Positions 1 to 64,000 of a stretch of DNA of 64,000 bases are shown here, piece by piece; the stretch's first letter is position 1, and the number at the start of each line of letters is the position of its first letter. The stretch is taken from positions 1-64,000 of IMG/VR virus record IMGVR_UViG_3300044678_002668; one strand, 5' to 3'. The translations under genes were made by a program, and so were the position numbers. The notes under the pieces are model-generated. The model made no database searches. It was given only the letters and a program-made list of their open reading frames with translations, and was not told where the DNA came from. Origin of the DNA: a virus.

Positions 1-89
1 GGTGTTAATAATAGCTTACGCCCCATCCTTAATTTTAAAGGTTGAGTGTATTGATTGTTTACAGTGCTTTTAATTCTTCTACTAGCCAT
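1..89 (-). CDS. Start of a gene cut by the left window edge
   Basis: An ATG at position 89 overlaps the stop of the upstream 362-residue tail gene (TAATG). The frame then stays open to the edge, giving 29 residues beginning MASRRIKSTVNNQYTQPLK. The basic N-terminus matches nothing I recognise. The tight coupling suggests another structural or tail gene in the same leftward operon. Function unknown; only the N-terminus is visible. Confidence 0.55.
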   Translation of the reverse strand, partial: MASRRIKSTVNNQYTQPLKLRMGRKLLLT

Positions 90-1177
90 TATTCTCCTAG
101 AGTAATACCAACAGTACCAACTCTAGTCTGACCAGCAGCAGTAATATTTAATTTAACTACATAATGAGTTAAATCTAAAATTGAAGCGGCATTAGTTGGA
201 ACTATTTCATAATAACCATTAACATCTGCTACAAGTCCAGATTGACTGATTCCAATACTATTCCCATCTTTATCATAAATAGTAAAACTAGCTGTTCCTA
301 AGAAAGCATCAATTAACTCACCGTCTCTAGTACACCACAGAGTTCCTTGAAGTTGATTTGATGCGTTAATTGAAAAAATAGCTCTTGGTTCATATTTAGG
401 ACCTGTTTCTGGATAAGTAATTGGTAAATTATAAATAATTTGCATACCATCAACAGGAATTGAAACTTTTACAGTATAAAAAGTATTGTCTAAACTTAAC
501 AAAGAAGGGATAGGAGTAATTTCAAAAAATCCTTCAGAGTCCGCTACAATGCCACTTTCTGTCATTCCTGGAACTAAGTTTCCATTGTTATCGTAAATAA
601 CATAAGTTGCAGAACCTAGTCGTGCAGGATTAGTAATAATGCCATCATTATCATTAACCCAAAAAGTAGCAATTAAATTGTTGTTTGTATTTACAGCAAA
701 AACTCCATTAATTTGAGCGTTTGTAGCTCCAGTAATACCAGGACTTGTTTGATTTAAGCTTACAGTATTATTATCCCTATTTCCAACTGCATCTACAGCA
801 CGTACACCAACATAATACCTAACTCCTGTTTGCAAAAGAGTTCCATTTGCAATGGCAAAAATATCAGCATTTAATTGAGTGGTGACAATGGCTATATTTG
901 CAGTAGAAAAAAGGTTTAAAGAATCGTTTGGTTTAACATACACTTCATATCTAATAGGATTACTTGTATCTGTAGCAGCTAACCAAGAAACTCTTAATTG
1001 ACCCAAAGGTCCCCTAGTTAAAAAATCAATACCAGCAAATACTGGAGGAATTAAATCCACAATACAAGCTTGACTTGTAGCTTGTTTTGAAGTACCAGTA
1101 ACTAACTGGTTTACAAAATCTAAGCCAAGCGTTGTATTTTGTACAATAGTTCCGCCAGATACTAATTGATTTGGCAT
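89..1177 (-). CDS. Putative tail fibre or surface protein with duplicated beta-sandwich domain
   Basis: A 362-residue protein with no enzymatic motif. Residues about 45-145 look like a fibronectin type III domain (PPVFAGIDF near the start, YVGVRAVDAVGNRD near the end). Two tandem copies of a second domain of about 95 residues follow. Both copies carry the pattern Y-I/T-IYD-x-x-GN, then SG-L/I-VAD-x-x-G-F/Y-x-EI-x-P, then YxVK. Such Ig/FN3-type repeats are common on phage tails and capsids, where they contact cell-surface sugars; that role is inferred here. It follows the 780-residue gene with a 2-base gap and overlaps the next gene downstream. Confidence 0.7.
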   Translation of the reverse strand: MPNQLVSGGTIVQNTTLGLDFVNQLVTGTSKQATSQACIVDLIPPVFAGIDFLTRGPLGQLRVSWLAATDTSNPIRYEVYVKPNDSLNLFSTANIAIVTTQLNADIFAIANGTLLQTGVRYYVGVRAVDAVGNRDNNTVSLNQTSPGITGATNAQINGVFAVNTNNNLIATFWVNDNDGIITNPARLGSATYVIYDNNGNLVPGMTESGIVADSEGFFEITPIPSLLSLDNTFYTVKVSIPVDGMQIIYNLPITYPETGPKYEPRAIFSINASNQLQGTLWCTRDGELIDAFLGTASFTIYDKDGNSIGISQSGLVADVNGYYEIVPTNAASILDLTHYVVKLNITAAGQTRVGTVGITLGE

Positions 1178-1179
1178 TT

Positions 1180-3522
1180 TTAACTATCCTTTAAAGAAGG
1201 TCGAACATCTGTTCCTGGAGGTGAAGTGAAGGTATAGCGAACAAGAGTTCCCACAGTATTTGGAATAGTTCCTAAAGGTAACCAGCTAATGCCATTATCA
1301 ATGGAGTATTGGAATCTAGTTGGTTGACTTGTAATAGAATCAGATACAAGTTGCGTGCCACTTAAATCAAAAGCTCTAAATGTAAGGGTGGAAGGAATAC
1401 CGCTTACATAAGCTTCTTTTAATCTAAATCCACATCTTGTTGGAGATCCGCTTGAAGAGTCATCGTAAGAGTATTCCCAGTTGTCTGAAAGTTCTTCTTG
1501 TGCTTCATAACCAATAAATAAATCAGAAACTTGAACGTGGCTTGTTCGATCAAAAGAAAAAGTTTTAAAAGAAAGTTTAAATTGAATTTGATCTGCAATA
1601 GGAATTGAAAGTTCTTGGTCCGCATCAAGTTCTGTCCAACCTCCTGAAATTGAACCAAACCCGCTTGTACGGTACTCAACCTTAACTTCACCGCCCGTTT
1701 TAACAAGTTCTCGCATGACCTGAACATCTTTTAAAATGCTATTATCAGGTAGATTAACTACTTTTGAAACAATGTAACTAACGTCAGCTAAAGTATCTGA
1801 ACGAAGATCCGCTGCAAAAACTCCTCTCTGTCCCGTAGCGCCTGACACAGCAAAAAGCCATCCTGAAGCATTTGTAAAGTTTAAATAAGGAAGTGATGGG
1901 CGAAGCTCATAAGATTCTTTGCTGGAAGCTTCAAGCCACTCCATGCAATAGTCTCCAAAAAGAGCTGTGATTTTATTATTTTCAACTTTTTTCAATAGGA
2001 ATCTAAAAGCATTCGTTGCAGCCTGACCAACAAGTACAATCGCTTGATCCAGAGAATCGGACCAACTTGCTGAGATAGTAACAGGGGCTACGATTTGCGA
2101 CGGTGTTCCAAGAAGATTTGATGTTGTAAGCGAAGGCCAAGTGGTTGTTCCTGAAGTAAGTTCATCAAGTCGGCCTAAATAAAGGTTTGTTGTGGTCGCA
2201 AAGAACGCGCACTTTTGACCATTCAAAAGACTGCCGTTCAAAGGGGCATTTACAGGATTTGCAATTGCATCAACGTCTGTTGTTGCAAGCAGGGTTCCGG
2301 CAATCGCTGGCAAGATGCTTGTTTGGTGAAGCCATTGGGAATTAGTGTAACCAAAAGCCTTTCCAAGTTCGCCCGTTCCGATGATTGAAGTGTTATTGAT
2401 TCCAGCACCACCGGCTGTAGCTGATAATTCAAAGTCATTTGCTGTTAAATTTCTTACAAAGTAAGTCGTATTAAGCGCAAAACCTGTGGGCATAACGCCT
2501 GACAAGAATTGAACTGGCTCGTTCTCAGTCAAACCATGCGCTGTGATTTGAACCTTTGCAGGCGAGGCCACGGTGATTTGTGCTGATTGTGTTGAATACG
2601 TAGGAGCAACTGAAATATCCCGAACAAAGTATTGTGGGTTAGCCGCAGTTCCGACATGGGTATAAAGGCGGTTTCCAGCAACATCAATAATCGCACCGAA
2701 AGCATCAAGCTCTTGGTTTAGCGGCTGCATTACGACGGAAGTCGGTCCAGCCGCAGCACCAATCGAAGCGCCGTTGAAAGTCGCCGACAATTCAAAGTCA
2801 TTCGCCGAAGCGTTTCGCACAAAGTATTTTGTGTTGACTACAAAAGTTGAAGCGGTCCACGCTGGACCAACTTGAGAAGTGAAATACACTTGATCGTTGT
2901 TTTGAAACCCGTGTCCAACAAAGTTGAATTTCACAGGAGTTCCAAGTGTAACGGTCATGCTTCGAGAATTTAAAGAAGCAAGACGGCCTAACTGATAAAC
3001 GGCTTTCTGATTGCTTCCTGTTGCAAAAGGAATTGTTGGAGGGGAAACTTGAGTGAAGTCGCTTCGAGCAATGTTGTTTGCCAGCAAGACTCCAGAGCCG
3101 CCAAGCAAAACGGTTCCGGTAGCAATCGCATAAATTTTCCAGCCAGATGTGCCAGTATCTAAAACCTTTAATGATCTGATTGTATGTACAATGGCAGGAG
3201 AAGCTGGGACAGCCATGTTGACACGACCAACATAAGTGTGAACACCTGTTGATTGATTAATTTCGTAGCAAAGAATTGGAAGAGCACCACCGGCAATTGT
3301 GCCAAGAACAAAAATTCGTCCATTATCACTTGCAAACATAATAGCGGTTGGAGTAACAGCTCCTACAGTATCTGAGAACACGTCAAGAAAGCGTGTTGGA
3401 CTTGGTCCTAAAACTGGCTTAGCGTCAATAGTTCTTTGTGTAACTCGACCAGCAAGAGTTGTTCGCGTTTGGTCGTAAGATGTCCCTACGCTATTTAATA
3501 AATTTAAATCTAAAAGTTTCAT
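1180..3522 (-). CDS. Putative tail/virion protein with HGL-type repeats
   Basis: A 780-residue protein, probably a beta-rich tail component. Between about residues 195 and 385 it contains two copies of a module of about 70 residues: HGF/HGL, a short loop, V-x-F, then NTxYFVRN and ANDFELSAT. The same HG-x-x-x-x-D/E signature recurs in the large tail protein at the right end of the window, so the two probably share a structural module. It starts at ATG 3522 behind a strong GGAG site. The upstream half of the gene (about 2.05-3.5 kb) is clearly richer in G+C than the rest of the structural region, which suggests mosaic origin. No catalytic motif is visible. Confidence 0.7.
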   Translation of the reverse strand: MKLLDLNLLNSVGTSYDQTRTTLAGRVTQRTIDAKPVLGPSPTRFLDVFSDTVGAVTPTAIMFASDNGRIFVLGTIAGGALPILCYEINQSTGVHTYVGRVNMAVPASPAIVHTIRSLKVLDTGTSGWKIYAIATGTVLLGGSGVLLANNIARSDFTQVSPPTIPFATGSNQKAVYQLGRLASLNSRSMTVTLGTPVKFNFVGHGFQNNDQVYFTSQVGPAWTASTFVVNTKYFVRNASANDFELSATFNGASIGAAAGPTSVVMQPLNQELDAFGAIIDVAGNRLYTHVGTAANPQYFVRDISVAPTYSTQSAQITVASPAKVQITAHGLTENEPVQFLSGVMPTGFALNTTYFVRNLTANDFELSATAGGAGINNTSIIGTGELGKAFGYTNSQWLHQTSILPAIAGTLLATTDVDAIANPVNAPLNGSLLNGQKCAFFATTTNLYLGRLDELTSGTTTWPSLTTSNLLGTPSQIVAPVTISASWSDSLDQAIVLVGQAATNAFRFLLKKVENNKITALFGDYCMEWLEASSKESYELRPSLPYLNFTNASGWLFAVSGATGQRGVFAADLRSDTLADVSYIVSKVVNLPDNSILKDVQVMRELVKTGGEVKVEYRTSGFGSISGGWTELDADQELSIPIADQIQFKLSFKTFSFDRTSHVQVSDLFIGYEAQEELSDNWEYSYDDSSSGSPTRCGFRLKEAYVSGIPSTLTFRAFDLSGTQLVSDSITSQPTRFQYSIDNGISWLPLGTIPNTVGTLVRYTFTSPPGTDVRPSLKDS

Positions 3523-3532
3523 TTATATCTCC

Positions 3533-4417
3533 TTAAACTATCGACCAAATACTGTTTGTTCTTTTGTATTTATTTCCATCTAAAACGTAATTAAAATCTC
3601 GTCTAATAATGCTTCCAGAAAAAGTTGCGCTTGTATAATCCACTCTAGTAATTCTTTGATTTTTAGTTCCAAAATCTGCATAAGTATATGTTTCTGTTCT
3701 ATCTTTTGAAGCCAAAACTTGTAATTTACGATTGTTAACAAAAGTTCTTTCTATTCCAGAGGGAGTACCATCCTCTGTACCAGAAATAATAAGAGGCTCA
3801 GCAACACTTACAGATCCAGTAATGGATACTGGAAGAGGGTTTATAAACTTAGTATCTAAAGAAGTTAACAAACTTTCCATTGAAGTTAAAGTGGAATTAG
3901 CTACCTGAAGTTCTGTTATTTGGCTGTCTTGTTTAGCTTCTGTAGCGGCTCCAGTTGGCAAAGGTAAAGATAGGGCTGTAATGGATATCGGAGAAGTAAG
4001 TTTACCATCAATGCTATTTAATATGGTAATTTGACTATCTTGTTTACTTTCTGTCGCTGCATTAGAAGCTAAAGGTAAAACAGTATTAATTAAATTTACA
4101 TCTAAGCCAGATTTAAGTCCCACTGTAGTGCCAGTAAATAGGATTGTGCCGTCTCCTAACCGAATACTATCATCTGTATGGTCAATAGTTAAAGCTAAAC
4201 TACCACCTGCAATATAAACGTCTAGAGCGTTTTTAGGACCTACAGGAGTTAAAGTATTTAATAAAACTCCGTCTCCAAGCCTAATACTATCCGTAGAGGC
4301 ATCTAAATCAACACTAATAGATCCAATAGATATCGTAGCTAAAACTTTTAACGATTCCGTAGGAGGATCGTAAACCTGTTTTATAACGTTACCAAAATCT
4401 AAATCTTTTGTAGCCAT
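3533..4417 (-). CDS. Virion structural protein with internal repeats
   Basis: A 294-residue protein that looks like a phage tail or baseplate decoration protein. Two copies of DSIRLGDG followed by a GLD/ALDV stretch lie near residues 40-110. Two copies of a module reading AATE-S/A-KQDSQIT lie near residues 120-170; the AATE-x-KQD type module is common in phage structural proteins. The C-terminus (about 210-294) is a separate beta-rich domain. The recurring leftward motif lies immediately upstream (4423-4433). Exact role unknown. Confidence 0.65.
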   Translation of the reverse strand: MATKDLDFGNVIKQVYDPPTESLKVLATISIGSISVDLDASTDSIRLGDGVLLNTLTPVGPKNALDVYIAGGSLALTIDHTDDSIRLGDGTILFTGTTVGLKSGLDVNLINTVLPLASNAATESKQDSQITILNSIDGKLTSPISITALSLPLPTGAATEAKQDSQITELQVANSTLTSMESLLTSLDTKFINPLPVSITGSVSVAEPLIISGTEDGTPSGIERTFVNNRKLQVLASKDRTETYTYADFGTKNQRITRVDYTSATFSGSIIRRDFNYVLDGNKYKRTNSIWSIV

Positions 4418-4422
4418 ACAAT

Positions 4423-4433
4423 ATTATTTGTTA
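4423..4433 (-). promoter_or_regulatory. Recurring leftward motif, copy 1
   Basis: The minus strand reads TAACAAATAAT, overlapping the stop of the transglycosylase gene and ending six bases before the ATG at 4417. It is identical over 11 bases to copies at 10973, 13309, 28008 and 59313, all on the same strand. Candidate late promoter or RNA-processing site; the function is inferred. Confidence 0.5.
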
Positions 4434-5206
4434 GTTTTTTTAAGTTCTTGATAATGTTTAAGAATTCTTTGTTCACGTTTTTGAAGGTCTGGATGAGCTT
4501 TGCTAAAATCCTTTTGAAAAGGAGCGTCTGGATTGCCCATATATTGCACAGCGGCCCTAACAGGATCTCCCTGTTGATTTTTAAGAAGCTTATTTATTAA
4601 ATGGTCCACTATAAGTTCTTGAGATGCTTTATCTTTTTCAAGTTTATCTGAAATTTCTTGAGGAGATAGGCCAGAATATCCTTGTTCTTTTAATACTTTA
4701 GCTAAAGGAGTGTTGCCATAACGTTTAAAAATATCCTGTACTACAATGGGTGTAATCCCATAAGTACCCACAGCACGGCTGCCTTTTTGTTCTCCAGACT
4801 CAATGGTGGGATGTCTAGTATTTTTTCCATAATTGCTTTCAGCAAATGCGATAAGATCTCTAGCAAGCTTACGAGCGTCTTTAGAAGCGTATTCAGGAGC
4901 TTTTCTACCCATAGGCATACCCGCTTTTTGCTCTTCTAAAGGCCTTGTAAGGCTTTCTAAAGAGCTAAATCTACGCATTACTGGAGTATCTTGAGTAGGC
5001 ATTTGTGGTAGTTCTAAAGGAAGTACTTTAGGAATGTTCTCCATACTAGAGCTTTCCTCTAGAAGTTGTAAGTTTTCTAAAGGATTTTTATCTGGTACTT
5101 CTATTGGACTAGCTTGTGGAGCTTCTGAAAGTTTTAAAGTGGCAAACTTTCTTTTAAATCGGTTTTCAGGCCGTACTCCAAAAATATCCGCTGGGTCTTT
5201 TTTCAT
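4424..5206 (-). CDS. Virion-associated lytic transglycosylase (SLT-like)
   Basis: A 260-residue protein. The first 100 residues are polar and proline-rich with no clear fold. From about residue 108 it resembles lysozyme-like SLT domains: AFAESNYGK (candidate catalytic Glu123), then GSRAVGTYGITP, equivalent to the family's S-x-x-GAxGLMQ segment, and a helical C-terminus. The expected role is local cleavage of peptidoglycan during DNA entry. It sits between the internal coiled-coil protein and tail proteins, consistent with a virion enzyme rather than the lysis endolysin. The domain call is by motif only. Confidence 0.65.
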   Translation of the reverse strand: MKKDPADIFGVRPENRFKRKFATLKLSEAPQASPIEVPDKNPLENLQLLEESSSMENIPKVLPLELPQMPTQDTPVMRRFSSLESLTRPLEEQKAGMPMGRKAPEYASKDARKLARDLIAFAESNYGKNTRHPTIESGEQKGSRAVGTYGITPIVVQDIFKRYGNTPLAKVLKEQGYSGLSPQEISDKLEKDKASQELIVDHLINKLLKNQQGDPVRAAVQYMGNPDAPFQKDFSKAHPDLQKREQRILKHYQELKKTNK

Positions 5207-5210
5207 CTTA

Positions 5211-8200
5211 TTAACTTCCCAACTGTTTCTTTAAATATTCAATTTCTTTTTCTAAATCAGACATTTGTTTTTTACTTAAACCAGGAATTTTAAGTTCTTC
5301 TATGGCGTTTTCAAGTTGTTTTTGATAGCGAGTACGCATCATTTCTTTTAAACGAGTGGCTTCTTTTTGATCTGCTTCAGAAACTTTAGGCTGTTCTTTT
5401 GGCTTTTCTTCAGCTTTAGGAGCAGGTTTTTTATAGTTTTTTTCTAAATTTTCTGTTTTATTAAGAACTTCTTTTTGTAATTTTTTTTCTTTTAAAGAGT
5501 TTTTTTCTAAATTTTCTTTTGCTTCTTTTAATCTTTTTTCTATTTCTTTAATGTTTTTTTCATATTGAGCTTTTTGTTTATAATTTTTTTGTAAAATTTT
5601 GTTTAAAGCTTTTGTATTTTTTAAATTATTTGACATTTCGTTTAAGTTTTTTGATAAAACAAGGTCTTTTTCGTATTTAATTTCATCTAAAGTTTCTTGT
5701 AAACTTTTTATTTTTTCATTGTTTCCCTTAACAACATCTTTTTGAATAGATAAAGTACTTTGTAATCTTTTTAAAGACTCAGAACTTTCAAAAGGATTTT
5801 CTTCTATAATTTCTTCAAATAAATCTTCTTCTACCTTATTAGGTTTTTTTTCAACTTTAACAGGAGTTTTGGGTAGTTCTTCTTTTTTAAGAGCCTGTAC
5901 AGGTACTTCTTCTTCAGGAGAAATAGTCTTAGTATTCTTCTTAGAATAGCGTCCCTTACCATACATAGTGGCTTTTTCAACATCTCCAGATTGTTTTTTA
6001 ACAATGTTTAGAGCTGCTTTATTTAAAATAGGACCTACATTTGGGTGATTTTTTACTAACTCTTCTTTGCTTATAACCGAAGTTTTTTTCTCAACAAGCC
6101 CTTCTTGAAGAGTTTTAAAAACCTTACTATATCCAGCCATATTGTTTTTTAGCTGATCTACTTCATTTTTGACTTTAGACCAAGTTTTAGGAGCAGTTCT
6201 TAATTGTTTATCAAAAAACTCAATTAAATCCAAAGTGGCTCTAGACAAAGCTTCAGAAGTAAGTTCTAATTGGTTTTTTTGTAAATTGGTAGAAATAAAA
6301 CCCTCAAGAGCTTGAGCATCTTTAGGTTCAAGTTTTGTTGTTTTAGCAATTTCTTTAACTTCATTGTAAAAAGGAGTGTCAAAATATCCTTTTTTACCAG
6401 CTACAGACCTACCCACCATAGTGTTAACAGTATTAGTAAGCTGGTCAAAAGCTTCTTGAGGAAGGCCTTTAGCCCTCATTTTTTCCCCAATTTCAATAAA
6501 AGAGTTATACAGGTCTTGTTTAACGTATTGAATAGCTTCATCACTATCTTGTAAAAAGTCGTCTACAATAGCTTTTTTAACTGCTTTTTTCTTTTCAGGT
6601 AAGGGAAGATCTTTTACTTCTTCTTTAATTTGCTCTTTGGTTTTTTTAACTTTAGGAGCTTTAATAGGAGCTGGTTTAGGAGCTGCCACTGGAGCAGGAG
6701 CTGGAATAGACATAGCTGGAGCAGCAACAGGAGGAGGAACAGGAGCTGAAGGTGGAGCTGTTGCAGGAGGCGTAGCTTTAGCGGTGGCATCTAAAGCAGC
6801 TTGTTCTTGCTTTAACATTTCCTGATAGAGAAGCTCTTGATCTAATTCTTTTTCTGTAGCTTTTTTAGCAGACTCTTGTAGCTTTTTTAAATCAGGAGCT
6901 TTTGTAGAAGCTTTTTTTACACCTTTTAACTCTCCTTGAGCTTTAAGCATTTCTTGATAGAGAAGCTCTTCAGGAACTTCAGCTTTAGCCTCAGCCTTAG
7001 CAACAGCTTGAAGCCCTTCCATATATTTTTTATTTAGCTCTTCTGCATAAGCCAGCTCTTTTAAAGCCTCATCGTCAACTTCTTTAGCAGCTTGTTTTTG
7101 AAGTTGTTCTAAAATAGCTTCTTGCTGTTGTTCAGAAAGCTTAAGAAAGTCTTCCTGTTTTTTTAAAGACTCTGTAAAAGACTTGTCCAAAACCTCTTCG
7201 GCTTGCTTTTTACTTAAAGCAGCCATTTCTTTCTCAATAACATCAATAGAAACAGGAGAATCTAAATCGTCAATAGACCCCTTACCAAGTCCTAAATCCT
7301 CAAACATTTTAAGAGTAGGTAGATCTTGCTCTAAAACAGTATCAGCAAAACCTTTTTCTAAAGGTACGTTTTCTTTAGTAACAGGATTACTAAGAATTTC
7401 TTTAATGGCTTTTTTAGAATCGGCTTGAAGAATTCCTTTTGGATTTTTAAAAACATCACTTAAACTATTAAAAAACTCTTCAAAGAGTTGTTCATTTTTT
7501 CCAATATTTAAATGAGCATCAGGAACTTCAGGTAAGTTTAAAAACCTTTTAGCTTTTTCTAAAATGTAAGGTCGTAAAGAAGCTTCTGGATTTGCATATT
7601 TAGGATTATTAAAAAAGACCTCAGCGGCTTCAATTTCTTTTTTAAGATCCGGTTCAATTTCTTTTAAAAGAATTAGCTCTTCTTTTTGTTTAGTGGAAAG
7701 CTCTTCAGAAACTTTATCAGTTTTAGCTTTTTTTTGAGCTGCGAGCTGTTCGTCTTCTAGCTCTTTTAATTTTTCTTCTACAGTTTTTTTAGAAGTTTTA
7801 GGAGCGGTGGCTGGAGAAGCTTTTGCATCGTATTCTTGAATCTTTTTTGCAAGCTCGTCTTTTTGAGCTTTTAAAGCAATAAGCTCTTCTTTAGTGGCAG
7901 TTTCAACACCCTCATCCAAAGCCTTTAACTTTTGTTTATTAGCAATATAGTCTAAAGCTTCAGGAACTTCTAAGTTCTTTAAGGTGGTAGTTTCAGCGTC
8001 AATTTGATTTTTAATTGCATTTAGACGAGTACGATCTGCTTGTAAAGTAGCAATGACTTCATCAGATTTTTCAGACTTTAACTGAAGATCAATCTTTTTT
8101 AATTGATTTTCAACGTCTTGAGTTTGTTTTAAATTTTCTTTTAAAGCTTTGCTAACTTCCCTAGATTGTTTAAAAGCTTCTTTTTGATTTGCAATAACAC

Positions 8201-8927
8201 CTTTAACGTCAATTTTAGAAAGGTCTTTTGCTTTTTCAACAACTTTTCCAGGAATTTCAGGTACTTTTTTAGCAGTGTCAATTGCTTTTTTTGTAAGTCT
8301 TCCAGCTTGATAGGAAGCTTTAACTAAAGCTGGATCTGTTCTTTTTCCCAGTGTTTGCAATCCTTTACCAGACAATGCACCACCAATCAAATCAGCTCCA
8401 AAAAGTCCTACCTTACCCAAAGTAGAATCCGCTTCAAATTCCGATGAAAGTCCATACGGAACATCTAAAACAGTGCTGTCAATAGCCCCCTCTTTAATAG
8501 CCTTTAAACGCTCTATAGCATCGTAATCCTCTCCAGAAAGAGCTTCTTTTGCTAATACCGCAGCACCAGCATATCCAGCTCCTAACATATTACCAGCACG
8601 CATAGCAGCATCAGCAAGAGTTTTACTTAAAGGAGACTTATTTCCATATAAAGAAAGCTCATCTTTCATTTCATCCGAGCTTACAGAAATACCTGGAAGA
8701 ACGTTTTCTTCTCTTTTAGAACGAGCCGTACCTTGTTGAGAAGCTACATAATCCTGAAGTTTTTGAAGTTCTTGTACAATGCTGCGATGGGCTTGTACTC
8801 GTTCTTCTTGAGATTCAAAGGGTTTAGAAGGCTCTGTTTCTTTTACAGAAACGGGAGCTTTAGTGCCGCTTAAAGACGCGGCAATTTCTTCATCTGTCAT
8901 CGTATCAAAATTTGGATATTTACTCAT
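5211..8927 (-). CDS. Large coiled-coil internal virion protein
   Basis: A 1238-residue, very Lys/Glu-rich protein. A short polar N-terminus is followed by a glycine/alanine-rich, possibly membrane-active stretch (about 105-200). Long coiled coils run to about 700, then a Pro/Ala-rich linker with many PAP and APA units (about 730-780), a helical region, and a second long coiled coil to the end. It lies directly after the portal gene. Phage proteins of this size and composition are often ejected with the DNA or form an internal core, but a scaffold role is also possible. No enzymatic motif was found. ATG 8927 has a good ribosome site (AAGGAAA). Confidence 0.6.
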   Translation of the reverse strand: MSKYPNFDTMTDEEIAASLSGTKAPVSVKETEPSKPFESQEERVQAHRSIVQELQKLQDYVASQQGTARSKREENVLPGISVSSDEMKDELSLYGNKSPLSKTLADAAMRAGNMLGAGYAGAAVLAKEALSGEDYDAIERLKAIKEGAIDSTVLDVPYGLSSEFEADSTLGKVGLFGADLIGGALSGKGLQTLGKRTDPALVKASYQAGRLTKKAIDTAKKVPEIPGKVVEKAKDLSKIDVKGVIANQKEAFKQSREVSKALKENLKQTQDVENQLKKIDLQLKSEKSDEVIATLQADRTRLNAIKNQIDAETTTLKNLEVPEALDYIANKQKLKALDEGVETATKEELIALKAQKDELAKKIQEYDAKASPATAPKTSKKTVEEKLKELEDEQLAAQKKAKTDKVSEELSTKQKEELILLKEIEPDLKKEIEAAEVFFNNPKYANPEASLRPYILEKAKRFLNLPEVPDAHLNIGKNEQLFEEFFNSLSDVFKNPKGILQADSKKAIKEILSNPVTKENVPLEKGFADTVLEQDLPTLKMFEDLGLGKGSIDDLDSPVSIDVIEKEMAALSKKQAEEVLDKSFTESLKKQEDFLKLSEQQQEAILEQLQKQAAKEVDDEALKELAYAEELNKKYMEGLQAVAKAEAKAEVPEELLYQEMLKAQGELKGVKKASTKAPDLKKLQESAKKATEKELDQELLYQEMLKQEQAALDATAKATPPATAPPSAPVPPPVAAPAMSIPAPAPVAAPKPAPIKAPKVKKTKEQIKEEVKDLPLPEKKKAVKKAIVDDFLQDSDEAIQYVKQDLYNSFIEIGEKMRAKGLPQEAFDQLTNTVNTMVGRSVAGKKGYFDTPFYNEVKEIAKTTKLEPKDAQALEGFISTNLQKNQLELTSEALSRATLDLIEFFDKQLRTAPKTWSKVKNEVDQLKNNMAGYSKVFKTLQEGLVEKKTSVISKEELVKNHPNVGPILNKAALNIVKKQSGDVEKATMYGKGRYSKKNTKTISPEEEVPVQALKKEELPKTPVKVEKKPNKVEEDLFEEIIEENPFESSESLKRLQSTLSIQKDVVKGNNEKIKSLQETLDEIKYEKDLVLSKNLNEMSNNLKNTKALNKILQKNYKQKAQYEKNIKEIEKRLKEAKENLEKNSLKEKKLQKEVLNKTENLEKNYKKPAPKAEEKPKEQPKVSEADQKEATRLKEMMRTRYQKQLENAIEELKIPGLSKKQMSDLEKEIEYLKKQLGS

Positions 8928-8937
8928 CTATATTTCC

Positions 8938-10950
8938 TTAAGAAATAGGTAAGTTTTGAGCAAGAATAGGCAAGCCGTTAGGAGACTCAGGAAGATTAGC
9001 TGCCATTTGCTCTAATCCTTCTGCCATCTGATCTACTGGCATACCAGCCAACTCAGGAGGGATTGGACCTTCTTGAGGTGCTCCAGCATTAGGTTGTTGC
9101 TGCATCATCATGGCTGGATCTTGAATTGGCTGTTGACCCAATACCATTAAAGTGGCAGGGTCACCTTGTCTTAGCTGATTAATATGTTCCTGAATGTGAT
9201 TTAAAACTCGTGAAACTAACTCAGGATCTCTTCGTAAATCTGGATCTGCCAATACTCCACGATGTTCCCGAATATGTAGAACATGCTCGTCTACAAACGT
9301 CACCACTACCGAATCTCCTCGTACCATGGCTTCGTTTTCACCACGCACGAGAATAAGCTCTTTTTCTGTAGATTCAGTCATCACATCCAAATTACCCGTT
9401 TTAAGTACTGTAAAATACTGTTCTGGTGTAATTTTTTGGAATTGAAGAAGGTTATTTGCCATCTCAGCTCTACCCGCTTTAGTTTGAGCTAGAGGGTTAC
9501 CAAGATCTACAATTACTCGATTTACTAAATCAATATCAGCTCCTTGAAACTCTTTTAAATACGAGCGGTTAGATTGACCTACAATGGAAGCTACTCGAGG
9601 AGTTTGAGCAAAGTCTTTAAGCATGTTAATGAGACCTGTACCAACATCCTCAATGAGCTGTACATAACTCTGCTGAAGACCGGACATAAATTGAAGAGCC
9701 ATACTTTGAACAAGAGCTAAAGAGTTACCCGAACGAAGAGATGCTTCTGGATTACCTCGGGCTACAGAGTTCACTCCAGAAACTGTTTCCATCTCTTTAA
9801 TTAGAGTGGCAATCAAATTATAAGTTTCTGCTGGAGTGGCAGTGGGGTTAAACGCAGTGGGAGGACCTACTTTAGAATCATACTCAATGACGTTTAAACC
9901 TCCAAATAGCTGACTTGTAACAATATTACTATCTTGAGGTACTAAAAGATTCTGCACTCCAAAAGCCGTATTATTACTTAATGCGGCACTATAAAGAGAG
10001 TTTACCGCTTCCTGAAGAGGAAGTAAGTCAAACATTGGAGTGTAACCATAAGGAGTTCCTAGGATTTCACCAGGAACAATGCGATAGATGGGTAGGTCTC
10101 GATAAGGCATAGGACCGTCATATAAATTGATGTTCTCGCTTAAGAACATCATATAACGACCTTCAGGCAAAGATTCTGTACGTTTATGATAGAACTCATA
10201 AACAGGTACGTCTTCTGACTCGTCTTCCGTCACAACGCCATCAAAACGAAAACGGAATACTTCCCCTTTAGTGGGCAAACCTTTAATTTTATCTGCTTGA
10301 TCTGGATACTTGGCCACTAAATCCCATTTGTTTTTCCAAGTGCGACATACAATCCAATTGTGATTGAAGTCTTCTTTAGATCCATCAAACATCACATCAA
10401 AAGGAGAAAGGTTAGAAAAAGATACGTCTCCTTCGTAAATGGGAGTATCGTCAATATAGTCCCAAATTTCACCAGAAGTGGCATCCCATTCCATTTTAAC
10501 GTAGCCAGCACCCAATACAATGGCGTATTCTACAGCTTTACGTAAATACTTTTCTAGGCGCTTTTCACGCATATAATAGTCTAACAAACCATCAGCTAGC
10601 TTGGTTTGTACAATGGATTTATAATCTGTGTTTGTGGCACGAGCAATCATGGCGGGCCTATTAGCCGTCACCATTACCAACATATGCTGAGCAATGTTAT
10701 GATAGTGGTTTACAGCGAGATGGGTAATCTCACCTTGCTCTCCACCAAAAAAGATCTTGTGACCATCAGTGCCAAAATAGGCTCCATGATAGGCACGCCA
10801 ACTGTCACGAATTTTTTCTACATATCCATTACGAGAAAGTCCGTCAAAGAAATATTTAGACTTTCCCAAAAGGGACGAAGAAAGTTTTTCAGGATCTTGG
10901 GCGGCAAAGTATTGCGACTCCAAGATGGTTTTAACGTCATCTGCCATCAT
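8938..10950 (-). CDS. Portal protein (P22-like)
   Basis: A 670-residue protein matching the length and pattern of P22-type portal proteins. It has a helical N-terminus with SWRAYHGAYFG, a central region with LPIYRIVPGEILG and GYTPMFDLLPLQEAVN, a long helix region around SLALVQSMALQFM, and a Gln/Pro/Met-rich C-terminal tail (about 590-670). The portal is the dodecameric ring through which DNA is packaged and released, docking terminase outside and core proteins inside. It lies immediately after terL, the usual order. Two consecutive ATGs stand at the start, behind AAAGGA. Confidence 0.85.
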   Translation of the reverse strand: MMADDVKTILESQYFAAQDPEKLSSSLLGKSKYFFDGLSRNGYVEKIRDSWRAYHGAYFGTDGHKIFFGGEQGEITHLAVNHYHNIAQHMLVMVTANRPAMIARATNTDYKSIVQTKLADGLLDYYMREKRLEKYLRKAVEYAIVLGAGYVKMEWDATSGEIWDYIDDTPIYEGDVSFSNLSPFDVMFDGSKEDFNHNWIVCRTWKNKWDLVAKYPDQADKIKGLPTKGEVFRFRFDGVVTEDESEDVPVYEFYHKRTESLPEGRYMMFLSENINLYDGPMPYRDLPIYRIVPGEILGTPYGYTPMFDLLPLQEAVNSLYSAALSNNTAFGVQNLLVPQDSNIVTSQLFGGLNVIEYDSKVGPPTAFNPTATPAETYNLIATLIKEMETVSGVNSVARGNPEASLRSGNSLALVQSMALQFMSGLQQSYVQLIEDVGTGLINMLKDFAQTPRVASIVGQSNRSYLKEFQGADIDLVNRVIVDLGNPLAQTKAGRAEMANNLLQFQKITPEQYFTVLKTGNLDVMTESTEKELILVRGENEAMVRGDSVVVTFVDEHVLHIREHRGVLADPDLRRDPELVSRVLNHIQEHINQLRQGDPATLMVLGQQPIQDPAMMMQQQPNAGAPQEGPIPPELAGMPVDQMAEGLEQMAANLPESPNGLPILAQNLPIS

Positions 10951-10972
10951 AAATCCTTTGTAAATCCCTAAG

Positions 10973-10983
10973 ATTATTTGTTA
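10973..10983 (-). promoter_or_regulatory. Recurring leftward motif, copy 2
   Basis: The minus strand reads TAACAAATAAT. The first three bases are the stop codon of terL, and the motif ends 23 bases before the portal start. Same 11 bases as the other four copies. Candidate promoter for the portal-tail operon; function inferred. Confidence 0.5.
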
Positions 10984-12447
10984 ATTGGGTTTAGATTTGC
11001 CCTTAAAGAGCTTAGATCCAGAAAAGACCTTTTTAATGTGTTCAGTGAACTTTTTGTCTTGAGGTTTTTGACCTTTTCTCCAAAAAGCATTTTCTTCATC
11101 CACGTCTCTAAAGTCATACCCAGCAGGATAGGGGTTCTTATTTTGCTTTACATGTCGTACTAAATACTTTAAAGCGTCAACTCCGTCAAAGTGGCCATAA
11201 CCTTCAGCTCGAATATAAGAGGTTCTAGCTCTATTCCAAGTAGCATTAGCTAAATGTGCAATGAGATTGGTACATTTAGGATTAATGATGATGCGTTTTT
11301 GTTGCAACCACATCCTAAGATTGTTAAGGGCGGCATTAGCTTCGTCCTTATCAGCAGGAGAAAACCTAATTCCATGCATCCTATCTAAATCATTGATTAA
11401 AATTAAGTTATTATCGCAAACTCTTAAATAGGGGCTTCTAACTTCATTTGTAACTGGATCAGTAAAGTTATTAGCCTCCACTGCCCTGATGGTTTCAGCT
11501 AACTTGTCTGTAGTCATTGACTTACCATTAAGAACATATTCGTCTTCAATGATGAGCTTACCGTTTTTAAAATCGTAATAGGCCACTAAACCAAAAGTTA
11601 AATCTTTAAAACCAATATCCATTCCAACATATACGTCATAAAACGAAGGACGTTTCCATTCCGTAACAATGGATTCACGCAATTCTTGAGTAAATTCAGG
11701 TACTACGGCATCTTCTTGAGAAATCAAAAAGACACATTCATATTCTCGTTTAAACTGAATATCTTCTTTACCCATTGGATAAGAAGCTATGATTTCTTTT
11801 AAATCTTCTTCAGTGATGCGAGGATTATCGTATACTGTACGAGTAATGAGACTTTTATTAATCTCAGCTTGGCGTTTAAACTCTTCAAAATCGTGTCCAG
11901 GCTCTCTGGGAGGAGTGGAAGAGAGGATTACCTTACCTTTTGTAGTGAGCGTGGTGGGAATTAAGATGGACTTTACTAAATAATCTAAATCAGAACAGAA
12001 ACCTGCCTCATCTACAATGCAAAGAACAGAACTGCCTCCTCGTAAAGAGTCAGCACTTCCATTATCAGAACCCGCTAATTGAAGTTCTGATCCATTTGGA
12101 AAGTAAAAAATATTGTCTTGAGAGTTAAAAGTGGGTTTAAGCTCTTTAGGGCAGTCTTCGGTAATGGTACGAACAATGGGACGAATGTCCCGCTTAATCA
12201 TCTTACCTTCAGGAGCTACATATTTGACAACAGAATTCTTATTTTGAAGACAATACTCCATTGCCATAAGAGTAAGCAGGAAAGACTTACCCATACGACG
12301 AGAAGCCGAAAGAACTTGTACCTTTTGCCCCATCCTTTTAAGTTGACTATAAATGCCAAGTTGATTAGGGTCTAATTTCCAATGAAGGTGGCCAAGTTCC
12401 CAAAGCTTTCTTACCGCTTCTTTTTTAGATATTACTACCTGGTTCAT
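10981..12447 (-). CDS. terL: Terminase large subunit
   Basis: A 488-residue DNA-packaging motor. The N-terminal ATPase has Walker A SASRRMGKS (47-55, Lys54) and a Walker B segment VLCIVDEAGF. The C-terminal RNase H-fold nuclease has VGMDIGFKD with the first acidic residue, a second acidic position in RVCDNN, and FDGVDALKY near the end. The enzyme cuts concatemeric DNA and pumps it through the portal. It overlaps the small subunit gene upstream by 23 bases. Both catalytic centres appear intact. Confidence 0.93.
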   Translation of the reverse strand: MNQVVISKKEAVRKLWELGHLHWKLDPNQLGIYSQLKRMGQKVQVLSASRRMGKSFLLTLMAMEYCLQNKNSVVKYVAPEGKMIKRDIRPIVRTITEDCPKELKPTFNSQDNIFYFPNGSELQLAGSDNGSADSLRGGSSVLCIVDEAGFCSDLDYLVKSILIPTTLTTKGKVILSSTPPREPGHDFEEFKRQAEINKSLITRTVYDNPRITEEDLKEIIASYPMGKEDIQFKREYECVFLISQEDAVVPEFTQELRESIVTEWKRPSFYDVYVGMDIGFKDLTFGLVAYYDFKNGKLIIEDEYVLNGKSMTTDKLAETIRAVEANNFTDPVTNEVRSPYLRVCDNNLILINDLDRMHGIRFSPADKDEANAALNNLRMWLQQKRIIINPKCTNLIAHLANATWNRARTSYIRAEGYGHFDGVDALKYLVRHVKQNKNPYPAGYDFRDVDEENAFWRKGQKPQDKKFTEHIKKVFSGSKLFKGKSKPN

Positions 12448-12844
12448 TTTCCTTCTTTGCAGCCTCTACAAGAGCCTCTACAGACACCCCAGTAACGTCT
12501 CTAGCGGTGTTAGCAGAATCCTTTTCTAGCTCTTTTAAGGTCTTTTTACCGCGTATCATAATGTCATAGATGCGGGCTTCTTCCAAAGAAAGGGGCCTTG
12601 TACGGGCAGCTTCTTCTAAACGTTTGAGTTCATAATCAGCCACCATTTCACCACTATCCATGCTGGATGGGCTTACCACTAGAGACTTAGAAGTGGACAT
12701 TAGCAGCTCTTTTAAGTGTTTATTTTCTTCTTCTAGAGCTTTAATGCGATTGTGAAGCTCCTCATGAGCATTTACCACCACGTCAAAGTGCTTAGCTTTT
12801 TCATGGATGTCTGCAATGGAGGTGACTTTAGGTGGTTTAGACAT
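12425..12844 (-). CDS. Probable terminase small subunit
   Basis: A 139-residue, largely helical protein with a coiled-coil segment (NRIKALEEENKHLKELL) in the first third and a charged C-terminus. No DNA-binding motif is certain. The assignment as the DNA-recognition subunit rests on size, helical character and position: it overlaps the start of terL by 23 bases and is read in the same direction. The start overlaps the previous stop as TGATG, suggesting coupled translation. Confidence 0.55.
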   Translation of the reverse strand: MSKPPKVTSIADIHEKAKHFDVVVNAHEELHNRIKALEEENKHLKELLMSTSKSLVVSPSSMDSGEMVADYELKRLEEAARTRPLSLEEARIYDIMIRGKKTLKELEKDSANTARDVTGVSVEALVEAAKKENEPGSNI

Positions 12845-13146
12845 CAGAACATCCTTTGTGGACGCTGTTGTTCAGCGAACTTACCTAAACTTTCTCTATT
12901 TTCAATTTTAGCAAGACGATTATTAAGCTCTTGGAGTTTTTTATTAATGGACTCTTCCATGGGCTTTACTTTAGTTTCAATTAAAAAGAAACGATAGGCG
13001 CTATAGGCAAACATTCCTAAAGCAATGATGGAAGAAGATAGGGTAATTTTATCAAAAAGAGAGATGAAAAGTAGATATACTACTAAAAATACTTGACTAT
13101 GGTCAGCTTTTTTGATAGACTGAACCATATCTTTAAAGAAAGACAT
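12844..13146 (-). CDS. Small membrane protein with two transmembrane segments
   Basis: A 100-residue protein. Two hydrophobic segments (about residues 18-35 and 38-55) are separated by a short polar turn and followed by a charged coiled-coil tail of about 40 residues. I chose ATG 13146 because AGAAAGGA precedes it by six bases; a TTG seven codons upstream is also in frame. The topology suits a holin-like or other inner-membrane protein, but a clearer holin exists at 52.4 kb. It is the first gene of the left structural operon. Confidence 0.55.
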   Translation of the reverse strand: MSFFKDMVQSIKKADHSQVFLVVYLLFISLFDKITLSSSIIALGMFAYSAYRFFLIETKVKPMEESINKKLQELNNRLAKIENRESLGKFAEQQRPQRMF

Positions 13147-13258
13147 GTCTAATCCTTTCTTGCCCAAACGGATACAAGATATGAAAGCTTCGGCCTAGGC
13201 TTAGAAGCGTTAATGTGAAGAAAGTGAGTATGAGCGTAACGGAATTTTGTGTTTATTT

Positions 13259-13273
13259 GTCACGTTGTGTGAC
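13259..13273. promoter_or_regulatory. Inverted repeat in the divergent control region
   Basis: GTCAC-GTTGT-GTGAC is a perfect five-base dyad ending eight bases before the rightward -35 box and lying between the two divergent operons. It could be an operator controlling either direction. No other copy was noticed. Confidence 0.35.
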
Positions 13274-13281
13274 ATGTCCTA

Positions 13282-13310
13282 TTGCAAAATCCCCACAAAT
13301 CTTCTATAAT
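13282..13310 (+). promoter_or_regulatory. Rightward sigma70-type promoter
   Basis: TTGCAA (13282-13287), a 17-base spacer, then a perfect TATAAT (13305-13310), 40 bases upstream of the GTG of the protease gene. This is probably the main early promoter of the rightward arm and would be read by host RNA polymerase. Confidence 0.7.
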
Positions 13311-13319
13311 TATTTGTTA
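13309..13319 (-). promoter_or_regulatory. Recurring leftward motif, copy 3
   Basis: TAACAAATAAT on the minus strand, overlapping the last two bases of the rightward -10 box. It lies about 160 bases upstream of the first leftward gene (start 13146). A switch from rightward to leftward transcription here could be mutually exclusive. Function inferred. Confidence 0.45.
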
Positions 13320-13350
13320 AGACCCTAAACCCATAACTGAAAGGCATATT

Positions 13351-14160
13351 GTGCTAGGTAAAACTGTAAAAACAACTTTGTTAGCTTTCGCTGTAGGTAC
13401 GGCAATAGTGGGAGCTTCTGTAATATTAATTGATAGCGTTTTTTCTCCTAAAGAAAAAGAGCCCCGTATTGTACCAGAAGCAGTGCAGAGCCTTCCTAAT
13501 GTGCCTCAAGTGGATGGAAGTAACCCACCAGCTTCCATTGATGGACGAGAAATTATTCCACTAACACTAACAGAACGCAACACTGTGGACTTTGCTTCAG
13601 ATGTGACCTATCCTTCAGCGTTAGAGGCAATTCAAAAGATTAAATCTTTAGCTCTATCTGAAAATACAGATAGGATCTATCTTCTAATCACTTCTCCAGG
13701 CGGTTCAGTATTTGCTGGACAAATGATATTAGAAACAATTGAAGGCAGTAGCGTACCAGTAGACACCATCTGTGTAGGACTTTGTGCCTCTATGGGTGCC
13801 CATATGCACCAAGCTGGGTCTAAACGCTACATGACCAATAAATCCACTCTTATGTTCCATCCAGCTTCAGGAGGAGTGCAAGGAGAAGTGGAAACAATGA
13901 GAAGTCAAATCCTCTATATTGATAGGATTGTCACTAAGTTAGATCAACATGTGGCTAAACGGGCTAATATTCCTTTAACTGAGTTTAAACGTCGTATTCG
14001 TTCTGAGTATTGGCTAGATAGCGAAGATGCTACAGACATGGGGTTTAATGATGGGATTGTTTACTTGGATGATGAGCGTATTAAAAAAGCTAAAGACGTT
14101 ATTTACTTTCAAGGAGCTAAAGACAAAGCTCCCCTTGACAAGTATTTTAAGCTCCAGTAA
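13351..14160 (+). CDS. Membrane-anchored ClpP/SDH-fold serine protease
   Basis: A 269-residue protein. The N-terminus (about 7-30) is one hydrophobic segment, a signal anchor or signal peptide. The rest matches the ClpP/crotonase fold: LLITSPGGSVFAGQMI, then GLCASMGAHMHQAGS with the nucleophilic serine, LMFHPASGG with the histidine, and DATDMGFNDGI where the ClpP acidic residue is expected. ClpP-fold proteases in phage are usually capsid maturation enzymes encoded beside the portal. This one is far from capsid genes and apparently exported or membrane-bound. It starts at GTG 13351 behind AAAGG and is the first rightward gene. Confidence 0.8.
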   Translation: MLGKTVKTTLLAFAVGTAIVGASVILIDSVFSPKEKEPRIVPEAVQSLPNVPQVDGSNPPASIDGREIIPLTLTERNTVDFASDVTYPSALEAIQKIKSLALSENTDRIYLLITSPGGSVFAGQMILETIEGSSVPVDTICVGLCASMGAHMHQAGSKRYMTNKSTLMFHPASGGVQGEVETMRSQILYIDRIVTKLDQHVAKRANIPLTEFKRRIRSEYWLDSEDATDMGFNDGIVYLDDERIKKAKDVIYFQGAKDKAPLDKYFKLQ

Positions 14161-14437
14161 AAACTATGTAAGCTTTAGTTCCTATCATGAAAAGCTAGAC
14201 AAAGATCAATATAAGTATGTGGTGTCAAGTGTGGCCTCTAACGAAGAGTTTAAGGCCATACTTACCCGATGGATAGCGGATAAAGAGTTTAAAATATACG
14301 CTAGAGAAATTCCTGGATTTGGTAAGCTATATGGTATATACTTTAATGTGACGGGAGTACTCTACATTGTAACGGAACCTGAAAGGCCACTTTTACCAGC
14401 TCCTAAAAAACCTAAACTAACCGTCGTAAAGGATTAA
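14135..14437 (+). CDS. Hypothetical protein, start uncertain
   Basis: An open frame of about 100 codons overlapping the end of the protease gene in another frame. It has a clear phage-like C-terminus ending in a Pro/Lys-rich segment (ERPLLPAPKKPKL). No ATG lies near the overlap; TTG 14135 is the best start I can find and has a weak ribosome site. It might instead be reached by frameshifting from the protease gene. Predicted alpha/beta, with no recognised domain. Confidence 0.5.
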   Translation: MTSILSSSKNYVSFSSYHEKLDKDQYKYVVSSVASNEEFKAILTRWIADKEFKIYAREIPGFGKLYGIYFNVTGVLYIVTEPERPLLPAPKKPKLTVVKD

Positions 14438-14441
14438 ATCA

Positions 14442-14726
14442 ATGGAAGCTAAACTAAAATATAGTAACGTATACTTTAACGAAAAATTAGCTTTAGGCTT
14501 TGTAGGATCTATTTGGAATTGCTTTTCTCCCACTTTAAACATGTCTTTTAGTATGGGGGCTTCTTTTGATGAGGCCCTAATTGTATTACCAGATGAGAGT
14601 ATGAAGCTTGGAAAAATGGCATCTTTTTTCTTGGAATTAGGGTTCATTAGTGTTAAAATTAACTTAACGTACTTATACAAAACCCTAAGCAATGAAGAAG
14701 TGTTAGAATATGCGGACCTCACATGA
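14442..14726 (+). CDS. Hypothetical protein, 94 residues
   Basis: It starts at ATG 14442, four bases after the previous stop, and overlaps thyA by 17 bases, so it is probably cotranslated. It contains moderately hydrophobic segments (ALGFVGSIWNCF, MASFFLELGFISV) without a confident membrane span. No family recognised. Confidence 0.6.
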   Translation: MEAKLKYSNVYFNEKLALGFVGSIWNCFSPTLNMSFSMGASFDEALIVLPDESMKLGKMASFFLELGFISVKINLTYLYKTLSNEEVLEYADLT

Positions 14727-15540
14727 CGCTGCTTACCTATCAACCCTACGTAACGTTCTTCGAGATGGAGAGCTTACCAAAAACAGAACTTCAACTAATT
14801 GCTATAAAAGTTTTGGAGAGAAGACGGCTTATAATCTTAACGGAGCGAATACACGAGAAGGGGAAGGATTTCCTCTTCTAACCACTAAGAAACTTAACTT
14901 TGAGGCCATTAAAGCGGAACTCTTATGGTTTTTGTCAGGATCTACAAATGTAAAAGAGCTAAAAACTCTACACAAGACGCCTATTTGGGATGCTTGGGCT
15001 AATCCTGAAACAGGGGAACTAGGACCTATTTATGGAAAGCAATGGAGGGATTTTGGAGGGGTGGATCAAATCCTACAAGTCCAAGAAAATCTTAGAAAAG
15101 ATCCTTTTAGCCGAAGGCATATTGTGTCGGCTTGGAACCCATCTGAGATTAAAGACATGGCTCTCCCTCCTTGCCATGCTTTTTTTCAGTTTAATGTTAG
15201 TCAGCAACATACTTTGGATCTTCAACTCTATCAGCGAAGTGCAGACCTATTTCTTGGTGTGCCTTACAATGTTGCTTCTTATAGCCTACTTGTCTGTATG
15301 ATGAGTCAGTGTGTAGGCTTAAAGCCAGGTAAATTTATTCATATCATGGGGGATGCCCACATCTACGAGAACCACCTAGAGCAAGTAAAGACGCAACTAG
15401 CAAGACTTCAGGCGGCTCCCCCTTCTCCTATCCTCTGGCTTAATCCAGAGGTTAAAAGTATCTTGGATTTTAAGATGGAGGATGTTAAAATAGAGGAATA
15501 TAATCCAATGTCTTTTCTTAAAGCGGAAGTGAGCGTATAA
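14710..15540 (+). CDS. thyA: Thymidylate synthase
   Basis: A 276-residue ThyA that methylates dUMP to dTMP using methylene-tetrahydrofolate. Recognisable segments are PLLTTKKL (substrate loop), the RRHIVSAWNP phosphate-binding region, the catalytic cysteine in ALPPCHAFFQF (Cys155), QRSADLFLGVPYN and GDAHIYENH. The length is normal for the bacterial enzyme, and the substrate arginine is retained within NRTSTN. With dUTPase, deaminase and ribonucleotide reductase elsewhere in the window it forms a dTTP-supply set. Confidence 0.95.
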   Translation: MRTSHDAAYLSTLRNVLRDGELTKNRTSTNCYKSFGEKTAYNLNGANTREGEGFPLLTTKKLNFEAIKAELLWFLSGSTNVKELKTLHKTPIWDAWANPETGELGPIYGKQWRDFGGVDQILQVQENLRKDPFSRRHIVSAWNPSEIKDMALPPCHAFFQFNVSQQHTLDLQLYQRSADLFLGVPYNVASYSLLVCMMSQCVGLKPGKFIHIMGDAHIYENHLEQVKTQLARLQAAPPSPILWLNPEVKSILDFKMEDVKIEEYNPMSFLKAEVSV

Positions 15541-15545
15541 TAATA

Positions 15546-15704
15546 ATGGAAAACTTGTTTCACATTTCTACATATAAGTTTGTAGGAAATGTTTTTGATT
15601 CGTCAGCTAATTTTATTTCGTTTATAGATACTGTTAATAATAAAGGGTTTTTAAAAACGTCTTTGATTACAGGAAGTATAAGTTTTTTGGATTATTTAAT
15701 ATGA
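15546..15704 (+). CDS. Micro-gene A1, 52 residues
   Basis: First of four back-to-back tiny genes after thyA. ATG 15546 lies five bases after the thyA stop. The product is rich in Phe, Ser and Asn and ends in FLDYLI. Its stop overlaps the next start as ATGA, indicating translational coupling. No family recognised; it belongs to the aromatic micro-gene set described in the findings. Confidence 0.5.
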   Translation: MENLFHISTYKFVGNVFDSSANFISFIDTVNNKGFLKTSLITGSISFLDYLI

Positions 15705-15859
15705 AACGATTAAACACTCTAGAAGCCACTTATTTATTATATAATCCTCAATACAGTCCAGAATACGTTGGATATAGCCTCTATATCTTTAATCCTAAAG
15801 AAGATACGGTTAAAGCGGCGGTTAGATTCACCATAAAACATAACGCAGAGTATTTATGA
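15701..15859 (+). CDS. Micro-gene A2, 52 residues
   Basis: Starts in an ATGA overlap with A1 and ends in an ATGA overlap with A3. The product is tyrosine-rich (TYLLYNPQYS, YVGYSLYIF) with a basic C-terminal part. No recognised domain. Credible because of exact coupling on both sides. Confidence 0.5.
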   Translation: MKRLNTLEATYLLYNPQYSPEYVGYSLYIFNPKEDTVKAAVRFTIKHNAEYL

Positions 15860-15999
15860 TTAGTTTAGGTATAGGTAACATGCACATGTATAGGTGGTAT
15901 TATTGGGACTCCCAATACATCCTAGAAATCTTTGATGGACTTAGCTTTGATTTCTTTGTTGGGTTTAACGGCTATTCTGAGGTGTATGAATTTATATGA
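15856..15999 (+). CDS. Micro-gene A3, 47 residues
   Basis: ATGA-coupled at both ends. Strikingly aromatic and acidic (MYRWYYWDSQY; FDFFVGF). No signal peptide or membrane span is evident. Function unknown. Confidence 0.5.
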   Translation: MISLGIGNMHMYRWYYWDSQYILEIFDGLSFDFFVGFNGYSEVYEFI

Positions 16000-16142
16000 G
16001 TAGTTTAGAAAGTACTCCCTTTTTTAAATACCGTTTAGAGGTCTATCTAAAAGACCTAACTTATATGCAAATAGACTATGGACCTTGGCTACACTCTATT
16101 CATTTAGGACATTGGCACTACTTTCACCAGGGAAGTATTTAA
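15996..16142 (+). CDS. Micro-gene A4, 48 residues
   Basis: Starts in an ATGA overlap with A3 and ends in a TAATG overlap with the next gene. Rich in His, Tyr and Trp near the C-terminus (HLGHWHYFHQG). Unknown function. Confidence 0.5.
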   Translation: MSSLESTPFFKYRLEVYLKDLTYMQIDYGPWLHSIHLGHWHYFHQGSI

Positions 16143-16453
16143 TGGAAAAGGTACATAAATACAGTCTTCAAGAGCTGGAAGAAAAGATGGAGACCCTATT
16201 TATCAAGTTAGAATACACTGCCAATTCTCTGGATACTTTAGGAGAAAAAATTAGAGAACTTTATAAGGACCCAATGAAATCCGAAACTCTCCATAAATAT
16301 TACATCCGAGAATTTAGCTTGGCCATTGAAAACCACAACTACCAACAAGACCTAGAAATAGTAGTACAATATATCCTAGACGACCATCCAACTCATTTTA
16401 ATGCGAACAGAATAAAGCGGTCTATGAAAAGCTTTAATAGGTGCGTTGAATAA
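16142..16453 (+). CDS. Hypothetical helical protein, 103 residues
   Basis: I chose ATG 16142 because it overlaps the preceding stop (TAATG); the frame is open further upstream. The product is mostly charged helix (LQELEEKMETLFIKLEY, KIRELYKD) with a basic C-terminus. No family recognised. Confidence 0.6.
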   Translation: MEKVHKYSLQELEEKMETLFIKLEYTANSLDTLGEKIRELYKDPMKSETLHKYYIREFSLAIENHNYQQDLEIVVQYILDDHPTHFNANRIKRSMKSFNRCVE

Positions 16454-16522
16454 CCCAGCGATATCAAGCATTTGTAAAACAACGCCCTCATATTGGATAT
16501 GAACCCTAATTATATTGCAGGT

Positions 16523-16557
16523 GAAGCTTTGCTTCCGCCGCAGCCCCTTAAGGGGCT
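16523..16557 (+). promoter_or_regulatory. Tandem hairpins in a short gap
   Basis: GAAGC-TTT-GCTTC (16523-16535) is followed by AGCCCC-TTAA-GGGGCT (16542-16557), a perfect six-base stem. No T-run follows, so it is not a standard terminator. It lies 18 bases upstream of the next ATG and may modulate mRNA stability or attenuate transcription. Otherwise the 120-base gap holds nothing clear. Confidence 0.4.
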
Positions 16558-16575
16558 CTTAGAAAGGACTTCCCC

Positions 16576-16869
16576 ATGTACCTGCCCCTACCCACCTCTC
16601 CCCATAAAGCCTGGCTTGCAGCGGGTTTTGTGAGCTTTACAGCCCTACCAGCCTATAGCCTCACTGAATACTATATGCTCCACTACCCTGTAAAAGACGG
16701 GGGTATTCAGGATCATCCAGCCGCTGACCCTAACGTGGAAAGCCTCGTATCCGACTATGGCCCCTATAGCCCCTTAGAAGGCCATAGGAGCTTTTTAGTT
16801 AAGCTTAAAGACCCATCAGCCTACCTATCCCACCCCAAGGTTCACATCACTTCCATGGAGACCTTATGA
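16576..16869 (+). CDS. Hypothetical protein, 97 residues
   Basis: ATG 16576 follows AAAGGA by eight bases. The product is rich in Pro, Tyr, His and Ser, with one hydrophobic stretch near residues 12-26 that could be a signal-like segment. Codon use is more G+C-rich than in the preceding micro-genes. It overlaps the next gene by four bases (ATGA). No family recognised. Confidence 0.6.
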   Translation: MYLPLPTSPHKAWLAAGFVSFTALPAYSLTEYYMLHYPVKDGGIQDHPAADPNVESLVSDYGPYSPLEGHRSFLVKLKDPSAYLSHPKVHITSMETL

Positions 16870-17102
16870 AATATCCCTTCCAGCCCATAGCCTCGGCTGT
16901 AGGCCCCTATGGCCAGCAACTCCGCATAGAGGCCTGTATGCCCGCTAAATACAGCTCAGAGAAGACTCCAGGCATGACGGCGGTGTATGGCCCCATTTTT
17001 AGGATTGTGATGGAGGAGATAGATCCTAAAGGTAACGTTAAAGAAATTGCGGAGATGTGGGTGGATGAGAAGGCCTTATTAAGTTTAGGTGTGAAAATTT
17101 AG
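16866..17102 (+). CDS. Hypothetical protein, 78 residues
   Basis: ATGA-coupled to the preceding gene. It shares that gene's proline/tyrosine-rich style (PFQPIASAVGPYGQQL), so the two may act together. A small alpha/beta protein without recognised motifs. Confidence 0.6.
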   Translation: MKYPFQPIASAVGPYGQQLRIEACMPAKYSSEKTPGMTAVYGPIFRIVMEEIDPKGNVKEIAEMWVDEKALLSLGVKI

Positions 17103-17220
17103 TGTTTGTGCATAGTAATAGCCCAAGTCACAGTCAAAGTCATCTATACCCCCCCCCAGCAAAACTAAACAAACCTTTAGACAACTCCAAGCGCAAGCGA
17201 TATTACAGTCCGCGCCAAAT

Positions 17221-17251
17221 AAAAAAAAAGGGAGAGGCTTTCGCCCCTCCC
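17221..17251 (-). terminator. Rho-independent terminator of the leftward gene
   Basis: The minus strand has GGGAGGGGC-GAAA-GCCTCTCCC followed by nine T residues: a nine-pair stem (one G-U) with a GNRA-type loop, nine bases past the stop of the leftward gene at 17260-17604. Confidence 0.85.
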
Positions 17252-17259
17252 CGTTTCAT

Positions 17260-17604
17260 TTATCCGATCTTCGCTCGTCGCTTTGGCTCAGGACTTGACT
17301 CGCCCTTCGCCTTGGCTTTATAAGCCGCTTTGTTAATCGCTTGGGCCTCAAGGTCTGCTTTTCGTGCCTCATCGTGTGATCCGTCTTCCAGCTCCGTGTC
17401 GGCTTGGACGATCTTCGAGGCGACCTCGAGGAGCTTGATCCACGCCTCACGACCGATCACCGCTTGGCCGCGTGAAAGTTTCACTCGAACCGCTCCGTTG
17501 GCGCAATAGACCGCAACATCCGAATTTATGTCGAGCAACATACGACCGTTGTCTTCTGTTTTTACTTCGAACTGAGAACCTGAAACCTGTTTGAGTTTTG
17601 CCAT
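17260..17604 (-). CDS. Moron-like leftward gene, 114 residues
   Basis: The only leftward gene within the rightward arm. The first 65 residues look like a small beta-rich domain (GSQFEVKTEDNGRMLLDI; VRVKLSRGQAVIG). The C-terminal 45 residues are charged, alanine-rich and low-complexity. It is clearly more G+C-rich than its neighbours and has its own promoter and terminator. These are the classic marks of an independently expressed moron, perhaps from a more G+C-rich host. Function unknown. ATG 17604 has AAGGAGATAAAGG upstream. Confidence 0.7.
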   Translation of the reverse strand: MAKLKQVSGSQFEVKTEDNGRMLLDINSDVAVYCANGAVRVKLSRGQAVIGREAWIKLLEVASKIVQADTELEDGSHDEARKADLEAQAINKAAYKAKAKGESSPEPKRRAKIG

Positions 17605-17657
17605 CTGGCCTTTATCTCCTTAGTGTCGCGGTCTTAATTGACCGTTTCGACATACCC

Positions 17658-17686
17658 AGAATAGCGCATCTAATTTTGAAAGTCAA
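17658..17686 (-). promoter_or_regulatory. Leftward sigma70-type promoter
   Basis: On the minus strand TTGACT (17686-17681), a 17-base spacer and TATTCT (17663-17658) drive the gene at 17260-17604. Just downstream CGGTC-AATTAA-GACCG forms a dyad that may be an operator or leader hairpin. Confidence 0.65.
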
Positions 17687-17744
17687 GTAATGGATTACGA
17701 ATCTCATTTTGAGACAGAGTGCGTTGTGCGCACCAAGTAAAAAG

Positions 17745-17952
17745 AAAGGGGGCACTGTTAAGGCAGAGTGTTTTAGTAAAGGGGGCACTGTTAAGCTTAC
17801 ACACTCGCGCAAGAAGAAACGCGTTACGCGCATGAAGGGGGCACTGTTAAGAAAATAATTTTGTTTCAATTTGAGATTATTTAATTATATGAGTATGATA
17901 TTATTTTTTATTCCCTTCCCTTGGTTTGATTCAGATTAGGGGCAGTGTTAAG
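17745..17952 (+). repeat. Iteron-like direct repeats
   Basis: Three nearly identical copies of AAGGGGGCACTGTTAAG lie at about 17745, 17778 and 17834. A fourth, degenerate copy (AGGGGCAGTGTTAAG) lies at 17938. All are in the same orientation, interspersed with short GC palindromes (GTTGTGCGCAC, CGCGTTACGCG) and followed by very AT-rich DNA. Directly repeated sites beside an AT-rich stretch are typical of iteron replication origins, but a repressor-binding array is equally possible. This stretch (17690-18160) has no supported gene. Confidence 0.6.
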
Positions 17953-18011
17953 TATCAGATTGATATTTAGCTAGGGGATTAGTGTTTTCGCATAATCAAA
18001 TCACTATCTTT

Positions 18012-18036
18012 TCTCTCCTCATTCTCTCTCCTCATT
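18012..18036 (+). repeat. Tandem pyrimidine repeat
   Basis: TCTCTCCTCATT occurs at 18012-18023 and again at 18025-18036, inside a long C/T-only tract next to the iteron-like array. Such strand-asymmetric tracts accompany some origins. Function inferred only. Confidence 0.4.
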
Positions 18037-18163
18037 ATCCTTCATTTCTCATGTCCCTGACAGTAGGTATAATAACTTATATCCTAAATATAAATAATAA
18101 TCATACTTAATCTTTGCCCGACCCGAGTCGTTCCGCAGGGTTACGCCACACGAAAAAAATCGT

Positions 18164-18193
18164 TTGACACGACCGGCGGCTCGGTGCTATTCT
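18164..18193 (+). promoter_or_regulatory. Rightward sigma70-type promoter
   Basis: TTGACA (18164-18169), an 18-base G+C-rich spacer and TATTCT (18188-18193) lie 58 bases upstream of the ATG at 18251. The -10 box is identical to that of the leftward moron promoter, so this control region fires outward in both directions. Confidence 0.65.
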
Positions 18194-18250
18194 GGTTTTG
18201 GTCGGCCGCTCCCTCGCACTAATTAAGCCCGCTCTAATAAGGAGGTTGTT

Positions 18251-18523
18251 ATGTTATACAGAGTTATTCCTTTCTGGTATAAGCATGAGCAGTTCTTTAA
18301 TGTATATGACGAGGTGAATAAGCGCACTGTTAAGAGCTTCTTTCTCTCTAAGGTTGAAGCGGATCTCTATATTAGAAAGCTTCTTGGTGAGGACACTATC
18401 ATTCAAGATAAGCCCGCTTCTTTCCATAAGAATCCTTGGAAGTCTTGTAGAGAGAAGCGCCTTCTTAGAGAGAAGGCTTTGAATACTAAATTGGATAATA
18501 TTAAGAAGAAGTTTGCCCTTTAA
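18251..18523 (+). CDS. Hypothetical basic protein, 90 residues
   Basis: First gene behind the 18.16 kb promoter, with a strong AAGGAGG site. The N-terminal half looks like a small alpha/beta domain; the C-terminal half is very basic (CREKRLLREKALNTKLDNIKK). It could bind nucleic acid, but no motif is recognised. Confidence 0.65.
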   Translation: MLYRVIPFWYKHEQFFNVYDEVNKRTVKSFFLSKVEADLYIRKLLGEDTIIQDKPASFHKNPWKSCREKRLLREKALNTKLDNIKKKFAL

Positions 18524-18539
18524 TTTAGGAGGTTCTCTT

Positions 18540-18752
18540 ATGAACGTCAGCAAAAATATCGTTGTGTGGCCATACTATTACAAACCTATTCCAAAACCTT
18601 TTGTAGTTGTTCAATTGGAAGATCATTTTATGGTTTGCAAGGTAGCCGAAGATGGCGAGCTTTTGGAGGAAGTGTCAGTGAAACACTGGAATAAGCTTCG
18701 TGTTCGACGATGGGCCTTTGAATTCGCCAATTTTAATTCCATTAAAAATTAA
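18540..18752 (+). CDS. Hypothetical protein, 70 residues
   Basis: I chose ATG 18540 because TTAGGAGG precedes it by seven bases; an upstream alternative start would overlap the previous gene. A compact beta-rich protein (PFVVVQLEDHFMVCKV) with a basic C-terminal helix. No family recognised. Confidence 0.6.
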   Translation: MNVSKNIVVWPYYYKPIPKPFVVVQLEDHFMVCKVAEDGELLEEVSVKHWNKLRVRRWAFEFANFNSIKN

Positions 18753-18784
18753 GGTTGATCCCATATCTACAAAGGACAAGTGTT

Positions 18785-18976
18785 ATGAACAAATTTGTTG
18801 TTAAGGCTAAGTTTAGAGGTCCTAAACTTGACATCATGGTGGTTGATAGGTTTGCCACTCGTGAAGAAGCTGAAGAATTCATTGAGTATTGTTTTGATTT
18901 AGGATATGTGAAGAGAGATCATGGCTACTATCACATAGACATGTTTGAGGGACTGTTCATAGAAGACTTTACTTAA
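18785..18976 (+). CDS. Hypothetical protein, 63 residues
   Basis: ATG 18785 follows AAAGGACAAG. Segments KFVVKAKF and FATREEAEEFIEYCFDLGY give a beta-beta-alpha layout seen in many phage accessory proteins. No function can be assigned. Confidence 0.6.
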   Translation: MNKFVVKAKFRGPKLDIMVVDRFATREEAEEFIEYCFDLGYVKRDHGYYHIDMFEGLFIEDFT

Positions 18977-18987
18977 GAGGTTCTCAT

Positions 18988-19134
18988 ATGCACCGTCTTG
19001 ATTACATTGGCTCCTATCTTAAATATGAAATCCATCGTATTACCATTAAGGGTGGCGGTACGACATATGATAAGAGTCTTTTATTTGGATGGCATGAAGC
19101 TGCAAAAGAGGGCGTCTATTATGCGCTCTTGTAA
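18988..19134 (+). CDS. Micro-gene, 48 residues
   Basis: ATG 18988 has AAGAGG eight bases upstream. The frame reads MHRLDYIGSYLKYEIHR and ends in VYYALL. It overlaps the next gene by 14 bases. I prefer it over a longer frame starting at 18998 because of the ribosome site and because it leaves the downstream zinc-finger protein with its own ATG. Confidence 0.55.
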   Translation: MHRLDYIGSYLKYEIHRITIKGGGTTYDKSLLFGWHEAAKEGVYYALL

Positions 19135-19441
19135 GAAGTGTGGAGACTCCTATAATCCAGAACTTAGGCGAGGTAAGGGTGGCCTCATTACAGAATGTCA
19201 ATTCTGTGCTGAAGAGAAGGTAGTTAAATATACGGGCAACATGATATATGACCATAAGACTGGATGTTCCATACAAATCAATACAGACCCTAGTCTTACG
19301 GCCTATATTAGAAAGTCCACAGAGCTTAAGAACAAAGGTTCTAACCTCGCTAATAACCTCAAGGTAAGTGGCATAACAAAGGGTATGGGTAGATGTTTGG
19401 TTTCTGTAGCGGCGTCTAATGCTAAAGGAAGGAAGGTATAA
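19121..19441 (+). CDS. Small zinc-finger-like protein, 106 residues
   Basis: ATG 19121 gives an N-terminus with CKKC (residues 4-7) and CQFC about 22 residues later, a four-cysteine zinc knuckle. A polar, basic C-terminal region rich in Asn, Lys and Ser follows. Such small zinc-binding proteins often contact nucleic acids or host polymerase. The function is inferred from the motif only. Confidence 0.6.
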   Translation: MRSCKKCGDSYNPELRRGKGGLITECQFCAEEKVVKYTGNMIYDHKTGCSIQINTDPSLTAYIRKSTELKNKGSNLANNLKVSGITKGMGRCLVSVAASNAKGRKV

Positions 19442-19442
19442 G

Positions 19443-19826
19443 ATGGACTTAACAGGCTTTTTTATTTTCTCCACTGATAATCCTAAACACACTCCAAAGA
19501 AAGATAAGCATGCCGTATTGGGCTATCTTATGGAGAACTCAGAGGTTATGTATAAAACTTCTGGAGTATTTGGAGGTAAAGAAGAGGTTACATACATGGC
19601 TAAGTTTAAGGGAGAGGCCATGTTTTATAGGATTAAAGATGTCATCTTGGAAGACTTAGGTCAAGAAGCTTTCTTAGAAGTTACACAAACAAAAGTAATA
19701 TTCCACACTTTAGGAAACAGTGATTTCTTTTTAAGGAAAGAAGAGATTTCTGTTAGCGATACTAGAGACCATGTTAAGCTGCCTGATGGACGTAGTTTAC
19801 ATTTTGTAATGGAGGTATCTTTGTGA
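19443..19826 (+). CDS. Hypothetical protein, 127 residues
   Basis: ATG 19443 is preceded by AAGGAAGG. A soluble, beta-rich protein (EVTYMAKFKGEAMFYRIKDV) with an acidic middle. Not recognised. The stop overlaps the next GTG start. Confidence 0.6.
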   Translation: MDLTGFFIFSTDNPKHTPKKDKHAVLGYLMENSEVMYKTSGVFGGKEEVTYMAKFKGEAMFYRIKDVILEDLGQEAFLEVTQTKVIFHTLGNSDFFLRKEEISVSDTRDHVKLPDGRSLHFVMEVSL

Positions 19827-19999
19827 TACGTATACCAAGATGGAAAAAAGACAATAACAATTATAGATTTGCCATTAGAAAAGATAGAAAAATAGAAGCC
19901 TCCTATAGTGCAAGGTTTACATACTATTGTTTGAATGTTGGTAAAGTTATTGGCGCTTTTGAAGAAGTGTTTAGAAACTCTTGGAGGCTTTCATGTTAA
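19823..19999 (+). CDS. Micro-gene D1, 58 residues
   Basis: Starts with GTG in a GTGA overlap with the preceding stop. The product is basic (RIPRWKKDNNNYRFAIRKD) with an aromatic middle. Unknown function. Confidence 0.5.
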   Translation: MIRIPRWKKDNNNYRFAIRKDRKIEASYSARFTYYCLNVGKVIGAFEEVFRNSWRLSC

Positions 20000-20151
20000 G
20001 TACTATGGGTGTACTTATGTCTCTTGCTGGGTTTGTTATGTCTGTTGCCTATCTTCCACTTAATGCACAGACCTCTTATCATTTCTTTTGTGTAGCGGTG
20101 GTGTTTGGATTAGTGGCCGCCATTGGAGCTTATGCAGAGCAGAAAGAGTAG
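19993..20151 (+). CDS. Micro-gene D2, two-span membrane peptide, 52 residues
   Basis: It overlaps D1 by seven bases. Two hydrophobic segments (about 2-20 and 30-46) flank a short polar turn, giving a hairpin membrane topology and a charged C-terminus AEQKE. A small phage membrane protein, possibly holin-like or an inhibitor. No family recognised. Confidence 0.55.
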   Translation: MLSTMGVLMSLAGFVMSVAYLPLNAQTSYHFFCVAVVFGLVAAIGAYAEQKE

Positions 20152-20158
20152 GGTGTAT

Positions 20159-20305
20159 ATGGAACAGATTCCTAATTGGAATGGTAGGTTTCACATCATA
20201 GGACTTCTTGTTCAAGAGTTTGGCATGGATGTTCAATACTCAACTCAGCCTAGAAGTTTTTTAGAAATCAGAGATTTCTCTTGGTATTTAGATAGGTCCA
20301 TATGA
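20159..20305 (+). CDS. Micro-gene D3, 48 residues
   Basis: ATG 20159 was preferred to an in-frame upstream ATG because it lies just after the D2 stop. The product resembles other micro-genes of the array in length and aromatic content (IRDFSWYLDRSI at the end). ATGA coupling to D4. Confidence 0.5.
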   Translation: MEQIPNWNGRFHIIGLLVQEFGMDVQYSTQPRSFLEIRDFSWYLDRSI

Positions 20306-20472
20306 GAAGTTTATTTAAGCGTACAGGTTGTGTGTGGTATATTAAGTTATTTATTGATTCTGGAATTCCAGTCATGCGGTATGATAGTGCCACTAACATT
20401 AAACATTTCGCCACCTATAACGATTTAACAGAAGGGCTTCATTATGTTTTGGTTTGTATATACGTGGTCTGA
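20302..20472 (+). CDS. Micro-gene D4, 56 residues
   Basis: Starts in the ATGA overlap with D3. Moderately hydrophobic at both ends (CVWYIKLFI; YVLVCIYVV), though not clearly membrane-spanning. It overlaps D5 by 29 bases. Unknown function. Confidence 0.45.
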   Translation: MRSLFKRTGCVWYIKLFIDSGIPVMRYDSATNIKHFATYNDLTEGLHYVLVCIYVV

Positions 20473-20623
20473 TGGTACATATATCCATTCTGAATGTGTT
20501 GAGAGCTTCGATGAGATGAGAGAGACTTTAAGAAAATATAGAGAAGCTTTTGGTCCTTGTGTTAAGGTGTGGTATAGAGGTATGGATAGAGGAGAAGCTA
20601 CACAAATTAAGAAGGTAGGTTAA
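20444..20623 (+). CDS. Micro-gene D5, 59 residues
   Basis: A soluble alpha/beta product with a tryptophan-rich start (MFWFVYTWSDG) and a charged C-terminus. It overlaps D4 by 29 bases in a different frame. Not recognised. Confidence 0.5.
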   Translation: MFWFVYTWSDGTYIHSECVESFDEMRETLRKYREAFGPCVKVWYRGMDRGEATQIKKVG

Positions 20624-20624
20624 C

Positions 20625-20804
20625 ATGAAATTTTGTAAAGTATATCTGCTCTTTAATGATGGCTACACTCTCACCTTTCTATGCACACCTGATAAGTGTG
20701 AGTCCTACATCAATCGCATTACTCATAGCCGCCCTGCTAAACACGTATCTGTTAAGGAGTTCATTAAGCTTCCTCAAAGTGAAAAAGAATATTGGGAGTA
20801 TTGA
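20625..20804 (+). CDS. Micro-gene D6, 59 residues
   Basis: Starts one base after the D5 stop. MKFCKVYLLFNDGYTLTFL suggests two beta strands, then a helix and a basic segment. Similar in length and order to D5. Unknown function. Confidence 0.5.
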   Translation: MKFCKVYLLFNDGYTLTFLCTPDKCESYINRITHSRPAKHVSVKEFIKLPQSEKEYWEY

Positions 20805-20806
20805 TA

Positions 20807-20956
20807 ATGAGACGTCTTGACAATTACAAATATTCCGCTGCTAGTTTTTATTATGCTCCTCAACACGTTTTCGATTTATTTTCAGAAGAATTTGAAAAGA
20901 TTTTATTGGTTAGTTCTTTTGTATATTCTTTTCGAGCTTGTTTAACAAGATTATAA
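20807..20956 (+). CDS. Micro-gene D7, 49 residues
   Basis: Starts two bases after the D6 stop. An aromatic start (YKYSAASFYYAPQHVF) is followed by an acidic helix and a short hydrophobic end. It fits the pattern of the array. Unknown function. Confidence 0.5.
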   Translation: MRRLDNYKYSAASFYYAPQHVFDLFSEEFEKILLVSSFVYSFRACLTRL

Positions 20957-20967
20957 AAGAGGTGAGC

Positions 20968-21117
20968 ATGAATAAGTTAAATGATAGTGGATATTTTGTA
21001 TGTAGACATATATACAGTCCTCCTGAAATTTGGAATATATATAGCGATTATGTACAAGCACAGCTTTGTGTTGGAGAAATACGAAATTATTTCAAACAAG
21101 TACTTGGAGTGTTATAA
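20968..21117 (+). CDS. Micro-gene D8, 49 residues
   Basis: It has its own ribosome site, AAAGAGGTG. The product reads MNKLNDSGYFVCRHIYS near the start and NYFKQVLGVL at the end, comparable to D7. Unknown function. Confidence 0.5.
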   Translation: MNKLNDSGYFVCRHIYSPPEIWNIYSDYVQAQLCVGEIRNYFKQVLGVL

Positions 21118-21119
21118 AA

Positions 21120-21326
21120 ATGCAAACATTATTCCGAACTAGATATGCTAAGTATGCCGCTTTTAACTTTAGAAAAACAAAAGGAGGAGAGCTAGTTGTA
21201 GACATTATTGTTAGGCCAGAAAGTAGTCAAGAAAAGCTCATTAAGAAGGAGGTGTCTTATACCCGCTTTGTTAAACACATCAAAACAAATGGGTGGTTAA
21301 ATGAAATTCGCAAAGCTTCATCCTAA
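21120..21326 (+). CDS. Hypothetical protein, 68 residues
   Basis: I chose ATG 21120, two bases after the D8 stop, over an upstream in-frame ATG that would overlap D8. Predicted basic alpha/beta (RYAKYAAFNFRKTKGGELVV). It overlaps the next gene by 26 bases. Not recognised. Confidence 0.55.
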   Translation: MQTLFRTRYAKYAAFNFRKTKGGELVVDIIVRPESSQEKLIKKEVSYTRFVKHIKTNGWLNEIRKASS

Positions 21327-21501
21327 GTATGGTTTGTTACAGTTTGAATATAACAAAGAGAGGTGTACACTCAAAGTAATTGACGGTATTGGTAATGACC
21401 TGATGCTAAAGTGGCCTAAGAAAATGTCTCGTTTGTATTTCGATTATGTTATGTTAGATAAAGCAATGGAAGAGGAGATGAAGAAATGTCCAATGAACTG
21501 A
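21301..21501 (+). CDS. Hypothetical protein, 66 residues
   Basis: Beta-rich start (KYGLLQFEYNKERCTLKVI) and a C-terminal acidic helix. It overlaps both neighbours (26 bases upstream, 16 downstream), which suggests coupled translation. No family recognised. Confidence 0.55.
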   Translation: MKFAKLHPKYGLLQFEYNKERCTLKVIDGIGNDLMLKWPKKMSRLYFDYVMLDKAMEEEMKKCPMN

Positions 21502-22163
21502 ACCTAACCCCAGCACAACAGCAAATTGTAGAAGATGTCAAGAAAGAGTTTCTTAAATACAACCTTGACACCACACAAGAAAAACATGCAGATGCAGAAG
21601 AAGCCATTAAGCGTTTGTATAAGTATGAGAAACGTAAAGAAGCAGATGACTTGGTATTTATGTGGGTAAAGAATCCCATTCAAGGTGCTAAGCTCGCTGC
21701 TTATTTCCATCTTGAGAAGAATAAAAACATGAGTAAGGAGGAACTCCAACAAGCCTATCAAGACTACCTTGATGGTAAGCTAAAAGGATTTAAGAACATC
21801 AATGCTAACCATGCTAAAGAACAGACTAGCTCAGCTTCTTATGGTAGCTTTGAGTCTTATTGGGTGGCTGTCTATCATGCTGTTAAGAACGTAATTCAGG
21901 GTGAGAACAACGAGCTTATTCACATTCTTGTAGACATCGTTAAGAAATGTGGGGTATTCTGGAGGTTTGATAAGGGTGTCATCCTTTGCAACAAACCTTT
22001 GGAAATTCATACGCTTAATAACGAACGTCTCCATAATGATAAGGGACCAGCTCTTGTATATCCTGGACTTAAGATGCACTTCTACAAAGGAGAGTTTAAG
22101 AACAGTCTTTTGGATTTGATGATGGCTAACAAAATTAATTTGGAAAAGTCTAGTAACGAGTAA
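21486..22163 (+). CDS. DUF6745-like protein, 225 residues
   Basis: The N-terminal half is helical and charged. The C-terminal part has the layout of DUF6745-type proteins: SFESYWVAVYHAVKNV, then a segment with VILCNKPLEIHTLNNERLHNDKGPALVYPG, a short beta-repeat around NxRLHNxxGPA. Members are scattered through bacteria and phages with no known biochemical role. It directly precedes the MoxR/VWA pair and may work with it. The assignment is by pattern memory. Confidence 0.5.
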   Translation: MSNELNLTPAQQQIVEDVKKEFLKYNLDTTQEKHADAEEAIKRLYKYEKRKEADDLVFMWVKNPIQGAKLAAYFHLEKNKNMSKEELQQAYQDYLDGKLKGFKNINANHAKEQTSSASYGSFESYWVAVYHAVKNVIQGENNELIHILVDIVKKCGVFWRFDKGVILCNKPLEIHTLNNERLHNDKGPALVYPGLKMHFYKGEFKNSLLDLMMANKINLEKSSNE

Positions 22164-22193
22164 GGTTTTATTAACGAGTTTGAAGGGAGCTTT

Positions 22194-23357
22194 ATGAATA
22201 TTCGTACACTTAAAAAGGTATTGCCCGTATTGTTTTCACATAACATCGTTCCATTCTTGTGGGGTAATCAAGGTATTGGTAAGACCCAATCAGTAGGACA
22301 GCTAGCTAAAGAGCTGGGCTATGGATTTGTCCATCTCAACTTTGCCACTCAAGAGGTGGGTGATTTGGTAGGTTTGCTTGATAAGCGGCCTGATGGTACA
22401 GTGGCCCACTTGCGTCCTAATTGGATGCCCACTGACGAGGATGGTCCCCACATCATCTTCATGGATGAGCTTAACCGCTCTCATCCTGACGTGATTCAGG
22501 CCCTATTCTCGCTCATTACAGAGCGTCGTATCCATCAACATAAGCTGGGTAAGGAGTGTTATTTAGTGGCTGCTGGCAACTACAATAACGAGAAGTTCAC
22601 TGTCACTGACACGTCAGATCAGGCATGGAACTCTCGCTTCTGCCATCTTGATGTGACTCCATCGGTGGAAGAGTGGCTTGATTACATGTCTGATAAGCAT
22701 GGAACTAAAGCTTCAGATGTGTTGGATTTTATTAGGGAACTTCCCTCTAATCTAGAGGGCTCTAGTAAATCTTCTTCCACTCTTGACACTAACTTCTTGC
22801 GTCCTGATAGACGTTCATGGGAGTCCATCATCAAGCTTGATTGTGAAGAACGGCTTAGTGAGGGAGTTAAGTTCGAGGTATTTCAAGGTCTTGTAGGTAC
22901 GGCATCAGCCGCTAGCTTCCTTTCTCATAAAGAAAACAAGGAGAAAGCTGTAAACCTTGACGACATTCTCCTTCGTTTTGATAAGGGAGTTAAGGAACGC
23001 TTGGATAAGCTTGTTAATAAAGCCGTCTCTACGGAAGTTCGGTTTGACATCTACAGTCAACCTGTTAATGAGCTGCTAGAGAAAGCCACAACGAAGCCTA
23101 AGTACCTGCTTGAGAATGTGCATAACTTGATTAAGTTCCTTGAACATATGCCTTCAGAGATGGCGGTTAATGTTCTCACTAAGCTGGGTTCTCTCAGCCA
23201 AGATCAAGTTAAGGAAGATGATTTGGATATTGTTAGGGAGCTTAAAGACAACACAGTTAACAATGCAGAACTGTTGTCTAAGGTTCTCTTGAACAAAGAG
23301 AAAGAAGCCGAGCAGGTTCTTCCTAAGAAACGTGGTCGGCCTCGTAAGGTAGTTTAA
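22194..23357 (+). CDS. MoxR-family AAA+ ATPase
   Basis: A 387-residue protein with Walker A in WGNQGIGKTQSV (about residues 23-34), Walker B IIFMDELNRSHPDV, and a sensor-type segment VAAGNYNN followed by NSRFCHLDV (arginine region). The C-terminal third is helical, and the last residues KKRGRPRKVV form an AT-hook-like basic tail. MoxR ATPases act as chaperones that remodel partners, usually together with a VWA-domain protein. Exactly such a partner is encoded next, 43 bases downstream. Substrate unknown. Confidence 0.85.
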   Translation: MNIRTLKKVLPVLFSHNIVPFLWGNQGIGKTQSVGQLAKELGYGFVHLNFATQEVGDLVGLLDKRPDGTVAHLRPNWMPTDEDGPHIIFMDELNRSHPDVIQALFSLITERRIHQHKLGKECYLVAAGNYNNEKFTVTDTSDQAWNSRFCHLDVTPSVEEWLDYMSDKHGTKASDVLDFIRELPSNLEGSSKSSSTLDTNFLRPDRRSWESIIKLDCEERLSEGVKFEVFQGLVGTASAASFLSHKENKEKAVNLDDILLRFDKGVKERLDKLVNKAVSTEVRFDIYSQPVNELLEKATTKPKYLLENVHNLIKFLEHMPSEMAVNVLTKLGSLSQDQVKEDDLDIVRELKDNTVNNAELLSKVLLNKEKEAEQVLPKKRGRPRKVV

Positions 23358-23400
23358 TAATTAAGTATTGTTTAAGGCTCTTTATTTAGGAGATAATTAT

Positions 23401-24669
23401 ATGAGTATTGTTCCAATGAATACTAAAGCTAACGGAGTTCCCTTCAAACTCGATGAGCTTATGATTAAGCTCCTGACTAAAGAGCCTTTCTTTGCTAACC
23501 TAATCTATCAATGTAAGATTAAGTACGACCACCCTAAGATTCCCACAGCGGCAGCCACATTTGAAAAGTATACTCCTGTCATCTTCATCAACAGAGACTT
23601 CATGAGCATGTATACTCAAGATCAACAGGTAGCCGTACTTAAACATGAAGTGTTGCACCTATTACTTGGCCATGTGCAAGATGCCCGAGCTAAGGGTAAA
23701 CATATGCAGGTATGGAACTATGCTGTTGATTGTGCCATCAATCAATACATTGAAAATATTCCTGAGAAGATGTGGGTATTTAATCCCGAATCTAAAGAGT
23801 GGGAATTAGGAGGTTCTGCCATCACCCTTTCCACCCTTAGAAAAATGCTTAACCAACCTAATCTAGAAGCTCTACAAGCCGCTGAATACTATTATGAAAA
23901 GCTTATGGAGAAAGGTAAAGAGAACTTTGAGAAGAACAAAAGCATGGGCTCCGTTATGGATGTTCATGAAGATATTCCTGACAGTGGAGAGGGTACAGAA
24001 GAAGGTCAAGAGGAAGGTAATACTCCAGGACAAGGAAGCCTACAACAAGAACAGATGAAAGCCGCCGCTAAGGATATGTTAAGTAAAGCCCTTAAGCAAA
24101 CTAGTCCAGGTTCTGTTCCTGGAGATTTGGTTAAAGCTTTTGATTTCTTGTTCCAAGAATCTTCGCTTAGCTGGAAGTCTATGCTTCGTAACTTTGTGGC
24201 TAGTGCCACGTCAAGCAAACGTAAGGCCACACGTAAGAAGCCCCATCGTAGGTTTGGATTGGAAGTTCCTGGATATAAGAAACATCGGGAGCTTAAGGTG
24301 GCCTATTGCATGGATACTTCTGGTAGTGTTAGTGAAGAGCAGTTTAATTCCGGTGTATCGGAAATGATTAACATGCTTAAGAGCGGGATGATTAGTGAGC
24401 TGCATGTGATTTATGCAGACTGTAAGGTTAACAAGGTAATCAAGGTGGATAAGGTAAGCAAGGTGCCATATGAGCGACATGGCTATGGTGGTACTGCCTA
24501 TCAACCAGCCATTGACAAAGCTAAAGAGATTGGATGTGATGCCATTATTTATTTCGGTGATATGGATACCGCTGATACTCCTGAGAATCCTCATATCCCT
24601 TTTATGTGGCTAACTGTTGGGTCCACTGAAAAGCCTGGAAATTTTGGACTTATGGTGGAGCTTAAGTAA
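23401..24669 (+). CDS. VWA-like metallopeptidase (DUF2201 type), MoxR partner
   Basis: A 422-residue protein from ATG 23401, preceded by TTTAGGAG. The N-terminal half carries a zinc-peptidase signature, KHEVLHLLLGH (HExxH), as in the putative metallopeptidase domain of DUF2201 proteins. The middle (about 190-235) is Glu/Gln/Gly-rich. The C-terminal domain is VWA-like, with a MIDAS motif in YCMDTSGSVSEEQF and a later DxDT-type segment (GDMDTADT). Together with the preceding AAA+ ATPase it forms the classic MoxR-VWA two-gene unit. Its role in a phage is unknown; remodelling or degrading a host or virion complex is an inference. Confidence 0.8.
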   Translation: MSIVPMNTKANGVPFKLDELMIKLLTKEPFFANLIYQCKIKYDHPKIPTAAATFEKYTPVIFINRDFMSMYTQDQQVAVLKHEVLHLLLGHVQDARAKGKHMQVWNYAVDCAINQYIENIPEKMWVFNPESKEWELGGSAITLSTLRKMLNQPNLEALQAAEYYYEKLMEKGKENFEKNKSMGSVMDVHEDIPDSGEGTEEGQEEGNTPGQGSLQQEQMKAAAKDMLSKALKQTSPGSVPGDLVKAFDFLFQESSLSWKSMLRNFVASATSSKRKATRKKPHRRFGLEVPGYKKHRELKVAYCMDTSGSVSEEQFNSGVSEMINMLKSGMISELHVIYADCKVNKVIKVDKVSKVPYERHGYGGTAYQPAIDKAKEIGCDAIIYFGDMDTADTPENPHIPFMWLTVGSTEKPGNFGLMVELK

Positions 24670-24818
24670 TGGAAGTAATAGTAGGTGGATTAAAAGCTAT
24701 CAGGTGGTCTATACCATCTGCACAACTTAATCGTAGGATTTTAATTTCTCCTTGGAGAAGAGGCCTATCAACCAGTATGTTAGAACTTTATTTTGAAAGA
24801 ATGTTATGGATTTTATAA
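24669..24818 (+). CDS. Micro-gene E1, 49 residues
   Basis: TAATG overlap with the metallopeptidase stop. Basic middle (NRRILISPWRRGL) and an aromatic helix at the end (LELYFERMLWIL). It overlaps E2 by 13 bases. Unknown function. Confidence 0.5.
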   Translation: MEVIVGGLKAIRWSIPSAQLNRRILISPWRRGLSTSMLELYFERMLWIL

Positions 24819-24943
24819 AAAATCTTTCTTTTTATAGAGAGGAAAATCGCCATCCTTATTTGCACACACTAAATACAAAATATTTTATTCTTAGATTTGA
24901 ATATGTACACATCTTAAATCTAGCTCAAAGCTATTTGCATTAG
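24806..24943 (+). CDS. Micro-gene E2, 45 residues
   Basis: It overlaps E1 by 13 bases. Histidine- and tyrosine-rich (NRHPYLHTLNTKYF). Part of the coupled series. Unknown function. Confidence 0.45.
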   Translation: MDFIKNLSFYREENRHPYLHTLNTKYFILRFEYVHILNLAQSYLH

Positions 24944-24951
24944 GGGGAACT

Positions 24952-25095
24952 ATTTTTTTAATAGAAAGACTTATTAGAATTCTCTATAGAAGTTCCACGT
25001 ATAATGTGGAGATTGAATTTTTAGTTACTTATCAAGGAGGTTGGTCTCCTTTAGTTAGAACAACTTTGATGAGATTGTTATATGACGTTTATTGA
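24952..25095 (+). CDS. Micro-gene E3, possible ATT start
   Basis: An open frame of 47 codons fits exactly between E2 and E4 and overlaps E4 by 14 bases, but it has no ATG, GTG or TTG start. The best candidate is ATT 24952, just downstream of TAGGGGGAAC. The sequence (LIERLIRILYRSS, then FLVTYQGG) weakly resembles the micro-gene at 29842. It may instead be a decayed copy. Confidence 0.35.
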   Translation: MFLIERLIRILYRSSTYNVEIEFLVTYQGGWSPLVRTTLMRLLYDVY

Positions 25096-25240
25096 ATATA
25101 TTTTTTCAGAATATGGTCCCAGTTATGAAATGTATAACATGTTCAAATGGTATAGCGATTATAAAAGATTAATGGATACGAATGGTGTTTCTAATTTTAT
25201 AATGGAAGATAGTTTACAATTTAACCTGGACAGTATATGA
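25082..25240 (+). CDS. Micro-gene E4, 52 residues
   Basis: Very aromatic and methionine-rich (YEMYNMFKWYSDYKRLM). It overlaps E3 by 14 bases and E5 by four (ATGA). Unknown function. Confidence 0.5.
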   Translation: MTFIEYIFSEYGPSYEMYNMFKWYSDYKRLMDTNGVSNFIMEDSLQFNLDSI

Positions 25241-25383
25241 GTAGGATTAAATTTAGGGGTTCAAGAAGTAGATTGCAAATGGTTGAGATGTTTTTTTGGA
25301 TGGGTGATGGTTATTCTCAATATATAGACAGCTCTCAATTTAAATCAATAATACGTGTTTTTATGGAAGAGAGGGTGTTGTGA
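25237..25383 (+). CDS. Micro-gene E5, 48 residues
   Basis: ATGA-coupled to E4. A basic start (SRIKFRGSRSRL) is followed by MFFWMGDGYSQYI and a short helix. It overlaps the GTG start of E6. Unknown function. Confidence 0.5.
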   Translation: MSRIKFRGSRSRLQMVEMFFWMGDGYSQYIDSSQFKSIIRVFMEERVL

Positions 25384-25556
25384 ATAAGATTAAGTATTTG
25401 AACTCAGATTTTATTCGTCATGCTGATGCAGCCCACAGTATGCGAAACATATTTAACTGGTCAAAATTACCTTCAAAACTTTCTTCAAGTTTTTATCATG
25501 GTATGACTGTGTTTGGTATTAAAGAACATTTCTTTGAGTGTTTAGAGTGTTTATAA
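25380..25556 (+). CDS. Micro-gene E6, 58 residues
   Basis: Starts with GTG in a GTGA overlap. Ser- and Phe-rich with histidines, ending FFECLECL (two cysteines). Precedes the secreted protease gene by 13 bases. Unknown function. Confidence 0.5.
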   Translation: MNKIKYLNSDFIRHADAAHSMRNIFNWSKLPSKLSSSFYHGMTVFGIKEHFFECLECL

Positions 25557-25569
25557 GGAGTATGTGCCA

Positions 25570-26283
25570 ATGTCTAAGTTCCAATATAAGTTCCTCATGT
25601 TAACCTTTGTAATATTGTTCTTTCTATTAGGCCTTAAGGCAGGAGCTACTGGCGACCAAGTAAAGGTATTGGTGGTGGATGGAGAGCTTCCCTATGGGGC
25701 GTATAAGAAGAATGGAGGGGTGTCTTGTGGTATGGCTCCCATTACAGAACCCTTTTATCCTAATAACGAAACTGTTAGACATGCCCTTAACATTGCCTTA
25801 ACCATTAGTCAGGATAATGATGGGGTATGTGTGGATGTTATGCCTCTCTACACCACGTCCAGTAATGCCGATAAGGGGGGATGGGAATATGATGGGGACC
25901 TCTATCATGCCGCCCTTAAGGCTGGTCTTAAGTACGACATTGTACACCTGTCCTTGGCTGGAGATAGGGAAGCTTCCATTGAGAAGCGTCTCATTAAGGA
26001 TTTAATTAAGTCTGGAGTCATTGTGGTGGTTAGCTCAGGTAATTGTGAGGAGAATGTTGAGACATGTAAGAAGGTACAATGGCCAGCTAACTACATTCGA
26101 GAAGAGGTCTTTAAGAACTCTAATAGGTTCGTAGTGGTGAGAGCTAAGAGCGTATCTAATAATCTGGAATATGAGGATGTGGCCTTCACTGAGAAAGCTT
26201 GTAGCCATCCTAGAGGCATGACTAAAGGAATGTGTGGGAGTAGTCAAGCCGCTGCTTGGTATACAAGGAAGCTCATTCCATGA
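25570..26283 (+). CDS. Secreted subtilase-like (S8) protein, degenerate
   Basis: A 237-residue protein from ATG 25570, nine bases after AAGGAG; GTG 25564 is also possible. Residues 5-27 form a signal peptide or anchor. Subtilase-like landmarks appear in order: VLVVDGELPYG (candidate Asp), ETVRHALNIALTIS (candidate His, but without the usual HGTH), VIVVVSSGNCEEN (oxyanion Asn region, normally AAGN) and CGSSQAAAWYT (candidate nucleophile in G-x-S-x-AAA). It is shorter than typical subtilases and the His motif is altered, so activity is uncertain. The many cysteines (at least seven) suggest disulphides and an extracytoplasmic location. Confidence 0.6.
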   Translation: MSKFQYKFLMLTFVILFFLLGLKAGATGDQVKVLVVDGELPYGAYKKNGGVSCGMAPITEPFYPNNETVRHALNIALTISQDNDGVCVDVMPLYTTSSNADKGGWEYDGDLYHAALKAGLKYDIVHLSLAGDREASIEKRLIKDLIKSGVIVVVSSGNCEENVETCKKVQWPANYIREEVFKNSNRFVVVRAKSVSNNLEYEDVAFTEKACSHPRGMTKGMCGSSQAAAWYTRKLIP

Positions 26284-26405
26284 AAATGCTAAGCAGCCTC
26301 ACACTCGTAGTTCCCATATCAAACATAGATGATTTAATTAGTAAACAAACTCCGTATTTAGATTCACAATATCAAATATGGAATGAAGGAATATTAATCC
26401 TATGA
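26280..26405 (+). CDS. Micro-gene F1, 41 residues
   Basis: ATGA overlap with the protease gene. The core reads VVPISNIDDLISKQTPYLD and ends near WNEG. It is clearly homologous to the next gene (PIS, DLI, K-x-T-x-YL and WN-x-G in register). Unknown function. Confidence 0.55.
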   Translation: MKMLSSLTLVVPISNIDDLISKQTPYLDSQYQIWNEGILIL

Positions 26406-26548
26406 TAAAATTAAACAGTTTCCTCAACTTAACCTACGACTTACGCATCTTAGCTCCCATCTCAATTGTACATGATTTAATTCATAAACCGACTTTGTAT
26501 TTAACTTATCGTGAAGATATGTGGAATAAAGGATGTGTTTATGCGTAG
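26402..26548 (+). CDS. Micro-gene F2, 48 residues, paralogue of F1
   Basis: ATGA-coupled to F1. The core LAPISIVHDLIHKPTLYL and WNKG aligns without gaps to F1, so the pair arose by tandem duplication and has been kept as protein. It overlaps F3 by eight bases. Confidence 0.6.
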   Translation: MIKLNSFLNLTYDLRILAPISIVHDLIHKPTLYLTYREDMWNKGCVYA

Positions 26549-26663
26549 CTTAAAACCTATTTATAACTTGTTTGGATGGGATGATTTGTTGGATAGGATG
26601 TATTCTCATATACCTTATGCCACCTATGAATTCTGGAAAGAGGCTTCTGAATGGAATACTTAA
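26541..26663 (+). CDS. Micro-gene F3, 40 residues
   Basis: Acidic and aromatic (FGWDDLLDRMYSH; YATYEFWKEASEWNT). It overlaps F2 by eight bases and F4 by 13. Unknown function. Confidence 0.5.
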   Translation: MRSLKPIYNLFGWDDLLDRMYSHIPYATYEFWKEASEWNT

Positions 26664-26812
26664 TTGTTTTCCGTGAAAAATATAGTTATAAACTACATAT
26701 GATAAACACCATAGAACCTTCAATGGAAATTGATTATAAAATGTTAGAACATGAAAGCTATAGACCAGCCCATTTTACCTTTTGGTCGAATGTAAATTGG
26801 AATGTGGTATGA
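26651..26812 (+). CDS. Micro-gene F4, 53 residues
   Basis: It overlaps F3 by 13 bases and F5 by four (ATGA). Ends HFTFWSNVNWNVV. Unknown function. Confidence 0.5.
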   Translation: MEYLIVFREKYSYKLHMINTIEPSMEIDYKMLEHESYRPAHFTFWSNVNWNVV

Positions 26813-26955
26813 ACAATATTTCTAATCTTTATCTAGCATTGTATACTAGTACGTATTTTATTATTAAAGCAAGAGAGAATAATCCTATAGCTATAGATGC
26901 TCCTGCTTATTGGAGCGACATCATTAAGAAAGTTGAAAGGTATGAGTATGTCTAA
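26809..26955 (+). CDS. Micro-gene F5, 48 residues
   Basis: ATGA-coupled to F4. Reads MNNISNLYLALYTSTYF at the start and has a basic helix at the end. It overlaps F6 by 14 bases. Unknown function. Confidence 0.5.
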   Translation: MNNISNLYLALYTSTYFIIKARENNPIAIDAPAYWSDIIKKVERYEYV

Positions 26956-27094
26956 ATTAAAAGAGCTTTATAGGATTGTGTTTGAACGCAGAGATCTTCA
27001 TGTTAAGATTAACCCTCTTTATTTTCATGAAGAGTTTTATCCTGGGCATAACTTCTTTTGGGATACCGCTATAAGGAAAGGGAATTTTCTGTGA
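26942..27094 (+). CDS. Micro-gene F6, 50 residues
   Basis: I chose ATG 26942, which sits within the end of F5, over an upstream in-frame start that would overlap it more. Basic helix followed by LYFHEEFYPGHNFFWD. GTGA coupling to F7. Unknown function. Confidence 0.5.
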   Translation: MSMSKLKELYRIVFERRDLHVKINPLYFHEEFYPGHNFFWDTAIRKGNFL

Positions 27095-27252
27095 CTAATT
27101 TAGAATACAATATGTGGGATGAATGTAATGTTATATCTGAACATAATGTTTGGGTAGAACACACTACTCCTGAAAATAGAAATCATTTTCAAGCTTCTTT
27201 TACAAGTAACTGGTCTTGGTGGATTATGAAAACAGGGGAATATATTACATGA
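27091..27252 (+). CDS. Micro-gene F7, 53 residues
   Basis: Starts with GTG overlapping the F6 stop. Rich in Asn, His and Trp (FTSNWSWWIMKTGEY). ATGA-coupled to the next gene. Unknown function. Confidence 0.5.
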   Translation: MTNLEYNMWDECNVISEHNVWVEHTTPENRNHFQASFTSNWSWWIMKTGEYIT

Positions 27253-27584
27253 AATACGAAAAGTATAAAGATTTCACACAGTTAACAGGATCGTTAGAGG
27301 ACATTGCTCTTGGTCTTGAGGATGAGCTAGTTAATGTGGACATTAAAGTCAAGCGTAAGAACTTCTTGGAGTGGTTGGGAGGAGATGAAGTTATCCTAGA
27401 ATCTGAATGGCCTCTTTATTGGGGCTCATCCTTTACTCTTAAAGGAGTATTGGAACCTCAAGAAGGAACCTGGGAAGTGGAGTTAGCGGTTACTGAGGGG
27501 GGAGATGAGGTGAGTGTATACGATATGGGGAACACTCTCTATTCCTACTTAGACGAACTCTTATCAGATTACACTAATACGTGA
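27249..27584 (+). CDS. Hypothetical acidic protein, 111 residues
   Basis: ATG 27249 in an ATGA overlap with F7; a longer in-frame start exists upstream but overlaps F7. A strongly acidic, beta-rich product (LEDIALGLEDELVNVDIKV; GTWEVELAVTEGGDEV). Last gene before the structured RNA region. Not recognised. Confidence 0.6.
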   Translation: MKYEKYKDFTQLTGSLEDIALGLEDELVNVDIKVKRKNFLEWLGGDEVILESEWPLYWGSSFTLKGVLEPQEGTWEVELAVTEGGDEVSVYDMGNTLYSYLDELLSDYTNT

Positions 27585-27596
27585 CATCCTGTTTAT

Positions 27597-27991
27597 AGCT
27601 ACCCTTGCGCTTCGTGCTTTTAGGCACTACGCTTTTGGCGTTTGCTTAGATACACTAACCCTATTACGGGACTTTAAGTTACGCCGTTCCTTTTGGGAAC
27701 ATTGGCGGGACATATAGCTTAGAACCCTTATGGGTTCAGTCTAGGGTGGCTTATGCCACCGAGCTGTTCAAGAGGGTAGAGCCTCTCTAGGGTAGTATGC
27801 CCAGCTCTTGACCACCTGTGGTTAGGCTAGTAGAATATATATCTACAGTCGGTTAACCTAACTCTTTGGGCGGGCCTTGCGCCTTCACTATATGTCCAGG
27901 TTCAGACCCTTGATTGTCCTTTAAGAAGGGGCACTAGTAGTCTAACCTGTTTGGCCTGGCCTCATTAGCTTCGGCGTCTAATGGGTAGGTC
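27597..27991 (-). ncRNA. Large structured non-coding RNA, candidate new class
   Basis: About 395 bases without a supported gene fold into at least a dozen helices. CTACCC at 27599-27604 pairs with GGGTAG at 27983-27988 and closes the ends. A ten-pair helix, 27708-27717 with 27888-27897, encloses a multi-branch core. A second bulged helix of about ten pairs joins 27898-27907 with 27940-27948. Local hairpins are at 27614-27627, 27629-27641, 27682-27707, 27722-27737, 27745-27760, 27771-27786, 27830-27846, 27869-27883 and 27963-27983. On the minus strand the loops are A-rich (AUAA twice, CAAAA twice); on the plus strand they are U-rich. Together with the motif just upstream at 28008 this favours minus-strand transcription. 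Not a tRNA, tmRNA, RNase P or group I intron by motif. Size and location recall phage GOLLD/ROOL RNAs; no homology is claimed. Confidence 0.7.
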
Positions 27992-28007
27992 TTACTATTA
28001 TTGTAAT

Positions 28008-28018
28008 ATTATTTGTTA
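28008..28018 (-). promoter_or_regulatory. Recurring leftward motif, copy 4
   Basis: TAACAAATAAT on the minus strand, 17 bases upstream of the first base of the structured RNA when read leftward. No leftward protein gene lies nearby, so if the motif is a promoter the RNA is its product. Confidence 0.5.
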
Positions 28019-28053
28019 CTTAAGTAAAGAATAAAAAGAGTAAAAGGAGTGAC

Positions 28054-28245
28054 ATGATTATCTTAGATTACTTTGATGGGTCTCTTATTAAAGAGTTAAG
28101 ACGAGAGATTAAGAACTTACAATTTCAACAAGAATATATGAAACAGTTTGAAGATATTTATGTAGGTACTCGAGACAGTTTTTTAAGTATTGGAATAAAT
28201 TATATTTCTGACCATTATAAGAGGTATATGGATACATGGTTTTAA
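28054..28245 (+). CDS. Micro-gene H1, 63 residues
   Basis: It has a good AAAAGGAG site. Acidic start, a basic helix (KELRREIKNLQFQQEYMKQF), then RDSFLSI and an aromatic end. The RDSFLSI segment and about 25 residues after it align with H3. It overlaps H2 by ten bases. Confidence 0.6.
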   Translation: MIILDYFDGSLIKELRREIKNLQFQQEYMKQFEDIYVGTRDSFLSIGINYISDHYKRYMDTWF

Positions 28246-28418
28246 TCACAAATGAACTTGGATTTTATAACCACTATCTAAAACATACAGATGGAGATAT
28301 TCCTGCTGAAGAAGATAGTCCAATCTGGTATTATTTTTTTGGTAGTGATAGGGATGGTATGCTAGTATCTCATTCATATTTATGGGAATTTATTAAAGAA
28401 CATATGGAGACTATGTAA
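28236..28418 (+). CDS. Micro-gene H2, 60 residues
   Basis: Overlaps H1 by ten bases. Acidic, aromatic product (EEDSPIWYYFFGSDRDGMLV) with a C-terminal helix. The spacing of the aromatic block and end helix resembles the other micro-genes. Unknown function. Confidence 0.55.
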   Translation: MVLITNELGFYNHYLKHTDGDIPAEEDSPIWYYFFGSDRDGMLVSHSYLWEFIKEHMETM

Positions 28419-28419
28419 G

Positions 28420-28608
28420 ATGACGAGCCTACATGAGTTTGGAATTGTAAGATATTATCTTTTTGATAGCGGCGCCACTTTAGACATCTTAGAGCTTAAA
28501 AAAACTCTCTATTATAGAGAACAGCCTTCCATGAGAGACAGTTTTTTATCTATAAAAACAACTTATTTATTCTCTGATTTGGATACTTATTTAGAAAGAG
28601 GTTTATGA
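28420..28608 (+). CDS. Micro-gene H3, 62 residues, paralogue of H1
   Basis: Starts one base after the H2 stop. It contains RDSFLSI followed by an aromatic helix like H1. The 14 bases GAGACAGTTTTTTA are identical in both genes, showing duplication of at least the C-terminal half. ATGA-coupled to H4. Confidence 0.6.
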   Translation: MTSLHEFGIVRYYLFDSGATLDILELKKTLYYREQPSMRDSFLSIKTTYLFSDLDTYLERGL

Positions 28609-28760
28609 AAATCTTATCTTATGAGAATGCAATACCAGCATACTTTGACTATGATGTTGTTTACTATCTTTTTTTCGCAGCTTCTGGTGATGGTTTTTTA
28701 ACATTAGGAGATTGCGATACGATGCTACGTATTATGGAAAAGGTTTTGGAAAATTTATGA
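28605..28760 (+). CDS. Micro-gene H4, 51 residues
   Basis: ATGA overlap on both sides. Reads YFDYDVVYYLFFAASGDGF then a short helix; the GDGF plus end-helix layout resembles E5 and H2. Unknown function. Confidence 0.55.
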   Translation: MKILSYENAIPAYFDYDVVYYLFFAASGDGFLTLGDCDTMLRIMEKVLENL

Positions 28761-28939
28761 ATCCTATATATAAGCCTATTAGCCTGATATTAAACATGTA
28801 CTATAGTGTTAAACAAAACCTGTTAGTAAATAATGTAGCTCATAATGGTGGATTTACTTATCTAAGAGATGGATGGTTTACTAGAAATACTTCTAAACTT
28901 TTATTTGAAATTTTTGAAGAGGCTTTTAATGTACTCTAA
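28757..28939 (+). CDS. Micro-gene H5, 60 residues
   Basis: ATGA-coupled to H4; an upstream in-frame ATG was rejected for that reason. Reads GGFTYLRDGWFTRN and LLFEIFEEAFNVL. It overlaps the next gene by 11 bases. Unknown function. Confidence 0.55.
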   Translation: MNPIYKPISLILNMYYSVKQNLLVNNVAHNGGFTYLRDGWFTRNTSKLLFEIFEEAFNVL

Positions 28940-29714
28940 ATATGATGACCATACCTTTCTTCCCCTAACAATTAACGAACATGGCCGTCCCGATGGAGGA
29001 GATAGTTTAGCTAACTTTGCAAGATATTACCTAGCATGTTTAGCCACTGGCAAACCCTTTACATTAGAACCTCTAACACATGTCCTCTCCCCAGAAGGAG
29101 TTTGTATTAGACATCCAGGAGAAGGCTTTTATTGCAGCTTCTATTATCAAGGTCCGCTTTTTTGGAACAACCCTAAAGAAGTTAGTAGGGACCAAATGAA
29201 AGCTTTAATGTGGGTTATGGCCTATTATAAGAAACATCCCGAATTGTTAAAGGACAAGCCCAAATTCGCAACACTCTTCACACAGCTCGAATACCTTTAT
29301 TCTAAAAGGCTATATATGTTTGCCCAGAATGGTGACGTTATGTTGCCTTTCTTTATGGCTAAATCTTATCCTTGGCTCCTGTTTAGAGATTTAGAAATGT
29401 TAATTAACCTTGCCATTGTTTGTGGGGTATTACCAATTGTAAGGCATGATAAGCCTTGGGGATTTGGTAAAGGATACAAGGTCATGTTTAGTTGGCAAGA
29501 TAAGGAAGACTGGTGTGATGGAGATTGCAACATGCTTGTTGACTTGATTGGTTCTTTTCTGATAAAAGATACCTGGATGTCAAAGTGGATGCGACGTATC
29601 TATAATAAAATTAGAGGAGATAAATATATCCAACACTATTATAGAAATGAATCTGGCAATAATGAAGAGATTGGTAGGGAGCTAGCTTTAGCTGGAAAGA
29701 GCAGTACTTTATGA
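28929..29714 (+). CDS. Hypothetical protein, 261 residues
   Basis: ATG 28929, within the end of H5, is preferred to an upstream in-frame ATG inside H5. A globular protein with the segment INEHGRPDGGDSLANFARYY near its start, a Trp/Tyr-rich middle and a basic C-terminus. The N-terminal segment looks conserved, as in phage hypothetical proteins, but I cannot name a family. It is the only medium-sized gene in this part of the micro-gene array. Confidence 0.65.
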   Translation: MYSKYDDHTFLPLTINEHGRPDGGDSLANFARYYLACLATGKPFTLEPLTHVLSPEGVCIRHPGEGFYCSFYYQGPLFWNNPKEVSRDQMKALMWVMAYYKKHPELLKDKPKFATLFTQLEYLYSKRLYMFAQNGDVMLPFFMAKSYPWLLFRDLEMLINLAIVCGVLPIVRHDKPWGFGKGYKVMFSWQDKEDWCDGDCNMLVDLIGSFLIKDTWMSKWMRRIYNKIRGDKYIQHYYRNESGNNEEIGRELALAGKSSTL

Positions 29715-29854
29715 AATCCATTAAAGATCGAGATGAATTTAATTCTCATGTATATGATTCTTCAATAGCGTATTGTTTTTTTGAACATCGTAGCTCTGCC
29801 ATAAGTTCAGATTTTTCTAACACTCTTTTAGAGGAATATATATGGAACTTATAA
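29711..29854 (+). CDS. Micro-gene I1, 47 residues
   Basis: ATGA overlap with the 261-residue gene. Acidic, Ser-rich (HRSSAISSDFSNTLLEEYIWNL). It overlaps I2 by 13 bases. Unknown function. Confidence 0.5.
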   Translation: MKSIKDRDEFNSHVYDSSIAYCFFEHRSSAISSDFSNTLLEEYIWNL

Positions 29855-29970
29855 GTGTTATGTATCTTATTAAAAATAGGCTGTATAGCTTCTATATAGA
29901 AGTTCTATACAATACAAAATTTTACTTAGTTACTGAGTTTTATTATGGTTTTATACAGGAGTGGTTTTGA
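29842..29970 (+). CDS. Micro-gene I2, 42 residues
   Basis: Overlaps I1 by 13 bases and I3 by four. Extremely aromatic (NRLYSFYIEVLYNTKFYLV). It resembles micro-gene E3 in its LI-x-R-L-Y and LVT patterns. Unknown function. Confidence 0.5.
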   Translation: MELISVMYLIKNRLYSFYIEVLYNTKFYLVTEFYYGFIQEWF

Positions 29971-30095
29971 ATCTTTTACAAGATATACATAGCATGCAAA
30001 ATCATTCATTGCAATATATACATATAATTTACTTTTTAGAAGGAACCTCTCTTATTAGTTTTCCAAACTATACACCATACATAGAGTATTTATAA
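29967..30095 (+). CDS. Micro-gene I3, 42 residues, TTG start
   Basis: Starts with TTG in a TTGA overlap. Reads MNLLQDIHSMQNHSLQYIH and ends in YIEYL. The non-ATG start makes it less certain, but it fits exactly between its neighbours. Confidence 0.4.
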   Translation: MNLLQDIHSMQNHSLQYIHIIYFLEGTSLISFPNYTPYIEYL

Positions 30096-30217
30096 TGCGT
30101 TTATTACGAAGCTTATCAGCAGAACATTTTCCTACTTTTATCTTTCTTAAAACTTTTTATACTTTTAAATGGCAACTTTATGAAGGATTAAAAAGAGGTT
30201 GCAAATGTTTTTATTAG
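30095..30217 (+). CDS. Micro-gene I4, 40 residues
   Basis: TAATG overlap with I3. Aromatic centre (FPTFIFLKTFYTFKWQLY) and a basic Cys-containing end. It overlaps I5 by 13 bases. Unknown function. Confidence 0.45.
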   Translation: MRLLRSLSAEHFPTFIFLKTFYTFKWQLYEGLKRGCKCFY

Positions 30218-30342
30218 ATACAGTTTCAAGAAAACTAAACAATAAAGATCTCACAATGAATCTTTTTTCTTTGCGAGATTATGAAAAGTCTTTTAAATAC
30301 CGTTTAGTTGTGGACATAATGAAAAAAGGAGAAAGGCTATAA
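30205..30342 (+). CDS. Micro-gene I5, 45 residues
   Basis: Overlaps I4 by 13 bases. Basic product (DTVSRKLNNKDL; KKGERL at the end). Its end carries the GGAGAAAGG ribosome site for the next gene. Unknown function. Confidence 0.5.
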   Translation: MFLLDTVSRKLNNKDLTMNLFSLRDYEKSFKYRLVVDIMKKGERL

Positions 30343-30343
30343 T

Positions 30344-30544
30344 ATGACTTTTGATGAAGCGCACATGTATCTATTTGAAATGTTTGAAGAACTTAAAGAA
30401 AGTTTCTCTGAAGAAATGCAAGAAGTGTTGGTGGATACCCTAGCTCATCCACAAGAGCTAACTCTAGAAGATCTAAACGCTTTAGCAGAGGTAATGAATA
30501 TATCCTTAGAAAAAGTAAAACCAACCCTTTACATCGTAAAGTGA
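30344..30544 (+). CDS. Hypothetical acidic helical protein, 66 residues
   Basis: Starts one base after I5. Strongly acidic helices (LFEMFEELKESFSEEMQEVL). This charge pattern occurs in DNA-mimic and anti-defence proteins, but nothing more specific supports such a role. Confidence 0.6.
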   Translation: MTFDEAHMYLFEMFEELKESFSEEMQEVLVDTLAHPQELTLEDLNALAEVMNISLEKVKPTLYIVK

Positions 30545-30563
30545 TTGGAGTACAATAAGGGAT

Positions 30564-30668
30564 ATGACTAACTTAATTAATACTGCTTTCAACATTTCTT
30601 TAGTGGCGTTTATGATTTGGGCACCACTATTTTCAGTTTGGATTATATGGAAACATTCTTCAAAATAG
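30564..30668 (+). CDS. Single-span membrane peptide, 34 residues
   Basis: AATAAGGG lies seven bases upstream of ATG 30564. One hydrophobic helix of about 22 residues (ISLVAFMIWAPLFSVWIIW) and a short basic tail. It overlaps the next micro-gene by 22 bases. Unknown role. Confidence 0.45.
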   Translation: MTNLINTAFNISLVAFMIWAPLFSVWIIWKHSSK

Positions 30669-30733
30669 TGTTCATTATCTTTATGTTAAAGCTAAGTGGT
30701 ACCTTTATTGATTGGGTATCTGGAAAGGAATAA
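30647..30733 (+). CDS. Single-span membrane peptide, 28 residues
   Basis: Hydrophobic helix FFKIVFIIFMLKLSGTF with a short tail ending SGKE. It overlaps the previous peptide gene by 22 bases and ends with GGAAAGGAA, which may serve the next gene. Very short, so uncertain. Confidence 0.35.
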   Translation: METFFKIVFIIFMLKLSGTFIDWVSGKE

Positions 30734-30738
30734 GTTAT

Positions 30739-31038
30739 ATGGCTAGACCACCAATGGCTAACAGAATTCGTTATGTTAAAGTAGAAGACGGAGTATATAA
30801 ATCCTTCCGTCGTTATAATGGCTATCTAGTTTTGCTTTACGTGAAGCTTAAGTCTTTTAAGATTATTGATGATCTTGGTAAGTCAGTAGTAGAAGGCACC
30901 ATTATGGGAGGTAGCCACCAGTTAAAAGTGGCAGCTAAGAAAGCTTTAATGAAACTGGGAGTGGCGTTTAAAGAAGAAGGACGAGATAATACAAGTCGCA
31001 TCTTAAAGAAAGCTAAAGAGAAAGGATTGATTAAATGA
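30739..31038 (+). CDS. Hypothetical basic protein, 99 residues
   Basis: I chose ATG 30739 with AAAGGAA upstream; a TTG further upstream is possible. Very basic C-terminus (ILKKAKEKGLIK) and a beta-rich core. Possibly nucleic-acid binding; no motif recognised. ATGA-coupled to the lipoprotein gene. Confidence 0.6.
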   Translation: MARPPMANRIRYVKVEDGVYKSFRRYNGYLVLLYVKLKSFKIIDDLGKSVVEGTIMGGSHQLKVAAKKALMKLGVAFKEEGRDNTSRILKKAKEKGLIK

Positions 31039-31451
31039 GCAAAGCTTTAGGTTTTTTATTTGCATGTTTTATGTTAGGATGTCAACCAGCTTCTTATCAT
31101 TATCCTTATAATGACGAACATTTAATTCAAGCAGACAAAGAGTTAAAGGAAGCCATTGCCGCTTTACAAAATAGTATTACAGATCTTCAAGTAAGACAAG
31201 CAACTTTAGAGGGTTATGGATATGTAGCGGCAATTGTAGATCCCTGCACAGATCATCCAACAAAGATTGATGAAATCTTTTTAAGGTTAAGTGATGGAAG
31301 TCTTATTGCTTCTTTTTCAGATAATGCTAACGGACTAAATACAAGGTGGAGTATAATCCAAAATGGAACATATTCAACCACTGATGGTACGGGATGTACT
31401 TTCACTGTAAGCAATGGAGTAGTTAGTCCTTCTATTGTTAAGGAGCTTTAA
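31035..31451 (+). CDS. Putative lipoprotein, 138 residues
   Basis: The N-terminus is a lipoprotein signal: MSKALGFLFACFMLGC, with LGC as lipobox and cysteine 16 as the likely lipidated residue. A short coiled-coil stretch (EAIAALQNSITDLQ) and a compact beta-rich domain with two cysteines follow. A membrane-anchored periplasmic or surface protein, perhaps for superinfection exclusion or lysis. Those roles are guesses. Confidence 0.65.
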   Translation: MSKALGFLFACFMLGCQPASYHYPYNDEHLIQADKELKEAIAALQNSITDLQVRQATLEGYGYVAAIVDPCTDHPTKIDEIFLRLSDGSLIASFSDNANGLNTRWSIIQNGTYSTTDGTGCTFTVSNGVVSPSIVKEL

Positions 31452-31517
31452 TACATGTCTCAAAGTGGTTGAAGAGGGTCGTCAACAAGTAGACTTAAAA
31501 GAAGATTGGAGGGGGTT

Positions 31518-31838
31518 GTGACATTTTATGAAGCATTAAAAGCGAACGAAACAAAGAGGGTGCGGTCTAAGCGCACTGGAATTATCTGGCTAGACGGTGA
31601 GTTGATTAAAGAGCTTAACGAAGGAAATTTTCATTTGAAGCCCAGCATCGAATACGAGTGGGAAGTCTTCGAGGAGCCCCAGGAGTTTTGGGGTGTTTTA
31701 GCAAACGACGATACCTTATCAATTTTGCGTAGTTCAAAGGAGTTAGCCATCGAGGCTTCAAAGAATTTCGGTAAATATTACAACAAAATCGCCCTATTCC
31801 GCGAAGTGCCAGGCACGCGTGAAGAGGTGAAGCCGTGA
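31518..31838 (+). CDS. Hypothetical protein, 106 residues
   Basis: GTG 31518 is preceded by GGAGGGGG; a TTG four codons upstream is inside that ribosome site and less likely. N-terminal FYEALKANETKRVRSKRTG is a pattern I associate with small phage proteins having a beta-hairpin domain (WGVLANDDTLSIL). It begins a short G+C-richer island. Confidence 0.6.
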   Translation: MTFYEALKANETKRVRSKRTGIIWLDGELIKELNEGNFHLKPSIEYEWEVFEEPQEFWGVLANDDTLSILRSSKELAIEASKNFGKYYNKIALFREVPGTREEVKP

Positions 31839-31903
31839 AGCGATGGGAGTATTTCGAGAAGTGGAATAGCAAGCGCACAAGCGCAGAAAGTGAGAAGCGA
31901 TGA
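31835..31903 (+). CDS. Micro-gene, 22 residues
   Basis: GTGA overlap upstream and ATGA overlap downstream bracket a 22-codon frame (KRWEYFEKWNSKRTSAESEK). It may encode a peptide or act as a coupling leader for the next gene. Confidence 0.35.
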   Translation: MKRWEYFEKWNSKRTSAESEKR

Positions 31904-32235
31904 GCAAAATTAGATTCATTACATTCCGAAGCAACGGCGGACTTTATGGCTTTCCTGCGCGACTCGCGGCGGAAAGTCGCGCTAAATATTACGCCGCGAG
32001 AGATCAAGAAACTACATTCGGTGAAGAGTTTGAATATACCATGCAAGACGACTATGCGGCGGTTGACTGGTTTCGGAACGCCATGGACCCGACCGATGTC
32101 GCGGAACATTTGCGGTGCTTTGTTCAGCCCAACACTGACAATGCTTCGCTCATCGCTGAAGGCGTGGATTTTGATTTGCGTGACTACGACGCCGACGATT
32201 TGCCTCCTATGATGCCAAACAAAAAATTCAAATAA
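31900..32235 (+). CDS. Hypothetical protein, 111 residues
   Basis: ATGA-coupled start. The DNA here is markedly G+C-rich for this genome. The product is acidic in its C-terminal half (VDFDLRDYDADDLPP) with an N-terminal beta segment (IRFITFRSNGGLYGFP). Not recognised; probably a recent acquisition. Confidence 0.6.
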   Translation: MSKIRFITFRSNGGLYGFPARLAAESRAKYYAARDQETTFGEEFEYTMQDDYAAVDWFRNAMDPTDVAEHLRCFVQPNTDNASLIAEGVDFDLRDYDADDLPPMMPNKKFK

Positions 32236-32272
32236 TGCGCTCGATCCACGACGCGGAAAGTGAGGAGATATG
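32234..32272 (+). CDS. Possible leader peptide, 12 residues
   Basis: TAATG at 32234 starts a 12-codon frame (MRSIHDAESEEI) whose TGA overlaps the ATG at 32270. Its AGTGAGGAG also serves as ribosome site for the next gene, so the frame may be fortuitous. Confidence 0.25.
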
Positions 32273-32623
32273 AGTCTTACAATGTGGTTCTATTGGATTG
32301 ATGTTTTGCAGAAAGTAGGAATTCTTTTTATTGTTTCTGGAGCGGCTTTGATTTTTCTTAGCGGTTTTATTGCTTTGTTTGCTAATGAGGTATTTGAAAT
32401 ACCGGAATTAAAAGCTAAAAAACTAATGGTTCTATCTTGGATTTGTGGATTTCTGTTAATTACACTTAGCATGTTTATTCCGTCAAAAGAAACCATGCAC
32501 GCTATGCTGGCCGCAGAAGCTGCTAACGAAATAGTGAAGCATCCTGAAGTTCAAAAAATCGGAGGTCGTGCGCTTGATATTCTGAATAAAAAACTTGATG
32601 AGATGGAAGGAGAAAAGAAATGA
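32270..32623 (+). CDS. Membrane protein with two spans, 117 residues
   Basis: GAGGAG precedes ATG 32270. Two membrane helices (about residues 15-38 and 52-70) are followed by a 45-residue charged amphipathic tail. Its topology resembles holin-like or accessory phage membrane proteins. Not assigned. ATGA overlap with the next gene. Confidence 0.6.
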   Translation: MSLTMWFYWIDVLQKVGILFIVSGAALIFLSGFIALFANEVFEIPELKAKKLMVLSWICGFLLITLSMFIPSKETMHAMLAAEAANEIVKHPEVQKIGGRALDILNKKLDEMEGEKK

Positions 32624-32889
32624 CACAACCTAAAACTTTGTTGCTATATCCTAGTCATGCCCGATGGTTTTTAAACAATCTTGACGTATATGAAAACCCT
32701 TGGACAAGTGAAATTGAAGACAAATATATTCGTGATATACATTATCACATGGCTCATGTTATGTATGATGAACCCATCGAAGTAAAAGTCCTTGGAACAA
32801 GTTGGGTAGCGGATAACACTTTTCGCATTCAACATCCAAGCGGCTCTAGTTATTATGTTGAAACTAAAGATGGAAAAACAGTTCGATAG
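32620..32889 (+). CDS. Hypothetical protein, 89 residues
   Basis: ATGA-coupled. A soluble alpha/beta product with aromatic residues and His-rich centre (IRDIHYHMAHVMYD). No family recognised. Confidence 0.6.
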   Translation: MTQPKTLLLYPSHARWFLNNLDVYENPWTSEIEDKYIRDIHYHMAHVMYDEPIEVKVLGTSWVADNTFRIQHPSGSSYYVETKDGKTVR

Positions 32890-32907
32890 AATAGAAAAGG
32901 AGATTAA

Positions 32908-33117
32908 ATGACTGAAAAAGATTTACTTTCACTTTTACTTATTTTTTGTACTAAAACAAATGACTTAAATTATACTCACAAAGAGGTTGTTACAGCTCGA
33001 ATAAAATGTGTGAGTACATTAAGTAAATGTTCTATTGATGAAAAAACTCAAAAGTTTTCTTATAAGAAATTTTTAACAGATTGTGAAGAATCGGTTAAAC
33101 ATATAGTATTGAGGTAA
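32908..33117 (+). CDS. Hypothetical protein, 69 residues
   Basis: AAAAGGAG precedes ATG 32908. Lys-rich with four cysteines (Cys16, Cys32, Cys39, Cys58), too scattered for a standard zinc finger. Not recognised. Confidence 0.55.
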   Translation: MTEKDLLSLLLIFCTKTNDLNYTHKEVVTARIKCVSTLSKCSIDEKTQKFSYKKFLTDCEESVKHIVLR

Positions 33118-33118
33118 C

Positions 33119-33331
33119 ATGACCTATATTGATTTTTCTCAAACCGAAGAAGCTAGAGTATTACCTCCTACTTTACAAACCCTCACCATCACTCTCAACG
33201 TATCCTCTTCCTCTCTTAAAGAGAACTTAGAAAAGTTAGCTAAAGAAAAGGATATGAGTGTAGAACAAATGTTAACAGAACATATGCAAGAAACTCTTGA
33301 GTATGTTTATAATCCAGAGGTACCTGTATGA
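33119..33331 (+). CDS. Hypothetical acidic helical protein, 70 residues
   Basis: Starts one base after the previous stop. A beta strand (TLTITLNVSSSSL) then two helices (LKENLEKLAKEKDMSVEQML). The beta-helix-helix order resembles ribbon-helix-helix regulators, but the fit is weak. ATGA-like overlap with the next gene. Confidence 0.5.
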   Translation: MTYIDFSQTEEARVLPPTLQTLTITLNVSSSSLKENLEKLAKEKDMSVEQMLTEHMQETLEYVYNPEVPV

Positions 33332-33891
33332 TGATTAACGTACCCACCACGAAGGTTTATGTAAAGCCTGAATACTTAGGTCTATCTCCAGACCTTCCTT
33401 TACAAGAAGCCTATCTAATTGCGGTGGAAGGAAAACAAAATGAGTCTCTTAAGCACACTATACACCTTTCGTCTGGAGCTTTATTTGGTGGTTTACCGAT
33501 TGAATGTCTATACTGGAAAGAGGCAGCAGCTTCTTCTGAGCATGCTTTATTTTGGGACACCTCTGTATTACAACCGTATAGCTGTACAGAAGGGCCTATC
33601 CACTGTGTAGAGCTTTCCTATCTTCGCAACTATCAAGGAGTGGCTAGAATTGATGGAGCAGATTATAACGTAGAATATATGTTTACTATTTCCTATAGTG
33701 GTATTGGACTTACTTCTGACCCAGAACAGAATAAGACTCATAACTATGTAAAACTTTTAGACAACGGTCAAATTGCTGCGTTGCCTAATAACAAGCTTCT
33801 TTGGATTGATGAACATTTTACAGACAATGGAGATCCTGTAACATGGCCCCCTTATCGAAGGGTGAGCAAAAAGTATTTGGCTGGCAGTTAA
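33328..33891 (+). CDS. Hypothetical protein, 187 residues
   Basis: Two ATGs stand at the start; the first overlaps the previous stop. A globular, beta-rich protein with aromatic residues. The end of the gene holds the -35 box of the ribonucleotide reductase promoter. No family recognised. Confidence 0.6.
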   Translation: MMINVPTTKVYVKPEYLGLSPDLPLQEAYLIAVEGKQNESLKHTIHLSSGALFGGLPIECLYWKEAAASSEHALFWDTSVLQPYSCTEGPIHCVELSYLRNYQGVARIDGADYNVEYMFTISYSGIGLTSDPEQNKTHNYVKLLDNGQIAALPNNKLLWIDEHFTDNGDPVTWPPYRRVSKKYLAGS

Positions 33892-33905
33892 GTTTCTGAT
33901 ATAAT
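33877..33905 (+). promoter_or_regulatory. Sigma70-type promoter for ribonucleotide reductase
   Basis: TTGGCT (33877-33882), a 17-base spacer ending in TGA, and a perfect TATAAT (33900-33905) form an extended -10 promoter 36 bases upstream of the reductase GTG. Confidence 0.65.
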
Positions 33906-33940
33906 AAAAATCCTAACCCCCAACACTCAAGGAGCCATTA

Positions 33941-36748
33941 GTGAATCCAAGCAACAAGATTCTCTCAGACATCACCGCCTTTACTAAGTATGCTAAATAC
34001 TTACCTCATCTAGGACGACGAGAAACCTTGGCAGAAACCATTAACCGCTGTATGTCAATGCACCTGGATAGGTTTTCTCATCTGTCTTATGACATCACTA
34101 AAGCCTTTCAACGGGTACATGATTTGCGCGTTATGCCTTCCATGCGTTCCCTTCAGTTTGCAGGAGAGGCCGTATTAAAAAATCCAGCCCGTCAATATAA
34201 CTGTTCCTACACTCCTATTAACGACACTAAAACTTTTAGTGAGGTTTTGTTTCTTCTTCTGTCTGGAGTCGGTGTGGGGTTCTCTGTTCAACGAGACCAT
34301 GTAAACCAACTTCCTAAAATCACAATGCCCAAAGAACAAGGTCTTTATGTTGTGCAGGATTCCATTGTGGGATGGGCTGAAGCTCTTAATACTTTAATGG
34401 AAGCTTATTTCTTTGGAAAGATTAAGCCAGAATATGATTTCTCACAAGTACGTCCTAAAGGCTCATATCTCGTCACCACGGGTGCTAAAGCTCCTGGCCC
34501 TGAGCCCCTTAAGTACATGCTTAAAACAGTGGAGGGAAAGCTATTAGAAGCAATGGGACGTAGGCTAAAGCCCATTGAAGTACATGACATTGTATGTATT
34601 ATTAGCGATTGCGTTCTTTCTGGAGGTATTCGTAGGGCTGCCCTTATTTCTGTATTTGATAGAGACGATATGGAAATGCTAAAAGCTAAGCATGGAGAGT
34701 GGTGGGTTAAACATCCCTATAGAGCTAGATCAAATAACTCTGCCGTTCTTCCTTATGATAAGGTCACTAAGGAAGAGTTCTTTGAAATTTTTAAAATCTG
34801 TCAAGACTCTAATTCTGGAGAGCCTGGATTTAGTTGGACCAATAACACAGATTGGTCTTTTAACCCATGTGTATCAGGTAACACAGAAATTCTAACTCGT
34901 AATGGATACGAGCGTATTGACTCTGTTGTAGATACTGAAGTGGAAGTTTGGAATGGTTTTGAATGGTCTAAAGTAACTCCTAAAGTAACAGGCACAAACC
35001 AAGAAATGCTTACCATTACTTTTAATAACGGCATTTCACTAGAGTGTACTAAATATCATAAGTTCCATATTGCCACTAACTACACGGGCGGAGTTAAAAT
35101 TGTTGAGGCTAAAGATCTTGAGCCTGGAATGAAGTTAATCAAACATGAATTTCCTATTATTGAGCATGGAAAAGTTTTAGAAAACGCTTATACACAAGGA
35201 TTTGTGTCAGCGGAAGGGATGGATAATTACAAATTTTGTTGGGTATATGAACCTAAAAAAATGTGTATTGAACGGTTAAAAGAAAACGCTTCACGAATTA
35301 GTGAAGAAAGTTTTGGAAGAGTTTCTGTACATTTTAAAACAGCTCTTCTTCCAAAGAACTTCGTGCCATTTGAATATAATCTCAAATCAAAACTAGATTG
35401 GTTGTCTGGATTATTTGATGGAGATGGGTGTGAGCTAAAAGAAGGAGGCTTGCAATTAACTTCCATTGACAAGCAGTTTCTTCTAAATGTTCAAAAACTT
35501 TTATCCACTGTGGGAGTTTCTTCTAAGGTAGTGGCTGGAATGAAGGCTGGACTAAGAAGTTTACCAGACGGTAAAGGAGGACACAAAGACTTTAATTGTC
35601 AAGAAGCTTATAGAATCCTTGTAGGATCTGTACAAATGCAAAGCTTAAAAAAGCTAGGACTTTCTTGTGAGCGTCTCAAGTTTGACAAGTCTCCTCAACG
35701 AGACGCTTCACAGTTTGTGTCTGTAGTGGATGTTGTTGATTCTGGAGTGGCAGAAAAAGTATATTGTTTTAACGAGCCTAAAAATCATACAGGAATTTTT
35801 GGTGGAGTTATTACAGGACAGTGCCATGAGATTGCACTGAATCCCAACCAGTTTTGCAATTTGTCCACAATCAATCAATCTAATATTAAAGATAAGCGAG
35901 ACTTTATGAATAGGGTTCATTCAGCCACGCTTATTGGAACTCTTCAAGCGGCTTATACAGACTTCCATTATTTGCGTCCTATTTGGCGAGAGCAAACAGA
36001 ACGTGAGGCTTTGTTGGGTGTGAGCTTTACTGGTATTGCTGATGGTACAGGTATTGTTACAAACGAATGGCTAAAAGAAGGAGCAGAGTTCGCTAAAGAG
36101 ATTAATCTTAAATATGCTAAGAAGCTAGGAATTAACCCAGCGGCTCGCATCACCACCACTAAACCAGAAGGCACTAGCTCTTGTATTTTAGGATCTTCTA
36201 GTGGTGTACATGCTCGTCATGCTCCATATTACATTCGCCGTATCCGAATGAATAAAGACGATGCTCTAGCTGTATACTTACGAGCCATGCTACCAGACTT
36301 GGTGGAAGACGATAAGTTTTCTTCTACTGGAGTAGTGGTTAGTATTCCACAAGAAAGTCCAAAGAACTCTGTTATTAGAAATGATGAGACGGCGTTTACA
36401 CTATTCCAGCGTACTCTAGATTACAATACTCATTGGGTACGTAATGGGCATCGCTATGGAGATAACCACCATAATGTAAGCGCCACCATTTCAGTACGTC
36501 CAAATGAATGGGACACTCTTAAAGAACAAATGTGGGAGAATAGGTATTCCTATCATGGCATTAGCTTACTTCCATACGATAATGGAACTTATGTACAAGC
36601 TCCCTTTGAAGAGTGTACGGAAGAAAAGTATAATGAAATGATGACTCTTGTTAAAGAAGTAGACCTCACTCAAGTAAGGGAAGAAGAAGATAAAACTACC
36701 AGAGCTGAAGAATTAGCTTGTGTTGGCGGTGTTTGCTTGGTAGAATAA
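33941..36748 (+). CDS. nrdJ: Class II (cobalamin-dependent) ribonucleotide reductase with intein
   Basis: A 935-residue precursor; removing the intein (residues 310-627) leaves 617 residues. It reduces ribonucleotides to deoxyribonucleotides using adenosylcobalamin. Family features are VMPSMRSLQFAG, the redox cysteine in YNCSYTP (Cys88), the junction motif FNP-CHEIAL, the thiyl cysteine in NQFCNLSTIN, KPEGTSSCILG, and a C-terminal redox pair CVGGVC. The extein product is somewhat short for monomeric class II enzymes. GTG 33941 lies six bases after AAGGAG. The insertion splits a conserved catalytic-domain motif, a typical intein site. Confidence 0.9.
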   Translation: MNPSNKILSDITAFTKYAKYLPHLGRRETLAETINRCMSMHLDRFSHLSYDITKAFQRVHDLRVMPSMRSLQFAGEAVLKNPARQYNCSYTPINDTKTFSEVLFLLLSGVGVGFSVQRDHVNQLPKITMPKEQGLYVVQDSIVGWAEALNTLMEAYFFGKIKPEYDFSQVRPKGSYLVTTGAKAPGPEPLKYMLKTVEGKLLEAMGRRLKPIEVHDIVCIISDCVLSGGIRRAALISVFDRDDMEMLKAKHGEWWVKHPYRARSNNSAVLPYDKVTKEEFFEIFKICQDSNSGEPGFSWTNNTDWSFNPCVSGNTEILTRNGYERIDSVVDTEVEVWNGFEWSKVTPKVTGTNQEMLTITFNNGISLECTKYHKFHIATNYTGGVKIVEAKDLEPGMKLIKHEFPIIEHGKVLENAYTQGFVSAEGMDNYKFCWVYEPKKMCIERLKENASRISEESFGRVSVHFKTALLPKNFVPFEYNLKSKLDWLSGLFDGDGCELKEGGLQLTSIDKQFLLNVQKLLSTVGVSSKVVAGMKAGLRSLPDGKGGHKDFNCQEAYRILVGSVQMQSLKKLGLSCERLKFDKSPQRDASQFVSVVDVVDSGVAEKVYCFNEPKNHTGIFGGVITGQCHEIALNPNQFCNLSTINQSNIKDKRDFMNRVHSATLIGTLQAAYTDFHYLRPIWREQTEREALLGVSFTGIADGTGIVTNEWLKEGAEFAKEINLKYAKKLGINPAARITTTKPEGTSSCILGSSSGVHARHAPYYIRRIRMNKDDALAVYLRAMLPDLVEDDKFSSTGVVVSIPQESPKNSVIRNDETAFTLFQRTLDYNTHWVRNGHRYGDNHHNVSATISVRPNEWDTLKEQMWENRYSYHGISLLPYDNGTYVQAPFEECTEEKYNEMMTLVKEVDLTQVREEEDKTTRAEELACVGGVCLVE
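34868..35821 (+). other. Intein with LAGLIDADG homing endonuclease, unusual C-terminal Gly-Gln
   Basis: 318 codons, from Cys310 (block A: CVSGNTEILTRNGYERI) to Gln627, followed by the extein Cys. The block B-like segment ends in CTKYHKFHIAT. Two dodecapeptide motifs, AYTQGFVSAEG and WLSGLFDGDG, mark a DOD homing endonuclease, and GIFGGVITGQ forms the C-terminal block. Canonical inteins end in His-Asn; this one ends in Gly-Gln. A few active inteins ending in Gln are known. Confidence 0.85.
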
Positions 36749-36781
36749 AAGAACTTCATCGGCCCTCCTTTCGCACTTGTG

Positions 36782-36812
36782 GCCCCGAGAGTTAAATCGG
36801 GGCGTTTATTTT
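36782..36812 (+). terminator. Probable terminator after ribonucleotide reductase
   Basis: GCCCCGA (36782-36788), an eight-base loop, then TCGGGGC (36797-36803) and GTTTATTTT. A seven-pair GC-rich stem with an imperfect T-run. The next gene starts immediately after it, so partial readthrough is likely. Confidence 0.55.
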
Positions 36813-37034
36813 ATGGGACCAGAATTAGTATTGTTAGCTTCTATTGTAGCTCTTCAACCAGAAACCAGAGCCCCCATTTCTAGGGAAGCTGTTTCCTATG
36901 TTAAAGTTGATAAGATGGTGGAAGAGTACTATAAAAAACAACTTACAAAACAAGAACGAGAAATATTAGAAAAAACTTCTTTGTATATTCTTCCTTTAGT
37001 AGAGCGAAAAATTGTGTATAAGATGGAGTTTTAA
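36813..37034 (+). CDS. Hypothetical protein, 73 residues
   Basis: ATG 36813 immediately follows the terminator hairpin; no strong ribosome site is visible and an upstream in-frame start (36777) would lie inside the hairpin. Helical, charged product with a hydrophobic start (GPELVLLASIVALQ). Adjacent to the HNH gene. Not recognised. Confidence 0.45.
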   Translation: MGPELVLLASIVALQPETRAPISREAVSYVKVDKMVEEYYKKQLTKQEREILEKTSLYILPLVERKIVYKMEF

Positions 37035-37526
37035 ATGCCAATTAGTCAAGCTACCATTGCAGAATTTCATGAAAAGTTTACTTACAATAAAGCTACAGGT
37101 AAACTCAAAAGCCGCACTACACTAAAAGAAATTGGCCATCAGAAAAAAGACGGCTATGTGTATATTCTCCATAATAAAAAATCCTATCCTATACATAGAG
37201 TGGTGTATGCCATGGTTATGGGAGAAGATCCCCCAGGATTAATGGACCATAAGAATGGAGATAAGGCAGATAACCGATGGGTAAATCTAAGACTGGTTAG
37301 CCATAAGGAAAATGCCTACAATGCTGGCATTCCTAAACACAACACTTCTGGATATAAGGGAGTATGTTGGCATAAGCACAAGAAACGCTGGTACTCTTAC
37401 ATTAAAATGAATGGAAAGACTTTACATGTTGGGTATTTCCGTACAGCTAGGGAAGCGGCGAGAGCTTATAATAGGATGGCTAGGAAATTGCGTGGAGAGT
37501 ATGCAAAAGTAAACCCCAATACGTGA
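37035..37526 (+). CDS. HNH homing endonuclease with AP2 domain
   Basis: A 163-residue protein. The middle has the HNH signature PIHRVVYAMVMGE then MDHKNGDKADNRWVNL and SHKENAYN. The C-terminus is an AP2-type DNA-binding domain (SGYKGVCWHKHKKRWYSYI; HVGYFRTAREAARAYN). This combination is typical of free-standing homing endonucleases in phages. It lies next to the intein-bearing reductase gene, a favoured position for such elements. Confidence 0.88.
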   Translation: MPISQATIAEFHEKFTYNKATGKLKSRTTLKEIGHQKKDGYVYILHNKKSYPIHRVVYAMVMGEDPPGLMDHKNGDKADNRWVNLRLVSHKENAYNAGIPKHNTSGYKGVCWHKHKKRWYSYIKMNGKTLHVGYFRTAREAARAYNRMARKLRGEYAKVNPNT

Positions 37527-37545
37527 TGGTTTAGACATATAAAGG

Positions 37546-37593
37546 ACGTATTATACGTGGGGGCTTGACTTATTGGTGGAGTTAGGGTAGAAT
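37546..37593 (+). promoter_or_regulatory. Promoter with upstream palindrome for the dut operon
   Basis: ACGTAT-T-ATACGT (37546-37558) is a perfect dyad six bases before TTGACT (37565-37570). A 17-base spacer and TAGAAT (37588-37593) complete a strong sigma70-type promoter 45 bases before dut. The palindrome is a candidate regulator site. Confidence 0.7.
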
Positions 37594-37637
37594 GTAAGTG
37601 TTGAAAGACGCGGCTTGTCTATTTTTGGAGGTTATCT

Positions 37638-38084
37638 ATGCGTAAAGTTGAAGTGAAAGTAAAATCTTTAGTTGAGGAGCTACCTAAATATGAAACTCTT
37701 GGGGCTGCGGGAATGGATGTACGAGCATCTATCCCAGATGAAGGAATCGTATATGTGTTATCCGGCCAACGTGCGATTATTGGAACCGGGATTGCGGTAT
37801 CAGTACCTAATGGGTATGAAATTCAAGTCCGATCTAGATCTGGTTTAGCTGCCAAAACAGGACTTATGGTATTAAATGGAGTTGGTACTATTGATAGCGA
37901 CTATCGAGGAGAGATTAAAGTGATTCTCTACAATTCAGGCAGCAGTCCAGTTACCGTTAAGAACGGAGATCGTATTGCTCAGCTAGTATTGTCAGAGGTT
38001 CCTAAGATTGATTGGGTTCCAGTAAACGAACTAACAGAAACTGAAAGAGGAGAAGGTGGACTTGGTTCCACAGGAGTAAATTAA
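37638..38084 (+). CDS. dut: dUTPase
   Basis: A 148-residue trimeric-type dUTP pyrophosphatase that makes dUMP for ThyA and keeps uracil out of DNA. All five family motifs are present: AGMDVRAS, RSRSGLA, GVGTIDSDYRGE with the catalytic Asp/Tyr pair, NGDRIAQLV, and RGEGGLGSTG for the phosphate lid. First gene of the promoter-driven replication operon, with a strong GGAGG site. Confidence 0.95.
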   Translation: MRKVEVKVKSLVEELPKYETLGAAGMDVRASIPDEGIVYVLSGQRAIIGTGIAVSVPNGYEIQVRSRSGLAAKTGLMVLNGVGTIDSDYRGEIKVILYNSGSSPVTVKNGDRIAQLVLSEVPKIDWVPVNELTETERGEGGLGSTGVN

Positions 38085-38085
38085 A

Positions 38086-38301
38086 ATGAAATTCAAAAAT
38101 CCTGATATGTTTAAAGAAGCTTCCCTGAAAAACTTTAAAGAACCTAGTGTCAGTGTGACTGACTATGCTAAACGTTTAGCTAAACTTCATGGTAAAGAAG
38201 GGGCTCTTAAGCTAGCTTCTAAATATGCTAATGAAAAAAATCAGCTAACAGATAACCTCACTAAGAACTTCTTTACTTTAGTTATTCGGGAACTTAAATA
38301 A
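38086..38301 (+). CDS. Hypothetical basic helical protein, 71 residues
   Basis: Starts one base after dut. Reads DYAKRLAKLHGKEGALKLAS, a short helical repeat-like stretch. Overlaps the next gene by one base. Function unknown. Confidence 0.6.
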   Translation: MKFKNPDMFKEASLKNFKEPSVSVTDYAKRLAKLHGKEGALKLASKYANEKNQLTDNLTKNFFTLVIRELK

Positions 38302-38504
38302 TGAAAAGCAAGGTTGTTGATATTGACGTATTGCGTTGGTGGGATGTTGGTGCCACCACTAAAGTTCAAGTTCGTTTAACTTATGAACGAGAAGATGGCC
38401 TACGTTATACAAAAGATTTAGAAAAGTTTTTAAACAGTGATTTAAAAACAGTGAGCAACATTAACCAAATGTTTAAGGAATTAATTACAGATCTGGAAAG
38501 CTAA
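38301..38504 (+). CDS. Hypothetical protein, 67 residues
   Basis: TAATG overlap with the previous gene. Beta-rich start (VDIDVLRWWDVGATTKVQV) and an acidic helix at the end. Not recognised. Confidence 0.6.
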   Translation: MKSKVVDIDVLRWWDVGATTKVQVRLTYEREDGLRYTKDLEKFLNSDLKTVSNINQMFKELITDLES

Positions 38505-38870
38505 ATGAAAAAGCGTTTTGTTAGGCTAGCTAAAAAATGTGCCACTAATAGTGAACATAAATTCCAACTTGGATGTGTAATTGTAAAGAACAATAAAGTT
38601 ATTGGGGCTGGTTGGAATACTACCAAAACCCATACAAAATCTCCTCAAAAATATAAAACTCTTCATGCCGAAATGTCAGCTCTTTTTTCCGCTAAGAAAG
38701 CTCCTGTAAAAGGGGCTGAAGCCTACGTGTTTCGTATTCTTAAAAACGGAGAATATGCTTTGGCTAAGCCCTGTCCAATTTGCGAAAACATGTTAAAGCT
38801 TGCGGGAATTAAGAAAGTCCACTATACTACAGATAGTAAAGGGTTTATCTGTACGGAGCACTATAAATGA
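38505..38870 (+). CDS. Cytidine/dCMP deaminase-like zinc enzyme
   Basis: A 121-residue protein with the zinc-deaminase signature: TLHAEMSAL (His ligand, catalytic Glu) and KPCPICENML (two Cys ligands). QLGCVIVKNNKVIGAGWN is the typical early strand. The likely role is deamination of dCMP or a related cytosine derivative, feeding ThyA through dUMP. Substrate not proven; tRNA or free-base deaminases share this fold. Directly adjacent to the start of dut supports a nucleotide role. Confidence 0.82.
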   Translation: MKKRFVRLAKKCATNSEHKFQLGCVIVKNNKVIGAGWNTTKTHTKSPQKYKTLHAEMSALFSAKKAPVKGAEAYVFRILKNGEYALAKPCPICENMLKLAGIKKVHYTTDSKGFICTEHYK

Positions 38871-39967
38871 AAACAAAGCTAAGTCACTCAGCGGTAAGTA
38901 AATATCAAGATTGTCCAACAGCCTATCGCTACCATTACATTGAAGGCTACCGCTCTAAAACAAAAAGCGGAGCTTTATTTTTTGGTACTGCAATTGATAA
39001 GGCCATGGAAGAACTTCTCATCACTGGTCAAGGTGGAGTGGAAACTTTTGAAGCTAATTGGCTAGAGCAAGAACACAATGGAAGGAAACTATATCTTCCT
39101 CTTTCCACTGAGATTGTATATGCCGAATCAGACTATGATGAAGATTTAATGCTTCCTGAAGATTGGCAATCTATTTCTAATATGTTGGATCTTCCTGAAG
39201 GGTTTGACATTAAAGAAAAACTTGCTTCTATCTATAAACAAAAGAAAGCCATTGGATTTGATTTACTTTCAAAAGATAACAAAACCTTATTAAATCTAGC
39301 AAACTGGAAATGTTTGCGAAGAAAAGGTTTGGTTATGATTGAAGCTTTAAAGCAAGAAGTATTGCCAAACATTGAACAAGTATTGGGAACTCAAGAAAAA
39401 GTGGAGCTAGTAAATGAGCTTGGAGACAGTGTTGTTGGATATGTAGACATTGTAGCTAAACTTAAAGGACACGATGAACCTGTAATCCTAGATTTAAAAA
39501 CATCCACTAGGATGTATGAGGAAGATAGTGTTCTTACAAGTCCACAACTATCTCTTTACGTATGGGGATTACATGACAAGTATAAAACAAGTAAGGCTGG
39601 CTATGTTGTTCTCCTTAAATCCATATCTAAAAATAAACTCAAGCTATGCAAGTCCTGCGGTAATGATGGATCTTCTGGCTCTCACAAGACCTGTAATGCA
39701 ACGGGACCAGATGGAAAACGTTGCCATGGCGAATTTAATATAACAATTAATCCTAAAGCTTCAGTTCAAATTATTATTGACTCCATTCCAGAAAGAGTGC
39801 AGAATATGGTGGTGGAAAACTTTAATGAAGTTAACCATGCTATTAAGTCTGGAACGTTTACAAAGAATTTGCAGTCTTGCATTAAGCCTTATGGCAAATG
39901 TGCTTTCTATAACATTTGCTGGAAAGGTACAGAGGAAGGATTAGTAAAGAGTGAAACCTCTCGTTAA
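38867..39967 (+). CDS. RecB-like PD-(D/E)XK exonuclease with cysteine cluster
   Basis: A 366-residue nuclease of the RecB/Cas4 type. SHSAVSKYQDCPTAYRY opens the fold; GTAIDKAMEEL follows; VILDLKTSTRM carries the catalytic D-x-K; QLSLYVWGL is the QxxxY motif. Near the C-terminus four cysteines (CKSC and later Cys) form a zinc-ribbon-like insertion, and CIKPYGKCAFYNIC may bind an iron-sulphur cluster as in Cas4. With the annealing protein two genes downstream it likely forms a phage recombination pair. Confidence 0.85.
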   Translation: MKTKLSHSAVSKYQDCPTAYRYHYIEGYRSKTKSGALFFGTAIDKAMEELLITGQGGVETFEANWLEQEHNGRKLYLPLSTEIVYAESDYDEDLMLPEDWQSISNMLDLPEGFDIKEKLASIYKQKKAIGFDLLSKDNKTLLNLANWKCLRRKGLVMIEALKQEVLPNIEQVLGTQEKVELVNELGDSVVGYVDIVAKLKGHDEPVILDLKTSTRMYEEDSVLTSPQLSLYVWGLHDKYKTSKAGYVVLLKSISKNKLKLCKSCGNDGSSGSHKTCNATGPDGKRCHGEFNITINPKASVQIIIDSIPERVQNMVVENFNEVNHAIKSGTFTKNLQSCIKPYGKCAFYNICWKGTEEGLVKSETSR

Positions 39968-40172
39968 AGCTGCTTTTTGGGCTAGTTTAGCTAGGCTTAT
40001 CAGTATTGCTCTAGCTGCTGGAGCTGGTAATATTATTCATCAAACTGTAGGAGGGGGATTACAAGCTTGGCCTGTAGCTGCATTTATGGCAGTGGTTAGT
40101 TTTTTACTTATGTGGTTTAGTGAAATACAAAGAGAGGAAAATAGAAATGCCCAAAGCAACAGAAAGATATAA
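39951..40172 (+). CDS. Small membrane protein, 73 residues
   Basis: Starts with GTG 39951, overlapping the nuclease gene by 17 bases. Two hydrophobic segments (about 9-28 and 40-57) and a basic/Asn-rich tail. Unknown role. Confidence 0.55.
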   Translation: MKPLVKAAFWASLARLISIALAAGAGNIIHQTVGGGLQAWPVAAFMAVVSFLLMWFSEIQREENRNAQSNRKI

Positions 40173-40425
40173 AAAGATTAAAGAAGATATTTTAAAAGAA
40201 GAACAAAAAGTAAATGAGGTGGTTGAATATAGCCACTTCATTTATGATTGTTATAAATCGGAGGAAGGAAAATATGTAATTGTAAAACTAAGCTTTAATT
40301 CAAACGGAGACGTGTCACTGGAGCTTACAGGAAAAGAGTTTGACAATCCTGCTAAAGCAGACTACAATATACAAGAACTCAATGGTAATGAACGAGTTCG
40401 AAGATTAAGAAAGGGTAATTTATGA
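40147..40425 (+). CDS. Hypothetical protein, 92 residues
   Basis: ATG 40147 is favoured by GAGAGGAAAAT upstream; GTG 40120 is an alternative in-frame start. Helical charged N-terminus, then beta strands (VIVKLSFNSNGDVSLELTG). ATGA overlap with the annealing-protein gene. Not recognised. Confidence 0.6.
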   Translation: MPKATERYKKIKEDILKEEQKVNEVVEYSHFIYDCYKSEEGKYVIVKLSFNSNGDVSLELTGKEFDNPAKADYNIQELNGNERVRRLRKGNL

Positions 40426-40943
40426 AAACGGTAAAAACGCCAAAAGGTACAGAACTACAGGTAATGTCTCTTAAGGGTAAAGACTACATGCAAGTTCAAC
40501 AGCGGTTGATCTGGTTTGTAGAGGAAAATCCTCGCTATGACATCCAGACTACAGTGGATACTTCTGTGGCAGATCAAGCCACTGCTCGATGCACAGTCGT
40601 AATCTTTGATGAAGATAGCAAGGTTATCCGAAAGGTAACTTCACATAAAACAGAAACTGCTAAAGGCTTTGCTGATTATATTGAAAAAGCTGAGACAGGC
40701 TCTTTAGGCCGGGCTCTATCCCTTCTAGGATATGGTACACAGTTTAGTGCCGAACTAGATGAAGGTGACCGCATCGTTGACAGTCCTGTAACGGTAACTA
40801 AATCTTCAGCAGTAACTACAATGTCAGAAGCTTTGTCTTCAATGTCTGGAAGTTCTGAGTCTTCTGCTGCATCTACCACTGTAGCTTCTAGTACAACAAA
40901 GCCAAAGTTTACACGTAAATCTTCTTCAGGATTTAGTATCTAA
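40422..40943 (+). CDS. Rad52-like single-strand annealing protein
   Basis: A 173-residue protein with the motif IEKAETGSLGRALSLLGYGTQFSAEL, which is typical of phage annealing proteins of the Rad52/DUF1071 group. LIWFVEENPRYDIQT and ATARCTVVIFDEDSKVI match the strand-rich core. The last 50 residues are Ser/Thr-rich and disordered, ending basic. It would anneal complementary single strands made by the RecB-like nuclease encoded nearby. Confidence 0.7.
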   Translation: MKTVKTPKGTELQVMSLKGKDYMQVQQRLIWFVEENPRYDIQTTVDTSVADQATARCTVVIFDEDSKVIRKVTSHKTETAKGFADYIEKAETGSLGRALSLLGYGTQFSAELDEGDRIVDSPVTVTKSSAVTTMSEALSSMSGSSESSAASTTVASSTTKPKFTRKSSSGFSI

Positions 40944-41272
40944 TGGAAAGCCAAATTAAAACTGAAAAGGTAAGCGTGGAAAGTGAAGATCCTAAAGTTC
41001 AAGAGCTTCTTAAAGTTGCTGAACATGATCTTAAAACTTTAGGTCCAATGTTCAATCGTCTCTTAGAGCAGAGTTCTGCTGGTGGAGTAAAACGTATTCT
41101 TAAAACAATTGCTACGTTTCAAGACGTTAAGCTAAAAAAAGAAGAGTTTGAACTTCATGCCTTGACAGAACATCTACTTAAGAGTAAACTAAGTATTATG
41201 TTAACCGCTGCACACCAAGCAGCTAACAAACAGAAAGAAGAAGGAGTACAAGAAAATGAATCGCAAGGGTAA
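40943..41272 (+). CDS. Hypothetical helical protein, 109 residues
   Basis: TAATG overlap with the annealing gene. Almost wholly helical (LKTLGPMFNRLLEQSS; HALTEHLLKSKLSIML) with a Gln/Glu-rich tail. Probably a replication or recombination accessory by location. Confidence 0.6.
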   Translation: MESQIKTEKVSVESEDPKVQELLKVAEHDLKTLGPMFNRLLEQSSAGGVKRILKTIATFQDVKLKKEEFELHALTEHLLKSKLSIMLTAAHQAANKQKEEGVQENESQG

Positions 41273-41534
41273 TTATAACGGCAATAAGTCTGGTGGTAGT
41301 GCTTGGCGGCGTGTAGGAGAAATCCTAGTTAGCAAACAAGGTAAAGCTTACGTCAAAATTAAAGAAGACGTAACTCTACAAAAAGACATGGTATTGCAGA
41401 TGCAAGATCCTCGTGACCGTATCCACAAAGCTGTAGAAGCTGGACGCATGACTGAGGAACAAGCAGAAGAACGTTTGAGCAAGATTAAAGACTTCGTAAA
41501 GTATGAGCTAGTCCTCGCTCCTCCACGAGACTAA
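41256..41534 (+). CDS. Hypothetical basic protein, 92 residues
   Basis: Overlaps the previous gene by 17 bases. A Gly/Asn/Lys-rich start (NRKGNYNGNKSGGSAW) precedes a beta-rich core (VGEILVSKQGKAYVKI) and a helix. It could bind nucleic acid. Last gene before a strong terminator. Confidence 0.6.
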   Translation: MNRKGNYNGNKSGGSAWRRVGEILVSKQGKAYVKIKEDVTLQKDMVLQMQDPRDRIHKAVEAGRMTEEQAEERLSKIKDFVKYELVLAPPRD

Positions 41535-41563
41535 AGACTCCTTTACGATGATGTGACCCTGTA

Positions 41564-41596
41564 GGGGAGGTAGTGCAATGCTGCCTCCCCTTTTTT
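41564..41596 (+). terminator. Strong rho-independent terminator
   Basis: GGGGAGGTAG, a seven-base loop, CTGCCTCCCC and six T residues: a ten-pair stem (one G-U). It closes the dut-recombination operon and lies 22 bases before the helicase start. Confidence 0.9.
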
Positions 41597-41617
41597 AAAA
41601 ACGCTTGGAGGTTGGAG

Positions 41618-43582
41618 ATGATTGAAATGGCTCAGAAAAAATATGTTCGTGTTTCTCAGGGTGTGAATAAATATACGTTGGTACCTGAAGATCAGGTAGA
41701 ATCTCAAATTAAATCTAACGAAGAAGATTATTATACGTCTCTTTATACATATAATGAATCTCACTATAATACTTGGAAAAGCTCTAAGTCTGTAGCGGGC
41801 ATTCGAGATGTTGTTACTAATCGCATCTTCTTTGACTTTGATAAGAAGGATGATGTAGAGGCAGCTCGTAAAGACGCTGTGACTTTAGTGGACCGTCTAG
41901 TTAAAGACGGCATTAATCCCACTAACATTCAAATCTGCTTTTCTGGAAGCAAAGGTTTTTCCATTGAAGTGCTGTCAACAAACTATTTAAATCCTCAACA
42001 GTTTAAGAACTTAGTGTTTTCTTATGCTTCTGACCTTAAGACTTTCGATCAAGTTGTAAATGATCCTAATCGACTAATTCGAGTAGTGGGTACAAAGCAT
42101 AAAGAATCAGGCCTATATAAGTTTCCTCTTAAGGCCGATCAGCTTAAGTTTCTTAAAGTGGAAGAAATCCTAAATCTTGCTAAAGATTTGGACAATGCAG
42201 ATGAGTCTTTGACTCAAGGGTGGATTCCTGTAGCTTTGCCTAAAGAAGTACATGAGCGAGCTTTTAAAGACACTCGACCAGAAAAACCAAAGGTAGAAAT
42301 GAATTTGGCAGTAATTGATTCCATTAAAGATTTGCCTTGGTACACTAAACCTAAGTGGCTTACAAACTGTAAGTTTTCCATTATGAATGGTTTCGTACCT
42401 CAAGGCCAACGAAACAATGCGTTAATGGCTTTGGCTGCCACTCTTAAAGCTCAAGGTTTTTCTAAAGAACATACTTTAGCTTCTTTAAAAACCACCACAG
42501 AGAAGATGGCTTCTCTAACTGGAGAGGATATCTTTCCTGAAGACGAGCTTAAGAAGAATGTTATTGAGTATGTGTATGGTCCTTCCTGGAAAGGTGGAGC
42601 TTACACTTGCCGAGAAGAGGGTTGGCTTAAAAACTATTGCGATAGCTTAGGCCACCATAAGTGCCAACATACTCAAGTACTTGGAGATAGCCCACGTACC
42701 ATTATTGATGTTAGTCCAAAGTTCAAAGAGTTCGTAATGAACATTGAACAAAACACCATTAAGACTGGAGTACCCTCTCTAGATGAAAACCTATTCATCA
42801 CCACAGGAATGGGTCTTGGACTTGTTGGCGCTCCAGGTAGCGGTAAGAGTTCTTTGGCTTTGGAGATTTTAAACAACACTTCTAAGCAAGGTATTCCCTC
42901 TGTCTTTGCTTCTTTGGATATGACTGCCACTCGTATTTATGAAAAGCTTGCCTATCGTCTTACAGGCCAATCTCGTAAACAACTCTATGAGATGTTCCGA
43001 CAGAACAAAGAAGAGAAGTATTTGGAAACTCTACAAGAGGAGTTTGGAAACGTTTTCTTCTACGATAAGAGTAGCCCCACTGTTCGGGAAATCCGAGATT
43101 ACATTGTTGCTTGTGAACAGGAGAGTGGAAAGAAAATTAAGCTTGTAGTTATTGATTACTTTGAGAGAGTATTTTCTGACGTATCAGACGATACCGCTGC
43201 AAGTAAACGAGTGGCCGCTGAGATTCAGGACTTGATTAACGATTTGGGAGTCTGTGTAATTGTTCTGCTTCAGCCAAATAAAATGTCTGGAGACCTATCA
43301 GATCCAATTACATCCTACTTATCCATTAAAGGAAGTTCCTTTATTCAGCAGTCTCTACGTATGATTTTGTCCGTATACAGGGAAGGTTTTGATCCTCGCC
43401 ATCCTCAAGACGACCGCTATCTAACCATTAACGTTCTTAAGAACGATTTGGGAGAAACCAATAGTTTTGACTTCCTATGGGAAGGCAAGCGTGGTAAAAT
43501 CTATGAAGCTTCTCCTGAAGATCTAGATGACTTAGATGCTATTCGTAAACGGAGAAAGCAAGAGGATTCGGAGGGCTGGTGA
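41618..43582 (+). CDS. Primase-helicase (AEP-like primase fused to DnaB-type helicase)
   Basis: A 654-residue protein from ATG 41618, six bases after GGAGG. The N-terminal third resembles the small archaeo-eukaryotic primase fold: RIFFDFDKKDD (metal-binding acidics), ICFSGSKGFSIEV, and NRLIRVVGTKHKESGLYKFPL. A cysteine/histidine segment follows near residues 325-345 (CREEGW, CDSLGHHKC). The C-terminal domain is a RecA-like DnaB helicase with Walker A GAPGSGKSSLALEIL and Walker B KLVVIDYFERV. It would unwind the fork and prime lagging-strand synthesis for the polymerase two genes downstream. Confidence 0.85.
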   Translation: MIEMAQKKYVRVSQGVNKYTLVPEDQVESQIKSNEEDYYTSLYTYNESHYNTWKSSKSVAGIRDVVTNRIFFDFDKKDDVEAARKDAVTLVDRLVKDGINPTNIQICFSGSKGFSIEVLSTNYLNPQQFKNLVFSYASDLKTFDQVVNDPNRLIRVVGTKHKESGLYKFPLKADQLKFLKVEEILNLAKDLDNADESLTQGWIPVALPKEVHERAFKDTRPEKPKVEMNLAVIDSIKDLPWYTKPKWLTNCKFSIMNGFVPQGQRNNALMALAATLKAQGFSKEHTLASLKTTTEKMASLTGEDIFPEDELKKNVIEYVYGPSWKGGAYTCREEGWLKNYCDSLGHHKCQHTQVLGDSPRTIIDVSPKFKEFVMNIEQNTIKTGVPSLDENLFITTGMGLGLVGAPGSGKSSLALEILNNTSKQGIPSVFASLDMTATRIYEKLAYRLTGQSRKQLYEMFRQNKEEKYLETLQEEFGNVFFYDKSSPTVREIRDYIVACEQESGKKIKLVVIDYFERVFSDVSDDTAASKRVAAEIQDLINDLGVCVIVLLQPNKMSGDLSDPITSYLSIKGSSFIQQSLRMILSVYREGFDPRHPQDDRYLTINVLKNDLGETNSFDFLWEGKRGKIYEASPEDLDDLDAIRKRRKQEDSEGW

Positions 43583-43887
43583 AAATTAGTAGAACCTTTC
43601 TTCTAGCGTTTCAAAGGCAGCACGTACTTATTCTTTTAAAAAATGTTGGAGCAGTGAGTCTAGATCAATCCGCAGATGGAGAGTTCCGAGTAAGTGGAGC
43701 TGCCGCTGTAATGGGATATGTCATAGACCACTGCGATAACTTCCTATACTTAGGAAACAAAGAAGGTACGGTTATTGAAAAGGCAGTGTCCATTGTGGAT
43801 ATTTCTTCCATCTCTTTACACGAAGAAGAGGAAGAAATTTCCTTAATCACCGCTGAAGGTCCTAAGAGCGATATGGAGATTAACTAA
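43579..43887 (+). CDS. Hypothetical protein, 102 residues
   Basis: Starts with GTG in an overlap with the helicase stop. Beta-rich with an acidic C-terminus (SISLHEEEEEISLI). Lies between helicase and polymerase, so a replication accessory is plausible. Not recognised. Confidence 0.6.
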   Translation: MKISRTFLLAFQRQHVLILLKNVGAVSLDQSADGEFRVSGAAAVMGYVIDHCDNFLYLGNKEGTVIEKAVSIVDISSISLHEEEEEISLITAEGPKSDMEIN

Positions 43888-46136
43888 TGTCTGACATTGA
43901 AGTGACCATTTTAAAAAATAAACAAGACCTAGATGAAGTACTAGGCTATTTAAAACAACATTTTAACGATGGTTCAGTTCATGTATTAGACGTGGAAACA
44001 GATAGCTCCACTCCTCAAACAGCTACCTTGTATGGGCTTGGTATTTCAGTGGACGAAAACCAAGCCTTCTATATCCCCTTTAAATCTCCTGAAGGCAAGA
44101 GCCTTGTTGGAGACCTATACAAAAAAGATATCCAAAACTTTCTTCTATCTCAAAACATGCGGGTAGTGGGACATAATCTAAGCTACGACGTTATTGTTTT
44201 AAAACAGCAATTAGGAGTGGACTTAGTTCCTAAGATCTATTGTGACACTATTCTTTTAAAGCACACGGTGGATGAAGAGAGACCTCATGGTCTTAAAGAA
44301 ACCGCTGTGAAGTACTTAGGTTCTTGGGCTGATAAAGCCCAGCAGGACCTTTATGACAGTATTGAAGATAACGGCGGGTCCACCACCAAAGAAAATTTGG
44401 AAATGTATAAAGCCTCTACAGAGGTATTAGGAACCTATTGCGGTTGGGACGTATGTCTAACCTATAAACTTCTTAACATATTGTCTAAAAAGCTTGAAGA
44501 AGAAAAGCTTCAAGAGTTGTTTTACGAAAAAGAAGTGATGCCTCTTTACAAAGAAGTCACTATTCCCATGATAGAAAAAGGCTTTCCTGTAGACACAAAT
44601 CATCTACAGAAGCTTCAAGTACAGATTCAAAGCGAAATAGATCAGATTGAGTCAGGCTTATACAATACTCTTAAAGACATCTTGATATTGCGAGAAGCTG
44701 AAGTATTAGAAAAGAAAGCTCCAGTTAAACGTTCTGGAAAGTTCCCAGTAGTGTTGGCTGAGGTTAGTGGAGTAAAGCTCCCCATTAATCCTAAAACTGG
44801 CCAGGTTACGCTTTCTGCTAAAGCCTTGGCAGAAACCCTAGATCAAGAAAGCCCTTTCTATAAGTGGATTACAGAGCAATCAGAAGGAGAGGGCCTATTA
44901 TTAGAACAGGCCCAAAAGGAACTATATTTCTCTAAATATCCTAATCGTAGGTATGTATTTAATTTTAAGAGTGCAGATGACTTAAAGTGGCTTTTCTTTG
45001 ACCAGCTAAAAAAAACTCCCCTTTCCACCACTGAAACAGGGGAGCCCCAGGTTAATGAAGATTTTATTGAAACTATGGATTATCCATGGGTTCAGGATTT
45101 ATTGGACTTTAAACGCTTAATTAAACTAGAGTCTACCTATATTACTGGAATGTTAGACGTACAGATTAATGGAGTGGTATATCCATCCTGGATGCAGTTT
45201 GGCACTACATCAGGCCGTTATTCTTGTTCTGGCCCCAATCTTCAACAGATTCCTAGGATTAGAGAAGAAGATAGTGATGAGATTTCTGAACGGGTTAAGA
45301 AGTATTTTAATCAGATCAAAGCGGCTTTCATTGCTCCAGAAGGCTATAAGCTAGTTAATGCTGACTATTCCCAGCTAGAACCTTGTGCCTTTGCTTGCGC
45401 TTCTGGAGACGCTAAGCTCCAAGAATCCTTTAGAAAAGGACATGATTTATATTCCTCAATTGCCATTGAAGCTTTTGGATTAGAAGGATACAGCGCAAAC
45501 AAAAAAGATTCTAACTATCTAGGAGCCCATAAAAAAGACTTACGTCAGGTGGCTAAGGTTATTGCTCTTGCCACTGTATATGGAGCTGGAGCTGGACGGC
45601 TTTCTTCTACACTAAAGGTAGACAAAGAAGAAGCTCAAAAGATTATTGACGACTATTTAAGTGCCTATCCTCAGCTTAAAAGTTATATGGAAACTTGTGA
45701 TTTACAGGCCATTACTTTAGGTAAGGTTACCTCTAGGTTTGGAAGAGTGCGCCATTTAAAAGAAGCTAAAGAGCTTTATAAGATTTATGGAGATGATATT
45801 TTAGATGAAGAGTTATGCCGTAGAAATAAAAAACTTAGAGAACCTTTTTGGAAACTGAAGGGTTTACTTAACCTAGCAAAGAATCATCCTATTCAAGCAA
45901 CAGCGGCCTATATCGTTAATCAAGCTTCCATTGCCGTCACTAGAAAGATGAAAGAAGTTGGTATTGAAGGTTATGTTGCTGGTCAAGTACATGATGAGAT
46001 TTGCTGTATTGTTAAAGAAAAAGATGCAGATAAAGTAAAAGAACTCTTGAAAAGTTCTATGGAATCAACTACAATTATCGAAGTACCTTTAAGAGCCGAT
46101 CCTCTTATTGGAAAAAATTGGGCAGAAGCAAAATAA
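43887..46136 (+). CDS. Family A DNA polymerase with 3'-5' exonuclease
   Basis: A 749-residue replicative polymerase. The exonuclease part has VLDVETDS (Exo I), VVGHNLSYDV (Exo II) and YCGWDVCLTYKL (Exo III). The polymerase part has FGTTSGRYSCSGPNLQQIP, motif A VNADYSQLEP, motif B RQVAKVIALATVYG and motif C GQVHDEI. All catalytic acidic residues appear present, so proofreading and synthesis should be intact. No 5' nuclease domain, as usual for phage enzymes. TAATG overlap with the preceding gene. Confidence 0.95.
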   Translation: MSDIEVTILKNKQDLDEVLGYLKQHFNDGSVHVLDVETDSSTPQTATLYGLGISVDENQAFYIPFKSPEGKSLVGDLYKKDIQNFLLSQNMRVVGHNLSYDVIVLKQQLGVDLVPKIYCDTILLKHTVDEERPHGLKETAVKYLGSWADKAQQDLYDSIEDNGGSTTKENLEMYKASTEVLGTYCGWDVCLTYKLLNILSKKLEEEKLQELFYEKEVMPLYKEVTIPMIEKGFPVDTNHLQKLQVQIQSEIDQIESGLYNTLKDILILREAEVLEKKAPVKRSGKFPVVLAEVSGVKLPINPKTGQVTLSAKALAETLDQESPFYKWITEQSEGEGLLLEQAQKELYFSKYPNRRYVFNFKSADDLKWLFFDQLKKTPLSTTETGEPQVNEDFIETMDYPWVQDLLDFKRLIKLESTYITGMLDVQINGVVYPSWMQFGTTSGRYSCSGPNLQQIPRIREEDSDEISERVKKYFNQIKAAFIAPEGYKLVNADYSQLEPCAFACASGDAKLQESFRKGHDLYSSIAIEAFGLEGYSANKKDSNYLGAHKKDLRQVAKVIALATVYGAGAGRLSSTLKVDKEEAQKIIDDYLSAYPQLKSYMETCDLQAITLGKVTSRFGRVRHLKEAKELYKIYGDDILDEELCRRNKKLREPFWKLKGLLNLAKNHPIQATAAYIVNQASIAVTRKMKEVGIEGYVAGQVHDEICCIVKEKDADKVKELLKSSMESTTIIEVPLRADPLIGKNWAEAK

Positions 46137-46141
46137 GGAGT

Positions 46142-46858
46142 ATGAGAGTGAAAGCAAAAAAGCAGCCTAAAATTTTGGTTATTGGAGATACGCATTTTCC
46201 AGCGGCGGATCAAAGGGTTCTAGAAGCCATTTACAAAGAAGCTCAGGAAATGAAGCCTGACTATATTGTACAGCTTGGAGACCTATATGATTTTTTCTGT
46301 TTCTCTAAGTTTGCTCGATCTCTTAATTGGATGACTCCAGAAGAAGAGATTAATTTAGGACGAGAACAAGCTGAAGAGTTTTGGAAACGTTTACAGAAAG
46401 CTGCTCCTAAAGCTCAGTGTTACCAGCTTCTTGGAAACCACGATCAACGTTTATTAAAACGAGTGTTAGATAAAGTTCCAGAGCTTGAGTCCATTATGTC
46501 TGCTCAAAAAGAACTGTTTAACTTTTCTAAAGTCACTAGCATGAAAGATGCCACTAGTGAACTCATCTTAGGGGATATCCTCTTTATTCATGGATATAAG
46601 AGTGGGCTTGGTGCTCATATGCGCCGCAATGGTAAGAAGACTGTAGTGGGTCATTCCCATCTTGGTGGCGTAGTAAATGAGAAGTTTCTTGGTTCCGTAT
46701 TGTGGGAAGCCAATGCTGGCTACACTGGAGACCCTTCTCAACCAGTGTTTAAATATGGAAGTCAAGACACTGACAAGTGGACTCGCGGCTATCTCACTAT
46801 TGATGAGAAAGGTCCTAAGTTTATTTGTCTAGAAGACCAACTCTACAAGGGGAAATAA
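46142..46858 (+). CDS. Calcineurin-like metallophosphoesterase
   Basis: A 238-residue protein with the metallophosphoesterase motifs in order: IGDTHFP, LGDLYD, LGNHDQR, IHGY and GHSHLG. Phage members of this family hydrolyse nucleotides, nucleic-acid ends or cyclic nucleotide signals. Encoded directly after the polymerase, it is probably a DNA-metabolism or anti-signalling enzyme. AAGGAG is too close to ATG 46142; GTG 46148, two codons in, has ideal spacing. Confidence 0.85.
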   Translation: MRVKAKKQPKILVIGDTHFPAADQRVLEAIYKEAQEMKPDYIVQLGDLYDFFCFSKFARSLNWMTPEEEINLGREQAEEFWKRLQKAAPKAQCYQLLGNHDQRLLKRVLDKVPELESIMSAQKELFNFSKVTSMKDATSELILGDILFIHGYKSGLGAHMRRNGKKTVVGHSHLGGVVNEKFLGSVLWEANAGYTGDPSQPVFKYGSQDTDKWTRGYLTIDEKGPKFICLEDQLYKGK

Positions 46859-47266
46859 ATGAAAGTGGCTCGATTTAATTACATGGGCGATACTTGGACT
46901 ATCTATCTGACTTCTCCAGAAGAAGTGGCTCAGCTTGCAGATGATCCTAGCTGCCCTGCATTTGTTGAGCCAGATGATAGACAGATTTATTTTTCTAATA
47001 CATATGATTTAAACTCTGTTAATATTCGCCACGAGCTTTGGCATGTCTGTTTTCATTATAGATATTTAGACTCCACCATTGGACTTTCTGTACAAGACGT
47101 TGAAGAAATTAGTGCAGAAACATTTGCCAGAGAGGGTGAAAAGCTGGTACAATTATCTATACTCTTAGAGAAGAAGCTCAAAGAACTAGCGGAATCTAAA
47201 TCAGAAGAAGACATGGAGATTGACCTTGAAGAAACAAAAGAAAAAGGAAGACGGAAAAAAGAATGA
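46859..47266 (+). CDS. HExxH zinc peptidase-like protein
   Basis: A 135-residue protein. The centre has NIRHELWHVCFHY (HExxH) with a downstream glutamate in EEISAETFAREG as possible third ligand, the layout of small M78/ImmA-type domains. The C-terminus is a charged coiled coil. ImmA-like enzymes cleave regulators, but here there is no recognisable regulator partner. TAAATG junction with the phosphoesterase gene. Confidence 0.65.
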   Translation: MKVARFNYMGDTWTIYLTSPEEVAQLADDPSCPAFVEPDDRQIYFSNTYDLNSVNIRHELWHVCFHYRYLDSTIGLSVQDVEEISAETFAREGEKLVQLSILLEKKLKELAESKSEEDMEIDLEETKEKGRRKKE

Positions 47267-47618
47267 CCAGAATAAACCCTCCCTCTCTCTTATTCCTGGA
47301 GAGGCCATATGGGCATGTGGACAGGCTCTATCACATGGTGCTAAGGTCTATGGTAGGTACAATTTTCGCAAGGGACTCTCTCATTCGCGCCTTTTGGACT
47401 CTGCACTTAGACATATTACACAGAGGTTAATGGGAGAAGAAATTGATAAGGATTCAGGTAATCTCCATATTTGGAATGCCATGGCTAGTTTAGCTATGTA
47501 TGAATGGATGAGAGTTAATAGACCCGACTTAAACGATTTGTACGAGTATCCTAAAAAGAAAGGCCTTAAAAATGCAAGTAATAACAAACGAACTAAGAGT
47601 CGCGGTGGACGTAGATAA
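47226..47618 (+). CDS. DUF5664 / dGTP-diphosphohydrolase-like protein
   Basis: About 130 residues; no ATG fits, and TTG 47226 lies seven bases after GGAG. The core KPSLSLIPGEAIWACGQALSHGAKVYGRYNFRKGLSHSRLL, then DSALRHITQRLMGEEIDKDSGNLHIWNAMASLAM, matches the small helical domain named dATP/dGTP diphosphohydrolase (DUF5664) in phages. It overlaps the peptidase gene by 41 bases. It may adjust purine dNTP pools; substrate unproven. Confidence 0.65.
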   Translation: MKKQKKKEDGKKNDQNKPSLSLIPGEAIWACGQALSHGAKVYGRYNFRKGLSHSRLLDSALRHITQRLMGEEIDKDSGNLHIWNAMASLAMYEWMRVNRPDLNDLYEYPKKKGLKNASNNKRTKSRGGRR

Positions 47619-47919
47619 CACCATTATTAAATGGGTAAACTCACCTACAGAAAATTCAAAAACAGTTTCTTATTACGGCACGTCTAAAGAAGTAGAGCCT
47701 AATCAAGCAGTGATTGCTTTTGTAAAATCTTTAAAGCAACGAGGCTATCACGTCACAGTACATTCTAACAACGGTTGGCAATGGGCTAAGAATGTAGTGG
47801 AGGCTTTGGAACTAGAGTCAGTGGTGGATTTAGTATGTACTAAAAGCAGTAAGTGTATTGATGATGAACTAAATGTAGAACATATTATTGGTACTCTCAT
47901 TAATCCAGAGATATTATGA
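47572..47919 (+). CDS. HAD-superfamily phosphatase-like protein
   Basis: A 115-residue protein with HAD motifs: AVDVDNTI (D-x-D-x-T), a serine/asparagine-containing VHSNNG, a lysine, and KCIDDEL as the last acidic motif. Small enough to lack a cap domain. Likely acts on a nucleotide or polynucleotide phosphate. It overlaps the DUF5664-like gene by 47 bases. Confidence 0.72.
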   Translation: MQVITNELRVAVDVDNTIIKWVNSPTENSKTVSYYGTSKEVEPNQAVIAFVKSLKQRGYHVTVHSNNGWQWAKNVVEALELESVVDLVCTKSSKCIDDELNVEHIIGTLINPEIL

Positions 47920-48233
47920 TTAATCTATATTTTATGACTGTTCAAAAATTGCAATATCAAGTTGCAGCACAAATTATTTTTTATACTGGAAGATCTCCTT
48001 ACTACCTACTTTCTGCACACTATATGTTAGAAGCTCCATATACTAACTTAGACAATTTTTATTTAATTTACAACAACTCTTTTGTACATAAATTACATAG
48101 CTTTTTTAATAAGTTTTTTGGTTCTAATACAGATCCTTTATACATAAAGGAAGAGCAGTTTAAAAATATCTTGCTAGACATACGAAAACATTGGTACAAT
48201 AATTTGTTTGAACATGGATTTAAAGTACTATGA
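47916..48233 (+). CDS. Hypothetical aromatic protein, 105 residues
   Basis: ATGA-coupled to the HAD gene. Very rich in Tyr, Phe, Leu and Asn (YYLLSAHYMLEAPYTNLDNFYLIY), like the micro-genes at 15-30 kb but about twice their length. ATGA overlap to the next micro-gene. Unknown function. Confidence 0.55.
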   Translation: MINLYFMTVQKLQYQVAAQIIFYTGRSPYYLLSAHYMLEAPYTNLDNFYLIYNNSFVHKLHSFFNKFFGSNTDPLYIKEEQFKNILLDIRKHWYNNLFEHGFKVL

Positions 48234-48346
48234 ATCTTTTATGTAGAGTTTTAGATTATAGGGAACCTACCGCTTTTGGTATAACTTTATGGTATAGAAA
48301 AGTATTTGATATGTTTATAGATATTCCAACACATGAGTATAGTTAA
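48230..48346 (+). CDS. Micro-gene, 38 residues
   Basis: ATGA-coupled upstream; the TAA abuts the next ATG. Aromatic (FGITLWYRKVFDMFIDI). An isolated member of the micro-gene type outside the main array. Confidence 0.45.
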   Translation: MNLLCRVLDYREPTAFGITLWYRKVFDMFIDIPTHEYS

Positions 48347-48685
48347 ATGCAAAGACATTCAAGAAGAGTAGTGCAACATAGAAAGAAAGGACACATGTCC
48401 AAGAGTAAGAGTCATAAAGAGGGTGAAGACTTACGACAAGAAATTAAAAAATGGAAGACCTATGCTCGCCATCTTGAAAAGCGGTTAAAACAGTATGAAA
48501 AATTAGATCATTACTTGGAAGAGGCTCTAGAAACTGTACATGAATCTGAAGCTTCTAAAGAACATGAAACATCATATAAAGATCCTAAATGTCCAGACTG
48601 CCATAAAGGTACTCTACGGGTATTGGATTTAGGAAGGTTTACCTATCATGCGTGCTCGCACTGCTCGTACCGCAAAAAGATCTAA
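48347..48685 (+). CDS. Coiled-coil protein with C-terminal zinc ribbon
   Basis: A basic N-terminus and a coiled coil (LRQEIKKWKTYARHLEKRLK) lead to a C-terminal zinc ribbon CPDCHKG...CSHCSYRK. ATG 48395, 16 codons in, has a better site (AAAGGA) and may be the true start. Probably nucleic-acid binding. It overlaps the HNH gene by 38 bases. Confidence 0.65.
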   Translation: MQRHSRRVVQHRKKGHMSKSKSHKEGEDLRQEIKKWKTYARHLEKRLKQYEKLDHYLEEALETVHESEASKEHETSYKDPKCPDCHKGTLRVLDLGRFTYHACSHCSYRKKI

Positions 48686-49067
48686 GAAAAAACCTAAAGT
48701 AAAACGAGTAAAGAAAAAGAAGGAGTGGCGTCTAGAGCGGTATTTAATTCCAGCTCTTAGACGCATTTGGCGTTATTATCCTATTCGTAGGTCTGTAAAA
48801 AGTTCTTGCATTTTACCCAACGGTATGATAGCATGTAATATGTGTAAGCTTCAATTTAGAGAAGAAAACATTCAAGTAGACCACATCATACCTGTAGGCT
48901 CTCTTCCTAAGCTTGAATCTGGCAAAATTGATTGGAACACCTATATTGAAAGACTCTTGTGTGTTCCTGAAAATCTTCAGTGCTTGTGTGAATCTTGTCA
49001 TAAAGATAAAACACAGCGAGAAAACCAGGAGAGAAAACGTGCAAAAAAGCTTTTGGACCCCAGCTAG
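48648..49067 (+). CDS. HNH endonuclease
   Basis: A 139-residue protein with a very basic N-terminus. It carries the CxxC-type HNH layout: CNMCKLQF, then VDHIIPVG (first His), a spacer, and LQCLCESCHKDKT with the second CxxC and last His. Could be a homing endonuclease or a packaging-associated HNH; the distance from terminase favours the former or a DNA-metabolism role. Confidence 0.85.
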   Translation: MRARTARTAKRSKKKPKVKRVKKKKEWRLERYLIPALRRIWRYYPIRRSVKSSCILPNGMIACNMCKLQFREENIQVDHIIPVGSLPKLESGKIDWNTYIERLLCVPENLQCLCESCHKDKTQRENQERKRAKKLLDPS

Positions 49068-49740
49068 AGTTTTTGTATATTCCGTTCTTTTAATGTTAAC
49101 CGCCCTTACAACTCACTTATATCTTCAAGGATTGGGCTATTTTGTAAGAGAAGAGTTTTCTTACGACTTGCCTCCAATGAAGCTTTGTGAAGAATATAAA
49201 GCTTATATGAACGATTCTCCAGAAGTTCGTTTAAGGGGCACTGGATCTTTCTGTTCTGGTGTTGTGGTTAGTTCTAAATACATTTTAACTGCTGCCCATT
49301 GTGTAGAGGAACTTAAACAACCTTTAAGCATTGAGGACACTTCCTTACACTATCTTGGCATTGCTAGAGTGGTGGGCATTAGCGACAAATACGATAGTGC
49401 TTTGTTGTTAGCGGATTTAAAACATCTCATTAGACCTGCCAAAGTGGATTTTACGGGAGAGTTTTCTAAATCTATGACAGTGCCCATTATCACTTGTGGA
49501 TGGCCAGAAACACAAAAGCACCTTCTTTGTACTCCTGGAATGTTAACTGGTACACTATTCTTTAAACGTACTGGTAAGGGTCTTTTGTATCAGGGAATGT
49601 CTGGAGGACCTACCTATCACGCTTTAAACAGAGTGGTGGTGGGTCTTAATTCCGCTGTAACTGTAAACTCCATTGTGGTGGCTCCCATTGTAGGATTACC
49701 TGAATTATTTAATGTGAGGGTATTGCATGAATGTCAATAA
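49039..49740 (+). CDS. Membrane-anchored trypsin-like serine protease
   Basis: I chose GTG 49039, preceded by AGGAGA; the frame is open further upstream inside the HNH gene. 233 residues: a signal anchor at about 10-30, then a chymotrypsin fold with ILTAAHCVEEL (His), KYDSALLLADL (Asp) and QGMSGGPTYH (Ser, GxSGGP). The first part, GTGSFCSGVVVSSKYIL, is the classic strand pair before the catalytic His. All three catalytic residues are present. It would act in the periplasm or at the cell surface. Confidence 0.85.
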   Translation: MQKSFWTPARVFVYSVLLMLTALTTHLYLQGLGYFVREEFSYDLPPMKLCEEYKAYMNDSPEVRLRGTGSFCSGVVVSSKYILTAAHCVEELKQPLSIEDTSLHYLGIARVVGISDKYDSALLLADLKHLIRPAKVDFTGEFSKSMTVPIITCGWPETQKHLLCTPGMLTGTLFFKRTGKGLLYQGMSGGPTYHALNRVVVGLNSAVTVNSIVVAPIVGLPELFNVRVLHECQ

Positions 49741-50005
49741 TGTGTTAACATTAGTTTTAGGATTAATTATAGGAGTGGGAGCTACTTGGTACTTTACAAA
49801 TGATCCTGAAGCTAATAGACGATTTTTAGAACAGATTAAAGAGTTAGAAAAAGATAAAGCTAGGTTAGAAGAGCAGCTAAAACAAGCTAAAAAAGAAGAG
49901 TTACAAATTGTAGAAAGGGTTCGCAATCGTGAAAAATCTAAAGATGTTAAAGAAGTTCTTGCTTATTGGCGCTCTGCTAAACATTACACTCCAGGCCCAT
50001 ACTGA
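49727..50005 (+). CDS. Inner-membrane spanin-like protein (Rz-type)
   Basis: A 92-residue protein: one N-terminal membrane helix (VLTLVLGLIIGVGATWYF), then a periplasmic coiled coil (QIKELEKDKARLEEQLKQAK) and a polar end. This is the i-spanin layout. The next gene overlaps its end out of frame by 77 bases, a typical arrangement for spanin pairs. Confidence 0.6.
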   Translation: MNVNNVLTLVLGLIIGVGATWYFTNDPEANRRFLEQIKELEKDKARLEEQLKQAKKEELQIVERVRNREKSKDVKEVLAYWRSAKHYTPGPY

Positions 50006-50321
50006 GGAATACCTTGGAGCAGCTTTTGTAGATAAAGGAGAACCCGCTCCCTTTGCTGGATTTTTATTAACTCCTCAAAAAGAATTTGCCATTCGAGAAG
50101 AGCGAGAGATTAACCTTGAGCGTTTGGATAATTATAAAATCCAAAACGACATCCTTTCTAAGTTAGTGGGGGCTCAACATACTCAAATTGAAGTACTCAC
50201 TAAAGATCATTTGCGATTAGAAGAAGAGCTAGAAGAGTCTAAATCCCGACAACGTATTACTTTTGTAGCTGGAGTGGCAGCTACATTAGGCACTATGTTT
50301 GTCCTATCTAACGTAAGGTAA
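49929..50321 (+). CDS. Exported coiled-coil protein with C-terminal membrane anchor
   Basis: 130 residues from GTG 49929 (ATG 49944 also possible). A signal peptide (FLLIGALLNITLQAHTEE) without a lipobox cysteine precedes a periplasmic domain, a coiled coil (TKDHLRLEEELEESKS) and a C-terminal membrane helix (ITFVAGVAATLGTMFVL). It sits where an outer-membrane spanin would be, but the C-terminal span and missing lipobox make it atypical. Confidence 0.5.
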   Translation: MKNLKMLKKFLLIGALLNITLQAHTEEYLGAAFVDKGEPAPFAGFLLTPQKEFAIREEREINLERLDNYKIQNDILSKLVGAQHTQIEVLTKDHLRLEEELEESKSRQRITFVAGVAATLGTMFVLSNVR

Positions 50322-50322
50322 G

Positions 50323-50781
50323 ATGAAAAAAGGCAAGAAAGAATATGAAACCCTGGGACATCTAAGCAAAGATGATCCTGATTATTTACGAGCTGTGGAG
50401 GAGCTTGTATCTAAGGTTAAATCAGCTCCCAGTGAGCTTAGCGAGGAGCGCAATCAAAACATTGAAGCGTTCCTTACAACCTTTCAAATCAAGTCAGGTA
50501 CTTCAAAAATCCGAGCTAATTGGATTTACCATCTATATACCACTCTAGCTAAAGAGTCGGCTCTTTCTTATTCCTCTTTCTTTAAAGCGTTTTCTCCTAA
50601 GTTTCCTAGCCGCCACACTAAATACGGCAGGGTATATTTACTTAATAAAGAACCTTTTACATATTATTTTGAACTCAACAAAGATAAACAACATAGCATA
50701 GGAAAACCCATCTATGAAAAAACAGGATCAAAGATCATCGAGAAGCTCCAAGAAGATGAAAGCTCTGGACAAGAAACATAA
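50323..50781 (+). CDS. Hypothetical protein, 152 residues
   Basis: Starts one base after the previous stop. A charged alpha/beta protein with a Lys-rich N-terminus and a region HLYTTLAKESALSYSSFFK. It overlaps the next gene by 68 bases. Not recognised. Confidence 0.6.
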   Translation: MKKGKKEYETLGHLSKDDPDYLRAVEELVSKVKSAPSELSEERNQNIEAFLTTFQIKSGTSKIRANWIYHLYTTLAKESALSYSSFFKAFSPKFPSRHTKYGRVYLLNKEPFTYYFELNKDKQHSIGKPIYEKTGSKIIEKLQEDESSGQET

Positions 50782-51181
50782 GCAGAGAGCTAAGAATTCA
50801 AAAAGAAGCCGAGCAGCTTTTCCAAATCTTCAAAAGAAATTTCATAATCTAAATGTTCATGAGTTTTTAGACTACGATTATATTGGACAGCTTTCTACAG
50901 AAGAAAAAAAGTGGTTCGATAAGTTTAATGAAGAGTATTATAGAGCTTATTTTAACAAGAAAACAAACAAGCACGTACATAAAAAAGCTCAAAGAAAAGA
51001 AGTATATAGTGCAAATAATGCTAGGAATAGGGACTTATACGCCCAATCCTTAAAGACTCGTACTTTAGAATTAGTGGAAGATTCTAAGACGTATATGGAA
51101 AAAGCTGTAGAAAACTATGAAGATGAGCTAATTGAGTGTTTGGACAATCAGGTAATTATTGATGTACAGGAAGAAGAATAA
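50714..51181 (+). CDS. Hypothetical basic protein, 155 residues
   Basis: Extremely basic first third (SKKMKALDKKHKQRAKNSKR), then a Tyr/Lys-rich helical core and an acidic tail ending in EEE. Possibly a DNA- or RNA-binding protein. Last rightward gene; its stop lies in the terminator hairpin. Confidence 0.6.
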   Translation: MKKQDQRSSRSSKKMKALDKKHKQRAKNSKRSRAAFPNLQKKFHNLNVHEFLDYDYIGQLSTEEKKWFDKFNEEYYRAYFNKKTNKHVHKKAQRKEVYSANNARNRDLYAQSLKTRTLELVEDSKTYMEKAVENYEDELIECLDNQVIIDVQEEE

Positions 51182-51200
51182 GTTAATCTTCTTCTTTTTT
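51170..51200 (+). terminator. Rho-independent terminator at the convergence point
   Basis: GAAGAAGA, a nine-base loop containing the stop codon, TCTTCTTC and six T residues. The same stem overlaps the end of the leftward gene, where no T-run follows, so it acts mainly on rightward transcripts. Confidence 0.7.
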
Positions 51201-52415
51201 AAGCAAATCTGTAATTAAATCAGCAATACTCAAACCACCAGAAGCATAGTTTAAAGGGTTTGTAGCTAGTTCTGTAAGGCCTTCTACGATGGGTAGAGCA
51301 ACATCAGACTCTTTGCTATAAGACTTATCTACGGCTTTTATAGGATTTGCATATATTTTATCTACAATAGCTTTAGACACAGGTTTAACAAAAGCCTCTA
51401 CTGGTTTACGAACAGTTGTAGCGGCTTCTCTAGTACCTTCTACAAGATCCTTAAAAGGATTTAAACTTTGGAATTGACGTTTAGCTTGGGGTTGATAAAA
51501 CTCTGCTGCCTCTGCGTCTTGCCCAGCAGCCATACCAGCCCCAATAGTTAAAGGAACCGCAAGTCCTGCTGGCTTTTTTCTTTGAAGGATATCAAACATT
51601 TTTTTAAGCTCAAAGCCTTGAGGATGTTCTGCTGAATGTCCTACAGAAGGTTTTACCACTCTAGTAAAAGCTTCTATTTCTGGACTTTGTTCTGTGGCTA
51701 ACTCTGTTAAAAGAGATCTTTCTTTAGAAGTAATTAAAGGAAGTCTTCCTAGAGACTCCGGAATATCTTCTGGAATAGATTGAAGATTTTTAAGTCTAGT
51801 TAAAGCGGAATTTTTAACGTTTTTTAAAAGAGTTTTTCCTAAAGTTAAATTTTTAGCATCCGTACTTTGATGTCCGCCAAGTTCATGAAAAGAAGTTGCC
51901 AACAAATCTACAGGAGTTTTTAAATAGTTTGAGTTTAAAAGAGTTTGTTTTGTTCTTGGATTATAGCTACCAAAAACGTTTTTAGAAAACTCGTCTGCTT
52001 GTTTTTTAGCCGCTTCATAAATTACAGCCAAGTCTCTTTCAGAGAGTTCTTTATTTGTGTTTTTTATTTTTGCTGTATATAAATCATTAAAAAGACTATT
52101 AAAAAGCTCTTGGGCTTGTTCTGGATCTTTTGGATCTACTAATACAAGGTTAGGCTTACCTAAACTATCATTGTAAAAATTATTATAAAGATATACAAGG
52201 GCTTCATCTAAGTCTTTAATGTTCTGTTCTTCCATGACTTTGGAAGCGTTGAATTTGCCTAGAGCGCGTCTTAAAATAAGTTTATTTGTGTCTAAAGGTA
52301 GTTGGGTTGTGTTAATAAGTTTTTCAGCCGTTGCCATTCTTTTAGCAGGATCTTGAATTTTATCCAATTCTTTAAAAGCAAGATATAGCTCACTAACAAG
52401 CTTATTTTTGCTCAT
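51183..52415 (-). CDS. Virion-associated protein with HELGGH motif
   Basis: A 410-residue protein, helical at the N-terminus. Around residue 178 it has LLATSFHELGGHQSTDAK, a zinc-peptidase-like HExxH with the loose HELGGH form seen in phage internal proteins. A glycine/alanine stretch (PLTIGAGMAAGQDAEAAEF) follows. The C-terminus is polar. Role unproven: peptidase, or a structural internal protein with a chance motif. It overlaps the holin gene by 14 bases. Confidence 0.55.
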   Translation of the reverse strand: MSKNKLVSELYLAFKELDKIQDPAKRMATAEKLINTTQLPLDTNKLILRRALGKFNASKVMEEQNIKDLDEALVYLYNNFYNDSLGKPNLVLVDPKDPEQAQELFNSLFNDLYTAKIKNTNKELSERDLAVIYEAAKKQADEFSKNVFGSYNPRTKQTLLNSNYLKTPVDLLATSFHELGGHQSTDAKNLTLGKTLLKNVKNSALTRLKNLQSIPEDIPESLGRLPLITSKERSLLTELATEQSPEIEAFTRVVKPSVGHSAEHPQGFELKKMFDILQRKKPAGLAVPLTIGAGMAAGQDAEAAEFYQPQAKRQFQSLNPFKDLVEGTREAATTVRKPVEAFVKPVSKAIVDKIYANPIKAVDKSYSKESDVALPIVEGLTELATNPLNYASGGLSIADLITDLLKKEED

Positions 52416-52842
52416 CGCTTTTATTCTCTTCTTTCGGAGGCTGGATTAGCTGCATTACTTTTTGTTTAAAGTCTAAACCAGTAATCCTAGAAAGATTTTC
52501 ATATACGCTTAGAAGCTCTGTGGCTCCAATTAAACCAGCCACTACATGTACAACGGGAACGGTATCTCCCATAAGGTATTTTTGAGCTACAAAACCAGAA
52601 CAAACAGCTAGTAGATAAGCTGCTGATTTACTTACACTTCTACGTAACTTAGCACTTTCAATCTTTTGACCAATCTTTAAAGCGGCCCATACTCCTGTAA
52701 TTAAATCCGCCACAATTAAAAACCCTACAGAGAAGAGCACTTCTTTGATGGGAGCAAAGAAAAGAGCTATCCAAGCCATAGCTTTAAGTAGAACTTTTTG
52801 TACTTCACCGTCAGCTAAAGCAGCTTCTATGTAGCGTTTCAT
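52402..52842 (-). CDS. Holin (phage_holin_4 type)
   Basis: A 146-residue protein. Three hydrophobic segments (about 18-38, 42-56, 75-95) include FLIVADLITGVWAALKIGQKIESAKLRRSVSK, the family signature with ADxxTG and the small-residue/S-K linker. A charged C-terminal tail follows. Holins time lysis by opening the inner membrane. Placed at the end of the right structural operon with the HELGGH protein. Which gene is the cognate endolysin is not clear in this window. Confidence 0.75.
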   Translation of the reverse strand: MKRYIEAALADGEVQKVLLKAMAWIALFFAPIKEVLFSVGFLIVADLITGVWAALKIGQKIESAKLRRSVSKSAAYLLAVCSGFVAQKYLMGDTVPVVHVVAGLIGATELLSVYENLSRITGLDFKQKVMQLIQPPKEENKSDEQK

Positions 52843-52843
52843 T

Positions 52844-54796
52844 TTAATTCTCCAAGTGGTCAGTCAAATGCGATTTTACGAAGTCTCTAAATACGGGGGT
52901 TTGTAACATAACATATAACATGGCAGCTCGTTTTTTACCTTCTGCATTATATAGGCCATGTAAATATTGAGCAATCTTAGGCTGGTCTAATTGATTGGCT
53001 AAACGAGAAAGATAGTTGTAAATTCCAGCGTCAGTAAGAACACTAGCCATGGCACCAGGACTACGAAGAGCAGCACTGGTGGCTTGTTTACCAATAATGC
53101 CTTGTACAGAAGATCTTAAAAAGTCCGCTGCTTCTGCACTAATGGCAGTACCTTGAGTAATGAGACCTCGAGCACTAATACCTAAGTTACCTCTACCAGA
53201 TTGTCCAAGAGCTGCACGCTGTTGAGCAGTACCACCAAGATCGGCAAACAATAGGTCATCTTTTAAATCAGCTAAGTTTTTATTATATTTATTAACTAAA
53301 CCCTCATATTCTGGAATATATTTTTCTCTGCCTGTTTCTTTAAGACGCTCTTTCATTTCTTCAAGAACTTTTTTATCTCCTAAAAATTTATTTACTTTTC
53401 CAGAAGTAACTTTTTCATAATATTTTCTAATAGCTACTCCTGTTGGATTAACAGAAGAAGGATCGTTTAAGTCTGTTAATTTACCGATAAATAAAGCAAT
53501 ATCTTTTTCTAAGCTAGAAACATCTCCGTAATAAAGATTTTCAAGACCTGTTAAGTCTTTAAAAATAGCTATGTCATTTTTAATTTCAGAAATTTCATCT
53601 AATTTTTGAGAAAGTTTAGGATCAATTTGACGAAGTTTTGTAGAAATTTCAGATTCAATATTTTTTAAAATTTGACGACCTTGATTTCTAATTGGCTCAG
53701 AATAGCCAATAGAAGGAAGTCCCCGTTCTCCTCTAAGCTCTGCCATGGATGGGTTTCTAGTCATCATTAAATCTAAATCTTCAGTTATTTGACGAGCTTT
53801 GTCAATTGATAATTGTCTAGTGCCAGGAATTAAAAACCCATCTTTATTAACTGATAAAATGTTGTTTTTAGTTAAATACTTAGCAAGAGCTTCTGCTGGA
53901 TCAAATTCAGAACCAACAGTGTTAGCTTTCATTCTATTTAATAGTTCAATCCATCCAGTAGGATTGATATTAACAGGATCTGTTACGTTTTTAGAAGCTT
54001 CATTTACAAGTTTTTTATACGTAGTTCCTAAAACTTGTTCTGCATTCATTAAATCTTTAGCAGTACGTATAGCTGTTTCATGTAATTTTGATCCAGCTTT
54101 TTCACTAAAAGTTCTAGAACCTACTAATCCAAAATCAGAAAATTCTGGATTGTCTTTCACTTTACGTACAACGTCAATGGTTTCTCGAATGTCTTGAAGA
54201 GTTCGAGAATCATCTACTCGCTTTAAAAGGTTTTTAGCAATGGGCATTGCCACTTCCATAGTTTCGCCTAAAGCAGCACCTAAAGCACCACCAAAAGCTG
54301 CACTAGTAGCAGCATCTTTTAAACTCATATCTTCAGACTTAGTTCTTCCTAAATAGTCTAAAGCTCCAGCAGTGCCTCCTTGGGCAGCATATCCTGTAGC
54401 TCTCACAAGTCCTGAAGGAACCTTTGCTAGGTTAGCAGAAGTTTTAGCTAGTTTTGTAGCTTTTAATCCTAAGCTACCAATACCCGCTCCAGGAACAGAC
54501 ACTGCTCCTGCCACGGTACCTGCACCATAAGCTAACGGATTTTGAGCAGCTAGCCGTTGGTCTTCTAAATCGTATTCTTCTTGAAGCTCTTTATATTCTT
54601 TATCAGAAAAAGGAGCCACTACACCAGCTAGGAGTTCATCTCCCCAGTTAAACAAAGCACCTTGAGCAGCTCCAGCTCCAAAAGCTTTAGCTGTATCTGC
54701 AAATCCACCTGGCTCAGTAGTGTCCATTTCTGGTTTTACAGAGGGGCTTTGAGCAATAAGTGCTTCTAATTCTTCTGGAGTCCAAGCTGATGACAT
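52844..54796 (-). CDS. Internal virion (ejection-type) protein, 650 residues
   Basis: Several glycine/alanine-rich hydrophobic stretches lie in the N-terminal third (FGAGAAQGALFNWGDELLAG; AAFGGALGAALGE). A long polar helical part follows, and a C-terminal region reads AYNYL-type helices. This pattern is typical of proteins that leave the particle with DNA and insert into the host envelope. No enzymatic motif. The two downstream genes are the holin and HELGGH protein. Confidence 0.65.
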   Translation of the reverse strand: MSSAWTPEELEALIAQSPSVKPEMDTTEPGGFADTAKAFGAGAAQGALFNWGDELLAGVVAPFSDKEYKELQEEYDLEDQRLAAQNPLAYGAGTVAGAVSVPGAGIGSLGLKATKLAKTSANLAKVPSGLVRATGYAAQGGTAGALDYLGRTKSEDMSLKDAATSAAFGGALGAALGETMEVAMPIAKNLLKRVDDSRTLQDIRETIDVVRKVKDNPEFSDFGLVGSRTFSEKAGSKLHETAIRTAKDLMNAEQVLGTTYKKLVNEASKNVTDPVNINPTGWIELLNRMKANTVGSEFDPAEALAKYLTKNNILSVNKDGFLIPGTRQLSIDKARQITEDLDLMMTRNPSMAELRGERGLPSIGYSEPIRNQGRQILKNIESEISTKLRQIDPKLSQKLDEISEIKNDIAIFKDLTGLENLYYGDVSSLEKDIALFIGKLTDLNDPSSVNPTGVAIRKYYEKVTSGKVNKFLGDKKVLEEMKERLKETGREKYIPEYEGLVNKYNKNLADLKDDLLFADLGGTAQQRAALGQSGRGNLGISARGLITQGTAISAEAADFLRSSVQGIIGKQATSAALRSPGAMASVLTDAGIYNYLSRLANQLDQPKIAQYLHGLYNAEGKKRAAMLYVMLQTPVFRDFVKSHLTDHLEN

Positions 54797-54798
54797 AA

Positions 54799-56343
54799 TT
54801 ATTTACCTTCTCGTTTTTTCAATTCTGCTGTAAGTTCACGAAGTTTAGCGAGTGTTTGAGGATCTGTTTGCCCAGATTTAACTTGCTCTTGAAATTTTTC
54901 AAATGCGGTTTCAAGTTGAGAAGTTGTAAATCTAGAAAAAGGACTGTCTGATTTGGGGCTCTGTCTTTCAAAATCCCAATAAGGAAAAGCTTGTTGTTCT
55001 AGTTTTTTAATCATTTCAGGATTATCTATTCCGTAAATTTCCATTTTAGTTTTAATTAAACTTTGTGTGGGTTTAATTACAGTGTTGTTAAACTCATCTC
55101 GTTTATATTCTGACATTTTTTCTAACTGTTTAACTAAGTTTCTAAATGTAGTGGAACCGATAGCTTTTGGATTATCTCCATATACCCTAGAAAGATTTGC
55201 TTCAACCCAATCAGAGAAAGTAGAGGCTCCTAAGAACATCTTGATTTCACCTTCTCTAACAGCAGAATCTTGATCTAATTGTTTAATAATATTATAGATT
55301 TCCATAATCTGCTGTGCAGAGTTTACTTTTTTAGGATTTTCAGCATATTCTCTTAGTTGTCTAATCTTCTCATCAAATCCTACAAGGCTTCTAGCTGTTT
55401 TACGTACATCTCTATCAGAAGATGCTTTATATAAAGTATCTGACAATTCAGCTTGTACTTTACGAAGAGATTCTTCTTGTTTTGTTTGTTTTTCTTGAGA
55501 TTTTTTAGCAGCTTCAGCTTTAGCTTTAATTTGAGGCTCAAGCATTGGATATAGTTTAGTGACTTGAGAATAGTTTAATTTATCAAAAGAAGCAGGAAGA
55601 CTCATTCCTAAATTATCAAACATGTCCTTAAGAGAGTCTCTTGCCACTTGGCTAATAGTGGACCCAGTATCATATTGGTCCATAGATTCCATGGTGGGAG
55701 TTATGGCTAGTTCTTGATTAATATTTTGTAAAGGAGTTTTGTATAGCTCTCCAATACCTGCCTGACCAACTACCCTAGCTTCAGTTGGAGTATAACCAGC
55801 ACCTGCAATGGCGCGGCTAATAGACTCTCCAGACTTCATAATAGACTCTAACTGTTGTCCTTTGCTAGCCTGTTCTTGAGCTTGTTTATAACGAGCCATT
55901 AAATCCTTTAGAGGATCTGTAGTTTGTGGCATAGCTGTAGCTACAGTGGTGCCAATCTTTTCTTCAGCTTCTGGCAAATCTACACTGGCAGGTTGTTTTA
56001 AAATTTCTTGAGTTGTAAGGTCAGCTTCAAATCGGTCAGCATAATCCTTAGCTAATTTAGAAAGCTTACCAAAGCTTTCTTTAATGGTGGGATCTGTAGC
56101 TTCTGAAGCCCTGGTTTCTGTAATGGAGGCAAACTCTCGTAACTTAGCGGGATCTTTAGTATTAGTTAAAAAGTCTCCCATTGTGGAAAAATCAGGAGCA
56201 TTTTCCTCAAATGTTTCATATTGAGCAGGATTAAACATTTTACGGGTTCCAGCTTCAATAGCTTCAACTTGGCGTTGTTGAAGCTGTCGAAACTTATCTT
56301 CCGCTGTAAGATCGTCTTGTCCAAAAAGAGGTTGTCTTGGCAT
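54799..56343 (-). CDS. Internal virion coiled-coil protein, 514 residues
   Basis: Mostly helical with coiled coils (QIKAKAEAAKKSQEKQTK) and no glycine-rich membrane segment. Two bases separate it from the 650-residue gene. Likely a structural core or ejection protein. Not recognised by sequence. Confidence 0.6.
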   Translation of the reverse strand: MPRQPLFGQDDLTAEDKFRQLQQRQVEAIEAGTRKMFNPAQYETFEENAPDFSTMGDFLTNTKDPAKLREFASITETRASEATDPTIKESFGKLSKLAKDYADRFEADLTTQEILKQPASVDLPEAEEKIGTTVATAMPQTTDPLKDLMARYKQAQEQASKGQQLESIMKSGESISRAIAGAGYTPTEARVVGQAGIGELYKTPLQNINQELAITPTMESMDQYDTGSTISQVARDSLKDMFDNLGMSLPASFDKLNYSQVTKLYPMLEPQIKAKAEAAKKSQEKQTKQEESLRKVQAELSDTLYKASSDRDVRKTARSLVGFDEKIRQLREYAENPKKVNSAQQIMEIYNIIKQLDQDSAVREGEIKMFLGASTFSDWVEANLSRVYGDNPKAIGSTTFRNLVKQLEKMSEYKRDEFNNTVIKPTQSLIKTKMEIYGIDNPEMIKKLEQQAFPYWDFERQSPKSDSPFSRFTTSQLETAFEKFQEQVKSGQTDPQTLAKLRELTAELKKREGK

Positions 56344-56355
56344 GTTAACTAATCC

Positions 56356-57375
56356 TTAATCTTCAGGAAAATTTTGAAAAGCAAAGTACTCATCTTTTTG
56401 TTTTTGAGTATTTGCAGAAGGTTTTCCAGCCCCAAATGCAGCGGCAATAGAACCAACACCAGAGCCAAGAGTTCCCCACATATTAGCCGTGGCATTAGCT
56501 TGCTGTTGGGCGGCTTGGGCTTGACCTGTCATAGCACCTGCTCTAGCTGATCCTAACCCAAGACGATTTTGGAACTGTTGTTGTAATAATCCTCTATTAT
56601 ATTGCTGTTGTTGATTACGAAGAGCTACGTTTTGATCTGCAAAAGATTGACGAGCAGCTAAATTAGCAGCTTCTACTTGTCGGGCTCTATCTATATTTCT
56701 TTGAGCAGCATTTAATCTATTTGCTAGATTAAATCTTTCTACAGCGTCTTTAGATTGAGCAATATTAGACTGTTCATTAAACTCTTGACCCCTTAGTGAT
56801 CCAGCTAACTCTCCACCTTTTGACATAGCATTTAGTCTATTTTGAAAAGCTTGTGCCCTTAAATCATCCATAGAAGCAGCTAAAGCATTTCCAGCCTGTT
56901 GAGAAGAACCTAAACGAGCAGCGGCTTCAATACCGCTTCCACCAGCTCCACGAGCTGCCATATTTTGAAGGATGGAAGCTTGACGAGCCGCTTCAGCAGC
57001 TTGAGCTTGTTGAGCCATACGAGCAGCCATAATTTGATCTGCTTCAGTAAGTCCTGTTTTGGAAATTTCTCCAAGCATATCTAAATAAGAACGTTGTTGC
57101 TGTTTTAAACGTGGATCAATTTGAAGAGCTTCCATGGCGGAAGCTTGTAATTGTTCTGGGGTTTGTTCCATTAAGCTTGAAAGAAGACCTTGAAGTTGAT
57201 ATTCTTCTAAAGCTAGCTTTTGATCCTCAATATTAGGTATTTCAAAATTAAACTGACCAGCGGCACGATTAATTAAATCCCTTGAACGAGCCCTGTCACC
57301 TTCAGAAAGAAGGTTTCCAGCAATGCCTCCAACGGCCTGAGCACCTAAAATAGCAGCTAATGTCATTGGGTCCAT
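56356..57375 (-). CDS. Internal virion protein, Ala/Gln-rich, 339 residues
   Basis: A hydrophobic start (MDPMTLAAILGAQAVGGIAG) resembles the N-terminus of ejection proteins. The rest is a long Ala/Gln/Arg-rich helical rod (QQQQYNRGLLQQQFQNRLG) and a glycine-rich end. Similar in composition to the next upstream gene. Confidence 0.6.
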   Translation of the reverse strand: MDPMTLAAILGAQAVGGIAGNLLSEGDRARSRDLINRAAGQFNFEIPNIEDQKLALEEYQLQGLLSSLMEQTPEQLQASAMEALQIDPRLKQQQRSYLDMLGEISKTGLTEADQIMAARMAQQAQAAEAARQASILQNMAARGAGGSGIEAAARLGSSQQAGNALAASMDDLRAQAFQNRLNAMSKGGELAGSLRGQEFNEQSNIAQSKDAVERFNLANRLNAAQRNIDRARQVEAANLAARQSFADQNVALRNQQQQYNRGLLQQQFQNRLGLGSARAGAMTGQAQAAQQQANATANMWGTLGSGVGSIAAAFGAGKPSANTQKQKDEYFAFQNFPED

Positions 57376-57381
57376 TTTATA

Positions 57382-59301
57382 TTATCCTTTTCGTAGTCTA
57401 TCAAGAGCACTTAAAATTTGAGGAGAAGCATAATTTAAAGCTTGTCCGGCAGTGTTAAGACCAGCTACTGATCCAGCACCACCAGCAAGAACTGCTCCTG
57501 GTCCTAAAGTTAACATTGCGGCGGTTAAAAACGGGTTCTTAGCCGTATCATCAATTACCCCAGAAGCTAAGTTTAAAGATTCTCTAAAAGGTTGAGAAAT
57601 AGGTCCTAAACGAACTAAGGCTTCATCTTTAGCTAAGTTGCCTACAGATCTACCCACTTCTCTAACTGGAGCGGCAGCTAATTCATTTAATTGTTCAAAA
57701 AAAGTAGAACCGCTTCTACGTCCATAAGCTGGACCGCCAATGTCCTGACCTACGAATTGACCTTCTTTTTTAAGTAAAGATTCTCCTGTGGCTGTTTGAC
57801 CTCGTTGTAAATAAGGTCTCATTTGTTCGATGAGGTTTTGAGCCCTACCCCATCCAATACCCATCTGTTCAGCTAAATCATTAATACGAATATCATCAAA
57901 GCTTCCAGCTTCGGCAGCTCTACGAAAAGCTGCTCGTAGATCCGCTTCATCTTGATTACCAGCAATGTAAGCTTGACGTTGTTCAGGAGTCATAGACTCA
58001 AAGTCACGATTAAAATAACCAGCCACATCAGCTCTATTATTATAAGCTCCAAGAAGCTCATTCATAGCCGCTTCATATTCTGAAGCACGTTGAGCGGTAG
58101 TTTTTTCCGATTCCATAATACGAGTTCTTAAATTTTCTAGAACATTTTTATCTAGACCAATTGCCATATCAGCTTGAGCTTTATCTAAATATTCTCTGCC
58201 AGCAAGCTCATCTTCTAATCCATATAAAGATTTAAGCCTTTTCCTTTGATCCGCTGTCATAGCTTCTTCAGCGGTTCTAGGACCTAATCCAGTGGCGGCT
58301 TTACGAAGAGTGGAAATAAGCTCTGCTTGACCGATATCAGTAATGTCTGCTTTATCTAAATCAATTCCAGCACCACTGAGAAGATTACGAATTTGCATAG
58401 CGGCAGAAGGGGGGAGTCCAGCTCCTTTTCCACCACCAGCTAATACATCTTCAACAGACCCTTCAGGAGAGAGTTTTTGAAAAGTTTGTACTGGCTGTCC
58501 AGTTAATTGAGTTAAAAGGTCTTCTTTTCCTAAGAAGTCTTTAAGAGCTTTTACTTGTTCATTGTATCCTTCAGCGGCTTCTTTAGCTCCAGTTTCAAGG
58601 CCAGTGATGGCTTGTGTACGAGCTTTTAGGATATTTTCACGAGCTGTTTTAGCTTGTTCTGCTAAAGCTTTGTTTGAAGCTTCAATAGACTGAGCTTGTT
58701 TTTGAGCCTCTCTATCAAGGCTAAAACCCTGTCTAGCCGCTTCATTAGCCGCTGTTTGTAGGTTTACACTACGAGCCAACAAACTGCTATCCAAAGCTCC
58801 TAAAGCCCCAGCACGAGGCTGGGAAGTAAGAGACCTACCAGCAGCCCTAGCAATGGCTTGCTGCCTTGCCATGGGGTCAAAACCAATGTTACGAGTCTCT
58901 TCTACAGCGGAACCAAGAGTTCCTTGCATAGCTTGAATACCACCCGTATCAGCGGTTTGAGCTTTGCCAGAACTGAGGTTTTTATATAATTCTTTATTTA
59001 CGTCTGTAGGAGCGTTTTGTAAAGTTCCAATAAGACCTTGAGCTTGTCCTAAACGCTGAGTTTCCGCTTGGGTTTGAGCCCCAGCGGCTTGCACAGCTCC
59101 TTGAAGTTGTCCTTGAGCCCCTTGTACTTGTTGCTGTAAGCCCTGTTGAATTTGAGAGCCAATAGCTTGAACAGGCTGTACGTTCTGTTGTACAGTCTTT
59201 TCAAGACCTTGGTAGCCAGACCCTTGCTTTTTCTTTTTCCCTGATAAATCAAGGGGTTGCAAGGGTTGTACTTGTGTGGATGGAGGCTTCATCATGTTCA
59301 T
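57382..59301 (-). CDS. Internal virion protein, Gln-rich, 639 residues
   Basis: An unusually Gln/Pro-rich N-terminus (STQVQPLQPLDLSGKKKK; QIQQGLQQQVQGAQGQLQ) precedes long helices and a glycine-rich hydrophobic C-terminal end. The profile suits a flexible ejection or core protein. The recurring leftward motif lies 12 bases upstream of its start. No enzymatic motif recognised. Confidence 0.6.
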   Translation of the reverse strand: MNMMKPPSTQVQPLQPLDLSGKKKKQGSGYQGLEKTVQQNVQPVQAIGSQIQQGLQQQVQGAQGQLQGAVQAAGAQTQAETQRLGQAQGLIGTLQNAPTDVNKELYKNLSSGKAQTADTGGIQAMQGTLGSAVEETRNIGFDPMARQQAIARAAGRSLTSQPRAGALGALDSSLLARSVNLQTAANEAARQGFSLDREAQKQAQSIEASNKALAEQAKTARENILKARTQAITGLETGAKEAAEGYNEQVKALKDFLGKEDLLTQLTGQPVQTFQKLSPEGSVEDVLAGGGKGAGLPPSAAMQIRNLLSGAGIDLDKADITDIGQAELISTLRKAATGLGPRTAEEAMTADQRKRLKSLYGLEDELAGREYLDKAQADMAIGLDKNVLENLRTRIMESEKTTAQRASEYEAAMNELLGAYNNRADVAGYFNRDFESMTPEQRQAYIAGNQDEADLRAAFRRAAEAGSFDDIRINDLAEQMGIGWGRAQNLIEQMRPYLQRGQTATGESLLKKEGQFVGQDIGGPAYGRRSGSTFFEQLNELAAAPVREVGRSVGNLAKDEALVRLGPISQPFRESLNLASGVIDDTAKNPFLTAAMLTLGPGAVLAGGAGSVAGLNTAGQALNYASPQILSALDRLRKG

Positions 59302-59312
59302 AACTACTCTAA

Positions 59313-59323
59313 ATTATTTGTTA
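59313..59323 (-). promoter_or_regulatory. Recurring leftward motif, copy 5
   Basis: TAACAAATAAT on the minus strand, beginning with the stop codon of the 146-residue gene and lying 12 bases before the start of the 639-residue internal protein. Candidate promoter for the right internal-protein operon. Confidence 0.5.
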
Positions 59324-59761
59324 ATTCGTAAATATTAGGATGTTTAACTGATAGCGTTTGTTAGCCACTAAGCCAGAAACATTCTGAATATTTAAAAGAT
59401 TGTTTTGATCCACTGAAAAAGTAATGTAAGGGGTAGACGTTACAAACAAGCTACTATCGTCTATACACGTCGCTTTAACTACAAGGCTACCAAATATAGT
59501 ACCAGTGCTTGGATTCTTAATACGGGCCGTTAAACGCGAATCAGACCCATCCACAAGAGGAGTACCATTAGCGTCTACTTTTACAATGAAGTTTGTTAGC
59601 AAACCCCATTTAAAATTACTTAAACTTAGCTCTCCTTGTAAAGTTTGCCAAAACTCTTCAAGAGCTGGATTAATTACGTCTGCCATTTTTTCCACAGTTG
59701 GACGGATTTCTTCATCAAAATCCGAAGCTACAATGCGAGCGGGTTTTTGAATATTAGCCAC
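59321..59761 (-). CDS. Virion protein, 146 residues
   Basis: GTG 59761 with AAAGGG eight bases upstream is preferred to an upstream TTG. N-terminal helix (VEKMADVINPALEEFWQTL), then a beta-rich domain with Thr/Ser-rich strands. It overlaps the large tail gene by eight bases and probably joins the same substructure. Family unknown. Confidence 0.6.
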   Translation of the reverse strand: MANIQKPARIVASDFDEEIRPTVEKMADVINPALEEFWQTLQGELSLSNFKWGLLTNFIVKVDANGTPLVDGSDSRLTARIKNPSTGTIFGSLVVKATCIDDSSLFVTSTPYITFSVDQNNLLNIQNVSGLVANKRYQLNILIFTN

Positions 59762-62700
59762 GATATGCCCTTTCGCTTGCGCTACTTGGTACAACGCTTA
59801 CTCCAAGAAGAGAAAAAGTATGACGAGCCACGTTATGTTTAAGTCTAAAGAACCAGTAACGGCCTCTTTGTTTTTCTCTTGGAAGATAAGTTCTAAACGG
59901 ATAAGAAGGTCCTGACCCACCATATACACTTTCACCCCAATTAAAATTACCCCAAGTTCCAGAACCTTGCATTGTAAAGTTTACGAAATCATACGAAGCG
60001 TCTAGATCAGTGGCATAGCCCATAGAGGCGTTTTTAAACGTGGTGTTTTCAAAAAGAGTAGTGGTTTCACGTACCTGTTTCATCATGCTAGGATCTCCTA
60101 AAGAGATGGGAGCATAAATTAAATCAGATTCAATGGCTTTTACATGTAATGAAGGTCCCACTACAAAAGGAGGAGTGTCATCAATTTTTACAATACGAAC
60201 ATTAGAAAGTACTTCTGTAATGTTAGTTTCATAAAGTTTTGTTCCAACACTATGTTTATAGTCTGAAAAAGAAGGCACTAAGCTTAAATTTAAGCTATCA
60301 ATAAAAGCATTATATTGTGTTTGAAACGTAGCTGGATTAGGATCTGAAGGAGCTACAAACGCAGTGGATAAATCTGCATTTAATTGAGTTACTAGTGCGC
60401 TCATCAAAGTAGTTAAATTAGATCCAGGCAATACTGAAAAGTTTTGATAAAAGCTAACACTGCCGCTTGGAATAGAAGCATCTAAAGCTAGTTTAAGAGA
60501 AAGGTTTTTAATGTCTGCTAAAGTTACATATTGAGTTTGTAATAGAGCGTCTCCTGCTTTTACTAAAGCAATAGATGGTAAAAGAAGTTCTTTATCTGCA
60601 TATATATAAAAGTTTGTAGTAAATTCAGTGTTAAACTCTCTGTCTGCATAATCTGTTCTATCAAAATTCTTACGTTCTTCTTCTACAACAGCTAAATCAG
60701 CTACGCCCAAGTATAATTTATTGCTTGAAAGAGATACCAATCCAGATGTAGCGGGCTTATTCCAGTTAGTCCAAGACTGTGTAAAAAGATTATATCTGTA
60801 ACACTGGGAAGCAGAGGTGTCGTCAGAAGATGATGGGACATATAAGATAAGGGCTCGATCTGTTTCATAAGAAATACCAAAAGTTAAGAATTTAAAATCA
60901 GAGTTATTTAAAAGAGGGAAAAGTTTATTTTCAATAGAACGAGAAATTACTTGTACTCCGCTGTCACTCACAGCTACAATACCTTGGTTTGAAAACATAT
61001 AAACCAAGTTACTTAATACTACGGCACTGTCTGGAGCTAAAATAAAATTAGTTAAATCAAGTGGATATGTAGTAAAATTAGGAGCTTGAGTCCCAGTTAC
61101 TCGGAATACTCCGTCTTCTTTTAATACAAGCAGACTATCTCGAAGAGCTAAAATGCGCTCAATGGCTTTATTTTTAGCTCCTAAATCTACATAATTTAAA
61201 AGAGGAAAAGCTTCTGGCTGTTGGTATTTAGAAAAATATAGCCTGTTTGGATTTGTAGAAGCCGCAGAAAATACTGTGGCTTTATACCATAAAACTCTTC
61301 CAGCAGTTTCTGCTCCAGGTAATTCCACAGTGAAAATCGTAGAAGTTGGAGCAGTTAATACTTCATATACTCCGCTATAAGTAGGAAGCTCTAATCCTAC
61401 TTCATCTCCTACAAGTAGTCCATGAGCCACATCTGTAGTTACGGTGATGATGGTGGCGCCATTGCAAGACCCTCCCAACACTTCAGGAAGAGTTGGTTCA
61501 AAATCATCTCTACCAGCAGTACCAACAGTATCTCTAAAGCCTAAAAAGATTTCGTTATCTTCTAACGTATTGGCTGTAAATGTAATACGAGGAGTAAAGT
61601 CTTGAGTTCCAGAAGTATAAAAGAGTTTGACAAAAGTATTGTCAGGATCTGTGTTTGCCACTTTAATTAAGCTTCTAGCTGTTTCGTCAATCTTATCAGA
61701 AACTGTAATAAAATCTGAACGTTTTACTAAAAGTTTATCTTCTACAAGAACTTCTCCAAAAGCCCTACTTAAAAGGGATGCAGAAAAAGCTCCAGTTGAA
61801 CTAGTATCAACATATAAATCTTGGTTTACTGCTGAAGAGGGGAGTCCCCACCAACCAGAAGTGGCATTTTCCGCTGTTATGCGGTTTGAATGGATTGTAT
61901 GTACCCCAGTACCAATAGAAGTAAAATTAACTAAAGTGGTGAGTCCAGAATCTCTATATAGCTTAAATTCATTAGCATTTAATACGTTAACATAATAGCC
62001 ACTAGATCCCATAATTACGGAAGTAATGGGACCTGTTCCAGAGCTGGTAATGTATATTTGATCTCCAGTAGATAAACCATGAGAAGTAATTAAAATGCTG
62101 TCGTTTAATAGATCTAAATCATCGGGTTCAAAAGAAAGCTCATAAGCTTTTAGATTTTTCCAGTCTCCAAAAGCAGTTAAAGCCTCCACTAAATTAGCGG
62201 CAACTTGAGCTTTATTTGATTTTTTAAATAAAGTTCCTGCTCCAGTTAAAGATAGAGCCGCACCATTATAAGTTGGAGTTACAGAAAAAGTAGTATCAGT
62301 AAGCTTTAGTACATAGAGCTGATCTCCAGCTACTGCACCAGTAACTCCCAGAGTTCCTAAAGCAATTAAATCTCCAGTAGAAAGTCCATGATTGGTAGTG
62401 GTGGTGGCCACTGTTCCTAATACAGAGCTAACTGTAACTTCAGAAGAAGTTTGCACTATGTTTACAGGAATTCTTTGAGCAGTTTCTGGAAACGTAATTG
62501 TAGATAGAGGAGGAGCAGTTTCATTGTCGGAAGTATAGAAATAATACTTTCTTTGTCCATCATACGAATTTAGATAAAACAGTTTATCTTCAAAAGAAGA
62601 TAGAGTATCTAAAGTGGAATCTGTAACTTTAAGAGTAAACTTACCAGTTGAGCCACCAATATAATATTTTAAATATCCCAAAGCTCCTTCTTTTTGAAGA

Positions 62701-64000
62701 GCTAAATGAGAAGTGATAACACGGGCTCCTTGAGCTGATACGATGGTTTGATTAGCAGGAAGAGTAATTACTAAAGTAGAGCCAGTAGAAAGAGCTTCAG
62801 CATCAAACCTACCTACAACTCCACCATGAATTCTAAGATCTGCTGTTGTTCCAGAAGTTAAATCTAAAACAGATCCCATATCATTAACAAGCTGTACTAG
62901 ACTTGTTCCATCATACCGTTTAATGCGGTAGTAAGTATTAGCAATAGCACCGCCAGGTAAACTACCAATAAAACGAGCCTTGAACCCTTCATAAGCGTAT
63001 AACGTAGAGTCATTTAGGATATTTAAAGTAGTGTCTAAACTGACTCCAGTCCTTTCAATGTAGGAGTCAGGAAAAGCCACATAGCACTCATCTCCCACTT
63101 GGAGATTATGAGAACCTGACAAGGTTAAAGTATAAGTTTGACCAGAACTTGTAAAAGAGTTTACATCAAGTCCTTCAAAACCCTCTACACTAAGTACATT
63201 AATGTCCAAAGTATGTTTAGTGCGAGTATTAGCAGCAAATAAACTTCCTTGAAATTGAGTTAAATCCTTAGCAAAAGGAGGAGTGTAGTTGGATTGTAAA
63301 AGTCCCTCTCCACTAAATTCATTAGTGTATAAGAATGCAGACACTTCCCAAACTTCAGCGGTGGTGGTGTCTGTTAAATCTACATATCCTTTAGCAATAT
63401 CTTCAGAGGTGAGAACATGTTCAGCTACTTGCTGCATTTCATCGTTAGGAACTACAGCCGTGGCTAAAAGATCTAAAGAGCTTGTAAAAGGATTGTTACT
63501 GCGATATACCTGAACAAAGTAGTCTGTAGTGAGATTTTCAGGTAGCAATATACGTAAATCTACATTACAAGTATTAGAGCTTACGTTAGTGATAATTACT
63601 CGATTAGAAGGAGCACCTAAAAGTAAGTTGCTATTGTTGTCATTATATCCAACCACAATGCGATAGGCCACCTTAGATAAAGGTAGCATAAAGCCCGTAG
63701 TGGTGTAGTTAGTGTTTAAAATAGGATCTAAAGCTTGAGGAATTCCAGCATCTAATAGCTTGTTTTCTCCAGAAGAAGCGATAAAAGCATTTGTAGAAGA
63801 GCTGATCTTTTTAATACCTTGAGACGTGGTGACGTATAAGTTTCCATTAACTTCAGCAGATCTAACTCTACGTCCAGTTTCAGTGGGAGCGCATTCAGCA
63901 TCTGTGCTGCCATCTGCTTGTTTAAAAGTCTGTAAAGTGGTAGAGGACCCATCATCATAAGCTAGATTGGTACCATATTGGGCTAAAATACGGTCTCTAT
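59754..64000 (-). CDS. Large tail protein (stabilisation/needle-hub type), N-terminus cut off
   Basis: The frame is open to the right edge, beyond the first internal ATG, so the true start lies outside; at least 1415 residues are visible. About 100 residues in, KVAYRIVVGYNDNNSN and LLGAPSN match a pattern shared by many short-tailed-phage tail tube or stabilisation proteins. At least three HG-L repeats of the D-x-V type occur (NHGLSTGDLIALG; SHGLSTGDQIYIT; AHGLLVGDEVGLE). The later part has beta-propeller-like segments (NRLYFSKYQQPEAFP). Structural; no enzyme motif. Confidence 0.7.
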   Translation of the reverse strand, partial: RDRILAQYGTNLAYDDGSSTTLQTFKQADGSTDAECAPTETGRRVRSAEVNGNLYVTTSQGIKKISSSTNAFIASSGENKLLDAGIPQALDPILNTNYTTTGFMLPLSKVAYRIVVGYNDNNSNLLLGAPSNRVIITNVSSNTCNVDLRILLPENLTTDYFVQVYRSNNPFTSSLDLLATAVVPNDEMQQVAEHVLTSEDIAKGYVDLTDTTTAEVWEVSAFLYTNEFSGEGLLQSNYTPPFAKDLTQFQGSLFAANTRTKHTLDINVLSVEGFEGLDVNSFTSSGQTYTLTLSGSHNLQVGDECYVAFPDSYIERTGVSLDTTLNILNDSTLYAYEGFKARFIGSLPGGAIANTYYRIKRYDGTSLVQLVNDMGSVLDLTSGTTADLRIHGGVVGRFDAEALSTGSTLVITLPANQTIVSAQGARVITSHLALQKEGALGYLKYYIGGSTGKFTLKVTDSTLDTLSSFEDKLFYLNSYDGQRKYYFYTSDNETAPPLSTITFPETAQRIPVNIVQTSSEVTVSSVLGTVATTTTNHGLSTGDLIALGTLGVTGAVAGDQLYVLKLTDTTFSVTPTYNGAALSLTGAGTLFKKSNKAQVAANLVEALTAFGDWKNLKAYELSFEPDDLDLLNDSILITSHGLSTGDQIYITSSGTGPITSVIMGSSGYYVNVLNANEFKLYRDSGLTTLVNFTSIGTGVHTIHSNRITAENATSGWWGLPSSAVNQDLYVDTSSTGAFSASLLSRAFGEVLVEDKLLVKRSDFITVSDKIDETARSLIKVANTDPDNTFVKLFYTSGTQDFTPRITFTANTLEDNEIFLGFRDTVGTAGRDDFEPTLPEVLGGSCNGATIITVTTDVAHGLLVGDEVGLELPTYSGVYEVLTAPTSTIFTVELPGAETAGRVLWYKATVFSAASTNPNRLYFSKYQQPEAFPLLNYVDLGAKNKAIERILALRDSLLVLKEDGVFRVTGTQAPNFTTYPLDLTNFILAPDSAVVLSNLVYMFSNQGIVAVSDSGVQVISRSIENKLFPLLNNSDFKFLTFGISYETDRALILYVPSSSDDTSASQCYRYNLFTQSWTNWNKPATSGLVSLSSNKLYLGVADLAVVEEERKNFDRTDYADREFNTEFTTNFYIYADKELLLPSIALVKAGDALLQTQYVTLADIKNLSLKLALDASIPSGSVSFYQNFSVLPGSNLTTLMSALVTQLNADLSTAFVAPSDPNPATFQTQYNAFIDSLNLSLVPSFSDYKHSVGTKLYETNITEVLSNVRIVKIDDTPPFVVGPSLHVKAIESDLIYAPISLGDPSMMKQVRETTTLFENTTFKNASMGYATDLDASYDFVNFTMQGSGTWGNFNWGESVYGGSGPSYPFRTYLPREKQRGRYWFFRLKHNVARHTFSLLGVSVVPSSASERAYRG

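Follow-up and report, generated by a model that had tools for sequence, protein, structure and literature searches.

The DNA analysed here (the window) comprises positions 1–64 000 of the IMG/VR record IMGVR_UViG_3300044678_002668, a virus record of 79.5 kb. Its genes include those for a terminase, a portal protein, a family A DNA polymerase, a DnaB-like helicase, a B12-type ribonucleotide reductase (RNR), a MoxR-like ATPase with a companion protein and a T7 gp16-like virion protein, and because of this gene set the source is taken to be a tailed phage, probably podovirus-like. In this uncultured phage genome positions 27597–27991 form a 395-base gene-free stretch, flanked by very small genes that run as a block on the plus strand (Table 1). 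Between 27585 and 28053 neither strand has an open reading frame (ORF) of at least 40 residues, in agreement with the initial annotation, which had seen no supported gene here. The upstream ORF has no family in Pfam or PHROGs and the downstream gene has none in PHROGs; no recognised RNA-binding family was detected among the proteins adjoining the element (Pfam, PHROGs). The GC content of the element is 0.48–0.49, compared with about 0.3–0.4 in its AT-rich neighbours, and T predominates over A on its plus strand (AT skew −0.22).

Table 1. Coordinates of the candidate element, its predicted parts, the flanking genes and members of the R2 family. Positions are those of the window unless a contig is named.
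Feature	Position	Strand	Remarks
Candidate structured noncoding RNA, whole	27595–27992	minus preferred (predicted)	No ORF; z-scores on both strands; unpaired A
P1 closing helix, 5′ arm	27983–27988	−	CUACCC; pairs with 27599–27604
P1 closing helix, 3′ arm	27599–27604	−	GGGUAG; pairs with 27983–27988
Multibranch core domain	27708–27897	−	Closed by long-range helix of 10–11 bp
Hairpin GAACCC-AUAA-GGGUUC	27722–27737	−	Pair probability 0.98–0.99, both strands
Hairpin GGUGGC-AUAA-GCCACC	27745–27760	−	Pair probability 1.0, both strands
Hairpin GUAGA-UAUAUAU-UCUAC	27830–27846	−	Pair probability 0.80–0.97
Hairpin GUUCC-CAAAA-GGAAC	27686–27700	−	Pair probability 0.99 on minus
Promoter-like TTTACT-17-TACAAT	28000–28028	−	9/12 matches
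Upstream small gene, 122-residue ORF	27216–27584	+	Stop 12 nt ahead of element
Downstream small gene, 63 residues	28054–28245	+	AAGGAG ribosome-binding site
R2 members	L228:6712–6898, L233:5517–5693, L238:9401–9597		
R2 members	L243:1276–1435, L263:4283–4483, L285:895–1067		
R2 members	L303:598–811, L101:12316–12524, L152:13564–13752		More members exist

Many very small plus-strand ORFs (40–65 residues) surround the RNA between 24669 and 30544, and a similar array is present in the related contig L175. A subtilase-like secreted protein is encoded at 25564–26283, with related proteins in L175, G011 and G013. The RNR gene (33941–36748) carries a LAGLIDADG intein; the RNR of a syntenic relative is intein-free. 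At 17700–18250, three direct repeats of AGGGGGCACTGTTAAG together with a near copy are followed by a second ORF-poor region, which has pyrimidine-rich CTCTCTCCTC repeats and, at about 18115–18215, a foldable stretch rich in GC; this locus could be an origin of replication or another RNA.

All of the helices and loops that had been proposed for 27597–27991 are present, with coordinates and pairs exact. The end-closing helix P1 (on the DNA plus strand, CTACCC at 27599–27604 with GGGTAG at 27983–27988) has a pair probability of 0.97 on the minus strand and 0.85 on the plus strand. The long-range helix that closes the core pairs GGACATATAG at 27708–27717 with CTATATGTCC at 27888–27897, and on the minus strand the minimum-energy structure of the core is identical to its centroid. 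Hairpins 27722–27737 and 27745–27760 do share one loop, which reads UUAU on the plus strand and AUAA on the minus strand; the two CAAAA loops described with them on the minus strand were recovered at 27629–27641 and 27686–27700. The loop of hairpin 27830–27846 contains the self-complementary AUAUAU.

Folding against shuffled controls bore out the proposal of structure: the whole region was more stable than all of its shuffles (0/100 equally stable), with z-scores of −3.9 on the plus strand and −4.6 on the minus strand. For the core (27708–27897) the values were −4.0 and −5.6, respectively, again with no equally stable shuffle (0/200). Perfect hairpins, defined by a stem of 5 or more and a loop of 3–6, number seven in the element, compared with a shuffle mean of 1.7 (seven was reached by 0/500 shuffles); the mean of genome windows is 3.1, so that the count of the element is only about 2 s.d. 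above it. The ten-pair long-range helix exists as claimed but by itself is not significant, because a perfect 10 bp arm occurred in 21/200 shuffles. When the genome was scanned in 418 windows of 190 nt, with 20 shuffles each, four had a better best-strand z-score than the core and no other window reached −4 on both strands. The stability of the element alone is thus not unique in the genome; the element is distinguished by a combination of features, namely that it is noncoding, has raised GC, is dense in hairpins, has a nested architecture with a closing helix and folds well on both strands.

Relatives in IMG/VR were reached via the portal and MoxR proteins, and 13 long and many shorter records were fetched. 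No homologue was found in these portal- and MoxR-related virus records by blastn, nhmmer --max or a covariance model (R1, built from the single sequence of the core, 27708–27897). The best syntenic relative, L175 (gene order p225, MoxR, VWA-like, subtilase-like, lipoprotein-like, RNR), has no such RNA at the corresponding place, and the element is absent from three MAG contigs of related phages. Searches of plasmids (PLSDB) gave no match, and IMG/VR scans using the translation of one frame of the region and a 16-base pattern gave nothing or chance matches. The single INPHARED blastn match, 38 nt in phage CF8, lies inside a 3.2 kb CDS and was judged to be chance. The scans reach close relatives only, and distant homologues in unsampled records would escape them. 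The element is an orphan among the collections searched, and the homologues from which covariation was to have been read were found in none of them. Related phage contigs of 81–88 kb (L210, L211 and L212) occur in MAGs labelled Bacteroidales, Flavobacteriaceae and Proteobacteria, and are probably misbinned; these labels are unrelated to each other and gave no host assignment.

GC-rich noncoding gaps of the relatives were considered as sites of the same RNA, and those examined proved to be other RNAs (R2, intron-like and others). R2 (alignment A6, model R2) is a phage RNA family with strong covariation in 24 sequences. It folds into a three-way junction, in which the closing helix P1 covaries freely and is joined by one arm (GGCGUG-GGAAGC-UGUGG...CCAC-UGGAGA-CACGC) and one hairpin; the core is GGCGUGGGAAGCUGUGG...CCACUGGAGACACGC and the hairpin has a loop such as AGUCGCG. 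In the alignment of 24 sequences 95% of cells are paired, both partners vary in 9/9 P1 pairs and the covariation score reaches 0.518, compared with at most 0.105 for slid controls; the P1 ends were picked by complementarity, which favours P1, whereas P3, not so picked, has changes on both sides in 4/5 pairs. R2 lies between genes, often a few bases past a stop codon and ahead of a Shine–Dalgarno sequence, and is sometimes in tandem (G004, G036); no member is present in the window. One member had no match in Rfam 15 at E 10 and, also for one member, none in INPHARED by blastn; seven loci of relatives, several with R2 members, had no gathering match in Rfam. The family was looked up in the literature by core sequence only and may be known under another name. 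It is probably more important than the RNA of the window itself.

Two further kinds of RNA-like region were seen in the relatives. At L150:2016–2347 (G004:62016–62347, minus strand) an intron-like, A-rich structured RNA is followed by a GIY-YIG-type ORF; the gene that it splits is continuous in relatives, and the RNA has no Rfam match at E 1. GC-rich noncoding regions of 0.5–1 kb lie upstream of the terminase gene at L162:1727–2306 (G019) and G004:82400–83700 (also in L025 and L026), with up to 89% identity between two phages and purine/pyrimidine GAGAGAGGAGAG repeats; the region in L162 has no Rfam match.

Strand cues were calibrated on 24 covariation-supported RNAs of other phages. The A-rich loops from which the minus strand had initially been argued are a sound cue, the proportion of unpaired A being higher on the true strand in 24/24 controls (mean difference 0.16), and here it is 0.49 on minus versus 0.22 on plus; total folding energy, for which the true strand was the lower in 23/24 controls, opposes minus (−149 kcal/mol for plus versus −135 kcal/mol for minus, lower by 14 for plus). 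The core z-score favours minus, as a cue that was uninformative among the controls (lower on the true strand in 11/24). From the promoter-like site 28028–28000, transcription would begin near 27993, adjacent to P1; five such sites were found in the region versus 4.5 expected, and only the position of this one is suggestive. No terminator was found on the minus strand. Unpaired A, core z-score and promoter-like site thus favour minus, and energy and operon context favour plus, the control-family RNAs being co-directional with their flanking genes in most members; we lean slightly towards minus as the predicted strand. A plus-strand structured RNA between two genes of an early polycistronic transcript, which may shape mRNA processing, stability or translation or may be excised as a stable RNA, is somewhat unlikely. 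It would suit the flanking genes, all of which are on plus, the lower total energy of that strand and the likeness in placement to the R2 RNAs, which lie between stop codon and Shine–Dalgarno sequence and are mostly co-directional with their neighbours. However, on plus U would make up 45% of the unpaired bases and A 22%, opposite to what the control RNAs show, and the z-score of the core is weaker on plus than on minus.

That the stretch is a non-functional, GC-rich foreign insertion or relic, its folding being the tail of a distribution, appears improbable. Its orphan status, its absence from the syntenic relative and the similar z-scores of other windows in the genome are all compatible with such an origin, but whole-element z-scores of −4 to −4.6 on both strands, a hairpin excess unmatched in 500 shuffles and an end-closing helix placed at the GC boundary argue against it. 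More improbable still is an element that works as DNA, in which clustered inverted repeats would act in duplex or single-stranded form, for example as a replication or priming site. The shared helices are Watson–Crick and fold well on both strands, and the two strands are balanced in G and C, as would be expected of such an element; yet it contains no iterons or direct repeats, iteron-like repeats occur elsewhere (17.7–18.0 kb), no GC-skew switch occurs at the element, and a nested architecture with a closing helix is better suited to a folding RNA than to hairpins in DNA. An intron of group I or II, intact or as a relic, would fit the size and could have escaped Rfam, but is scarcely credible, as no gene is interrupted (the upstream ORF ends first and all three frames downstream are closed by stops), no endonuclease ORF lies inside the element and, by inspection, neither strand has the AGACUA/UAGUC P7 pair, so that a group I intron was rejected.

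The reading that we prefer, with a probability of roughly 40%, is an independent noncoding RNA of the phage, about 395 nt long and probably on the minus strand, transcribed from the promoter-like site and with the predicted fold as its RNA body. It draws on the lack of an ORF, z-scores of −4.6 and −5.6, the 0/500 hairpin shuffles, unpaired A, the promoter-like site and the GC content. Against it are the lack of a homologue, the absence from the syntenic relative, the missing minus-strand terminator and a plus strand lower by 14 kcal/mol; the 3′ end would also extend, in antisense, into the upstream gene. Transcription on minus from 28028–28000 would be opposite to the surrounding early genes, and P1 would join both RNA ends. 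The helix of 10–11 bp would close the multibranch core, in whose arms lie A-rich loops (AUAA in two hairpins) and a single palindromic loop, and two more arms beyond the core would present CAAAA loops. In the folded body the A-rich loops might dock via tertiary contacts, and the AUAUAU loop may pair with a second copy, like the kissing loops of ROOL and GOLLD (PMC12286853). This loop is a lead only, since a palindrome in a 7 nt loop can arise by chance. The RNA particle could bind a host or phage factor during infection.

Searches of Rfam 15 returned no match in the whole window at the gathering threshold and no relevant match in 27300–28300 at E 10 with permissive filters. The covariance-model check that had been proposed therefore gave no family for the element, even at E 10, and GOLLD, ROOL, OLE and the other Rfam 15 families were set aside; tRNA and tmRNA were rejected likewise (ARAGORN 0 genes, no Rfam match). 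This miss is only moderate evidence, or weak where introns are concerned, as the intron-like RNA of G004 likewise escaped Rfam. The initial description as a highly structured RNA of unknown class holds for structure, noncoding character and lack of an Rfam family, but no homologue was found in the collections searched. The element probably represents a hitherto undescribed kind of structured RNA. That it is the first known member of a new ornate phage RNA class, with its own minus-strand promoter, compact, perhaps self-pairing and unrelated in sequence to GOLLD and ROOL, is unlikely.

Few large phage RNAs are known so far. ROOL and GOLLD often lie near tRNA islands and assemble as homo-oligomers of RNA only, through kissing loops and A-minor contacts; of these assembly features the element shows only the palindromic loop and A-rich loops, read from sequence alone. 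ARAGORN found no tRNA in the window, and the tRNA-island feature of ROOL and GOLLD is missing. Both RNAs, as solved so far, form RNA-only cages in which kissing loops operate (PMC12286853). Like ROOL, a nanocage RNA of phages and prophages, the element is long, phage-borne, noncoding and self-contained with a dense multibranch fold, but it has no sequence or covariance match to ROOL, has no tRNA island nearby and measures about 395 nt versus 659 nt for the solved example (PMC12286853). With GOLLD it shares the character of an ornate, phage-borne noncoding RNA, but again there is no match, and many GOLLD RNAs exceed 800 nt and have a conserved 3′ half (PMC12286853). The lack of sequence kinship to either RNA noted initially was upheld, but the placing of the element in the same size class was generous, as it is smaller. 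R2, too, is a structured RNA of related phages that lies between small genes, but is 134–226 nt long with a conserved GGCGUGGGAAGC...GGAGACACGC core, and its model does not match the element (best match in the window 9.8 bits, E 0.61, at 46665, far away). If transcribed, the element would be another large phage RNA, unrelated to GOLLD and ROOL, and the further structured RNAs outside Rfam in related phages suggest that this phage group is an unmined source.
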